Source of the DNA: a virus
IMG/VR virus record: IMGVR_UViG_3300042261_000343
Location: 1 to 41,523 of that record
Strand: one strand, 5' to 3'
Length of the DNA: 41,523 bases
Shown here: one piece after another, positions 1 through 41,523 of the stretch
How the letters are laid out: each line of letters starts with the position of its first letter
Position numbering within the stretch: position 1 is the first letter of the stretch
Program-made: the position numbers and the translations under genes
The notes under the pieces: generated by a model
The model's input: only the letters and a program-made list of their open reading frames with translations
What the model was told of the DNA's origin: nothing
The model's database searches: none

Positions 1-2772
1 AGCAATCTGTGCAAGTGATGAGTTCTGAATACCCGCGACGTTACCAACCGCATTTGTCCAGGCTGTTGCTGATGAAGGAGTTGCATTAATATATGCTCTC
101 ACCAGAACGCTTGGGAATGATGTAACAATTCCAATTGGTGAAATATTGAGTCCCAAAGATTCAAGAGTTAACTGCATTCTGTTTACCAATTCTCTTTGCC
201 CGAATACACCAATTTGACCATTATCAATAGAAGGGGCAACACGAATTGAGAATAGTGCCCTTTCAACAGATGGGGAAAGAATTGTAGGAGTTCTCTGTCC
301 ATATGTGAAAACCAGAGATTTATCATCGTCAAATCTTCCGTCCATAATTACGGAAGTACCCCAGTGTGAGATTGTTGGTCCGAAGGTTGGATATGCAAGT
401 TCAACTGCAACAGGGTCAGTTGCGGAGTATGTAAAGGTCTGACCAGAAGTTGCACCCATAGGAGGAATCGTTACACCGACTCCTGTATAAGATTGAACTG
501 CTGCCTGAGATAGAGTAAGAGTTCCAGATCCAATCTGAGAAACAAAAGTTCCGTCTGGGAATGCTGGTGAAATGACTCTCATACCAACTTGGACGTTTGT
601 GGTCGCCGCCGTTGCTACGTTAGAACCTGATGTAACTGTCATTGAAACGCCACCAGTTACACCAGCAAGTGCTTTCTGGACACCAGTAAATGTACTGGTT
701 CCTGCACCTAGAGCACTATAATTTACATACTCATAGGTTGTTGCATTACGAAGACAGAGAGATCCACTTGATGGGAATCCTGCAGTGCTTGCTACACTAA
801 TTGTTGTATCTGATGCATTCAGAGTTGAAATAATATTTGTCGTTGGAGGAATACTTTGTGATTCATAACGTGCTGGTAGGTTACCAGATCTCATATATGC
901 TTCTGCATTAACGTTGTTATTTGCCAACTTATGGCAATAGAGAACGTTTCCTTCTGGACCACGGAATCCCCAACGAATAAATCCAGCACCATACCAGGAA
1001 TAGTCGATGTAATACATCTGCATCCTGCCAAGATCAATATTATATCCTGAAGGACCAGTACCATCACACTTGTCTAGGTTCCACTGAGACTGGGGAATTC
1101 TTGTATCAACAGTTCTTGATGCAATTACAAAATCTGCGGTTGCACCTCTGTATGAAGGTGAAATGGTCATCGAAGTATCACTTGCAATATCAATGACGCG
1201 ATAAGATTGTCCGCGAAGAACAATAAAATCTCCAATTGCAAGTTGCTTGGCAAAGAAAGTTGGTAGTGATGCACTTGTTTGAGTAACCGTATTACTTCCA
1301 TTAGTTACAGTTACTTTTCCTGACAACTGGAATGTTGAACTTCTACGGACGGCATAAAGTTGTTGCCCATCATATTCAAAGAACATTCCATTTTGTGAGT
1401 CCATGATGCCCAATCTATTGGTTGCACCAAACCAGTTTGTTACAGAAACATAGAAGTTTCCAGAAGCAGGCGATGCCGAAGGTGTTGTGAGTGCCGTATA
1501 TTGGAAACTATTGTATCCAGTGATGGATGTAACTACAAATGTTCCGTTATATGCAGTTTCATTTACACCAAAAACTTGAATCGTTGTTCCTGGTTGGATA
1601 TTATGTTGTTCTTTAGTGATGACAGTTACTGTTGTTCCAGATGATGTAATAGAATCAATCTGGAGATTAGGTCTTAGAATTGTACCTGAACTGACCTGAA
1701 TACCTTTACCAGATTGATAACGGAAGTATCTTCTTGTTTGACGAGTTGCTTGTTCAAAGTTGGCATTTGCGTTTGAACTGAAAATAACACCACCGTCAAA
1801 TGGTCTGTGTAAGAATTGTGCCTGAGGTCTTACATAAACTAGACCACCTGTAATTGAACCAGTTGGTGCGGCAGTTACATAAACTGTAAATGTTGTTGAG
1901 TTATTAACAGTTGCAACAACCCAAGATCCGTTTGGTGCATTGGTTGATGCAGATGTTCCAGTAATTGCAATTTCATTACCAATCGCAAGTCCATGAGGAA
2001 CAGTTGTTACAACCGTAACAGCAGTACCAGAGTTTGTAATTGTTGGAGTTCCACCAATTGCGGCATTAGCATAAGTGGATCCTGTGTAAATACCAGTCTT
2101 GTTAGTATCAAAAATATTTGTAATACCAGTCGTATTTACTGCACGACCAGTATAAGTAAAGGAAGATGTTCCACCACCAGATTCAATAATATAGTTTCCG
2201 TTTGCAATATTTAAGAAACTGTCCTGAACATTAACTGGTGTTCCGTTTGCAGGTGCCGTTCCAGAAGATAATGAAACAGTTACAGTTCTGGAACCCGTTG
2301 ACATTGTGATTCCACTTATACTTGGTAGTGGAGAAGGTCCTTGGAAAGCAAAAGGACGATTATTAATTGTTGCTAGGTTTTCCCACTTGGTGACCTGAGT
2401 ACCGTATTCAAAGTCGGTGTCAATTAGTGCCTGTGGTTCAGAAACTCTAAGTTTATTAACTGGGTCAATATAAGATTCTGAAGGAGTAAATTTCTCATCA
2501 TACTCATCAATCAGAAACTGCAACTTATCAGTACTGGTCATTGACGCAGTATTATAATTCAGCACAATCGTTGTGCTGTTGGCATTTACTGCACCAGACG
2601 TAGTATATGTTACTGCCTTAAGATTTGGATCCGAGAAGTTATAGATTACTTGGTTTGTGGTGACATTAGTAATCAGAACTAAACGCTCTCTCGGAATTAC
2701 ACGAGGAATCGTAACAGTTTTTGTTGCTGGGGTAAAGGTATAACCAGTTTCAAGCAATACTTTTCTCGCCAT
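1..2772 (-). CDS. Large virion structural protein (partial, 3' end outside window)
   Basis: I read an open frame from the ATG at 2772 to the window edge, 924 codons with no stop seen, so the C-terminus is missing. It begins MARKVLLETGYTFTPA and is rich in Thr, Ser, Gly and Asn beta-type sequence with no catalytic motif recognised. A segment around residues 590-625 reads like YYIDYSWYGAGFIRWGFRG followed by a KLANNN stretch, wording I associate with large baseplate or tail structural proteins of T4-like cyanophages. An exact TATAAATA late-promoter motif lies 43 nt upstream. The structural role is fairly sure; the exact position in the virion is inferred. Confidence 0.8.
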   Translation of the reverse strand, partial: MARKVLLETGYTFTPATKTVTIPRVIPRERLVLITNVTTNQVIYNFSDPNLKAVTYTTSGAVNANSTTIVLNYNTASMTSTDKLQFLIDEYDEKFTPSESYIDPVNKLRVSEPQALIDTDFEYGTQVTKWENLATINNRPFAFQGPSPLPSISGITMSTGSRTVTVSLSSGTAPANGTPVNVQDSFLNIANGNYIIESGGGTSSFTYTGRAVNTTGITNIFDTNKTGIYTGSTYANAAIGGTPTITNSGTAVTVVTTVPHGLAIGNEIAITGTSASTNAPNGSWVVATVNNSTTFTVYVTAAPTGSITGGLVYVRPQAQFLHRPFDGGVIFSSNANANFEQATRQTRRYFRYQSGKGIQVSSGTILRPNLQIDSITSSGTTVTVITKEQHNIQPGTTIQVFGVNETAYNGTFVVTSITGYNSFQYTALTTPSASPASGNFYVSVTNWFGATNRLGIMDSQNGMFFEYDGQQLYAVRRSSTFQLSGKVTVTNGSNTVTQTSASLPTFFAKQLAIGDFIVLRGQSYRVIDIASDTSMTISPSYRGATADFVIASRTVDTRIPQSQWNLDKCDGTGPSGYNIDLGRMQMYYIDYSWYGAGFIRWGFRGPEGNVLYCHKLANNNVNAEAYMRSGNLPARYESQSIPPTTNIISTLNASDTTISVASTAGFPSSGSLCLRNATTYEYVNYSALGAGTSTFTGVQKALAGVTGGVSMTVTSGSNVATAATTNVQVGMRVISPAFPDGTFVSQIGSGTLTLSQAAVQSYTGVGVTIPPMGATSGQTFTYSATDPVAVELAYPTFGPTISHWGTSVIMDGRFDDDKSLVFTYGQRTPTILSPSVERALFSIRVAPSIDNGQIGVFGQRELVNRMQLTLESLGLNISPIGIVTSFPSVLVRAYINATPSSATAWTNAVGNVAGIQNSSLAQIA

Positions 2773-2814
2773 TTAAAAAATCCTTTACTTATTTGTTTAG
2801 TTCTTTATTATTTT

Positions 2815-2822
2815 TATTTATA
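2815..2822 (-). promoter_or_regulatory. T4-type late promoter (TATAAATA)
   Basis: The minus strand reads TATAAATA exactly, in an AT-rich gap 43 nt upstream of the large structural gene that starts at 2772. T4 late genes use this -10-like box with no -35. Transcription would begin about 6 nt downstream. Confidence 0.7.
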
Positions 2823-2826
2823 AACC

Positions 2827-3561
2827 CTAGAACATGATGTCTAGCGGTTTAAATGGATAATTTCTGACAGTTGCCTTATTCGCACCAGACACTGTTTTCA
2901 TTACAATTTGTGCCTGCTGTGGAATTGCTTCTGAGAATTTTATATTACCGTCATAGTCAATTGTATAACCATCATTTGCAATCAGAACATCGCTTTTCCA
3001 TACATATTCTTTGTCATAAACAAAGGCAGACTGAATGACACCATTGACTGTGATTAATAGTTTAAATGGATTGCTAATTGAAACTCTTTCGGCATTAAAT
3101 CTTGGGATGATTGTATTCTGTAATCCGTCAGATGCAAAGAAACTTGATGCATCATCAAGTTCATAAAGATCTTCTACAATATTTCCATTTGCATTTCTGA
3201 TTCCACCACCAAATACAAAATCACCAGTATAAGTAACAGTGGCAGAAAGTTTTGTTCCATCAACGGTTCCATTACCAGGAACTCCAATTCCAAGTGCCTG
3301 AGATAGTGCGACACAGAAAAACCTAGTTCCTGTTGCTGGTGCTGAGGCAAAGGTGATTTGGTTGATGTTTAGTTCAAAGGCAGAGTTTGGCTCTTGGACA
3401 ACACCACCTAAAGATAGTAATAAAGCATAAGGCGAGCCAGGATAAAATGCCTGACCCGCCACGGTGAGATTAAAAGTTTTTGTAGAACCATTAAACTGTG
3501 ATGAAATATCATCAAGTTTTAAATAGTTTCCTCTACTAAGATCTCTCCCAATATAAGCCAT
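2827..3561 (-). CDS. Tail fibre / virion structural protein, 244 aa
   Basis: The protein starts MAYIGRDLSRGNYLKLDD. It contains two modules of the NGVVQ/GGVVQ kind (LGGVVQEPNSAF near residue 53 and VNGVIQSAFVYD near 173) that recur in cyanophage fibre proteins; the same type of module occurs in the 516-residue protein at 9357-10907. There is no signal peptide or membrane segment. It lies between two other virion genes and has a late-promoter motif just upstream. It probably serves as a fibre-proximal or baseplate attachment part; the exact role is unknown. Confidence 0.75.
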   Translation of the reverse strand: MAYIGRDLSRGNYLKLDDISSQFNGSTKTFNLTVAGQAFYPGSPYALLLSLGGVVQEPNSAFELNINQITFASAPATGTRFFCVALSQALGIGVPGNGTVDGTKLSATVTYTGDFVFGGGIRNANGNIVEDLYELDDASSFFASDGLQNTIIPRFNAERVSISNPFKLLITVNGVIQSAFVYDKEYVWKSDVLIANDGYTIDYDGNIKFSEAIPQQAQIVMKTVSGANKATVRNYPFKPLDIMF

Positions 3562-3578
3562 AATTGGAGGTTTTTATT

Positions 3579-3586
3579 TATTTATG
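3579..3586 (-). promoter_or_regulatory. Late promoter motif CATAAATA
   Basis: Minus-strand CATAAATA, fitting the NATAAATA form of the late box, lies 18 nt upstream of the ATG at 3561 and overlaps the stop codon of the preceding gene. Confidence 0.55.
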
Positions 3587-3926
3587 ATTGTGGAGGATCA
3601 CCCTCTGGCTTGGGATGCCTTGCCTTGACCGCTTCTACCATCTGAACCCATTTACCATTCTCCAAATTACCAGACTTGATATCATCATAGAGAAGGTTCA
3701 GTTGGTCTTTCCAATCTCCATACTCCGTTTCACGATTACGAGCATAGAGATAATAATTATAGGCATCTACATCCTTTTGTATTTGTGCTTCTACTTCTTC
3801 CCATTCAGGGGGTTCAGATCCGTTTGGACATTCCCACCTTGTAAAAGTCTTATTGTATAAGTCAAACTTAGCATCAGGGCGAAGATATTTAATAGCAGTG
3901 TCAACACCAGGTAAACGAAGATTCAT
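3582..3926 (-). CDS. Small fibre-associated protein, 114 aa
   Basis: A charged, aromatic-rich protein with the pattern LRPDAKF (residues 16-22), then PEWEEVEAQI, a helical middle rich in Tyr/Arg/Asp, and a tail ending KARHPKPEG. Two other genes in the window (11443-11748 and 12296-12631) share the plan LRPGA..., PT.EE(I/V)..E, LQKEWEN.QYQR, and K(Y/H)PKP near the end. These accompany fibre proteins and resemble small fibre-assembly or chaperone-like proteins of phages. I see the similarity between the three; the chaperone role is inferred from their pairing with fibre genes. Confidence 0.7.
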   Translation of the reverse strand: MNLRLPGVDTAIKYLRPDAKFDLYNKTFTRWECPNGSEPPEWEEVEAQIQKDVDAYNYYLYARNRETEYGDWKDQLNLLYDDIKSGNLENGKWVQMVEAVKARHPKPEGDPPQS

Positions 3927-3944
3927 TTCAGTTCCTCCAAATTA

Positions 3945-4337
3945 TCAAGCAGGTCTTGTCTCTAGTTTCCAGGAAGTGGTTTCTTCATCCCAGACGTAGA
4001 AAGATCCAGCGTCTGTTTGTGCTTTTGTCAGCGATGGTTGAGCAACAGGTGCTTCCCATTCTGCGGTCTCGCTGTTGAGAACCCAAGACTCATAAGGCTT
4101 TGGTGCAATAAAAGCATCCAGTGCTCTATCATAAGTGTAACCAATTCCAGCATAACGCTTTCTGATATTTCCGTTGTAAGAGGTTTGAACCCACTTACCA
4201 CCTAGAAGTTTTTTGCAGAAAGCAATACCTAGAATCTCATCCTCTTCACCAGTGTGAGGATCGGTAATATCTTTGTTGTCTACGACAATAACTTGTGTGA
4301 CGACGTTGTTTTCGTCTAATCCTGCGAAATGTGCCAT
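3945..4337 (-). CDS. Conserved cyanophage virion-associated protein, 130 aa
   Basis: It starts MAHFAGLDENNVVTQVIVVDN and has a Trp/Tyr-rich beta-type body ending in a WDEETTSWKLE segment. This layout, including the AGIGYTYDRALDAFI core, is one I recognise from small structural proteins next to fibre genes in marine myoviruses. No catalytic motif is visible. It sits 18 nt upstream of the 114-residue gene in the same direction, so the two are probably co-transcribed from the promoter at 4378-4385. Function beyond virion association is unknown. Confidence 0.7.
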   Translation of the reverse strand: MAHFAGLDENNVVTQVIVVDNKDITDPHTGEEDEILGIAFCKKLLGGKWVQTSYNGNIRKRYAGIGYTYDRALDAFIAPKPYESWVLNSETAEWEAPVAQPSLTKAQTDAGSFYVWDEETTSWKLETRPA

Positions 4338-4377
4338 AAGTCTTTATTCGTGAATATAATAAATGAATGGTATGTTT

Positions 4378-4385
4378 TATTTATT
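4378..4385 (-). promoter_or_regulatory. Late promoter motif AATAAATA
   Basis: Minus-strand AATAAATA begins 48 nt upstream of the ATG at 4337, at the very end of the glycine-rich gene. It fits the NATAAATA late box. Confidence 0.55.
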
Positions 4386-6516
4386 AAGAAGGATAGGCGA
4401 TGATGACGATGCCTGAACCACCTGTGCCACCAATATTGCCTGATGGAACTCCAGATGTTCCTCCTCCTCCACCACCAGTATTTACCGTTCCGCTTGGAGC
4501 AAGACCACCATTTGATCCAGATGCTCCACCACCAGAACCACCACTTCCTGCAGAAAATCCAACACCTCCGCCGCCGCCACCGCCAGCATAAGTTACTGAT
4601 GTTCCAGAGATGGCAGATGCTGTTCCTGCTCCACCATTTCCACCTCTTCCTGGTTGAGCAGCTTCACCTGCGGATGTAGCACCTCCACCACCTGCTCCAC
4701 CAAAACCTGAAGAAGCTGGATTACCAGCACCACCATTAGTTCCTTGTGGTGGTGATGTTGGTGGGGTATTACCAAATCCAGCTCCAGCATTTCCAGATGG
4801 ACCACAATTACTTCCAGCACCACCGCCAGATCCACCATCTAATCCATTACGAGATTGAGAACCACCACCTCCACCACCAGTGGAAGTTATAGTTGAAAAT
4901 ATTGATGGATTGCCACTAGCACCTGTTGTTGTAGAATCTCCTACAGTAGTATATCCACCAATACCACCAGCACCAACAGTAACTGGATAAATGCCTGGAG
5001 ATGCACTCACGGGTAATCCAGTTCCTGTTCTAAACCCACCTGCTCCACCGCCACCAGAACAAGTTGCTGGTGAGTTAATAGCACCAAATCCACCACCACC
5101 ACCTCCAGCAACTACAAGATAATTAACAGAAGTCAAAGAAGGATTGGTGATTGTAAAAGTTCCTGATGATAAGAAAGTATGAACAGTTGTAGTTGGAGTA
5201 TAAGAAATAAGACCACCAGTGGCTTTTGCTGTTGCTGCTCCAATTTGATAACGGACTACTACAATTCCTGATCCACCGTTTGCTCCGTTTACAATTCCCG
5301 CAGCATTTCCCAAACTTGCACCACCACCGCCGCCACCACCAGTATTATCGGTTCCATTTGTCCCAAGTCCACCAGTTGAAGGTGCGGGCAGAGTTCCTCC
5401 AGGACCGCCGCCGCCAGGACCACCATTGCCAGATCCAACACCAGCATCTCGCTGACCTCCACCACCGCCTCCAGCATAAGTAACTGTTAAACCAGTAATT
5501 GAATATGAAAGTCCAGGACCACCATCATAAGAACTTGTTGGATTAGTAGCTAAAGGAGTTCCTTTACCTGCACCACCAGCTCCTCCTCCACCACCACAAA
5601 TATAACCAGGAGGAGATCCTGGAGATGATTGTGGTCCAGTTCCACCTCCTGGATTTCCCCACCCTGACGCTGGAGATGTTGCTCCTGAAGTTCCTCCAGA
5701 TGCACCTGTTGCAGTTCCACCATTACCTGTTCCACCCCCACTTGATCTTCCTCCACCAGAACCACCATTTCCACCGCCACGGTCTTGTTGACCTCCGCCG
5801 CCGCCGCCACCAGAAGCTGCTATTGGACCTGGACCAAATACTGATGGACTTCCAGAACTACCATCCCAACTAGTTCCTGGCACTCCTCTTACTCCACCAG
5901 CACCAACTGTTACTGGATATGCACCAGGAAAAGCACTTACTGGATATGATGTTGAGTATAAAATACCTCCAGCTCCACCACCTCCACCTGCTTGAATTGT
6001 TCCTGTAGATCCTCCTCCACCACCACCTGCTACTATAAAATAATCAACTGTTCCAGGAGATCCAGAAGTATTAGTAACAGTAAAAGTTCCAGATGAGGTG
6101 AAAATATGTGATCTATAAACTATATTATTAGTAATATAATCACTTATAATTCCACCAGTTGCTTGTATAAAGTTTCTATTAGTATCATACCAACCACCAC
6201 CATCATAATATTGAACTGTAGATGTTGATGAATTGTATATTAATGTTCCAATTGAAGTATTAACTCCCGCATTACGTCCTGATGTTGTTGTAGCACCTAA
6301 TCCAATTTGATTATTTTTTACAAAGCTCTGTCCAACAGTTACACTTGTTGGTGCTGTTACGTTTCCTACAACGCCACCAGTATGAGTTCCTGTTGAGTTA
6401 CCAGTTAGATTTCCTACAAACCCAGTCGTTGCGGTAAGAACACCCACCGTGGCACTCTGCAAAGCTACGGTTCCTGAAGTATTAATACCAGCGGACTCTA
6501 CCTGAGTAAATGCCAT
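4384..6516 (-). CDS. Glycine-rich tail fibre / adhesin, 710 aa
   Basis: The N-terminus (about residues 1-125) is a beta-repeat attachment region with TGNSTGTHTGG and an IGLGATT...GTLIYNSS segment. Two tandem glycine-rich modules follow. Each opens with a strand pair of the type HTFLSSGTFTITNP...YLVVAGGGGGG, then PVSA.PG.YPVTVGAGG, then long Gly/Ser runs ending in GGSGIV(I/V). Such runs resemble polyglycine-II type receptor-binding tips of T-even-like adhesins, so host recognition is a reasonable inference. Paralogues lie at 8456-9355 and 13620-15584. The proline-rich frames on the other strand are shadows of the glycine codons. Confidence 0.85.
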   Translation of the reverse strand: MAFTQVESAGINTSGTVALQSATVGVLTATTGFVGNLTGNSTGTHTGGVVGNVTAPTSVTVGQSFVKNNQIGLGATTTSGRNAGVNTSIGTLIYNSSTSTVQYYDGGGWYDTNRNFIQATGGIISDYITNNIVYRSHIFTSSGTFTVTNTSGSPGTVDYFIVAGGGGGGSTGTIQAGGGGGAGGILYSTSYPVSAFPGAYPVTVGAGGVRGVPGTSWDGSSGSPSVFGPGPIAASGGGGGGGQQDRGGGNGGSGGGRSSGGGTGNGGTATGASGGTSGATSPASGWGNPGGGTGPQSSPGSPPGYICGGGGGAGGAGKGTPLATNPTSSYDGGPGLSYSITGLTVTYAGGGGGGQRDAGVGSGNGGPGGGGPGGTLPAPSTGGLGTNGTDNTGGGGGGGASLGNAAGIVNGANGGSGIVVVRYQIGAATAKATGGLISYTPTTTVHTFLSSGTFTITNPSLTSVNYLVVAGGGGGGFGAINSPATCSGGGGAGGFRTGTGLPVSASPGIYPVTVGAGGIGGYTTVGDSTTTGASGNPSIFSTITSTGGGGGGSQSRNGLDGGSGGGAGSNCGPSGNAGAGFGNTPPTSPPQGTNGGAGNPASSGFGGAGGGGATSAGEAAQPGRGGNGGAGTASAISGTSVTYAGGGGGGGVGFSAGSGGSGGGASGSNGGLAPSGTVNTGGGGGGTSGVPSGNIGGTGGSGIVIIAYPS

Positions 6517-6537
6517 TATTGACGACTACTTTTTACT

Positions 6538-6545
6538 TATTTATC
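6538..6545 (-). promoter_or_regulatory. Late promoter motif GATAAATA
   Basis: Minus-strand GATAAATA sits 22 nt before the ATG at 6516 and overlaps the end of the upstream oxygenase gene, giving the glycine-rich adhesin its own late start. Confidence 0.55.
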
Positions 6546-7071
6546 GCACTAACATATCCCAAGAAGTCACAACACGCTCTTTGTTACTAGCATTTGACTG
6601 TGCGTAATGTAAAAGAACACTCGGAACAATATACATCACACCTTCTTTTGCATCAGGAGCAAAGGCAAGTTGTGTTGTATCGCTTATAGGATCGTTCCAG
6701 GGTCCAACGAACACAGTGGGTTTATGAACTTTCTCATCATACTCAAGATAAAGAATACCACTGTAACCGTGACTACGATGATTATGCACGGTCTGGTAAT
6801 CTTCTTTCTTATATTTTATGGTCCAGATGTCGGTGATCTGATACTCTGAAACACCAGACTCTTCACAGAACTTTTTCAGTTCATCATTGAAGAGCATATC
6901 AAAGTCCAGGGCGTAACTCCTACCATCCTTCTGGCGGTCTGTATAAAAGTGTTGAAGACCTTTCTTCTCAAAGTTCTTTCTTTCAATCTTTTTATACAGT
7001 GCCGCTTTTTTTCTGGACCAATCTTCTACCTCATAACGGTAGATTGGAACAAAGAAAAGTGGATGAATCAT
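6541..7071 (-). CDS. Putative 2OG-Fe(II) oxygenase, 176 aa
   Basis: The fold signature is a His-rich segment TVHNHRSHGYSGILYLEY (residues 95-112) followed by a second half with PSVLLHYAQSN, where a distal His could complete an iron site. The HxH...SG(I/V)(L/Y)YL pattern matches the phage 2OG-Fe(II) oxygenase-like family also seen at 24519-25145. The ATG overlaps the stop of the upstream oxygenase (ATGA), so the two are translationally coupled. It is last in a run of three oxygenases. Substrate unknown; a virion or host-protein hydroxylation role is only a guess. Confidence 0.7.
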   Translation of the reverse strand: MIHPLFFVPIYRYEVEDWSRKKAALYKKIERKNFEKKGLQHFYTDRQKDGRSYALDFDMLFNDELKKFCEESGVSEYQITDIWTIKYKKEDYQTVHNHRSHGYSGILYLEYDEKVHKPTVFVGPWNDPISDTTQLAFAPDAKEGVMYIVPSVLLHYAQSNASNKERVVTSWDMLVR

Positions 7072-7772
7072 GGACGGACGGCATCAAAAGCACAGTGACA
7101 GTATGGACCATTGGCATCAACATAATGCAAAAATAATTGATGGTGAACTTGTTCTATTTCTTTTCCTCTGATCTTTGCAACTTTCTTTTTCCACCAAGGA
7201 AATTCATCAGGCATTGCGTCTCTCCAATGTTCTCGTTCACACCCTTTATAAACGGCGGCATCACCATCATTCATCAGCACATAACTTTCAGATCCATCAG
7301 GACGCTCAAACCAAATAGGCCAAGGATTTTTAAGAGTCGTGCTAATTTGTAATGTTACACTCACCTCACAAGCAGGACGATCGCTATGCCTTTTTAAGAC
7401 TTGTCCTGGACTATAAAATCTGTCGTAAAAATAGGTTGGGTGCAAATCCATACCTAGAACTTTTTCAATTTCTTTCTTGACTAGAAAGTGAAGTTCCCGA
7501 TAGATAGGAATATTATATCTTGCTAATGAACCTGGAACTTGTTTTTCATCTGGACAATAATCAAATTTGTCCATTCGGTTATTATAATATGTGTATTGAC
7601 CAGATTCTTTTGGTCTTGGAACCTTAAGATTCTCTGGATCCGCAATCAATTTAGGAATGAATAAGTATCCATTCTTCTCAAAGGACTCATTTTTGGACAT
7701 CTTACGAGGAGGCATTGCACAACGCTGATACCCTTCCTCATAGACTCCACCTGTGGATTTATATTCTTTCAT
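7068..7772 (-). CDS. 2OG-Fe(II) oxygenase, 234 aa
   Basis: A facial-triad pattern is visible: H129-S-D131 in LKRHSDRPACEVSVTLQI and a probable distal His182 in YKGCEREHWRD, with Tyr/Trp-rich strands between. This is the layout of 2-oxoglutarate/iron hydroxylases. A strong GGAGGT ribosome site lies 7 nt before the ATG at 7772. It overlaps the next oxygenase by 4 nt and follows the first by 14 nt, forming one unit driven by the promoter at 8427-8455. The oxidised substrate is not evident. Confidence 0.8.
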   Translation of the reverse strand: MKEYKSTGGVYEEGYQRCAMPPRKMSKNESFEKNGYLFIPKLIADPENLKVPRPKESGQYTYYNNRMDKFDYCPDEKQVPGSLARYNIPIYRELHFLVKKEIEKVLGMDLHPTYFYDRFYSPGQVLKRHSDRPACEVSVTLQISTTLKNPWPIWFERPDGSESYVLMNDGDAAVYKGCEREHWRDAMPDEFPWWKKKVAKIRGKEIEQVHHQLFLHYVDANGPYCHCAFDAVRP

Positions 7773-7786
7773 GTCTTACCTCCAAA

Positions 7787-8404
7787 TTATTTGAACCTGG
7801 GCCCCACTACCCAACCTACAAGGCTCTTACGCATACCAGACTTGACTTTACGAACTCGGTGAGGAGTACGAGAATCAAACATAATCAAAGTGCCTCTCTG
7901 CTTAGGAGCAAAATAAGTCTTGCGACTATTATCCATAAACTGAACTTCGCCACCAGTATAATCCTCTGGGTCTGAGAGTTGAAGTGAGAAGGAAAGTTTT
8001 CTCACATATTCACCTTGAACCGTCATCAGGTCCTGAGCGATATTGGTGCCTGAACTGACGATCTGTTGAGGTTTATAAGCAGTATCAATACCCGCATCAA
8101 TGTGCCAATCATAAAACTGTCCAGCACCATATTGAGTGTATTGAATACTTTCACCATCAATCGCAGTCAGGTCATACAGAAAGTTTTCCCTATTCGTTCT
8201 CTGAATATAGTGCCAGATGAAACCACCGACCCAGTGAGATGTTGGAATCCAGGCGTTTTTACTATCACGGATGACCTTATCTACTGCGTCTCCGTGAAGT
8301 CTTGATTCTTGTGCAATTGAGTCAAATTTTTGAATATCTTTTTCTAGGATCTCTACAATATCTTTTGGTAAATCAGTGGTATACCACGTCGTAAGGAATG
8401 ACAT
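7787..8404 (-). CDS. Prolyl-4-hydroxylase-like 2OG-Fe(II) oxygenase, 205 aa
   Basis: Clear PKHD/P4H-type residues: H101-I-D103 (QFYDWHID), a GGEVQF strand near residue 151, distal H182 in SRTPHRVRKV and the 2OG-binding Arg192 in MRKSLVGWV. Length is typical for single-domain bacterial and phage P4H-like enzymes. It is the first gene of the oxygenase trio and starts only about 16 nt downstream of the predicted start of a sigma70-type promoter, with no obvious Shine-Dalgarno. Cyanophages often carry such genes; the target protein is unknown. Confidence 0.85.
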   Translation of the reverse strand: MSFLTTWYTTDLPKDIVEILEKDIQKFDSIAQESRLHGDAVDKVIRDSKNAWIPTSHWVGGFIWHYIQRTNRENFLYDLTAIDGESIQYTQYGAGQFYDWHIDAGIDTAYKPQQIVSSGTNIAQDLMTVQGEYVRKLSFSLQLSDPEDYTGGEVQFMDNSRKTYFAPKQRGTLIMFDSRTPHRVRKVKSGMRKSLVGWVVGPRFK

Positions 8405-8426
8405 ATTTGAATAATGTTTTCATCAC

Positions 8427-8455
8427 ATTATATATCAGGATTCAAAGGAAGTCAA
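8427..8455 (-). promoter_or_regulatory. Sigma70-type promoter for oxygenase trio
   Basis: Minus strand: TTGACT at 8455-8450, a 17-nt spacer, then a perfect TATAAT at 8432-8427. The -35 begins directly after the stop codon of the upstream glycine-rich gene. This is a host-polymerase (early) promoter placed inside an otherwise late structural block. Confidence 0.75.
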
Positions 8456-9355
8456 TTATCCGTTATAAACAACAACTACAACACCAGATCCACCAGATCC
8501 AGCTGGATTATCTCCACCAGACGCTCCTCCACCTCCAGTATTTGCTAGTCCATTACTTGTTGAAGATGCACCTGGAACCGTTGGATTGGACACCCAGGTA
8601 GTTCCTCCACCACCCAATCCACCTTTACCATAAACAACGCTTTGATTAGATCCACCTCCACCTCCACCATAATATCCACCATAGAAAAATATTCCATCTC
8701 CACCATCACCTGCTCCCCAGCAGTTAGTCCCTGGCCATCCAGAAATTCCTTTACTTCCTGCTCCTCCTCCACCTCCGCCAGAATTTGCACCAGGGAAAGA
8801 TCTTCCCGCTCCACCAATATTTCCGTAGTTTGTGACTAATGGATTTCCTGGATTTTGTGATGGTTGAACTGCTGGTCCACCAGGATTTAATCCAAATCCA
8901 CCACCATTTCCACCATATCCTCCACCAGACCCACCAACAGCATTAGGAGATGTTGGGTTTGGGGAATCAAGTGTAATTCCACCACCACCACCAACGGTAG
9001 TAATTGTGGTTATATTTGGATTACTAAATGTCGATGGACTACCTATGCTACCATTAGCTCCAGGATAAGGTCCAGCAGCACCACCACCTCCAACTACAAT
9101 CGCATAAGCACCTGGACTTGGTGTGACTGGAATATATCCAATTGCAATTCCACCAGCTCCACCACCACCATATCTATCAGCACCACCACCCCCACCAGCA
9201 ACAACCATCACTTCAACATTACCAGACCCAGAAGAAACTGTAAAAGTTCCTGGTGCAGTAAAGATATGAACTTTTTTTTCTCCGTATCTTGTTATAGTAT
9301 TTCCACCTGTTGCAGTTATTGGACTTTGAATGGACTTGGGTGCGAATATTGCCAT
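8456..9355 (-). CDS. Glycine-rich tail fibre / adhesin, 299 aa
   Basis: A short, single-module version of the glycine-rich proteins at 4384-6516 and 13620-15584: HIFTAPGTFTVSSGSGNVEVMVVAGGGGG at residues 30-58 (a contiguous strand-glycine unit), then PGAYAIVVGGGG, long Gly-rich loops and a GGSGVVVVVYNG end. It lacks the long N-terminal attachment region of its paralogues. It starts 1 nt after the stop of the 516-residue fibre gene, so the two are probably subunits of one fibre, with this as the distal tip; that is inferred from order. A GATAAATA motif at 9414-9421 inside the upstream gene could add a late start. Confidence 0.8.
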   Translation of the reverse strand: MAIFAPKSIQSPITATGGNTITRYGEKKVHIFTAPGTFTVSSGSGNVEVMVVAGGGGGADRYGGGGAGGIAIGYIPVTPSPGAYAIVVGGGGAAGPYPGANGSIGSPSTFSNPNITTITTVGGGGGITLDSPNPTSPNAVGGSGGGYGGNGGGFGLNPGGPAVQPSQNPGNPLVTNYGNIGGAGRSFPGANSGGGGGGAGSKGISGWPGTNCWGAGDGGDGIFFYGGYYGGGGGGSNQSVVYGKGGLGGGGTTWVSNPTVPGASSTSNGLANTGGGGASGGDNPAGSGGSGVVVVVYNG

Positions 9356-9356
9356 A

Positions 9357-10907
9357 TTAATTTACCTCTTCCAATAAGAACTTATACTTCTTACCTGTTC
9401 TCCTATTTATCAGGAACAAGTCATTCTCTCCTTCTTGAATTGTATATTTTCCCCAAGTTCCATCAACATCATTTTGAGAACCCTCATTAGAAAGTTGAAG
9501 GTCGGCAGAATAAATATTTGCCCAACGGAGTGATGAAGATCCAAAATCTTGTGCATTATCTGATCCTGGTGTTACAGTTCCAATTCCAGAAATACGAAGT
9601 CTTTCCAGCATTGTATTGCTATCTGCTCTTACAGCAAATGCTAAATCCGTTGTAAATGGTGCTGCTCTTATGGCAGCAATTCTCGCTGCATTAATTTGAG
9701 AATCAGTAGATGTTTGACCTGCTCTTAACAGAATACTTGCAAAACTACTACTTATTCCAGACTGTGTGTTTATTATTTGAAGTTCATTTGGGTATGGTTG
9801 ATAAACATAATTACTAGTATCAGATGGTGTCCAAGTATTTGATTGTGGTCCAATGATATTAAAGTTACTTGGAATATTATTAGTTAAACTCGGATCTCCA
9901 ATAAAAACTTTTCCAGAAGAATTTATAAAAACTCCAGTAGTTCCAACTCCAACTTGAAATTTATTTGTTCCAGAACTATTGGTCCCTACACCTATTGATC
10001 CAACGACAACATTATCACCAGTAGTCAATACAACATTACCAGTTCTCCCATAAAACCCAGTGACACTACTACTCGTTGCCCCAGCAAATCCAATATATCT
10101 TACCTGAATGACAGATCCGTTTGATGGTGCCCCAGTGAAAGATAAGATGTTTGCATTGATGCTATAAGACCTTGCGGCGGTTGCATCACTTGGATACTGA
10201 ACAACACCGTTGATGGTTACAATGACGTTCTGACTGTTTGCAGGGGTCTTAGACAGAGTAAAATTAACCTGAGACCCATTTCCAGTAAAATTATCAATAC
10301 TATTGTCACTGGTCTCAAACGATGCAATGGCATTTGTAAGTGCCTTACCCCAAAAAGTATAACCTGCAAGAGGAGCAGTTGAAAATACAATTGTAGAATC
10401 TGCTTCAATTGTAAATCCATTTGGTGGTGGGTTCGAATCATAAGGTTGCTGAACGACACCATTAATTGCAACGTCTAATTGTGCTGCCCTACTGATTGAG
10501 CACTTGGTTCCGTTGTTGAAAGTTGCCTTGAACTTTGTATTGATTCCATCAAAAGCAACATTGAAACTATGAGTAATTCCAGTTCCAGTTCCTACCAGTG
10601 AAACTAAGTTGGTATTTTGTAGAGAACCAGCATAAGTTGTTGATAGTCTGAAAGTATTTTGATCTAACTTAATAATGTAATAAGCAGATCCCGATGTTAA
10701 TCCTCCAATCGTAGTTCCACCACCACTACTATAAGTAACTCTTTGTCCTGTTACAAATGGATGTTGTGGTAAAGTGAATAAATTATTAGCAACAGAAACT
10801 ACATTAGAACTAGATCCATCAAACCTCAGCGTAAAGTTACTGATGTCATCCAGAACTCTAAAAGAATTATTTTCGGCAGATGCTAACTGGTTACCGATGA
10901 GAGGCAT
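9357..10907 (-). CDS. Tail fibre protein, 516 aa
   Basis: It starts MPLIGNQLASAENNSFRVLDD. The middle (about residues 120-265) holds two INGVVQ(Q/Y)P modules with a FTGNGSQVNFTLSKTP link, typical of repeated fibre units. The region after residue 280 (GFYGRTGNVVL, VGSIGVGTNSSGTNKF) and the C-terminus (GSDNAQDFGSSSLRWANIYS, then a charged KYKFLLEEVN end) are what I recognise from cyanophage fibre subunits. No enzyme motif. It has its own late-promoter motif and lies directly upstream of the small adhesin. Confidence 0.8.
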   Translation of the reverse strand: MPLIGNQLASAENNSFRVLDDISNFTLRFDGSSSNVVSVANNLFTLPQHPFVTGQRVTYSSGGGTTIGGLTSGSAYYIIKLDQNTFRLSTTYAGSLQNTNLVSLVGTGTGITHSFNVAFDGINTKFKATFNNGTKCSISRAAQLDVAINGVVQQPYDSNPPPNGFTIEADSTIVFSTAPLAGYTFWGKALTNAIASFETSDNSIDNFTGNGSQVNFTLSKTPANSQNVIVTINGVVQYPSDATAARSYSINANILSFTGAPSNGSVIQVRYIGFAGATSSSVTGFYGRTGNVVLTTGDNVVVGSIGVGTNSSGTNKFQVGVGTTGVFINSSGKVFIGDPSLTNNIPSNFNIIGPQSNTWTPSDTSNYVYQPYPNELQIINTQSGISSSFASILLRAGQTSTDSQINAARIAAIRAAPFTTDLAFAVRADSNTMLERLRISGIGTVTPGSDNAQDFGSSSLRWANIYSADLQLSNEGSQNDVDGTWGKYTIQEGENDLFLINRRTGKKYKFLLEEVN

Positions 10908-10927
10908 TTTATATTACACTTTTTACT

Positions 10928-10935
10928 TATTTATT
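10928..10935 (-). promoter_or_regulatory. Late promoter motif AATAAATA
   Basis: Minus-strand AATAAATA 21 nt upstream of the ATG at 10907, overlapping the end of the preceding gene. It gives the 516-residue fibre gene its own late start. Confidence 0.55.
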
Positions 10936-11443
10936 ATTGACCAAGATAGATTACTTGTAAATGTGTATTCGTTGCAAAAGTACTGGTATTTCCTTGATTT
11001 TGATTCCACCAAAGTTCTAAATAATCTCCACCAGAAAGATCTACAATCCTATCTACGCTAATTGTTCTATTATAACCTGCGTTATAAACTTCATGTACAT
11101 AAGTTGCTTGTAGTAATTGTGACCCATTCTTATAAACGTAAATAACTGGCGTCCAAGCACCACCACTAGCATTAGCACCCCAAGTGATTTGTCCTTGACA
11201 TAGATATTTTCCAGATCTTTGTATCGTAAGACGACTGTTATTTGTATCTAAAGTAACGTTATTTGAAAGACCACCAGTATTTAATGTAATTTTAATGCTA
11301 CTTGTGCTAGTGTTTGTTTGATTTCCAGGAGCACCTAATAAACCATAAGTCCAGTTAAAACTAGAAACCCCAGAAGAATCCAGAGAAATTGCATTAGATG
11401 AGGCAGTAGTTGATAAAATATTATTAACTTTTAAAGTACTCAT
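10934..11443 (-). CDS. Fibre tip protein with C1q/TNF-like jelly roll, 169 aa
   Basis: An N-terminal MSTLKVNNILSTTASSNAIS leader is followed by a beta-sandwich-like domain: SGKYLCQGQITW, VYKNGSQLLQATY, ISVDRIVDLSGGDYLELWW and a final LQVIYLG strand. The order of strands, particularly the 'GDYLELW' turn and terminal hydrophobic strand, looks like C1q/TNF-type trimeric jelly rolls used in phage receptor-binding tips. It is last in a chain of five genes that overlap by 1-4 nt. The fold call is by eye. Confidence 0.65.
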   Translation of the reverse strand: MSTLKVNNILSTTASSNAISLDSSGVSSFNWTYGLLGAPGNQTNTSTSSIKITLNTGGLSNNVTLDTNNSRLTIQRSGKYLCQGQITWGANASGGAWTPVIYVYKNGSQLLQATYVHEVYNAGYNRTISVDRIVDLSGGDYLELWWNQNQGNTSTFATNTHLQVIYLGQ

Positions 11444-11748
11444 CAGATTTCTCCTGGCTTGGGATATTTACTTTTCACTTCATCAATACTTGCTTTCCAA
11501 CCATCATAACCTTCATGGTATAAAGTATCTAGTTGGTCTTGAATGGAAGGATATGCAGAGGCACGGTCTCTTTGATATTGATTATTATCCCATTCTTTTT
11601 GAAGTCTTTCTATTTCTTTGTTAATCTCCTCTTCTGTTGGTGGTGGTAAATCATTATCATCATACCAAATAAGACCATTATAAGTTTCACCATTGCAGGA
11701 CCATTTTGCTCCTGGTCTTAATGAAAGTAGTGCCCTTTGTATATCCAT
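11443..11748 (-). CDS. Small fibre-associated protein, 101 aa
   Basis: I chose the ATG at 11748 (MDIQRALLSLRPGAKW) because it overlaps the upstream stop as TAATG; an in-frame start further up lies within the previous gene. Shared features with the proteins at 3582-3926 and 12296-12631 are LRPGA, PPTEEEINKEIERLQKEWDN.QYQR and the final SKYPKPG. It ends with ATGA overlap onto the next fibre gene. Fibre-assembly helper is the likely role, inferred from alternation with fibre genes. Confidence 0.7.
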   Translation of the reverse strand: MDIQRALLSLRPGAKWSCNGETYNGLIWYDDNDLPPPTEEEINKEIERLQKEWDNNQYQRDRASAYPSIQDQLDTLYHEGYDGWKASIDEVKSKYPKPGEI

Positions 11749-12296
11749 TATGCAGAAACCTCCATAACTGTAATTGAAGATGGTGGGCATCCATCATATC
11801 CAGATGCCCCACCTTGTTGCCATTGATGAGTCCTATTAATATATGCTGGACCACTACCAGTATAAGAAGATAATTGGATTTTATAAGTTGTTACTGTTGT
11901 TGTTGCTGGTGAATCTAAGTAATTTAATGCAACTGAAGTCATATTATATCCCCGAGTTGATGATGCGTTAGAATATGTGCTAGCCCAACTACTAACTTGA
12001 ATCCTATTTCCATTTAAATCTCCGAGATATATTGGAGTAGATCCTCTTACAAGTCTAAGATTTACACCATAATCATTATCACTACCAACCTTAGTATCAA
12101 GCATCACTAAGATTTTACTACTAGAACTTGAAGGGGTTATAGAAACAGAAAGACCAGTAACGTCTGCCCAAGAAAAACCTGAAGTACTAAAAGTATCAGT
12201 CTTTACAGTTTGAACAACCTGAAGAATACTTCCAGTGCTATTCAGAATAGGTTTTCCAGCAGTTGTCTGAATTGAATTAGTTTTGATTAAACTCAT
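11748..12296 (-). CDS. Short tail fibre protein, 182 aa
   Basis: The N-terminus MSLIKTNSIQTTAGKPILNS is nearly the same as that of the gene at 12628-13164, followed by GSILQVVQT, a VTGLSVSITPSSSSSKILV strand and a C-terminal SITVMEVSA. The shared ends and diverged middle indicate tandem duplication with diversification of the exposed region. It sits between two small fibre-associated proteins and overlaps each by 1 nt (TAATG), so translation is coupled. Receptor-facing function is inferred. Confidence 0.75.
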   Translation of the reverse strand: MSLIKTNSIQTTAGKPILNSTGSILQVVQTVKTDTFSTSGFSWADVTGLSVSITPSSSSSKILVMLDTKVGSDNDYGVNLRLVRGSTPIYLGDLNGNRIQVSSWASTYSNASSTRGYNMTSVALNYLDSPATTTVTTYKIQLSSYTGSGPAYINRTHQWQQGGASGYDGCPPSSITVMEVSA

Positions 12297-12631
12297 TATT
12301 CCACACCTTCTGGTTTAGGATACTTTGCCTTCACAGCAAGACACTTATCTATGTATGCCTGCATTTGTTCTTGATCTCCTTTTACAATACCATCAAGGTA
12401 CTCTTTAAAATCTGGATATTCTTTTGCACGAAGTCTTTGGTATTCAGTATTTTCCCATTCTTTTTGAAGTCTTAATGCTTCATTTTCTACTTCTTCTTTT
12501 GTTGGTTTCTTTTGACCACCTTCCCATACTGGTTTTTCTAACCATTGAAGAGTTGAATAATCCTCATTTACAATGGAATATTGTGCTCCAGGTCTTAAAC
12601 TAAAAAGTGCCGCAGAAATAAAAGGGTTCAT
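12296..12631 (-). CDS. Small fibre-associated protein, 111 aa
   Basis: The ATG at 12631 is preferred because it overlaps the upstream stop as ATGA; this gives MNPFISAALFSLRPGAQYS. The rest shows the family plan: KKPTKEEVENEALRLQKEWENTEYQR and a C-terminal KYPKPEG. It is the second copy of the helper-type protein and pairs with the 178-residue fibre protein upstream. Confidence 0.7.
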   Translation of the reverse strand: MNPFISAALFSLRPGAQYSIVNEDYSTLQWLEKPVWEGGQKKPTKEEVENEALRLQKEWENTEYQRLRAKEYPDFKEYLDGIVKGDQEQMQAYIDKCLAVKAKYPKPEGVE

Positions 12632-13164
12632 CCTGAGACCTCCATTACTTGCATCCATGAATATCCACCACCATTATCAGTATTAACCGCAGTTGCAGTC
12701 ATTCCATAAATTACATTTGATACACTAGTTGCGTGTCTATTAAAAAATATACCTGTAGAATTATTTGAGCAAACTGCATATACATCATAAGTAACTGATG
12801 ATGTGGTTGCTGGGGAATCCAAAACAGATATTGGAGTTTTATCTACTTGTGCTTGGTTAGCATAATCAACTTCATAACAAGCCATCTCTATCAATGAAGT
12901 AGAACCATTTCTTACAATGTGAATTCTATTGTTAGAATAAGTTCCATTTCCACCAAACATTGTTGATGCAGTAATTAAAAATTTACTTGAAGATGAAGAT
13001 GGAACTACTGTCAAACTAAGTCCAGATATTGCTACTGGAGTTTGTGAGGTAACTGTCTGAACATTAGAAGTTTGTGTATAATAAACTGCCAAAATACTTC
13101 CAGTGCTCTTCAAGATGGGTTTACCACCTGTTGTCTGAATTGCGTTAGTTTTGATTAAACTCAT
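12628..13164 (-). CDS. Short tail fibre protein, 178 aa
   Basis: Starts MSLIKTNAIQTTGGKPILKS, has a TPVAISGLSLTVVPSSSSS strand and ends MQVMEVSG. It is a paralogue of the 182-residue protein just downstream: the N-terminal 25 residues, the SSSSSK segment, the LDSPATT motif and the C-terminus match while the rest differs. It heads the overlapping five-gene chain 13164-10934 and has a late promoter 19 nt upstream. Confidence 0.75.
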   Translation of the reverse strand: MSLIKTNAIQTTGGKPILKSTGSILAVYYTQTSNVQTVTSQTPVAISGLSLTVVPSSSSSKFLITASTMFGGNGTYSNNRIHIVRNGSTSLIEMACYEVDYANQAQVDKTPISVLDSPATTSSVTYDVYAVCSNNSTGIFFNRHATSVSNVIYGMTATAVNTDNGGGYSWMQVMEVSG

Positions 13165-13182
13165 ATCACTTCAGTTTTTTTC

Positions 13183-13190
13183 TATTTATT
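13183..13190 (-). promoter_or_regulatory. Late promoter motif AATAAATA
   Basis: Minus-strand AATAAATA 19 nt upstream of the ATG at 13164, touching the stop of the preceding gene. It probably drives the five-gene fibre chain. Confidence 0.55.
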
Positions 13191-13599
13191 AAACCACAGT
13201 CCAGGTTGCCCCAGAATCAACCGTAACCGTGATGCCCGTATTAATTGTGATTGGGCCAATACTTAGTTCGTTATAAGTTGAAGTGACTGTATAATCGTTT
13301 GCAATTGTAGGAAGATTTCTAAAAAACGGTTGTCCAGTTAGGGTGATTCTTCCACTAGTGGCAACATCTCCATTGATTGTTGCGGTTCCACTTGCCGTAA
13401 AGTTTCCAATAATATTTCCAGTATGATTTCCAGTTAGATTACCAGTTACGTTTGCGACAACTCCACCAGTCGCAGTTACAACTCCACTTACTACCGCATT
13501 TGAGGCATTGAGCGTTGTGACCGTAGTGACTCCAGCCAATACGGTATTGCTTGAAATACCACTTGTTTGTATTACTGTATTCTGAAAGTCAAGTGCCAT
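13189..13599 (-). CDS. Short virion/fibre protein, 136 aa
   Basis: A beta-repeat protein: NASNAVVSGVVTATGG, VTGNLTGNHTGNIIGNF, then a unique C-terminal half (RNLPTIANDYTVTSTYNELS and an ITVDSG.TW end). The TGN(L/H)TGN and VVTATGG elements are the same as in the N-terminal attachment regions of the large glycine-rich proteins. It looks like an attachment module with a minimal tip, either a functional short fibre or a remnant of a larger one; there is no frameshift evidence. Confidence 0.65.
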   Translation of the reverse strand: MALDFQNTVIQTSGISSNTVLAGVTTVTTLNASNAVVSGVVTATGGVVANVTGNLTGNHTGNIIGNFTASGTATINGDVATSGRITLTGQPFFRNLPTIANDYTVTSTYNELSIGPITINTGITVTVDSGATWTVV

Positions 13600-13613
13600 T
13601 ATGGTTTTTTAGG

Positions 13614-13621
13614 TATTTATT
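13614..13621 (-). promoter_or_regulatory. Late promoter motif AATAAATA
   Basis: Minus-strand AATAAATA 15 nt upstream of the ATG at 13599, at the end of the preceding adhesin gene. Confidence 0.5.
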
Positions 13622-15584
13622 ATGTTGGATATGAGATGATGACAATTCCTGAACCACCGTTTCCACCGTTCACATTTCCAGATCCACCATCACCACCATT
13701 GCCAGTGTTTATATTGCCACCAGCACCTCCACCAGTATAATCTGTTCCATTTCCACCTGCTCCTCCAGCAGAATATGTTACTGGTGACCCTGAAATAGAT
13801 GAAGCAGAACCAGGTCCTCCAGGAACCACAGACCCCGTAGCAGTACTACCAGCACCTCCAGCACCACCGCCTCCTCCGCCAGAGGAAACCGCAGGGGGTG
13901 TGCTTCCGCCTGGATTTCCTTGAGATGGTGATGCTGGTGGCGTATTTCCTGCTCCACCAGATTGAGCTGTAGAAGATCCAGCACCTCCTCCAGAACCACC
14001 AGATCCACCAGTATAATTAAGTCCATTTCTATTACCGCCGCCGCGACCACCACCAGCAGAAGTTATTGATGAAAATGTTGAATTTCCACCCTGTGTTGAA
14101 TCACTACTTGGTGATTGACCAACACCACCACTACCTACTGTTACAAGATATGAACCTGGAGAAGCACTTACTGGGAATGAAGATCCAGATCTAAATCCAC
14201 CAGCTCCACCGCCACCACCTCTATTTCCACCAGCACCACCGCCAGCAGCAACTACAAGATAATCTACAGAAGTTAATGCAGGGTTAGTAACTGTAAAAGT
14301 TCCAGTTCCAGTAAATGTATGAATTGTATTATTACCAGAATAAGAAATAATACCTCCAGTTGCTTTTAGAGATTGTTGTCCGATTTGATAGCGTAAAATT
14401 ACAATTCCCGACCCACCATTTCCATTTGTTGGTCCAGATCCACCACCTCCACCAGTATTTGTCGTTCCATTTTGCCCTGGTGTTGATGGGTAAGATCCAC
14501 CATTTCCTCCACCACCTGGACCACCAGTTCCTACAGATCCACCATAGGCACCACCACCTCCTCCACCAGCATAAGTTGTATTAGTTCCACTTAAAGAAGA
14601 TGGAAGACCTGCTCCACCAGGACCTGCTGTGCCACCAGAAGCAGAAGTTCCAATGCTTCTTGCACCACCACCACCTGCCCCTGACCCAAGAGCATCAGTA
14701 CTTCCAGTACTAGATCCCAATCCACCATCATTTCCTTCACCAATATTTCCTAGACCTGGACTTCCCATAGGTGCTGTTTGACCAGACCTTGCCCCACCGC
14801 CACCAGAACCACCAGGAGCTCCACCATTTGCTGGCCCTGGTTCTCCAGCTCCACCAGCACCACCACCAGTTGCAGTAATTGTAGTTATTAGTGGATTTGC
14901 AATAGATGAATTTCCTCCAGGTGTTCCTCTAGTGCTAGTACCAGATGGATAAACTCCACCTTGTCCAACAGTAATCGTATAAGTTCCTGGGGAAGCACTT
15001 ACTGTAAAACCTATCCCAGTTCTGAATCCTCCCCCTCCACCACCTCCTCCAATATAATATCCACCAGCACCACCGCCTCCAACTACAAGATAATCAACCA
15101 GATTATTTACTCCTGGTGCATTACTGACACTAAATGTTCCAGAAGATGAGAATGTATGTGCCCTATATTGAACACCATTTAAAGTGTAATCAGAAATTGT
15201 TCCGCCAGTTGCTTGAATAAACTGACTTGTATAAGAAGCAACCCAACCAGTCGGAGTATAAACCTCTATCTGTTGGTTTGAAGAATTAAAAATTAAAGTT
15301 CCTATTGCAGTATTAATTCCAGAATTTCTAATTGCGGTTGTCAGTTGCCCTAAACCAATTTGATTACTTTGTATAAAACTATTTCCAACAGTGATTGTTG
15401 TAGCACCAATAGATACGGTACTCCCAGTACTTATAATTGGTCCAGTAACACTTATACTATTTGATGTGATTGTAACTGCAGATCCTACTCGCAATCCTCC
15501 AGTTGCAGTAACAATACCAGAAACACTTAATCCACTATTAACACTATCATCAAATTCCCCACCAGTAATTTTAGTTAATGGCAT
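13620..15584 (-). CDS. Glycine-rich tail fibre / adhesin, 654 aa
   Basis: N-terminal attachment region (MPLTKITGGEFDDSVNSGLS, VGNSFIQSNQIGLG, GTLIFNSSNQQIEV) up to about residue 130, then two tandem glycine-rich modules. Each has AHTFSSSGTFSVSN or IHTFTGTGTFTVTNP strands, YLVVGGGGAGG, a PVSASPG.Y.VTVG turn and long Gly-rich loops ending GGSGIVI. It matches the 710-residue protein domain for domain, but loop sequences differ, consistent with receptor-binding diversification. It starts 1 nt after the stop of the 108-residue protein upstream. Confidence 0.85.
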   Translation of the reverse strand: MPLTKITGGEFDDSVNSGLSVSGIVTATGGLRVGSAVTITSNSISVTGPIISTGSTVSIGATTITVGNSFIQSNQIGLGQLTTAIRNSGINTAIGTLIFNSSNQQIEVYTPTGWVASYTSQFIQATGGTISDYTLNGVQYRAHTFSSSGTFSVSNAPGVNNLVDYLVVGGGGAGGYYIGGGGGGGGFRTGIGFTVSASPGTYTITVGQGGVYPSGTSTRGTPGGNSSIANPLITTITATGGGAGGAGEPGPANGGAPGGSGGGGARSGQTAPMGSPGLGNIGEGNDGGLGSSTGSTDALGSGAGGGGARSIGTSASGGTAGPGGAGLPSSLSGTNTTYAGGGGGGAYGGSVGTGGPGGGGNGGSYPSTPGQNGTTNTGGGGGSGPTNGNGGSGIVILRYQIGQQSLKATGGIISYSGNNTIHTFTGTGTFTVTNPALTSVDYLVVAAGGGAGGNRGGGGGAGGFRSGSSFPVSASPGSYLVTVGSGGVGQSPSSDSTQGGNSTFSSITSAGGGRGGGNRNGLNYTGGSGGSGGGAGSSTAQSGGAGNTPPASPSQGNPGGSTPPAVSSGGGGGGAGGAGSTATGSVVPGGPGSASSISGSPVTYSAGGAGGNGTDYTGGGAGGNINTGNGGDGGSGNVNGGNGGSGIVIISYPT

Positions 15585-15585
15585 A

Positions 15586-15912
15586 TCAGTTAATCTCTAG
15601 AATTGTAAGTGCGGCATCAATTGCAGAAGCGGTATCACAAACGACCGTCAACATATCCGTTGCTTCTAATACAATTTTATTTCCTTGCATAAATTCCAAA
15701 GTTGATCCCTGAGGAACTGGTGCATCTTTGAGTAATCTTACGCTGTCTTGACCAACTCTGGAAACACCGACTCCTACATTTACAGAACTTCCACTCACAT
15801 TCGCCAATGTAATTCCAATAACTGTCGTGGTTGTTGCTGCAGGAGTTGTATAAATTACGGTGGTTGTTACACCTACATTTGCTTTGGTTTTAAGTCTAAA
15901 AGTATTGGCCAT
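15586..15912 (-). CDS. Small virion protein, 108 aa
   Basis: Starts MANTFRLKTKANVG and has beta-type sequence with TTVIGITLANVSGSSVNVGVGVSR, LPQ/VPQGSTLEF and a C-terminal AALTILEIN. The protein at 21369-21707 has the same plan: VGIYTAPTGYTGVVLLAQVAN, a region of alternating Val/Thr, a QGN/QGK-type turn and an ITSILETLN end. The two flank the 1814-residue fibre on either side, suggesting matched connectors or caps. That role is inferred from position. Confidence 0.65.
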   Translation of the reverse strand: MANTFRLKTKANVGVTTTVIYTTPAATTTTVIGITLANVSGSSVNVGVGVSRVGQDSVRLLKDAPVPQGSTLEFMQGNKIVLEATDMLTVVCDTASAIDAALTILEIN

Positions 15913-15914
15913 TA

Positions 15915-18900
15915 TTATCCTAGGGCAATTGCGTAAATTACTGCATCATCAAGAATATTTCTGCCATTGACGCGAATGACACTGGCTGTATTTATATCAC
16001 CATTAACATTCAATCCGTAGGTAAAATCAGTGGTTCCGATTCCAACTTTACCACCAACATACATGCTGCTGTTGATACCAGCAATCTGAACAACGGCACT
16101 CGTAATTCCGATTGTCTGACCAGCACCAATATAAACAGGGCCAAATGTAAAGGTTGAAATTCCAGTAACCTGAAGTGTTCTGATCGATGCAACACCTGTG
16201 ACTACGTTTGTAGCGATTCCAGCGATGGTTGCCATCGTTGAGAATCCAGAAGTGCTTGCGAAGGTTGAGAATCCAGCAGTGCTTGCGAAAGTAGAGAATC
16301 CAGCAACAGATGAGATCGTGGAGAATCCCGCCATTGTGGAAACTGACGAGAATCCAGCAACAGCAGAGACCGTTGAGAACCCAGAGATCGAAGCAAATGT
16401 CGAGAATCCAGAAGTGCTGGAGAAGGTTGAGAATCCAGCGGCACCAGCAAGATTGGCAAATGCCGAGAATGAAGATACCCCCGCCTGAGTTGATACAGTT
16501 GCAAATCCTGCAACTGATGAAATATTTGCAAAGGTTGCTACACCAGCAATTGTAGATACTGTGGCAAAACCAGCAATTCCAGCAAAAGTTGCAAACCCTA
16601 CATTACCAGCATAGGTAGAGAATCCAGAAACATATGAGTAATTTGCAACTCCAGTTAGTTGACCTCTAAATCCACCTGTAGAAGTTGTAACTCCAGTGAC
16701 TAAAACATCACCTCTTACGGTTAATTTGGAAGTTGCAGATGTTGTACCTAATCCAAGATTTCCAGAAGCGGGAGTAAAGACAATTGGATTTGCAGTTGAT
16801 GAAATACCAAGAATTGATGTTGAAGCACTTGCAACAAAGGAGAGATATTGGAAATCAGTTGCAGATGAGGTTGAGATGCTTAGATTGTTTCCACCACTTC
16901 CGCCGCCGCCTGCAATACTGATATCAACAGTAGTTCCTCTAAGACGGAAAGTATTGCCTAGACCAATGAAATTCAGTGCTGTAATAACACCTGTAGTAAT
17001 GTTTAGTCCAGCAGATTGAATCCCAATATTAAATCCACCAACTGCAGTAAGAGCACCAGAAATTCTTGTATCTCCGCTAACCTCAAGACGTGCTGTTATT
17101 ATATCAGTTCCTATACCAACTCTTTGATTATCATCAATTCTTAATGCTTTAGTTCCAAAGGTTGTAATACCATTTGCAGCAGTGTAAAAATCTATGAAAG
17201 TTGCTGCATTCATTAAGAAGGTTCCACCACCGAAAGATAGTAGGTTACTGCCACTAATGCTTTGTGCAAATAAAAGTGCTGCAGGTTCCTCTGAATTTGT
17301 AAAATGAGCAATACCAAGTCTTGTTGACTTATTGGTTGCATTAGTTCTTGTGTTTGCGTTTTCATCTCCACCGAAAATCGCAGCAATATTCGTAAAAGTG
17401 GAATTACCAACATCAAGAAGACCGACAGGATTGGTAACTCCCACACCAACAGAACCAGAAAAATGACCACCACCAGTAACTTGAAGTCTTTGGGATGCGG
17501 TTCCTGTTGATGTTGCTGCACCGATGAATACAGGTCCGTTTACAAATGTAGATACTCCAGTGACATCTAATAAATTAACGTCAACGACACCATTTACAGA
17601 TACTGTAGAACTAGAGATTCCTGCCTGAGTCGCTACAGTTGCAAATCCAGAAACTCCAGAGAATGTTGTAAATCCAGCCGAGTATGCATAGGTTGCTAAA
17701 GTAGAAACTCCTGCCTGCGTTGCCACTGTTGCAAAACCAGCAACAGCAGAAACGGTGGAGAATCCAGCAATGCTTGCTACAGTAGAGAATCCAGCGACGG
17801 ATGCAATTGTCGAAACTCCTGCCTGTCTAGAAACAGTTGAGAATCCAGCAATATATGCATATTCTGCCAGAGTTGATACCCCAGCACGACTTGATACTGT
17901 TGCAAATCCTGCCACAGATGCAATGGTAGATACACCTGCCTGAATGGATACGGTTGCAAATCCCGCTACAGCAGCAATTGTAGAAACACCAGCATTGTAC
18001 GCATAGAATGTAACACCAGAAGTAACACCAACAAAGTTACCATAGAATGTTGGTGATGTGATATAGTCACTTACATAAAGTGTTCCTATAACGTCAAGGG
18101 TTGATCCTGGATTTGTGGTTCCAATTCCCAGCCTTTCAGCCCCTGGATTGTAAACTAATCCAACATTAGTATCAACATACTGCGTCGCGGTTGTTCCAGC
18201 AGATACGTTTACAAAAGGAATGTAATAAACTTTATTTGTGTTATCTGGAGTAATATTAACTCCACTAATAGCACCAATACCAGTAACTGCCTGCCAAGCA
18301 AGACCTAATCCAGTAGAGGTCAGAACATATTGATTAACACCAGTTGTTCCTCCAACAGAGATTGCACTGAATGTTGCAATACCAGTTGTCCTTAAGGAAT
18401 TGACATCGACAACACCACCAATTGTATTGGTTGAAATTCCAGCTTGAGTTGCTACAGTTGCAAATCCAGCAGATCCTGCCAAACTTGAGAAGGTTGCAAC
18501 ACCTGCCCTGGTTGCATTAGTTGCAAATCCTGCTACTGCTGCCTGAGTTGTAAATCCAGCAATACTTGCTACGGTAGAGAATCCAGAAGTGCTGGAGAAC
18601 GTTGAGAATCCAGCAGCATAGGCATAGTTAGCCGCCCCTCGCAAGTTACCAATAAATCCACCAAGAGAAGTGGTAACTCCACTATTTTGTTGATTGGACC
18701 CACTAATTGTATTGGCACTTAATAGATTGGAACTAAACTGTCCCTGTGGAGAACTGATATTGGTATCCGTCATTTGGATACCAGATCCAACGGCAAGTCT
18801 TACTCCAAAAGGAATATAAGTAGAACCAATACCAACACCATAATTAAAGATAAAAGCATCGGTTGCAAGACCTGCCCATGTTCCAGATCTTACCCACCTA

Positions 18901-21359
18901 ATTTGCTTATAAGTATTTGGAAGTGTTGTAAGTCCAAGAACAGGACTCATTGAAACAATTGGAGTTCCTTCCGTAGAAGCAACAGCGATTGCTGCATAGT
19001 TTGCAGAGGTATCGTTTGGTGGGGCAGTTGTTGTAAAACCAAGGACAAGTTCTTTGTTTTCTGCCCTGAGTTCACTAACGTTCAGTACGAAAGATGTACC
19101 ACCAACCGTTACGTTACCACCGACAAATAAATCATTTCCAACACTTAAGTTATTTGTAATAGATACATCTGTTGGTAATCCAATTCTAGGTGTTGATCCT
19201 TCTCCCAGACCACCGATTACTTCAATCTGATTAGCAGTTCCAGTAATATATCTTACATAGTCGCCAGAAGTATAAGTTCCAAGTCCAATTGAGTTTGGAA
19301 CAACTGTTGCTGCCAGTGCTACGTTTGCCGTTCCGTCAAAAGCGATGTTTGCGGCAGTAATAAAAGCACCGACAATACTAAAGTCTCTTGGAGTAACTAG
19401 TTGAGTTGCGGATGCGGCAATTCCAGTTAGTGGACCAAAAAATCTGTTAGCAGTTACGACACCAACAATAGAAGCATCACCAACAACGGACAGTTTTGAT
19501 GGTGGATTTGTAGAACCAATTCCAACGTTATCCGAAATGTATGCACCACCAGTAACTTGTAGATCTTGTCCTAAAGTTCCTGTAGATGATGCAGTGCCGA
19601 CTAAGAAAATTCCATTGGGATCAATTCTACCTGCAAAAATATTACCACTAGTAATAAAATCAATAGATCCCGCATCTTGAGTTATTAATCTTAAAGATCC
19701 TGTGCCACGATTGATAATATCAAAATTAGCGTTATCACCAGCATTTCTAATTAATCTTGTTGCATAATCTGTATATGTTGGTGTTGCTTTTAGATCAATA
19801 TAAGAACTTAAAGTCGTAGACCCCGTTCCAATTTCAATGTTTCTACCAGAATCTCCACCAAATTCAACATAAGTTTGTGCCGTTCCTACTTTTGCACCAC
19901 CACCAACAATATCAAGAGCAGCTATTGGTAATGCAGATCCAATACCAACCTGACCATTTGAATTGACAACAAAGGGACTTGAATCTGGATTTGCAGAATC
20001 CTCAACTACAAGGGCATTCCCAGTTCCAAGTTGAGTGATTCTAACAAGATCAGTTGAGGTATTTCCAGAGAAAATACCTACATTAAAAGTAGAAATTCCA
20101 GTAACACTAAGTTGTGTTACGGATGCGATTCCACCAGCAACCGTTGTTGAAATACCAGATCTGGTTGCAACTGTTGCAAAACCAGCAACCGATGAGATGG
20201 TAGAAACGCCAGCGTGTGTGGCAACTGTGGCGAATCCAGCAACTGCAGTTACTGTTGCAAATCCAGCAATGGTAGCAACGGATGAGAATCCAGCAGTTCC
20301 AGAATAAGTTGTATATCCAGCAATTGATGCAACCGTTGCGAATCCAGCAACGGCAGCAATCGTGGTAACACCTGACTGAATCGAAACCGATGAGAACCCA
20401 GCAACAGAGGAGATTGTAGAGACCCCTGCATGGACTGCAACGGTGGTGAATCCAGAAGAGTATGAATATTGTGCAGGACCAGTTAAGACGCCAACAAAGG
20501 CACCTAATGACGTTACAACACCACTGATCAGAACATCACCCTGAACAGATAGTTTTGATGTTGGTCTTGTTGAACCAATGCCAACATTGCCACCAATATA
20601 AGCCCCACTATAAATTCCAACAACCTGGAATGTCTGTCCAATTGTTCCAGTTGACGTTGCAGAACCAACATAAAGTGGTCCTTGCTGGGCATTAAATGTA
20701 GAAATTCCAGTATAATTTAAGTTGGTTCCGCTGATATTGGTAATGATACCAGAAGAATATCTAACTGCAGAACCACTTAAGGTTAAGATAGTTGAGTTGG
20801 TAGCAATGAAACTACCGATTGTTCCAATACCAGAATAGAATAAATTAGTTCCCTGAATATTAGTAACAATACCAGAGTTAAATCTCAGAACATTTCCACT
20901 TAAATTTGTTATATTAGCAGTGGTGGAAATAAAATTATTGACCGTACCAATACCAGTATAGTTTAGGTTAGTACCTAAAATATTTGTAACAATACCAGAA
21001 TTATAATAAAGATTATTGCCTCTTATTGATGTAATAATACCAGTATTGTATCTTACAATATTACCATCTAAGGTATTAATGCTGGCAGTTGTAGAAATAA
21101 AATTATTAATTGTGCCGATGCCAGCATAATTTAAATTCGTTCCAGCAAGATTGGTTATGATACCAGAAAAAGCGGTGATGGTATTTAAACCAACCACTCC
21201 TTGAATATTTGTATCACCTACAACATATAGTGAATACGGACCTGCATTGGTTGTCCCAATAGCGACCTTACCAGTAACCTGTAAAACTGTTAAAGAATCA
21301 GTATATGAAGTTATACCAATGTTTAGTCTAGGTTGTCTGCCGCTAAGGTGCCTTGCCAT
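15915..21359 (-). CDS. Giant repetitive tail fibre / virion protein, 1814 aa
   Basis: Starts MARHLSGRQPRLNIGITSYT. Residues about 70-220 hold 30-40-residue repeats around SGI(I/V)TN(I)xGTNLxYxGIGT. Four blocks of tandem nonapeptides of the kind AGF(A/S)TVA(S/T)x follow, separated by a cassette with STGTxGQxxQVxG, VGIGST.P.SKLSV.GD and VVTxxGxF.G.LTG. Two unique beta regions lie in between. The end (GIGTTDFTYGLNVNGDINT, ILDDAVIYAIALG) is typical of cyanophage fibre proteins. No peptidase S74-like end is seen. It is probably a long, thin trimeric fibre; length may vary by repeat slippage. Confidence 0.85.
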   Translation of the reverse strand: MARHLSGRQPRLNIGITSYTDSLTVLQVTGKVAIGTTNAGPYSLYVVGDTNIQGVVGLNTITAFSGIITNLAGTNLNYAGIGTINNFISTTASINTLDGNIVRYNTGIITSIRGNNLYYNSGIVTNILGTNLNYTGIGTVNNFISTTANITNLSGNVLRFNSGIVTNIQGTNLFYSGIGTIGSFIATNSTILTLSGSAVRYSSGIITNISGTNLNYTGISTFNAQQGPLYVGSATSTGTIGQTFQVVGIYSGAYIGGNVGIGSTRPTSKLSVQGDVLISGVVTSLGAFVGVLTGPAQYSYSSGFTTVAVHAGVSTISSVAGFSSVSIQSGVTTIAAVAGFATVASIAGYTTYSGTAGFSSVATIAGFATVTAVAGFATVATHAGVSTISSVAGFATVATRSGISTTVAGGIASVTQLSVTGISTFNVGIFSGNTSTDLVRITQLGTGNALVVEDSANPDSSPFVVNSNGQVGIGSALPIAALDIVGGGAKVGTAQTYVEFGGDSGRNIEIGTGSTTLSSYIDLKATPTYTDYATRLIRNAGDNANFDIINRGTGSLRLITQDAGSIDFITSGNIFAGRIDPNGIFLVGTASSTGTLGQDLQVTGGAYISDNVGIGSTNPPSKLSVVGDASIVGVVTANRFFGPLTGIAASATQLVTPRDFSIVGAFITAANIAFDGTANVALAATVVPNSIGLGTYTSGDYVRYITGTANQIEVIGGLGEGSTPRIGLPTDVSITNNLSVGNDLFVGGNVTVGGTSFVLNVSELRAENKELVLGFTTTAPPNDTSANYAAIAVASTEGTPIVSMSPVLGLTTLPNTYKQIRWVRSGTWAGLATDAFIFNYGVGIGSTYIPFGVRLAVGSGIQMTDTNISSPQGQFSSNLLSANTISGSNQQNSGVTTSLGGFIGNLRGAANYAYAAGFSTFSSTSGFSTVASIAGFTTQAAVAGFATNATRAGVATFSSLAGSAGFATVATQAGISTNTIGGVVDVNSLRTTGIATFSAISVGGTTGVNQYVLTSTGLGLAWQAVTGIGAISGVNITPDNTNKVYYIPFVNVSAGTTATQYVDTNVGLVYNPGAERLGIGTTNPGSTLDVIGTLYVSDYITSPTFYGNFVGVTSGVTFYAYNAGVSTIAAVAGFATVSIQAGVSTIASVAGFATVSSRAGVSTLAEYAYIAGFSTVSRQAGVSTIASVAGFSTVASIAGFSTVSAVAGFATVATQAGVSTLATYAYSAGFTTFSGVSGFATVATQAGISSSTVSVNGVVDVNLLDVTGVSTFVNGPVFIGAATSTGTASQRLQVTGGGHFSGSVGVGVTNPVGLLDVGNSTFTNIAAIFGGDENANTRTNATNKSTRLGIAHFTNSEEPAALLFAQSISGSNLLSFGGGTFLMNAATFIDFYTAANGITTFGTKALRIDDNQRVGIGTDIITARLEVSGDTRISGALTAVGGFNIGIQSAGLNITTGVITALNFIGLGNTFRLRGTTVDISIAGGGGSGGNNLSISTSSATDFQYLSFVASASTSILGISSTANPIVFTPASGNLGLGTTSATSKLTVRGDVLVTGVTTSTGGFRGQLTGVANYSYVSGFSTYAGNVGFATFAGIAGFATVSTIAGVATFANISSVAGFATVSTQAGVSSFSAFANLAGAAGFSTFSSTSGFSTFASISGFSTVSAVAGFSSVSTMAGFSTISSVAGFSTFASTAGFSTFASTSGFSTMATIAGIATNVVTGVASIRTLQVTGISTFTFGPVYIGAGQTIGITSAVVQIAGINSSMYVGGKVGIGTTDFTYGLNVNGDINTASVIRVNGRNILDDAVIYAIALG
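16204..16650 (-). repeat. 27-bp tandem repeats (block D)
   Basis: Coding repeats with a nine-residue period (AGFSTVSAV, AGFSSVSTM, AGFSTISSV, and so on), the longest of four blocks inside the 1814-residue fibre gene. Near-identical units such as 'gagaatccagcagtgcttgc' recur on the plus strand. Confidence 0.8.
17600..18010 (-). repeat. 27-bp tandem repeats (block C)
   Basis: Nonapeptide repeats such as AGFATVSIQ, AGVSTIASV, AGFATVSSR, interrupted twice by short AEYAYI/ATYAYS insertions. The AGVSTIASV unit recurs almost unchanged. Confidence 0.75.
18428..18640 (-). repeat. 27-bp tandem repeats (block B)
   Basis: Shortest block, about seven nonapeptide units (AGFSTFSST, SGFSTVASI, AGFTTQAAV, AGFATNATR and others) in the 1814-residue fibre gene. 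Confidence 0.7.
20146..20468 (-). repeat. 27-bp tandem repeats (block A)
   Basis: About twelve nonapeptide units (AGFATVASI, AGYTTYSGT, AGFSSVATI, AGFATVTAV, AGFATVATH, AGVSTISSV and relatives), in a strict nine-residue phase. Confidence 0.8.
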
Positions 21360-21368
21360 TTTAGAATA

Positions 21369-21707
21369 TTAGTTAAGTGTTTCTAGAATGCTGGTAATAA
21401 CTTTCAGATTTGGGCTACTTCCAGATAGTATAAGGGCATCACTTGATTGCAAAATCAGTTTTCCTTGCAATAAGGTAACCGTATCATTTCCTTGAATTGG
21501 AAACTGAGAAACAATCTCAGTTGTAACCGCAATTCCTACTCTTGTTCTTCTATGGGATAAATTCAAAATATGAGTATTTCCATCAGTATTTGCAACTTGT
21601 GCAAGAAGAACAACTCCAGTGTATCCAGTAGGAGCAGTATAAATTCCAACTGATTGTGTAGACGCTATTGACGTTACTGTTTTAAATACATTTAATGGTA
21701 ATGCCAT
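21369..21707 (-). CDS. Small virion protein, 112 aa
   Basis: Starts MALPLNVFKTVTSIAS. The body (VGIYTAPTGYTGVVLLAQVANTDGN as a split pair of strands, then RRTRVGIAV, LLQGKLILQSSDALIL) and the end SILETLN parallel the 108-residue protein at 15586-15912. It lies 9 nt upstream of the giant fibre gene and 1 nt after the 784-residue protein, so the three are co-transcribed. Probably a connector at one end of the fibre; the function is inferred. Confidence 0.65.
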   Translation of the reverse strand: MALPLNVFKTVTSIASTQSVGIYTAPTGYTGVVLLAQVANTDGNTHILNLSHRRTRVGIAVTTEIVSQFPIQGNDTVTLLQGKLILQSSDALILSGSSPNLKVITSILETLN

Positions 21708-21708
21708 T

Positions 21709-24063
21709 TTATGATTCTCCTCCTAGTGCTAGAATAAATGGCGTCATTGTTGAGAATAAACTCTTAGAATAAAAGGCTCCAGAAATAGTTCCAGTCAATT
21801 GATCAATCTGAACACCTTCACCAATTCTAAAGTTTCCTCCCTGATCGGTGCTTGTGTAAACAACTAGACCACCGTTTCTTACGTCAACTTCATTATCTTG
21901 AATCGGAACACCACCTGAGAAAGGAAGTGCATCCGCAATATCAGTTCCAGATCCAACATATTCAAAAGATATACCAGAAGCGAGAACCCTACTCTGTTTG
22001 AAAAATGGAACTTCTGTGCCAATTCCAAGAGCATATGGGAGGTTTTCATTGATGGTAATTGTGCAAATTCCAGCAGATATTGGAGTTGAACTCAGGACAG
22101 AATAATAACTTGGTAATAGTTCTGCAGTTGCTGTAGCTGTATTTATTCCAGTAGGCGAGTTGGCAATTGTGATTCTAGGAACATTTGTATACCCTCTACC
22201 ATTGGATACGATTTCAAATCCACTGATTGTTCCGTTGTTCTCGACAACAGCAACTGCCTGGGCAGGAACCCCCCAGTCTGTACTTGGATCTTCGATGGTT
22301 ACCTCTGGTGTATCTACATAACCAGCACCAGGATTATTAACTACAATTCGGTTTACTGTATAATAAAGTCTATCAAAATAAACAACCTGACCATCAAAGG
22401 GTCTTACAATATCAAGACTTGCCGTTCCTCCAGAAACATAGGTGTGTGGTTGGGTGGCAATGCCAACGTTGACAGTAAAAACATTACTTGATCTTGTTGG
22501 TTTTAATGGAACTGCATTTAGATTCTGATTATTCAGTGCAGTTGTTAGAATGCTTGTCAGAGTATCGATAGCAGTCCTAACATCGGCACAAGAATTAACA
22601 TCAACATTTGATCCTGTTGCTGGATCCGCAATTACTGACAGATTTTGAGTTGGCAGTAAATTGTTAACGGCAAGTTTCATCAAATCTCTTGCCCTATTAA
22701 ATGCGGTGATTGATTCTGAAAGTTCTCCAATTAATCCATTTGTCAGAAGAGTTCCAGCATAATTAAAGTATGCCTTTGTTGCAATGATTGTATTTTCGTT
22801 TGTATAGTCTCTGATATCCGTAGAAATCGCATCAACAATATATCCAATATCTCTTCTACATTTTGTTGGATTAGGATCTACAAAATAAGGATATATTTGT
22901 GAAATGTAATCATATGCATCATTGATAATATAAGATCTGTTTGCCTGAATTAAATTATATGCATCAACCCATCTACCTGGGGCAACTGTCTGAGTATTAA
23001 AGATGTATCCATACTTGCCACTTGGATATGTTCTCAATCCTGGTTCAAAAGGACAACTAAATTGAAGTCCCTTGATCGAGACTCCCATTCCAATATTAAA
23101 GTTATGTGGTTGATTCGTTGTTACTCTCAGAACACCAGTCGTATTATCATAAGTCGCTGCAGTTATTGAGAGAGTTGGAGTTCTTAAATCCAGAACAAAA
23201 TTATCTTCCCCTTCTTGTGTTGCAGTTGTAATAATACCAACATACTTCTGAGGTCCTACTCCATCTGCAACCAATCCATAATTTCCAAATGATGCATTAG
23301 AGTTTGTAAGATCGCAAGCACCACCAGACCCACAAAAAACTGCCTGATTTGGGCAAATTGTAAACAAAGATACTAACTGGGCGTATGCTTCATTTGTGAT
23401 TGATACTCCAATTCCACCCTGATTATAATTTGTATAGGCATCAAGAACCATTGACTTCAATGGTCCTACAACTCTACTTCCATCAACCTGCATTCCAATG
23501 CTGTTCTGAACAAAGTTTGTGCAGTTCTGAACATAGGTTGATTGATTAATATATCTTCTATTGAATGGATCAAATGCAACCATTGCACACGTGCTTGGTC
23601 CACCAACAAAAGATAATTGAGAAATATAATTACCAGCACCAACATAAAACATATCAGAACCAGTATTCAGTTGAGAAACTGATACTTCTCTTAAACTATC
23701 ACCAACAATACTAATTTGATCTGGAAGATAAATTGGATTATCTTCTATATAATTTCCAGCAGATACCTTAATAACAGCTCCTGTTGATGCTGCTGCGACT
23801 GCTCCTTTGATGGTCGCTTTGGCGTCTCCGAGTTTGAGTCCTGTGTTTGTGTCTTTTCCGTCTTTTGTGACATAGATAATATTTGTAACTGTTGCCCCAG
23901 CACCGAGTCTGACTATTTCAGAACCTATACCAGTTCTACTTCTGATGGCATAAAGTTCGGCATCATAAGTATTCAGAGCTACTTCACCTAACTTAAGTTG
24001 ACTTAAGTTGGGAACTTTATTCGGTGTATTAGACCTTTTAAGTCTTATCGTTGATATAGACAT
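21709..24063 (-). CDS. Virion structural protein with pectate-lyase-like beta-helix, 784 aa
   Basis: N-terminus MSISTIRLKRSNTPNKVPN with LKLGEVALNTYDAELYAI. Around residues 75-270 it reads as a right-handed beta-helix: VTKDGKDTNTGLKLGDAKAT, VSAGNYIEDNPIYLPDQ, ISIVGDSLREVSV, YISQLSFVGG, VQNCTNFVQNS. This arrangement is familiar from polysaccharide-binding or depolymerising phage proteins. Later regions contain a calycin-free beta segment with PGAGYVDTPEVTI. It heads the unit that includes the giant fibre and has an exact TATAAATA upstream. No catalytic residues could be assigned. Confidence 0.8.
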   Translation of the reverse strand: MSISTIRLKRSNTPNKVPNLSQLKLGEVALNTYDAELYAIRSRTGIGSEIVRLGAGATVTNIIYVTKDGKDTNTGLKLGDAKATIKGAVAAASTGAVIKVSAGNYIEDNPIYLPDQISIVGDSLREVSVSQLNTGSDMFYVGAGNYISQLSFVGGPSTCAMVAFDPFNRRYINQSTYVQNCTNFVQNSIGMQVDGSRVVGPLKSMVLDAYTNYNQGGIGVSITNEAYAQLVSLFTICPNQAVFCGSGGACDLTNSNASFGNYGLVADGVGPQKYVGIITTATQEGEDNFVLDLRTPTLSITAATYDNTTGVLRVTTNQPHNFNIGMGVSIKGLQFSCPFEPGLRTYPSGKYGYIFNTQTVAPGRWVDAYNLIQANRSYIINDAYDYISQIYPYFVDPNPTKCRRDIGYIVDAISTDIRDYTNENTIIATKAYFNYAGTLLTNGLIGELSESITAFNRARDLMKLAVNNLLPTQNLSVIADPATGSNVDVNSCADVRTAIDTLTSILTTALNNQNLNAVPLKPTRSSNVFTVNVGIATQPHTYVSGGTASLDIVRPFDGQVVYFDRLYYTVNRIVVNNPGAGYVDTPEVTIEDPSTDWGVPAQAVAVVENNGTISGFEIVSNGRGYTNVPRITIANSPTGINTATATAELLPSYYSVLSSTPISAGICTITINENLPYALGIGTEVPFFKQSRVLASGISFEYVGSGTDIADALPFSGGVPIQDNEVDVRNGGLVVYTSTDQGGNFRIGEGVQIDQLTGTISGAFYSKSLFSTMTPFILALGGES

Positions 24064-24108
24064 TTAGTATATCGGTATTTACCAAAAACAGATTTTACCT
24101 GCTCTGAA

Positions 24109-24116
24109 TATTTATA
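24109..24116 (-). promoter_or_regulatory. T4-type late promoter (TATAAATA)
   Basis: Exact minus-strand TATAAATA 46 nt upstream of the ATG at 24063, in the gap after the endonuclease gene. It probably drives the unit 24063-13620. Confidence 0.7.
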
Positions 24117-24123
24117 GTCGATC

Positions 24124-24495
24124 TTAACTCGCATTATTTCGCCTAGGACGATATGCATAAAGATTTGTTGGAGGATCTGGTTTCATCCATTCCTCTATCT
24201 TATCAAATCTTTCTTCACTATAAAAGTCTTGCTGAACATACCACAATTTCCAGTGCTCGTGTCCCTTCGACTGGTTACAATCGTGGCAGCAGCAGACTAC
24301 GTTTTTTGTAACGTCTAATCCACCTTTTGATTGGGGAAGAATATGATCAATTGTGAGTTTCTCTTCTGACCCACAATAAGCACATTGATGTCCCCATTCT
24401 TCTTTTATCTTTTGCCTCCACATTCGTTTCGCCTCCCCAGAACTTGTCGTGTATAACTGAAACAAGTATTCTTTTGGAGAGTGTAGAGGTCCCAT
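24124..24495 (-). CDS. HNH endonuclease, probably homing, 123 aa
   Basis: The ATG at 24495 is used (MGPLHSPKEYLFQLY); the apparent longer start is TTG. The HNH core is clear: CAYCGSEEKLTIDHILPQSK (residues about 50-69), then NVVCCCHDCNQSKG with a second CxxC zinc pair. This matches small free-standing phage HNH nucleases. It separates a 2OG oxygenase from the beta-helix structural gene and has no functional link to either, as expected for a mobile gene. Its start lies in a hairpin (see 24493-24523). Confidence 0.85.
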   Translation of the reverse strand: MGPLHSPKEYLFQLYTTSSGEAKRMWRQKIKEEWGHQCAYCGSEEKLTIDHILPQSKGGLDVTKNVVCCCHDCNQSKGHEHWKLWYVQQDFYSEERFDKIEEWMKPDPPTNLYAYRPRRNNAS

Positions 24496-24523
24496 AAGTC
24501 TCTGCAACTTATGTTTATTTATT
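24493..24523 (-). promoter_or_regulatory. Start-codon hairpin with adjacent late promoter motif
   Basis: Minus strand: AATAAATA at 24523-24516, then a perfect 7-bp hairpin with arms CATAAGT (24513-24507) and ACTTATG (24499-24493) and a 7-nt loop TGCAGAG. The 3' arm contains the endonuclease ATG. Late initiation about 6 nt after the box (near 24510) would cut three bases off the 5' arm. Regulation is inferred. Confidence 0.55.
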
Positions 24524-25145
24524 TTATATCCAGAGTCAATCCACTCAGATTTCCAAAACTTCCAATATCACCACAGACAAATGCATTGAAAGAGATTGTA
24601 TATCTTTCGTTCTCACTTTCATTGGGTCTAACTCCGTGTTCTAATGTAGAAGGAAAGATCAATAGTTTTCCTGGTTCTGCATTTACAACATTCTCTACAA
24701 CATTCATATCTTCTGCCAGAAAGTGGCAAAACGATTGTCCGACTTTACCTGTGGCACCATCATAAGTCTCCCAGATATTTGGTAGAATAAAAGTCGTTCC
24801 TACGGTGTCCTCAGAAAGATAATAGATTCCACTAAAAATTGAATTGGGATGCTTATGTGGTTTGTGCCACTGTCCTGGTTCTGCCTTATTTGCCCAAGAC
24901 TGTGTAATCTTTACATCCGTTGCTTGATATTCTACAGATCTTTTTACCATCAACAAACATTCACGAAACCATTCATGAAGTTCATCAAACAAATGATTTT
25001 TATTTAAGTATATGTCCTGAGATCTTTGAGTAAACATATTTGGTTCCCAGGAAAGTCTATCAACTTTATTTTGAGTATCTCTTAAAAGTTGTGGACTTGA
25101 TTTAAATTCAAATATTGTTTGAGGTAGAATCTGTATTTTCTGCAT
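24519..25145 (-). CDS. Putative 2OG-Fe(II) oxygenase, 208 aa
   Basis: The segment WHKPHKHPNSIFSGIYYL (from residue 93) carries the His cluster and the SGIYYL strand of the phage 2OG-Fe(II) oxygenase family, followed by GKLLIFPSTLEHGVRPN with a distal His near residue 169 and an Arg in the ENERYTISFN strand for cosubstrate binding. It is the fourth such enzyme in the window and is closest in motif to the one at 6541-7071. No Shine-Dalgarno precedes the ATG, and a small ORF overlaps its start. Substrate unknown. Confidence 0.8.
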   Translation of the reverse strand: MQKIQILPQTIFEFKSSPQLLRDTQNKVDRLSWEPNMFTQRSQDIYLNKNHLFDELHEWFRECLLMVKRSVEYQATDVKITQSWANKAEPGQWHKPHKHPNSIFSGIYYLSEDTVGTTFILPNIWETYDGATGKVGQSFCHFLAEDMNVVENVVNAEPGKLLIFPSTLEHGVRPNESENERYTISFNAFVCGDIGSFGNLSGLTLDIK

Positions 25146-25260
25146 AATGCTGAATAATAATTTTGAGCAATTCTTTTAATGTAATATAAATGTAATGAAA
25201 CTCATCATAATAAGTAATGTCTTGATCTCTCTCAAGAAAGTTTTGGATTCTTTTTAGCAC
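25108..25260 (-). CDS. Possible small protein with GTG start, 50 aa
   Basis: A frame from GTG at 25260 to TGA at 25108, preceded by a strong AAGGAG five bases before the GTG. The product begins MLKRIQNFLERDQDI and continues with an aromatic, helical stretch (YYDEFHYIYITLKELLKII). It overlaps the upstream gene by 29 nt and the downstream oxygenase by 38 nt in other frames. It fills an otherwise empty 86-nt gap. Composition is protein-like, but the long overlaps make it uncertain. Confidence 0.45.
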   Translation of the reverse strand: MLKRIQNFLERDQDITYYDEFHYIYITLKELLKIIIQHYAENTDSTSNNI

Positions 25261-25429
25261 AAGCACTCCTTGCCCAGGCACGACTTAAACTATTTACATG
25301 AGAACAAGATTTTCCAGACTCCCCGCAGTGTGGACATTTCGCATCTGGGGGATCTCCAACGTATCCTTCAGGTGTGTACATCCTTTTCTTTTTGAGATTC
25401 TCTGCTTGTTTATGTTTACGATGATTCAT
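25232..25429 (-). CDS. Small Cys/His-rich protein, 65 aa
   Basis: A basic N-terminus (MNHRKHKQAENLKKKR) is followed by CPHCGESGKSCSH, a possible zinc knuckle, and a final Cys near residue 57. The start overlaps the stop of the 98-residue gene by 4 nt (ATGA). I do not recognise the family. Nucleic-acid binding is possible from charge and the CxxC pair but is not shown. Confidence 0.65.
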   Translation of the reverse strand: MNHRKHKQAENLKKKRMYTPEGYVGDPPDAKCPHCGESGKSCSHVNSLSRAWARSACAKKNPKLS

Positions 25430-25722
25430 ACAACCACTGGTTCTCCTAGACCTTCTGGTAGTTTAATCTGAGGGAGTTCTTTGACTTCCCAGGAACCACC
25501 AACTCCACCATCCATATTTACAACGATCTCATTGGTCGGCAGTGCCTTTGGAATCTCAACATCAATCACAGGACTCATTAGAGACTTATTACTGGTAATA
25601 GTACGATTATGTGGATCTAAATCAAACATAAACATTGCATCTGACCATTCACCACAATCACAAATTTTTCTTCCAGTTCTTCTATCAACCACTGAAAAAT
25701 AATCATCGTTATACTTTTTCAT
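25426..25722 (-). CDS. Unknown protein, 98 aa
   Basis: Starts MKKYNDDYFSVVDRRTGRKI with CDC near residue 21, then an acidic and Pro-rich second half (IKLPEGLGEPVVV end). No family recognised. It overlaps the 40-residue ORF upstream by 14 nt and the 65-residue ORF downstream by 4 nt, part of a chain of small genes between psbD and the oxygenase. Composition and coupling support it being real. Confidence 0.6.
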   Translation of the reverse strand: MKKYNDDYFSVVDRRTGRKICDCGEWSDAMFMFDLDPHNRTITSNKSLMSPVIDVEIPKALPTNEIVVNMDGGVGGSWEVKELPQIKLPEGLGEPVVV

Positions 25723-25831
25723 TCTTTGAAGTCTTTTGATTATTATAGGATACTTTGGTAGGTCTGTAAAGGTTGGGCCAAGTATCTCTAAGAATTTCTG
25801 CGAGTTTATATGGAGTTGTTGAGGATATCAT
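25709..25831 (-). CDS. Small unknown protein, 40 aa
   Basis: ATG at 25831 overlaps the stop of the preceding 24-residue ORF (ATGA); TAA at 25711-25709. The product reads MISSTTPYKLAEIL, then RDTWPNLYRPTKV and a polar tail. It has the look of a short soluble cyanophage protein, with mixed hydrophobic/charged helix and no repeats. Not recognised. Confidence 0.5.
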   Translation of the reverse strand: MISSTTPYKLAEILRDTWPNLYRPTKVSYNNQKTSKNEKV

Positions 25832-25902
25832 AAGTCTTGTGTAATGGACATAATAAACATAAAGACTCCAAAGAATATGAAACTTATGAGGATAAAGAAC
25901 AT
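25828..25902 (-). CDS. Possible 24-aa membrane peptide
   Basis: ATG at 25902 lies directly after the T-tract of the terminator at 25903-25926, and the stop overlaps the next ATG by ATGA. The peptide is almost entirely hydrophobic (MFFILISFIFFGVFMF then IMSITQDL), consistent with a single membrane helix. There is no classical ribosome site. It might be read only from the late-type motif at 25929-25936. Confidence 0.4.
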   Translation of the reverse strand: MFFILISFIFFGVFMFIMSITQDL

Positions 25903-25926
25903 AAAAAAAGGAGTTCAGAGAACTCC
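25903..25926 (-). terminator. Rho-independent terminator downstream of the psbD/endonuclease unit
   Basis: Minus strand: perfect 7-bp stem GGAGTTC/GAACTCC with a TCT loop followed by seven T. A late-like ACTAAATA box at 25936-25929 lies directly 5' of the stem; initiation from it (near 25923) would begin inside the 5' arm and so lose part of the hairpin. Confidence 0.75.
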
Positions 25927-25936
25927 CTTATTTAGT

Positions 25937-25969
25937 TTATAGTGCGTTGCCTCTCGGTAGAACCTCTTC
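25937..25969 (-). repeat. Second, recoded copy of the psbD 3' end
   Basis: Encodes [10 protein letters not shown] plus stop, the same peptide as 26431-26463. Ten of 33 bases differ from the psbD copy, all silent apart from the TAA/TGA stop change; eight of ten sense codons differ. It is followed by a terminator at 25903-25926, as expected for the original psbD end. Confidence 0.85.
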
Positions 25970-26401
25970 CAATTTCTCTACAAGAAGTTTTAGTTCTGAT
26001 AGTGTAGCATCATTCTTGAGAGTATTAGCTCTATTACTAATAACCCAAACATTATCTTTTACATATCCTTTTGTAGAATCAATACGATCAAGTGACGGAG
26101 ATTCCATAGGAGTGCCCAACAGGGGGCAAGTGTCTGGAATAACAATATCTTCTTTTGTAATATTGAAGTCCAGACCTCTTTGCTTTGCCCGATACTTTGC
26201 CCGAGACCACATAGGTGATCTTGGATCTTGCCCTGTCTTACGAAGTGATTTAGCATAACATCCACAAGATACTGTTTGTCCAGGTTTCATAGATGATTTA
26301 CGAACTGTTTTAATAGTTCCACATTCACACTGGACTTTACAGTATCTGTGAACTTTATCAGACCATTCATCAAGAACAGTAAGCATTCCTATTTTTTCCA
26401 T
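25937..26401 (-). CDS. HNH-type homing endonuclease ending in a copy of the D2 tail, 154 aa
   Basis: N-terminal zinc-type region (CKVQCECGTIKTV, then QTVSCGCYAK, residues about 22-50). A nuclease-like core follows with CPLLG, SLDRIDSTKGYVKDNVWVIS and NRANTLKNDAT, the pattern of phage HNH/His-Me homing endonucleases. The last ten residues, [10 protein letters not shown], are identical to the last ten of PsbD encoded just upstream. Nine of the 30 bases differ and every difference is synonymous. The gene starts 29 nt after the psbD stop. It therefore appears to be inserted in the psbD 3' end, its frame running into a displaced psbD tail. Confidence 0.85.
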   Translation of the reverse strand: MEKIGMLTVLDEWSDKVHRYCKVQCECGTIKTVRKSSMKPGQTVSCGCYAKSLRKTGQDPRSPMWSRAKYRAKQRGLDFNITKEDIVIPDTCPLLGTPMESPSLDRIDSTKGYVKDNVWVISNRANTLKNDATLSELKLLVEKLEEVLPRGNAL

Positions 26402-26430
26402 AATTCTACCACACGATAGAATTATTTATA
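26399..26430 (-). promoter_or_regulatory. Late promoter overlapping an RBS-blocking hairpin
   Basis: Exact TATAAATA at 26430-26423 on the minus strand, directly after the psbD stop. Its last base begins a 9-bp hairpin (one G-T pair), arms at 26423-26415 and 26410-26402, loop GTGT, whose 3' arm abuts the endonuclease ATG. A transcript starting about 26417 would lack six of nine bases of the 5' arm, whereas psbD read-through RNA would keep the hairpin. Confidence 0.65.
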
Positions 26431-27492
26431 TCATAATGCATTTCCACGAGGTAAAACTTCCTCTGGAAATACAAACTGCTCATGAGGTTGGTCTACTGGT
26501 GCCATCCACGCTCTAAGACCCTCATTAAGGAGGATATTCTTCGTGTAGAACGTCTCAAACTCAGGGTCCTCTGCCGCTCTAATCTCCTGAGATACAAAGT
26601 CGTATGCACGGAGGTTAAGAGCAAGACCGATGATACCAATAGAAGAAGTCCAGAGACCCATAACTGGTACAAAAAGCATAAAGAAGTGCAACCAACGCTT
26701 ATTACTAAAAGCAATACCGAAGATCTGAGACCAGAATCTGTTAGCAGTAACCATAGAGTATGTCTCTTCTTCTTGAGTTGGTTCAAATGCTTTAAAAGTG
26801 TTTGACTGTTCACTATCTTCATAAAGTGTGTTTTCTACAGTTGCTCCGTGAATCGCACAGAGCAGTGCTCCACCCAGTATACCAGCAACTCCCATCATAT
26901 GGAAGGGGTTGAGAGTCCAGTTGTGGAAACCCTGAAGAAACAGAAGGAACCTGAAGATCGCCGCCACCCCGAAGGAGGGAGCGAAGAACCAACTGGATTG
27001 TCCCAGTGGATACATCAAGAATACAGAAACGAATACTGCGATAGGTCCAGAGAATGCGATTGCGTTATAAGGTCTGATGCCTACAAGACGAGCAATCTCA
27101 AACTGACGCAACATAAATCCTATTAAGCTGAAAGCCCCGTGGAGTGCCACAAAAGTCCAGAGTCCCCCAAGTTGGCACCAGCGGACGAAATCCCCTTGAG
27201 CCTCAGGACCCCAGAGAAGAAGAAGAGAATGACCCATAGAATCTGCTGGAGTGCTAACTGCCGCAGTAAGAAAGTTTGCACCCTCAAGATAGGAACTTGC
27301 CAACCCGTGAGTATACCAACTCGTAACGAAAGTTGTCCCAGTAAGCCAACCACCAAGAGCAAGATAAGCTGTGGGAAAAAGAAGAAGTCCAGACCAGCCA
27401 ACAAAAACGAAACGATCTCTCTTAAGCCAGTCGTCGAGTACATCGAACCATCCTCTCTGTGAAATTGGTTGTTGTAAAGTAGATGAAACCAT
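26431..27492 (-). CDS. psbD: Photosystem II D2 protein
   Basis: A full-length D2 of 353 residues in one uninterrupted frame. Recognised segments include [20 protein letters not shown], the redox-active Tyr161 (standard Tyr160) in [13 protein letters not shown], His198 (standard 197) in [31 protein letters not shown] and the terminal [12 protein letters not shown]. An AGGAG ribosome site precedes the ATG by 5 nt. D2 pairs with D1 to form the photosystem II core in thylakoids; phage copies are thought to sustain photosynthesis in infected cells. Its last ten codons are duplicated in the downstream endonuclease gene. Confidence 0.97.
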
Positions 27493-27498
27493 TTTTCT

Positions 27499-27506
27499 CC
27501 TAAATA
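27499..27506 (+). promoter_or_regulatory. Late-promoter-like CCTAAATA on plus strand
   Basis: Plus-strand CCTAAATA ends 25 nt before the ATG of the endonuclease-VII-like gene. It overlaps the psbD ribosome site on the other strand. The same CCTAAATA octamer occurs in the hairpin at 29659-29696. Confidence 0.4.
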
Positions 27507-27531
27507 AGTATGGAAAATATGCATTACAAAT

Positions 27532-27918
27532 ATGAAACTCTGCAATTTCTGCAATAGAACTCTCTCTTTAGACAAATTCCATAAAAGAACCTTAAAAACT
27601 GGAAAAATATCTCTCCAATCAAAGTGTAAAGAATGTTCTACATCTATAAGAAAAAAGTATTACAGACCTCACGAATATATGAGAAGAAAGTTTAATCTTT
27701 CTGAAGCAGAGTATCAAGAATTAATAAAACACGATAGATGTCAAGTGTGTGACAGAGATATTACTGATAAAAAATGTATTGATCACTGCCACACTACAGA
27801 AAAAATCCGAGGAGTGTTGTGTAATAACTGCAACACTGCTCTCGGATTAGTAGGTGATAATGTTCAGATTTTATCTAAACTCATCCAATACTTGGAGCAG
27901 TCATCGCTACAGGAGTAA
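27532..27918 (+). CDS. Endonuclease VII-like homing endonuclease, 128 aa
   Basis: The only plus-strand gene. N-terminal zinc motif [14 protein letters not shown] with CKECS (residues 4-35), a helical link, then [25 protein letters not shown] and CNNCNTALG, which is the endonuclease VII (recombination endonuclease) pattern of two CxxC pairs around an IDHCH catalytic core. Family knowledge: the free-standing homing endonuclease F-CphI next to psbA in cyanophage S-PM2 is, to my recollection, of this type. It lies between psbA and psbD, faces psbA and overlaps its last 38 bases; its own C-terminus is therefore encoded antisense to the psbA end. No good ribosome site is seen. Confidence 0.85.
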
Positions 27919-28960
27919 TTTCTGCTGCAGCAAGATCCAGAGGGAAATTGTGGGCGTTCCTCTCATGGCTCACCTCCATCCCAAGATTAGCACGATTAAG
28001 CACATCAGCCCAGGAGTTGATGACTTTACCTTCAGCAGAGAGAATACTCTGGTTAAAATTCAGGCCATTCAAGTTGAATGCCATCGTAGAAACACCAAGA
28101 GCGGTGAACCAGATGCCTACAACAGGCCAAGCGGCGAGGAAGAAGTGCAGACTACGGCTATTGTTGAACGAAGCATATTGGAAAATAAGGCGTCCAAAGT
28201 AACCGTGTGCAGCAACAATGTTGTAGGTCTCTTCTTCTTGACCAAACTTGTAACCATAGTTCTGTGACTCGTTCTCAGTGGTTTCACGAACCAGTGAGGA
28301 AGTAACCAGAGAACCGTGCATCGCACTGAACAGAGAACCACCAAAGACACCAGCAACTCCAAGCATATGGAATGGATGCATCAGAATGTTATGCTCTGCC
28401 TGGAACACAAGCATATAGTTAAAGGTGCCAGAGATACCCAGAGGCATCGCATCAGAGAAAGAACCTTGACCGAAAGGATAGACCAGGAACACTGCACTCG
28501 CAGCAGCAACAGGTGCCGAGTAAGCAACACAGATCCAAGGACGCATACCCAGACGATAGGAGAGTTCCCACTCACGACCCATATAGGCGTAGATACCAAT
28601 CAGGAAGTGGAACACAACCAGTTGGAAAGGACCACCGTTGTAGAGCCACTCATCTAGGGAAGCAGCTTCCCAGATGGGGTAAAAGTGCAGTCCAATTGCG
28701 TTGGACGAAGGAATAACAGCACCAGAGATGATGTTGTTTCCGTACATGAGTGAACCAGCAACGGGTTCACGGATACCATCAATGTCCACAGGAGGTGCGG
28801 CAATGAAGGCAACGATGAAGCAGATGGTAGCAGCAAGTAGGCAAGGCACCATCAATACACCAAACCACCCCACATAGATGCGGTTGTCTGTGCTAGTAAT
28901 CCAGTTACAAAACTGTTCCCAAGTATTTGATTGTCGTTGTTGTGAAATTGTAGCAGTCAT
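27881..28960 (-). CDS. psbA: Photosystem II D1 protein, D1:2-like
   Basis: I take [17 protein letters not shown] (ATG 28960) as the start, giving 359 residues; longer in-frame starts run into the leader RNA. Key residues are present: Tyr161, Asp170, His190, His198, His215, Ser264, His272, and the C-terminal manganese ligands His332, Glu333, His337, Asp342 and Ala344. Residue 130 is Glu ([10 protein letters not shown]), the form found in high-light D1:2 proteins. No intron interrupts the frame. There is no Shine-Dalgarno but a long structured leader upstream. The last codons overlap the opposing endonuclease gene. Confidence 0.98.
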
Positions 28961-28981
28961 TTTTTTAAGAGAGTTAGATAA

Positions 28982-29101
28982 AAGTTCGGGGGGACGAACC
29001 ATTAGTATTATTCCCCACAGCACCCTCCACTGTGGGTATGAGAGACATCTTTTACTTGCCTAGTCTCGGTGAGGAGTTTCGTCCCTTTTCGGCAAGAACT
29101 T
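28982..29101 (-). ncRNA. Structured psbA 5' leader, probable PhotoRC-II-type motif
   Basis: On the transcript (minus strand) I find five complementary segments: 29101-29096 with 28987-28982 (AAGTTC/GAACTT); 29085-29078 with 28998-28991 (GGGACGAA/TTCGTCCC, 8 bp); 29067-29063 with 29046-29042 (GAGAC/GTCTC); 29036-29030 with 29020-29014 (CCCACAG/CTGTGGG); and 29096-29091 with 29060-29055 (CTTGCC/GGCAAG). The last pairs a hairpin loop with an upstream segment, a pseudoknot. PhotoRC-I and -II are known conserved RNAs of psbA leaders in marine cyanobacteria and cyanophages; placement here fits PhotoRC-II, but no covariance model was run. Confidence 0.6.
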
Positions 29102-29103
29102 GT

Positions 29104-29129
29104 GTTAAGAACCTGTTACATTTCTTAAC
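29104..29129 (-). other. 8-bp inverted repeat at the 5' end of the psbA leader
   Basis: GTTAAGAA and TTCTTAAC (minus strand 29129-29122 and 29111-29104) pair perfectly around a 10-nt loop. It would form a hairpin a few bases from the 5' end of a transcript begun at the promoter at 29139-29172, a place where hairpins commonly stabilise mRNA. Confidence 0.55.
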
Positions 29130-29138
29130 TCGTTGTTG

Positions 29139-29172
29139 TATTTATCATAACACCATCCTCTGGGGAAGTCAA
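29139..29172 (-). promoter_or_regulatory. psbA: Composite early/late psbA promoter
   Basis: Minus strand: TTGACT at 29172-29167, a 17-nt spacer and TATGAT at 29149-29144 form a good sigma70 promoter. The late box GATAAATA at 29146-29139 overlaps the -10 (TATGATAAATA). Both would give nearly the same start (about 29137 and 29133), leaving a leader of about 175 nt. Confidence 0.65.
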
Positions 29173-29654
29173 GAGGTATATTGATTAACTCCCCTTATGT
29201 TTCCACCCCTTTGCTCACATCCTTTTTTAGGTCCAGGTTTGATGTGAAGTTCATATCCAAACTTTGAGCACTCACGAATAGCCCTTTTGACTTGGTGTTC
29301 TTTTAGTCCAAGTAAATCAGCAACTTCTTTTCTTGATAATCCAGATTGACGATATTTTAATATTGATAGTTCTTGCTGTGTTGGTTCAGTTTTCTTTGGT
29401 GGTTTTCCTCTTTTTTCAGTTGAGTTTCCTTTACTCTTCTTTGCCCAGTTGATTGCTTGTTTATCGTGAATAAGTTTATGAGTTGCTGGATGATAAACAT
29501 AAAGATGCTCTGGAATATTTCTTCCACCTTCACATCTTGGTGGGTTGTGGTGAATATCAATATCTTTCATCTGCTCATCAGTAAGTCCATAGTGCTGTTG
29601 AGCAACTTTACGATAGTTATGTTTATCAGTAGAAAGAACAATAGCAGAGCACAT
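29169..29654 (-). CDS. HNH homing endonuclease with C-terminal HTH, 161 aa
   Basis: The ATG at 29654 (MCSAIVLSTDKHNY) is preferred over an upstream TTG because GGAG lies six bases before it. The nuclease core is DIDIHHNPPRCEGGRNIPEHL followed closely by THKLIHDKQ (residues about 32-70 overall, split by loops). A helix-turn-helix follows near residues 105-130: GLSRKEVADLLGLKEHQVKRA. HNH plus HTH is typical of free-standing phage homing endonucleases. It lies directly upstream of psbA, whose -35 box overlaps its stop codon. The ribosome site is buried in a long hairpin. Confidence 0.85.
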   Translation of the reverse strand: MCSAIVLSTDKHNYRKVAQQHYGLTDEQMKDIDIHHNPPRCEGGRNIPEHLYVYHPATHKLIHDKQAINWAKKSKGNSTEKRGKPPKKTEPTQQELSILKYRQSGLSRKEVADLLGLKEHQVKRAIRECSKFGYELHIKPGPKKGCEQRGGNIRGVNQYTS

Positions 29655-29658
29655 AAAA

Positions 29659-29696
29659 AACTCCAAACCTACTATTATTTAGGTAGGTTTGGAGTT
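29659..29696 (-). promoter_or_regulatory. Terminator-like hairpin hiding the RBS, with late motif in the loop
   Basis: A perfect 14-bp stem (arms 29696-29683 and 29672-29659) with a 10-nt loop CTAAATAATA, followed by TTTT and the endonuclease ATG. The 3' arm contains the GGAG ribosome site. The loop and arm junction read CCTAAATA (29683-29676), close to the late box; initiation about 29670 would produce RNA with no 5' arm. It can therefore act as a terminator and RBS lock early, and an open RBS late. This is inferred from sequence. Confidence 0.7.
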
Positions 29697-29711
29697 GTAA
29701 TGAAGTTTATG

Positions 29712-29954
29712 TTAGTGTTTCTGAATATTTAAAAAACTTTCTCTCCAATTATATAACTTTTCTTCCACTACTTCAATCTTATCAACAATCTTAGGAACAT
29801 TTTCTTCCTTTTTTTCTTCTGAACAAAAAGTCTCAGCATCATTCTGCTCTGGAATGACACCTGTTTTCTTCAGACCTTCATCAAGACTTTTTATTTTTTC
29901 ATTTAGATCTTTGGAAGCCTTAGAATACTTTACAGTCTTCTTAAAAATGCTCAT
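29712..29954 (-). CDS. Small charged protein, 80 aa
   Basis: Starts MSIFKKTVKYSKASKDLNEK; highly charged, Lys/Glu-rich and probably helical or coiled-coil (LNEKIKSLDEGLKK; VDKIEVVEEKLYNW), ending WRESFLNIQKH. No family recognised with certainty, although such short helical proteins are common near structural and photosynthesis genes of T4-like cyanophages. It has a composite early/late promoter upstream and the RBS-hiding hairpin downstream, which may terminate its transcript. Confidence 0.65.
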   Translation of the reverse strand: MSIFKKTVKYSKASKDLNEKIKSLDEGLKKTGVIPEQNDAETFCSEEKKEENVPKIVDKIEVVEEKLYNWRESFLNIQKH

Positions 29955-29982
29955 TAACTATTATCAATTTTTTCCGTAATAG

Positions 29983-30017
29983 TATTTATTATACCCTATA
30001 TTCTTCTATCTTGTCCA
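29983..30017 (-). promoter_or_regulatory. Composite early/late promoter
   Basis: Minus strand: TGGACA (30017-30012), an 18-nt spacer, TATAAT (29993-29988), overlapped by the late box AATAAATA (29990-29983). The combined TATAATAAATA closely resembles the psbA promoter's TATGATAAATA. Confidence 0.55.
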
Positions 30018-30153
30018 ATACTTTATTGAGATAATGGTGTGCTAACCACTTTGGATCATATCCAGACTTATTCATCCATTCTTTATCCAAATCTGCCTTG
30101 ATTTTAAGAACTTCATACTTAATAATATCCTTAGTCAAGTGTCCGCGTGGCAT
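29989..30153 (-). CDS. Small conserved-type protein, 54 aa
   Basis: ATG at 30153 to TAA at 29991-29989. It begins MPRGHLTKDIIKYEVLKIKA and continues with a Trp- and Tyr-containing region (DKEWMNKS, YDPKWLAHHYL) and a helical end. Short proteins with an M(P/A)RG.LTK start and this length are, as I recall, widespread in T4-like cyanophages. The start follows the T-tract of the terminator at 30158-30194 with no close ribosome site, the one weak point. Confidence 0.6.
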   Translation of the reverse strand: MPRGHLTKDIIKYEVLKIKADLDKEWMNKSGYDPKWLAHHYLNKVLDKIEEYRV

Positions 30154-30157
30154 ATAC

Positions 30158-30194
30158 AAAAAAAAAACTCTGCTGCTTATTTAGCAACAGAGTT
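30158..30194 (-). terminator. Terminator of the hli-petF-peroxiredoxin operon
   Basis: Minus strand: 11-bp stem AACTCTGTTGC/GCAGCAGAGTT (one G-T pair), a 7-nt loop TAAATAA and a run of T. The loop with its flanks reads GCTAAATA (30185-30178), a late-like box that would restart transcription at about 30172, inside the 3' arm. Confidence 0.8.
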
Positions 30195-30214
30195 CTTCAT
30201 TATGTCTGATTATT

Positions 30215-30754
30215 TCAGGCAGTAGCACCTACCTTTACATTTGCTGACACATACTCTAGAACATTTTCAGGAGTAGTCGCTTCGTAAGGGTCTGTGTCAG
30301 CGTTGTCCCGTTGCCCCGCTTCCACGAATAGTTTCTCGATGATTCCATTATCCACGACCGCAGCATAACGCCAAGAGCGATCACCGAAACCAAGGTTAGA
30401 CTTGTTGACAAGCATTCCCATAGAACGTGTGAAGTAAGCATTACCGTCTGGAATGAGTTTGACTTTCTCAATGTTCTGGTCTTGTGCCCAGGCATTCATA
30501 ACAAAACCGTCATTAACAGAGAGACAATAAATGTCATCAATACCAAGTCCAATAAAATCTTGGTACTTCTCTTCAAATCCAGGGAGCTGATAAGCACTGC
30601 AAGTAGGAGTGAATGCACCAGGCAGACTGAAAATAACCACACGCTTACCATCAAAGAGATCGGCAGTCGTGCGAGTAACAAACTCTCCATTCTCTCTGAA
30701 AGTAAATTGAACTTGCGGAATTTGATATCCTTCTCTACGCATAGTCACTTCCAT
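30215..30754 (-). CDS. Peroxiredoxin (Prx5-like), 179 aa
   Basis: The active-site segment LPGAFTPTCSAYQLPGF holds the peroxidatic Cys52 and the preceding Pro/Thr residues of the Prx5/AhpC-TSA family; SVNDGFVMNAWA and the later LGFGDRSWRYAAVVDNG also fit. Such enzymes reduce hydrogen and organic peroxides using thiols. The ATG at 30754 overlaps the hli stop (ATGA) and has GGAG upstream. Last gene of the operon with two hli genes and ferredoxin, it probably limits photo-oxidative stress during infection, an inference from context. Confidence 0.9.
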   Translation of the reverse strand: MEVTMRREGYQIPQVQFTFRENGEFVTRTTADLFDGKRVVIFSLPGAFTPTCSAYQLPGFEEKYQDFIGLGIDDIYCLSVNDGFVMNAWAQDQNIEKVKLIPDGNAYFTRSMGMLVNKSNLGFGDRSWRYAAVVDNGIIEKLFVEAGQRDNADTDPYEATTPENVLEYVSANVKVGATA

Positions 30755-30876
30755 CAGAATACTCCAGGAATGATTTGACCAGTAAAGAGATAAGAACCCA
30801 CGCCAGCAACAAAACCAATCATTGCAAGACGGGCGTTAAGAATTTCTGCTTCGGGGGTAAAACCAAAATTTTTCAT
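30754..30876 (-). CDS. hli: High-light-inducible protein, 40 aa
   Basis: A short Hli/ELIP-type protein: FTPEAEILNARLAMIGFVAG carries the ExxNxRxAM(I/L)GF chlorophyll-binding helix motif, followed by a hydrophobic end (SYLFTGQIIPGVF). A strong AGGAG precedes the ATG. It overlaps both neighbours by 3-4 nt (ATGA at each end). It is a single-helix thylakoid protein expected to bind chlorophyll and protect photosystems. Confidence 0.92.
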   Translation of the reverse strand: MKNFGFTPEAEILNARLAMIGFVAGVGSYLFTGQIIPGVF

Positions 30877-31148
30877 TGTTTTTCTCCTTTGTAGGGGTGT
30901 TGTTGTTTAAGTTCTGGATTGGGTTGGGAGAAGACCATAGGACTTCTGGTTTTATTCTTGATAACAATAAAAGCGTCGTTCTGATAGGTTACGGTTCCAA
31001 ATGGCTTCGCCCACTTTGCATTTGCGTCTGGATGAGTCGCAGTTCCAGTTACTGCTACGCCACCAATCTCAACAGAGAGTTCATCGTTGGCGTCCCATCC
31101 AAGTTCTTGAAGGGCGAGTGCGAACTGCCCAAGCATTCCAGCGGTCAC
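30873..31148 (-). CDS. Unknown protein of the ferredoxin operon, 91 aa
   Basis: I choose GTG at 31148: it overlaps the ferredoxin stop (GTGA) and has AGGAAG seven bases upstream; the next ATG (31136) has no ribosome site. The product begins [18 protein letters not shown] and has a beta-type core ([33 protein letters not shown]) with a basic tail. No cysteines or membrane helix. I do not recognise the family. Its tight coupling between petF and hli suggests a photosynthetic electron-transfer or repair role, but that is only context. Confidence 0.75.
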
Positions 31149-31438
31149 AGGTTTTCTTCCTGTTCGGTAAGGATCACACAGTCGCTGGTGGGATATGCCA
31201 CACAAGTAAGCACCCAACCTTCAGCGATCTGGTCATCATCAAGGAAAGACTGCTCCTCATTATCTACAGTGCCACTAATCAGTTTGCCAGCACAGGCAGA
31301 ACAAGCACCTGCTTTACAGGAAGAGGGGAGATCAATACCTGCCTCTTCAGCAGCTTCAAGAATATATTGATCATCAGGACACTGGATAGTTTGCTCAGTG
31401 CCATCAGGGGATTGAAGGGTAATCGAATAGGTAGCCAT
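31145..31438 (-). CDS. petF: Plant-type [2Fe-2S] ferredoxin, 97 aa
   Basis: Starts [13 protein letters not shown] (ATG 31438; a TTG just upstream is not needed). Iron-sulphur ligands Cys41, Cys46, Cys49 and Cys79 give the canonical CX4CX2CX29C arrangement in [13 protein letters not shown] and VLTCVAYP. Length and acidic character are typical for photosynthetic ferredoxins, which carry electrons from photosystem I to reductases. The start overlaps the stop of the upstream membrane ORF by one base (TGATG). Phage ferredoxins could also serve phage bilin reductases; none is in this window. Confidence 0.95.
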
Positions 31439-31524
31439 CAATAAGTCTCACAAAGTTTTTCTACGGAAATTGCCAGCAATACAAAGAAGGCAACGGAAGT
31501 CATTGTAAACAAAAGTGAAGTCAT
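31438..31524 (-). CDS. Small membrane protein coupled to petF, 28 aa
   Basis: ATG at 31524 with GAGAG about seven bases upstream; a second in-frame ATG at 31503 would give 21 residues. The middle is a hydrophobic stretch ([11 protein letters not shown]) followed by EKLCETY. It lies between hli and petF in the sigma70-driven operon, 14 nt after hli and sharing one base with the petF start. It resembles tiny photosynthetic subunits in size and topology, but I cannot assign it to any. It could also be only a coupling leader for petF. Confidence 0.5.
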
Positions 31525-31538
31525 TGTCAAGCTCTCAA

Positions 31539-31742
31539 TCAGAAGATGCCGAAGAAGAGCTTGCCAGTGACAAGATAAGAAACAGCACCAGCAATAATGC
31601 CGACCATTGCCCAGCGTCCATTATACATCTCCGTCATTTGCATAGGAGTCAACAGACCCTTGCGATTGTATTCTTGGTAAACCATTTCAGGTTCTTTGGC
31701 CCACATATTTTGCTGGCCATACTCATTAGTTGTTACAGTCAT
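31539..31742 (-). CDS. hli: High-light-inducible protein, 67 aa
   Basis: The ATG at 31742 (MTVTTNEYGQQNMWAKEPEM) is chosen because it follows the promoter at 31770-31798; the longer frame would start inside it. The Hli signature is TEMYNGRWAMVGIIAGAVSYL, with N, R and the AM(V)G turn of the chlorophyll-binding helix, then a short KLFFGIF end. First gene of the operon. The RNA leader is only about 20 nt and lacks a clear ribosome site. Confidence 0.92.
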   Translation of the reverse strand: MTVTTNEYGQQNMWAKEPEMVYQEYNRKGLLTPMQMTEMYNGRWAMVGIIAGAVSYLVTGKLFFGIF

Positions 31743-31769
31743 TGTAAATTCGTTAAGAATTGTTACACA

Positions 31770-31798
31770 ATTATATAGCAAAAATAAAGGGGCGTCAA
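31770..31798 (-). promoter_or_regulatory. Sigma70-type promoter of the hli-petF-peroxiredoxin operon
   Basis: Minus strand: TTGACG (31798-31793), a 17-nt spacer and TATAAT (31775-31770). It should be read by unmodified host RNA polymerase. The -35 lies in the loop of the terminator at 31780-31807. Confidence 0.85.
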
Positions 31799-31807
31799 GT
31801 CCCTTTA
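31780..31807 (-). terminator. Terminator of the glycosylation cluster, overlapping the next promoter
   Basis: Minus strand: 7-bp stem TAAAGGG/CCCTTTA, 9-nt loop ACTTGACGC and five T. It ends the glycosyltransferase operon while its loop supplies the -35 of the following operon. Confidence 0.7.
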
Positions 31808-31844
31808 TGTTTAGATTCTCTAACAAATTAAGTATAAATGCTTA

Positions 31845-32636
31845 CTATTTTCCTTCCCATCCAGGTGGAAGACGACCAGCATAAGGATCATAATCAAATA
31901 CTGGATTCCAATCTGTCATATCCATTGCCTGATTTTGCCAAAATTGCCAAAGACCTTCGTGACTACTACGATGGAAAATATCAATATGTTCACTGTGAAT
32001 AGATGAACCCAATTCAATTTTATAAAGGAACAAGGGAATTGCAAAAGTATTGCCAGAATTATAGATTAAATCATCAGCAACTGCCCTTGGTTTTACTCCC
32101 TGGTCAAGTTTATACTTGTCATCACGACAATGAAGGTTGACCAACTTCTGAGCGTGATGACGAGTAATCATATAACAGGCAGTTGAAAAATCATTTACAA
32201 ATCTTTTATGAAGTTGTAAATGAACCTGTGCTGGATTGATGATTGCAAGTTGAATTACATCATAATCATATGGTGCCTTTGAATAAAAATCTTTCCAGGT
32301 AAAGGGCCAATGCTTTACCACATCCAGATCACAATCATCTTCCATCACGAGAAGACAAGAATCTGTAGAATTTTCTAGCCAATGTTTGAGTGCCTTAAGG
32401 TGAGATGTAACACACCCAACTTCACCAGAGAGAACATTATCAGGATATCTACCCTTGATAATATCGCTTAAATCATCTTCTCTACCATCATAAGCAGAAA
32501 TACGGGTATAATTTTCAATCTCCCAATATTTGAATTGATCTTCCATATACTGTGCTCTTTCTGGTTGATCATCCAGATTAATATAGTAAATGGAAGGAAG
32601 ACCCTTCAATTTGTATGCAGATTTATTTTTTTCCAT
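31845..32636 (-). CDS. GT25-type glycosyltransferase, 263 aa
   Basis: N-terminal LPSIYYINLDDQPERAQYM, GEVGCVTSHLKALKHWL and the LVMEDDCDL motif are the GT25 (LPS/collagen galactosyltransferase) marks, with the EDD metal/donor site near residue 100. Usual length for the family. It is the last gene of the cluster, 2 nt after the dehydrase gene. It would transfer a sugar, probably galactose- or glucose-like, onto a surface glycan or a virion protein; the acceptor is unknown. Confidence 0.85.
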   Translation of the reverse strand: MEKNKSAYKLKGLPSIYYINLDDQPERAQYMEDQFKYWEIENYTRISAYDGREDDLSDIIKGRYPDNVLSGEVGCVTSHLKALKHWLENSTDSCLLVMEDDCDLDVVKHWPFTWKDFYSKAPYDYDVIQLAIINPAQVHLQLHKRFVNDFSTACYMITRHHAQKLVNLHCRDDKYKLDQGVKPRAVADDLIYNSGNTFAIPLFLYKIELGSSIHSEHIDIFHRSSHEGLWQFWQNQAMDMTDWNPVFDYDPYAGRLPPGWEGK

Positions 32637-32638
32637 TC

Positions 32639-33958
32639 TTATACGGGGTGATAGTGAATTTTAGTTGTGCGATATTCTTCTACAACTTCTTCAATGTAAT
32701 CTATCATCTCATCAGTGATGACTGGTGAGCATCCAACAAAGAAGACATTATCAAGAACTTTAGAAGCATTGGGATAGTTACTGGCAGGTTCTAGATGCTT
32801 ATAGGCAGGATGCATCAAAATATTACCCGCAAAATAATTTCTTGTTTGAATTTTATGATTCTCCAACCATTTGACAAGACCTGCTTTATCATATTCAAAT
32901 ACAATAGGAACACCAAACCAACTTGTCTCTGCATCTGGTTTTTCATTGATTACTCTGCAGAAAGGAAGACGTTCAAAAATCTGTTGAAGTCTTTCCTTAT
33001 TGTGACGACGTTTTTGGTGGATCTCATCAACTTTGGTTAATTGAACTTGACCGATTGCACCCTGAAGATCTGCTGGTTTGAGGTTATATCCAATGTTACC
33101 AAAGACGTATTTGTGATCTACAATCTCCTTATATCCTTCCAACCAAGTATCAAATCTTTTACCACAAACGCCACACTCAAGGAGGTTTTGTGCCCCGACA
33201 CAATAGCAGTCACGACCCCACCAGGCAAAACTGCGGGCAATATCCACAATCTCCTTGATATTAGAAGAAACCATACCACCCTCAATTGTAGCAATATGGT
33301 GGGCAGGATAAAAAGAACAAGAAGCAGCAACAGCGTGTTTTGTTAGATATTCACCTTTCCACTTACTACCAAGACTGTCGCAGTTGTCTGCGATTAATTT
33401 AATATTATAGTTTTCACAAATATCCAGAAGTTTATCATAGTCATAAGGATTTCCAAGAACAGGAGAGGAAAACACTGCCTTAGTTCTTGTCGTAATCTTT
33501 TCCTTAATTTGATCCAGATTCCAGTTCAGGTCATCATAACTAATATCGACGAATACTGGTTTCAGATTATTCTGAATGATTGGATTGATTGTCGTGGGAA
33601 ATCCACAGACACAAACAATAATCTCATCACCATCTTGCCAACCAAAATACTTTTTAAGAGCAGCAATCATCACAAGGTTGGCAGAACTACCAGAGTTCAC
33701 CATTACCGAGTGCTCAAATCCAAACTTCTTTGAAAACTGACGCTCAAACTTATTGACTTCTTCCCCAGAAGGAAGCCACTTACCAGTCAACAGTGTGGTG
33801 ATTGCTGCAGTAACTTCTCTTTCGTCCCAATAAGGTCCAGAATAATAGATGTTACTCTTACCCTTCTCATAATTGTTATTACAAATATAAGGAAAGAGTT
33901 TTTCACCCCTTTCCTGAAGACTAGAAATCAAAGATGAAACTTCTTGTTCTACTGACAT
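32639..33958 (-). CDS. RfbH/E1-type CDP-4-keto-6-deoxyglucose 3-dehydrase, 439 aa
   Basis: A DegT/DnrJ/EryC1 aminotransferase-fold enzyme in which the PLP Lys is replaced by His: SFYPAHHIATIEGG, His220. Cys193 (LIADNCDSLG), Cys251, Cys253 and Cys262 (GRDCYC... LECGVC) closely match the Fe-S ligand spacing of E1, C-X57-C-X-C, with a final gap of eight. Also present are the SGSSANLV and GYNLKPADLQGAIG segments. Known E1 enzymes are PMP- and [2Fe-2S]-dependent and remove the C3 hydroxyl in making 3,6-dideoxyhexoses. It overlaps the SDR gene upstream by 10 nt. Confidence 0.88.
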   Translation of the reverse strand: MSVEQEVSSLISSLQERGEKLFPYICNNNYEKGKSNIYYSGPYWDEREVTAAITTLLTGKWLPSGEEVNKFERQFSKKFGFEHSVMVNSGSSANLVMIAALKKYFGWQDGDEIIVCVCGFPTTINPIIQNNLKPVFVDISYDDLNWNLDQIKEKITTRTKAVFSSPVLGNPYDYDKLLDICENYNIKLIADNCDSLGSKWKGEYLTKHAVAASCSFYPAHHIATIEGGMVSSNIKEIVDIARSFAWWGRDCYCVGAQNLLECGVCGKRFDTWLEGYKEIVDHKYVFGNIGYNLKPADLQGAIGQVQLTKVDEIHQKRRHNKERLQQIFERLPFCRVINEKPDAETSWFGVPIVFEYDKAGLVKWLENHKIQTRNYFAGNILMHPAYKHLEPASNYPNASKVLDNVFFVGCSPVITDEMIDYIEEVVEEYRTTKIHYHPV

Positions 33959-34767
33959 AGTTCTTGAATAATTTGATCATTACTAATTTCCTGAGTAAAT
34001 CCAAGTCTATTCAACTTAGTAGTGTCCATCCAAAAATCTTTTGCCTGGACAATTTTATGAAACTCAGGTGCTTCTTTGCTTTTGATGTTTGAGGTGGATC
34101 CCAAATACTCTTTTGCCGTCTCTATTATAACAGAGATTGGGGTTGGTTGTCCACTTCCAATATTATATATTTCATTAAATTTACCCTCCCTACAGACCAG
34201 ATCAATTGCACGGCAAACATCATCAACGTGCATAATATCTCTGATGGGAGTTCCATCGTCATACAAATAGACATCCTCATTCTTTTTAAGAAGATCAATC
34301 ATATAACTCAGGGCATTCTTCTTAGCAGATACTTTTCCATCTCCATTACCCATTACATTGCACAGGCGAAGAATACGATACTTAACACCATAAGTTCTAC
34401 AAAAAGAAATCAAAAGATCTTCTGCTGCTTTTTTGGTGATTGAATAAAATCCTGTTGGTTTACAATAGTATTCTTCTTTTGCTGGTAGTTCAGTTTCCCC
34501 GTAAACAAACCAAGAACTAACAAAATTGAAGACAGTGTTAGTATCTCTACAAAAATCCAAAACTTCACAGAGAACTTTGAGATTAGTTTCAACATCTAGA
34601 GTAATATTAGTATGAACATTGTAATTGTCTACTGTAGAAATAAAATATATTATTTCTTTTGTATTTGGTTTTCTTTCATCACGATTTTGTAGAATCACAT
34701 TATCAGAAAAAAGTCGGCAGAAATTTCCACCGACAAATCCTGTTCCACCATAAATGGAATAAGTCAT
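33949..34767 (-). CDS. NAD(P)-dependent sugar epimerase/reductase (SDR), 272 aa
   Basis: The ATG at 34767 overlaps the upstream stop as ATGA; the longer start is TTG. Extended-SDR marks: YGGTGFVGG dinucleotide site at the N-terminus, NFVSSWFVYG with the catalytic Ser, YSITKKAAE (YxxxK), and RDIMHVDDVCRAI. Next to the E1-type dehydrase it would fit a CDP-abequose or paratose synthase-like reductase, or an epimerase, but specificity cannot be read from the motifs. Confidence 0.8.
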   Translation of the reverse strand: MTYSIYGGTGFVGGNFCRLFSDNVILQNRDERKPNTKEIIYFISTVDNYNVHTNITLDVETNLKVLCEVLDFCRDTNTVFNFVSSWFVYGETELPAKEEYYCKPTGFYSITKKAAEDLLISFCRTYGVKYRILRLCNVMGNGDGKVSAKKNALSYMIDLLKKNEDVYLYDDGTPIRDIMHVDDVCRAIDLVCREGKFNEIYNIGSGQPTPISVIIETAKEYLGSTSNIKSKEAPEFHKIVQAKDFWMDTTKLNRLGFTQEISNDQIIQELCQ

Positions 34768-35555
34768 ACTACAATCCAACGAATAGGAATTAAGTCTTTT
34801 GTGCTCTTGTCTTTATTTCCAGGACCAAACCAAACACTAGGTGCAACCACTTTCTGAGCTTTCGATAACCAAGCACCCCACCAAGAGAATGAAGAGTTAG
34901 CAATAATATGTCCTTTACATAGAGACATCAAACACATATCTACAGAATTAGGATTATTTTCTGCGATCATAAAACGATCAGGCTCAAATAAAGGTTGATT
35001 CTGACACCATTCAACATCATCAGTAAAAATAATTACGGTTGCATCTTCAGGAAACTCTTTCAATGCCTTCTCATAATACTTGATACTCAATGCAGTGTGA
35101 TTTGGATTTGTTGTATAATCAGTGCGACGAACGTGAAGAGAAATAGGATTCTCAATTCCACTCATCATATCAAGACAGGGACCAAGAATATGAGATCTAA
35201 AAGTAAAATCCTCACGGATACTGTTTGCAATATGATTGAAATATTTTTCACTTTGAAAATATCCAAAGATCGTAATATCATTTGGACATTGATTAAAAAG
35301 TAGTTCATCAAATTCAAAACTACGTTCTTTAGCAACAGGAGCATATCCATTATCCAGCATCTTAATATTCTTCTGACTAAGATGTGGAAGTTCAAAAACT
35401 TCAAATAATTGGTGCTCTTGCCAAATATCACTAAACGCAGAAGGAGGAATTCCAAAGTCATATCCTCTTCTAGCAGCAATACCTCTCAGTGAGGCATATT
35501 GAAACATTTGATTGCCAAGTCGTCCAAGTTTTCCTAAATGATTAAATGCCAGCAT
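34764..35555 (-). CDS. GT11 alpha-1,2-fucosyltransferase-like protein, 263 aa
   Basis: GRLGNQMFQYASLRGIA near the N-terminus, SLHVRRTDY in the middle and IIANSSFSWWGAWL near residue 220 are the three conserved blocks of GT11, the second being the GDP-fucose-binding HxRRxD. It is slightly shorter than bacterial GT11 enzymes. It is a paralogue of 36368-37225. Fucose or a related sugar is the expected donor; the acceptor is unknown. Confidence 0.9.
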   Translation of the reverse strand: MLAFNHLGKLGRLGNQMFQYASLRGIAARRGYDFGIPPSAFSDIWQEHQLFEVFELPHLSQKNIKMLDNGYAPVAKERSFEFDELLFNQCPNDITIFGYFQSEKYFNHIANSIREDFTFRSHILGPCLDMMSGIENPISLHVRRTDYTTNPNHTALSIKYYEKALKEFPEDATVIIFTDDVEWCQNQPLFEPDRFMIAENNPNSVDMCLMSLCKGHIIANSSFSWWGAWLSKAQKVVAPSVWFGPGNKDKSTKDLIPIRWIVV

Positions 35556-36363
35556 CAGTCCATCTCCGTTTTACATAAGGTTGATTGTCATAGTAACTCT
35601 TTATCATCTCTGGTTGTTGCTCTCTCAACCATTGCCAAAGATTGTGATTTTGAGTAAATTTTGGATTGTGATAATGAGAGTTATGAGTTCTTTCGTGTTC
35701 AAAATGCCAAATTAGAGAATCAATTCTACCAACCCTATAACCTAAGGCATTAAATCTAAAATAAAATTCACAATCTTCAGCACCCCAAGATAGGAATAAT
35801 TCATTCCACATATACCCTTCTATTACCTTTTTACGATTATAGAATTGTGTCCATCCGATTGTAGATGCCTCCGTTCTACACTGAGGCATAATGACTTCCA
35901 TATCAAAGTCTTTGTTCAAGAAATCTTCAAATAGATCTGCATAATTATTGACTTGATATTGAAATACTCCACAACCATATGGATATACAACATCACACTT
36001 ATCATTTTTAATTAGATCATATGCAATACGATGACTTGCAACTGGATAGATTACATCAACGTCATGACTTGCAATAATTTCTGTATCTGCTTCAAGAATA
36101 AGATCATTCAGATAACGAGTCTTGTGAAAAACATCTTCATTATTTTTTTCAAAGATATGCCTTAGATTATCAGTTGAAGCATACTGTTTAATAATTGGAA
36201 GAGCGTGTTCTTGAAATACAGATTCTGTGTCAACCTCTTTTACCAAAACTTTTGCATCTGGAAAGTTTTTCAGAAGAAAAGTAACTGACGTAACAATATT
36301 CCTAAGTCTATCATTACTTTCAATTCTTGTTGGCATTATATAAGTAATATCTTTCATATCCAT
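35542..36363 (-). CDS. GT-A (family 2-like) glycosyltransferase, 273 aa
   Basis: Starts MDMKDITYIMPTRIESNDRL, an ITY(I/V)(M/I)PTR opening with a nucleotide-sugar fold. The ASHDVDVIYP segment holds a DxD metal site; FLSWGAEDCEFYFRF is the C-terminal acceptor motif seen in chondroitin-polymerase-like and galactosyl GT-A enzymes. It overlaps the GT11 gene downstream by 14 nt and starts 4 nt after the second GT11, in the same operon. Donor and acceptor are unknown. Confidence 0.85.
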   Translation of the reverse strand: MDMKDITYIMPTRIESNDRLRNIVTSVTFLLKNFPDAKVLVKEVDTESVFQEHALPIIKQYASTDNLRHIFEKNNEDVFHKTRYLNDLILEADTEIIASHDVDVIYPVASHRIAYDLIKNDKCDVVYPYGCGVFQYQVNNYADLFEDFLNKDFDMEVIMPQCRTEASTIGWTQFYNRKKVIEGYMWNELFLSWGAEDCEFYFRFNALGYRVGRIDSLIWHFEHERTHNSHYHNPKFTQNHNLWQWLREQQPEMIKSYYDNQPYVKRRWTDAGI

Positions 36364-36367
36364 AGGA

Positions 36368-37225
36368 TCACTCTTCCTCCATTGTTAATTGAATCCAATT
36401 GTCTGGAAGTAAATCTCCCATATAATAATCTTTGTATTGTGGACCAAACCAAGGATCTGGTGCAATAATTGATTGGGTTGGTTCTTTAATTAACCAGGCA
36501 CCCCACCAACTCATTGAACTGTTAGCCATAATTCCACCAGTGCAAAGAGACATCATACACATATCAAAGTATGGAATCAAGGCACGTTGTCTTCCATCAT
36601 TTGTATCGCAAGTTTGAGGATAACGCTCTTCATATTCAGAAAGCATAAACCTATCTTCTTTAAATAAATCTTGCTCTCTACACCATTCCATATCATCAGA
36701 GAATACAAGAACTGGACAATCTGAAGGAAACTGACTTAGTGCTGCTTGATAATACTCAATCGAACAAACTGGGTGTGCGTTCTGACTATTCAGATAGTCT
36801 CCCCGACGAACGTGCAGGAAGATTGGATTTGTAAGAGTATCAATGATTTCTTTACAAGGTTCCAGAACATCATCTTTGAATGTAAAGTCTTGACGGATAA
36901 CTTCATTGATGTTCAGAAAATACTTTTCTGATTGGAAATAATCGTGAAGATTTACATTGTCTGGACAATTATCATAAAACTCTTGACTGAAATGAAACTG
37001 TCCAGTCGCAATGCTCTGGGCATTTAACATTCCAAAATTTTCTTCTGTTACCGAAGACATTTTAAAGCAGTCAAAGAGACCGTAGTTAGAATCCCCATAA
37101 CTATCTGGTCTGGGAATCAACCAATTGAATCCACGGTTTGCGGCAATACCACGTAGACCAGCATACTGAAACATCTGGTTTCCCAGACGACCATTTGATC
37201 CTAAGCGATTATAACTAATCGTCAT
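36368..37225 (-). CDS. GT11 alpha-1,2-fucosyltransferase-like protein, 285 aa
   Basis: Blocks GRLGNQMFQYAGLRGIAANRG, FLHVRRGDY and MANSSMSWWGAWL match GT11; the second block has the HxRRGD residues for GDP-fucose. It aligns along most of its length with 34764-35555 but has an insertion of about 15 residues around YPQTCDTNDGRQR. The start overlaps the upstream stop by 4 nt. It is likely to fucosylate a different acceptor than its paralogue, an inference from divergence. Confidence 0.9.
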   Translation of the reverse strand: MTISYNRLGSNGRLGNQMFQYAGLRGIAANRGFNWLIPRPDSYGDSNYGLFDCFKMSSVTEENFGMLNAQSIATGQFHFSQEFYDNCPDNVNLHDYFQSEKYFLNINEVIRQDFTFKDDVLEPCKEIIDTLTNPIFLHVRRGDYLNSQNAHPVCSIEYYQAALSQFPSDCPVLVFSDDMEWCREQDLFKEDRFMLSEYEERYPQTCDTNDGRQRALIPYFDMCMMSLCTGGIMANSSMSWWGAWLIKEPTQSIIAPDPWFGPQYKDYYMGDLLPDNWIQLTMEEE

Positions 37226-38034
37226 TCTTCATCTCCAAAATAATTAAGGTAAATAAAGTCTTCAAGAACTTCGTATTGTTTTACCCTCTCAAGATTATCT
37301 TTAATAGCATCCATTTTACTATTATAGATCTCTTCAGAGACATCAAACTCTTCTGTTAGATCAATAATTCCATCCTTGTTAAAGTATTTACCAATGTCAG
37401 GAGAACCCATATAAACTGGAACTGTTCCTGTTGCAAAACAGTCCATAATCTTTTCGGTAAAGTAAGATTCGTAGAATCCGTTTTCAATTACCACAGAGAA
37501 CATATAGTCACAAAGACCTTCTTCCTTATTGGCAATCTCATTAAAACCACGTCCATAAAGATCCAGTTGATCTCCAATCATTTCAACCCACTGAAGTCTG
37601 TATTTTTGCCCTTCAGTCAATGCCTTGTCAGATGAAATCATAGAAATCATCTTAGTCTTTTCATAGATCTTTGGATCTTTGATCCAGAATCCCTGGGCGG
37701 GACACCACTTGAATCTGGGATCAAGTGCAAGAAGTTCTTGATTATGAGTAAAGATTGCCTCAAAGATATCCAGATATTTTTTGTAATTGGTTTTTACTGC
37801 ATTAACAATCCCTGGTTTAATATACTTAGATTCTAACAACCAGGCATATTTTTTACCAACAACATTATCACTAAAAGCAGTTGGAATTGTATCGTCAACA
37901 TAAAAAGAAATCTCAAGAGAAGGATCTTTAACCCACTCAATGTATCTGGATGCCTTTCCGTGAACAGAATATCCTTTATTGCCACCTGTCAAATGAGTGA
38001 ACGTATCGCTCATCAAATTAAACTTTTTCTTCAT
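37222..38034 (-). CDS. GT10-like (alpha-1,3-fucosyltransferase fold) protein, 270 aa
   Basis: The C-terminal segment FSVVIENGFYESYFTEKIMD followed by CFATGTVPVYMGSPDI is the characteristic GT10 donor-binding motif (ENs..dY.TEK..da...g.vPV). The N-terminal half is poorly conserved, as usual. Overlaps both neighbours by 4 nt (ATGA). With the two GT11 proteins it makes three probable fucose-type transferases in a row, although no GDP-fucose synthesis gene lies in this window. Confidence 0.82.
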   Translation of the reverse strand: MKKKFNLMSDTFTHLTGGNKGYSVHGKASRYIEWVKDPSLEISFYVDDTIPTAFSDNVVGKKYAWLLESKYIKPGIVNAVKTNYKKYLDIFEAIFTHNQELLALDPRFKWCPAQGFWIKDPKIYEKTKMISMISSDKALTEGQKYRLQWVEMIGDQLDLYGRGFNEIANKEEGLCDYMFSVVIENGFYESYFTEKIMDCFATGTVPVYMGSPDIGKYFNKDGIIDLTEEFDVSEEIYNSKMDAIKDNLERVKQYEVLEDFIYLNYFGDEE

Positions 38035-38372
38035 CGCTTATAAGCTTCAATGGATTGAATTAGACCGTCTTGATTCAATGAAATAATATCAACGACCTGG
38101 ATAGTTTCTTCACTTTCTTGACCACTATTTACAATCACATCAATCTCAACAGCATATGCTTCCTCACCAGCATAATAAAAGTATGGAACAACATTAATTG
38201 TATCTACAGATTGAAAGATTTTTTTATTTGCTTCTAAAACTTCTTCTTTACCACTGGCATTAATGTCCCAATCTACCAAAATGACATCATCACTGAACAT
38301 TCTGGAGAGTCCATCAAGATCTTGATTTGAAAAAGTTGTGAAGTATTCTTCTAGTTTTGCTTTGTAATCCAT
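38031..38372 (-). CDS. SnoaL/NTF2-like protein, 113 aa
   Basis: A small alpha+beta barrel protein: YFTTFSNQDLDGLSRMFSDDVILVDW at the start (helix then strand with the 'D.VI..D' turn), GKEEVLEANKKIF, and a VVDIISLNQDGLIQSIEAYKR end. This is the SnoaL/NTF2 plan. These are often small-molecule isomerases, cyclases or binding proteins. Inside a sugar operon it could act on a nucleotide-sugar ketone, but no catalytic residue stands out. Overlaps the next gene by 4 nt. Confidence 0.75.
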   Translation of the reverse strand: MDYKAKLEEYFTTFSNQDLDGLSRMFSDDVILVDWDINASGKEEVLEANKKIFQSVDTINVVPYFYYAGEEAYAVEIDVIVNSGQESEETIQVVDIISLNQDGLIQSIEAYKR

Positions 38373-38376
38373 TGCC

Positions 38377-39165
38377 TCAATTCATAAAGGTGTCTCTAAT
38401 AAACTGTTTAACAGGACAAAAACGCTTGTAATTAACCCGTTTCATACTAAAGTATCCAGCATTTCTTTTCTCTACAACCTGCTCTGGAAACAAATGTGTA
38501 TTCCTTAAGGCACGGTTTGATGGATCATAAGTTCCAAAATGGGCAGGAAACTCCCAAGGTTGACCTGACATAAGAGCCATATAACCAGGGAAAATGCTAA
38601 TCATATCCTGATTATAATATGTTTCTGCACAGGAGTCAACGTTTTCTTTTGCCAAAAGAGTTGCCTCACTGGTAAGAGTCAGGCATTCCCAGTTTGATGG
38701 CATAGGTGTCTCAATTCCATATATCTTATAAAGATCTTTAGGATCCCAACGTCCATAGGGTTGTTGAAGAGGAAACCCTATAATCGTTTTGTCCATATCC
38801 TTTCCGATATAAAGATCATCCCAGTTCTCGGTATTATAAAACTGAACGTAGTTAACACCTTTTTCAAATTTAATTTTATCTACAAAATATTGATTGGCAG
38901 ATACTAAACAAAAATGATCAAATGATTTAATCTCTTCTACAGTCAGTTCCTTGAGAACTTTTGCATAGGCACCAAAAATAAAATCAGAATGATTAAGAAC
39001 GCCAGGCATATGGCGAACTCTTACTTTTGGATGAACAATATTTGGATGATTAACAATAAAGTCACAGTCGTCGTGAAAGTATTCAATATTCTCAATCATA
39101 TCTTCAAGATCATCCACATCGTGATCTGTGGAATGAGCAAAAATAATGAAGCAGCAACGACTCAT
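38377..39165 (-). CDS. Putative glycosyltransferase, 262 aa
   Basis: The ATG at 39165 (MSRCCFIIFAHSTDHDVDD) overlaps the previous stop as ATGA and is preferred over a start eight codons up. The opening CCFIIFAH, CDFIVNHPNIV and HFCLVSANQYFV resemble core-2/xylosyl-type (GT14-like) transferases, in which an early 'I.(A/V)H' strand and a later 'S....' acceptor region occur. No clean DxD is seen. The family call is weak, but the operon context supports glycan synthesis. Confidence 0.6.
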   Translation of the reverse strand: MSRCCFIIFAHSTDHDVDDLEDMIENIEYFHDDCDFIVNHPNIVHPKVRVRHMPGVLNHSDFIFGAYAKVLKELTVEEIKSFDHFCLVSANQYFVDKIKFEKGVNYVQFYNTENWDDLYIGKDMDKTIIGFPLQQPYGRWDPKDLYKIYGIETPMPSNWECLTLTSEATLLAKENVDSCAETYYNQDMISIFPGYMALMSGQPWEFPAHFGTYDPSNRALRNTHLFPEQVVEKRNAGYFSMKRVNYKRFCPVKQFIRDTFMN

Positions 39166-39848
39166 CGGAAATCCTCCTCTGGGCAAGAGATTAGATGACG
39201 ACTACAGATATCAACTTCCGAGTCGTGCTTACTCTTCAATTTACCATTACCCATACCAATCCAAAACTCACCATTGTGTCTCAGAGTTGCTTTCTGTTCA
39301 GAATTAGGATCACTGATTTCTTCAACTGTAGGAAGAATTTTGATGTAATCAGTAGTTGCCCACCAGAAGTTTCCAGAGAAGTGATCTGCAAATGGCCAAC
39401 GCTCTTTAGCAATTAGATCAACACCAACGGCATCATATTCATTAAGAAGTTCTAGAGAAGTTTTATAGTCATCAATATTCCAATCAGTCAAATACTTTCT
39501 CCAAGTAGTAATATGATTATTACCAGGACTTGTAACTCCACGGAGATGGCAATACAGAAGATTATAATTTTCTTCAGTAGCATCTGCAAATTCTTTAATC
39601 TTACTAAGAGTAAAGAATTCACCATTCTCAATTGATCCACGAGGGTCAATTTCTGCCCTAGGATCAAAGTGAACCTCAATATTCTCCCCTTCTGGGAGCA
39701 TTAAATCACCATTACCAACGGCACAAATATTAACCTTTTCAGATTCATCAAGAAGTCCAGAGTCTATAATACTCTCAAAAACTTCTTCAAAAACTTGTTG
39801 ATACTGATTTACAGTAGCAACGTGCATAAAAACTACAGTCTTAGTCAT
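39162..39848 (-). CDS. Putative glycosyltransferase, 228 aa
   Basis: Begins MTKTVVFMHVATVNQYQQVF. YNLLYCHLRGVTSPGNNHIT...WRKYL and FSGNFWWATTDYIKILP are motifs I associate with a group of small phage and bacterial glycosyltransferases that attach sugars in variable surface-glycan clusters. It lies 3 nt after the upstream gene and overlaps the downstream one. Donor unknown. Firm assignment would need profile comparison. Confidence 0.65.
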   Translation of the reverse strand: MTKTVVFMHVATVNQYQQVFEEVFESIIDSGLLDESEKVNICAVGNGDLMLPEGENIEVHFDPRAEIDPRGSIENGEFFTLSKIKEFADATEENYNLLYCHLRGVTSPGNNHITTWRKYLTDWNIDDYKTSLELLNEYDAVGVDLIAKERWPFADHFSGNFWWATTDYIKILPTVEEISDPNSEQKATLRHNGEFWIGMGNGKLKSKHDSEVDICSRHLISCPEEDFR

Positions 39849-39851
39849 TGT

Positions 39852-40538
39852 TTAACCCTCAATCATCATTAGTTGTTCGATAGCAATATCATCTGGTTCA
39901 TCAAATGCCCTATCCTTATACATCATCAAATGAACCGATGAATGTTTGTTCATAGAGAAATCATACTTTTCACGAATTCTCATAGACCACTCAACATCTT
40001 CGCTTTGTCCCCATAGAAGATTTTCATTAAGTGGAAACTCAGTCATTACATCTTTCTTTCCAACCCAGTAAGCACCTGAGAAATACAGATACTTAGAAAG
40101 ATGATTCATATCATAAGGAAGTAAACATCCTCTTTGACGAGTCACAATCCCATCCACAAAATTATTGTTATGTGGCCAGATGCACCAATCACGATATCTG
40201 GTTCCATCAGCATTAATCAGACGGTTCATACACACTTTATAATCTTCACCATACTTTAACCAACCCTCATACCAGTCTTTATCATAATAAAGATAATCGT
40301 GGGCATAAACAACGTTATCGTATTTTGCGTATTGCGTGATTAAATTTTTTTTCCTGGTAATCCAGGCAGGTCTTTCATTTTCATTAAAAGGAATAATTCT
40401 GGTTCTATCTCTAGAAACCGATGAATTACCTATAATAAGAACTTCGTATTCTGGAATATTCAGTTGTTCTATACTATTAATTACAATCTGAACACGATCA
40501 TCAAGTCCAGAAGTAACAATACCAAAGGTAAATTTCAT
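39852..40538 (-). CDS. GT2-like glycosyltransferase, 228 aa
   Basis: KFTFGIVTSGLDDRVQIVINSI and YEVLIIGNSS form the nucleotide-binding start of a GT-A fold; VVYAHDYLYYDKDWY supplies a probable metal-binding region and LLWGQSEDVEWSMRIREKY is the C-terminal ED motif of GT2/GT7-type enzymes. Overlaps the upstream GT25 gene by 4 nt. The acceptor is unknown. Confidence 0.8.
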   Translation of the reverse strand: MKFTFGIVTSGLDDRVQIVINSIEQLNIPEYEVLIIGNSSVSRDRTRIIPFNENERPAWITRKKNLITQYAKYDNVVYAHDYLYYDKDWYEGWLKYGEDYKVCMNRLINADGTRYRDWCIWPHNNNFVDGIVTRQRGCLLPYDMNHLSKYLYFSGAYWVGKKDVMTEFPLNENLLWGQSEDVEWSMRIREKYDFSMNKHSSVHLMMYKDRAFDEPDDIAIEQLMMIEG

Positions 40539-41167
40539 AAACCCATACCGTGTTTAATATCAACTTCTACCAAGGTTGATGTTGTACCATCATTATCTTG
40601 ATAAGTAATTTTTGGATTTGCCAGATAAAACTTTGTGTCATACCTATTTAACAGTTCTGCAGAAACCCCATCTGCAGTCCAAAGCAAATCCTTGTTGACT
40701 TCTAGAACCATTTCGGCACAGGATCTGCTCATATTCATACTGTGAGTATATCCAACATTTCCACTACCAACTTCCATTAAAAGTGAGGAATATGGACTGG
40801 AAGATGGGCAGTCATATCCTAGGAAAAAGATTCCATAGTTTTCAGGAAGTTGTGAATAATAATCTGGTAAATTATTAACAGACTCATAAAATCCACAATC
40901 ATCTTCTAGAATCAAGACATTGTTGAGATTTTCTTCTACAATCTTTGCACAAATTTGATAGTGACTTAGGGCACAGGCAAGTTGACCTCTAGTAAGACGA
41001 GATCCAAGATCCCTATATTTTTGCACATTAATGTCTCCACCATATGCACCGATGAAAAATTCATACTCACATCCCTCTAGACGCTCTTTCATATTTTGAA
41101 TTCTTTGTTCAAAATAAGGAGTAGTAAGGACAAAAACCTTATCAAATACTTCGTTTAAAATCTTCAT
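40535..41167 (-). CDS. GT25-type glycosyltransferase, 210 aa
   Basis: VFDKVFVLTTPYFEQRIQNM, LTRGQLACALSHYQICAKIV and NVLILEDDCGFYE reproduce the GT25 order: N-terminal strand with Arg, GxxGC-like SH helix and EDD site near residue 88. It is a distant paralogue of 31845-32636. Translation is coupled to the upstream partial gene (ATGA) and to the downstream GT2-like gene. Confidence 0.85.
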   Translation of the reverse strand: MKILNEVFDKVFVLTTPYFEQRIQNMKERLEGCEYEFFIGAYGGDINVQKYRDLGSRLTRGQLACALSHYQICAKIVEENLNNVLILEDDCGFYESVNNLPDYYSQLPENYGIFFLGYDCPSSSPYSSLLMEVGSGNVGYTHSMNMSRSCAEMVLEVNKDLLWTADGVSAELLNRYDTKFYLANPKITYQDNDGTTSTLVEVDIKHGMGL

Positions 41168-41523
41168 TGTCTGCTTAGAGTATGCTTATAGATGTATTTT
41201 GTGAATCCAGTATTACGTCTGTATTGTGTTGCATCCCATACCCAGTCTTCACCAAGCAGTGTTGCGGAATGATCAAAACCACAAGCATAATATGCAATAG
41301 CACCAAGAATTCTTTCGGTGCCATATGTATCATTCTTACACTGTGCCTTCAATTTGTCAATACCAAACTCCTTAAGTTTTCTCATCGCAACATTTGGGAC
41401 GTAGAAACTATTATTATTGATTCCATATGCCTGATGCAATGGCCAAGATTTACCAAATAAATCATAAAAAACATCCTCTCCACAACCAGGACAAGGATCA
41501 TCTATTAATCTATATGCAGATTG
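41164..41523 (-). CDS. Unknown protein of the glycosylation cluster (partial, 5' end outside)
   Basis: An open frame runs from the window edge to TGA at 41166-41164, 119 codons visible. It contains DDPCPGCGEDVFYDLFGKSW, then YVPNVAMRKLKEF, GTERILGAIAYYACGF and a basic end (FTKYIYKHTLSR). The apparent start within it is TTG and is not used. The GTERILGAI helix hints at a transferase C-terminal part, but I do not recognise it. Confidence 0.6.
   Translation of the reverse strand, partial: QSAYRLIDDPCPGCGEDVFYDLFGKSWPLHQAYGINNNSFYVPNVAMRKLKEFGIDKLKAQCKNDTYGTERILGAIAYYACGFDHSATLLGEDWVWDATQYRRNTGFTKYIYKHTLSRQ

Follow-up and report, generated by a model that had tools for sequence, protein, structure and literature searches.

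The psbA locus and its PhotoRC-II leader

The window (the whole stretch of DNA analysed here) is a 41.5-kb fragment of a viral record that carries psbA, encoding the photosystem II D1 protein, on its minus strand at 27881-28960 (Pfam PF00124, E 6.8e-89), with the start codon at 28960-28958 and psbD following it in minus-strand order at 26431-27492. Between these two genes, the plus strand carries a gene of the endonuclease VII family (PF02945; 27532-27918). The last ten residues encoded by an ORF located after psbD (25937-26401) are identical to the psbD C-terminus, and the shared 3' ends are 71% identical in DNA over 42 nt; the arrangement looks as if a gene had been inserted along with a second copy of the psbD 3' end. 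Immediately upstream of the promoter for psbA, the product of another ORF (29169-29666) shows a weak helix-turn-helix match and, by eye, an HNH-like N-terminus, and is possibly a free-standing homing endonuclease.

psbA is served by overlapping sigma-70-like and T4-type late promoters on the minus strand (29139-29172). Here TTGACT (29172-29167) is followed by a 17-nt spacer and TATGAT (29149-29144), which runs into the T4-type late box TATGATAAATA (29149-29139). This promoter scored 10/12 in a sigma-70 scan and is the sole match within the window to TTGAC..TANNNTAAATA, for which 0.03 matches were expected. The same overlapping layout was found in 73/112 relatives and is shared by the psbA leader of phage S-PM2, and early plus gp55 late boxes have been reported for psbA (Puxty et al. 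2018, PMC5931967). A second TATAATAAATA box was observed on the minus strand at 29983-29993, upstream of a small ORF (29712-29954). From the position of the -10 box, the psbA transcript is predicted to start at about 29137, which gives a leader of ~177 nt (29137-28961). All leader coordinates below refer to the minus strand.

The leader ends in an unpaired, A/U-rich initiation region (28961-28983). psbA had been predicted to lack a Shine-Dalgarno sequence, and this is true of the window and equally of its relatives, where a Shine-Dalgarno-like 4-mer occurs between -20 and -4 in 0/130 cases and the composition of the initiation region is A 0.34, T 0.39 and G 0.04.

Searching the window with Rfam 15 detected a single RNA family, PhotoRC-II (RF01717), which matched over the full model (1-96) at 29107-29000 with 54.2 bits, above the gathering cut-off of 39 bits; psbA (PF00124) begins 40 nt 3' of this match. 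PhotoRC-I (RF01716) gave no match in the window in the Rfam covariance-model search. The PhotoRC class named in the original prediction is therefore confirmed as class II rather than class I. The Rfam alignment and pair counts show the two hairpins P1 and P2 with their conserved loop bases, and the element sits in the leader of a cyanophage psbA, its relatives being Kyanoviridae phages. The window's psbA leader is a genuine PhotoRC-II RNA. It differs from RF01717 in an 18-nt insert in the P1 loop (type B), and two pairings that covary here, K1 and P3, are absent from the nested Rfam 15 model. PhotoRC-II was described by Weinberg et al. 2010 (PMC2864571) and its annotation has been repeated in later phage papers (PMC9602691, PMC9964418, PMC10665884); our literature search found no functional study of it. 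RF01717 is also listed among families with extra covarying pairs by Rivas 2020 (PMC7657543), the main text of which gives no detail.

The pseudoknot and its flanking hairpins

For comparison, psbA loci were gathered by protein similarity, so RNA played no part in their selection. Leaders were aligned with a covariance model (R1), built from a seed of 29 leaders chosen by motif search, in which P2 and P3 are the sole paired elements; because K1 is unpaired in R1, the alignment does not favour it. R1 matched 53/80 protein-found loci and scored the window at 77.1 bits. The 117 leaders used in the counts that follow are from protein-found loci, together with a few isolates found by DNA similarity. 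The evidence on the leader is comparative, and thermodynamics alone shows little: the leader's folding energy is unremarkable (z = -1.07, not significant; 30/200 shuffles fold as well) and was set aside as evidence for structure.

Several complementary segments had been proposed for this leader (28984-29129), within an interval (28982-29129) that corresponds to the span from P0 to P3. Five helices were upheld (P0, P1, K1, P2 and P3), whereas two further pairings were at the level of chance. P1 is a hairpin of CUUGCC with GGCAAG (29091-29096 with 29055-29060), taken from the Rfam alignment. Its stem sequences are many and different, and stems scored 4.9 with their own partner against 3.9 with swapped partners. 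The type B insert in the P1 loop, found in a minority of leaders including that of the window, contains a weak additional helix, P1b (29082-29084 with 29073-29075). Nearer the 3' end of the P1 loop, an invariant ACC (29068-29070; 112/112 leaders) precedes the K1 5' strand GAGAC (29063-29067), which is complementary to GUCUC (29042-29046) in the linker downstream of P1; the latter is followed by a near-invariant UCAUA (29037-29041). The order is thus P1, a loop ending in ACC, K1, a short junction, P1, an A-rich loop, K1 and UCAUA. As read from the aligned leaders, P1 and K1 make up a classic H-type pseudoknot that is the core of the element.

A perfect five-pair K1 helix was present in 109/117 distinct leaders and came in seven sequence types: GAGAC/GUCUC (71 leaders), AAGAC/GUCUU (19), GAGAU/AUCUC (9), AGGAC/GUCCU (4), GAGGC/GCCUC (3), GGGGC/GCCCC (2) and GGGAC/GUCCC (1). 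Gaps or mismatches account for the other 8/117. In both alignments 99.3% of K1 cells were paired, and double changes (GC-AU, AU-GC and CG-UA) were seen in 4/5 pairs. When partners were slid by one column, pairing over the whole structure fell from 90% to 34-40%. In a protein tree of psbA with 113 sequences, counted after exclusion of rows with gaps in K1, the helix was Watson-Crick in 113/113, with no G-U or broken state, and its type had changed at least 36 times, a count of independent changes that leader recombination between phages may inflate. We also scanned the viral collection with two patterns that let one K1 base vary. In matches preceding psbA, GUCUU occurred with AAGAC by 30 to 0 and GCCUC with GAGGC by 29 to 0; the same patterns away from psbA, mostly chance matches, gave 30 to 11 and 11 to 15.

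Between the knot and the start codon, P2 is a hairpin of CCCACAG with CUGUGGG (29030-29036 with 29014-29020; also in Rfam) closed by the loop UGGAGGGUG (29021-29029). Its cells were paired in 95-98% of cases, with double changes in 6/7 pairs. P3, a hairpin of GUUCG with CGAAC and the loop UCCCCC (28995-28999 with 28984-28988), is located 3' of the part covered by the Rfam model, and 23 nt separate its own end from the start codon. The apical stem of P3 was 92% paired with double changes in 5/5 pairs, and the C-rich loop is kept across 41 different P3 stems. A terminator-like form of P3 is confined to the window's type, and transcription attenuation was rejected on this ground. On the other side of the knot, P0 is a 5'-terminal stem-loop of 8 bp with a 10-nt loop (GUUAAGAA at 29122-29129 with UUCUUAAC at 29104-29111). 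The segment just 3' of the late box had a mean z of -1.9 against shuffles in 67 relatives (window, -0.56), and P0 is also found in S-PM2, a phage without PhotoRC-II.

K1, P1, P2 and P3 go beyond chance because compensatory change in relatives keeps them. The covariance model and the covariation of the local stems, on which the original prediction had staked itself, both bear it out, and this comparison shows that the pseudoknot, P2 and P3 are maintained by selection on base pairing.

The pairings proposed over longer distances fared differently. It had been suggested that a hairpin loop pairs with an upstream stretch, but the contact of the P2 loop (GGAG) with an upstream CUCC (4 nt) was no better than in swapped leaders; the pseudoknot that survives joins the P1 loop to the downstream linker. 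In 120/122 leaders, AGGG in the P2 loop and CCCU in the P3 loop are complementary over at least 3 bp. This complementarity was no better than between swapped loops; it is conserved, and a kissing contact of the two loops is possible but not supported by covariation. The 5' part of the leader had further been proposed to pair near the start codon, through 8 bp between GGGACGAA (29078-29085) and UUCGUCCC (28991-28998). This pairing belongs to the window's minimum-energy fold and would rival P3, so that it could act as a switch close to the start codon that is restricted to one lineage. We regard such a switch as highly improbable. The pairing is present just in the window and its near-identical relative L159, it would destroy the conserved P3, and over 149 leaders the longest match between the 5' part and the start region was distributed as in randomly swapped leaders.

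Distribution and subtypes

When T4-like isolates were searched whole, 13/14 carried exactly one PhotoRC-II copy, before psbA; the remaining one, S-PM2, had none. Nor was PhotoRC-II found near psbA in two podoviruses (KBS-P-1A and NATL2A-133). Away from contig ends, copies of the GAGAC/GUCUC pattern stood before psbA in 107 cases and before other genes in two (L107 and L154). At these two loci (L107:4319-5811 and L154:2110-2799) PhotoRC-II occurs twice, and cargo, a 388-aa ORF in L107 and two small ORFs in L154, follows a duplicated copy of promoter and leader, with the insertion point within the leader. A copy of promoter, P0, P1 and P2 detached from psbA was observed at L224:5348-5445. There GAGAC faces GCCUC, and this copy has lost K1. 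The annotated psbA start of Syn9 lies 57 nt upstream, within the PhotoRC-II leader (L556:644-701), and is probably misannotated.

A minimal subtype, mainly from Prochlorococcus-type phages such as the isolate P-SSM3, has P1 and K1 alone. Full leaders have 73-84 nt between the knot and the start, these minimal ones 31-35 nt. Rfam missed 13 of the minimal leaders at its gathering score, whereas L322, a related short leader, was called. Some phages of the minimal subtype also carry a manA RNA (RF01745) downstream of psbA (L321:2352-2552 and L323:2352-2552). The structure obtained here is better supported than the nested model of Rfam, and it comes with a minimal subtype left uncalled by Rfam.

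In host-family genomes, the Rfam search found PhotoRC-II in 0/251 and R1 matched 0/151; both searches used strict filters, and the same Rfam search recovers the element in the window's own record. There was likewise no credible match in 80 cyanobacterial psbA loci. No host origin was found among the hosts searched. PhotoRC-I, by contrast, does occur in host genomes (5/101 over the cut-off). It resembles PhotoRC-II in having two hairpins in the leader of cyanobacterial psbA, the last of them near the start codon, but its model is 44 nt long and without K1. We found no K1-like pairing in two host leaders that were read, and PhotoRC-I was rejected as the ancestor.

Possible roles in psbA expression

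With slightly less than even confidence, we favour a reading in which PhotoRC-II is a cis-regulatory RNA of the psbA 5' UTR, a putative operator that is read in trans and governs psbA mRNA stability or translation. The core pseudoknot is flanked by separable modules, P0 on the 5' side and, in most members including the window's, P2 and P3 toward the start, and would act after transcription, on mRNA stability and on initiation. A trans factor, whether protein or small molecule, may read the invariant unpaired bases; the near-invariant unpaired bases that flank K1 point to specific recognition. The folded leader would shield the 5' end and the A/U-rich start region, which lacks a Shine-Dalgarno sequence, from RNase E, and the start region would stay open to ribosomes. 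Synthesis of phage D1 could then continue where host psbA mRNA decays. In Synechocystis, the psbA2/3 mRNAs lose stability in darkness through a 5' UTR AU-box that RNase E can cleave. For psbA2 mRNA, cleavage by RNase E in the dark takes place within the 5' UTR, and expression of host rne rises upon P-SSP7 infection (PMC10989914). psbA is the sole light-responsive gene of S-PM2 (PMC5931967). Since S-PM2 does so without PhotoRC-II, the element is not needed for light regulation of psbA.

The shielding part of this reading meets the objection that invariant unpaired bases would be superfluous in a purely steric shield. The same bases, in suggesting specific recognition, weigh against a plain stability leader, in which P0 and the knot would merely block 5'-end-dependent decay with no ligand involved. 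P0 does stand directly after the promoter with or without PhotoRC-II, and the modules are separable, as such a leader would have it; we nevertheless consider it quite improbable. A metabolite or ion riboswitch, with the H-type pseudoknot as aptamer in the manner of the preQ1 or SAM-II switches, would fit the compact knot, its invariant loop bases, the A-rich third loop and the strictly Watson-Crick K1 pairing. However, the leaders offer neither a Shine-Dalgarno sequence nor a shared terminator as an expression platform, and psbA as the single gene context gives no hint of a ligand, so a riboswitch appears unlikely.

The gene 32 operator of T4 and RB69 is the nearest analogue in T4-like phages. 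There, an unstructured, UUAAA-rich segment comes after a pseudoknot (PMC3014915, PMC535899). By analogy, a phage RNA-binding protein would nucleate on the psbA pseudoknot, spread over the start and repress psbA. PhotoRC-II resides in T4-like phages, P1/K1 likewise places an H-type pseudoknot upstream of an A/U-rich start, and in the minimal leaders the A/U-rich segment without a Shine-Dalgarno sequence directly follows the knot; these leaders resemble the gene 32 operator, the window's less so. Gene and sequence are different, and in full leaders such as the window's the intervening P2 and P3 would interrupt cooperative spreading. Moreover, gp32 represses its own gene, whereas repression of psbA has no evident purpose. 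We give repression of this kind a minority chance.

Returning to the trans-read operator, it is conceivable, though we hold this with clearly less confidence than the operator itself, that the pseudoknot is a phage invention, associated with phage psbA and not found in the hosts searched, which would respond to a signal from the infected photosynthetic cell (light, redox, a metabolite or a protein) and thereby set D1 output, P1/K1 being its minimal form. PhotoRC-II has been without an assigned function since 2010. Compensatory change in the pseudoknot across more than 100 phages, together with a minimal form and a P3 beside the start, makes that function testable by precise mutants. Of the photosynthesis genes carried by marine phages, psbA is one of the most widespread, and what is at stake is how these phages may tune D1 during infection.
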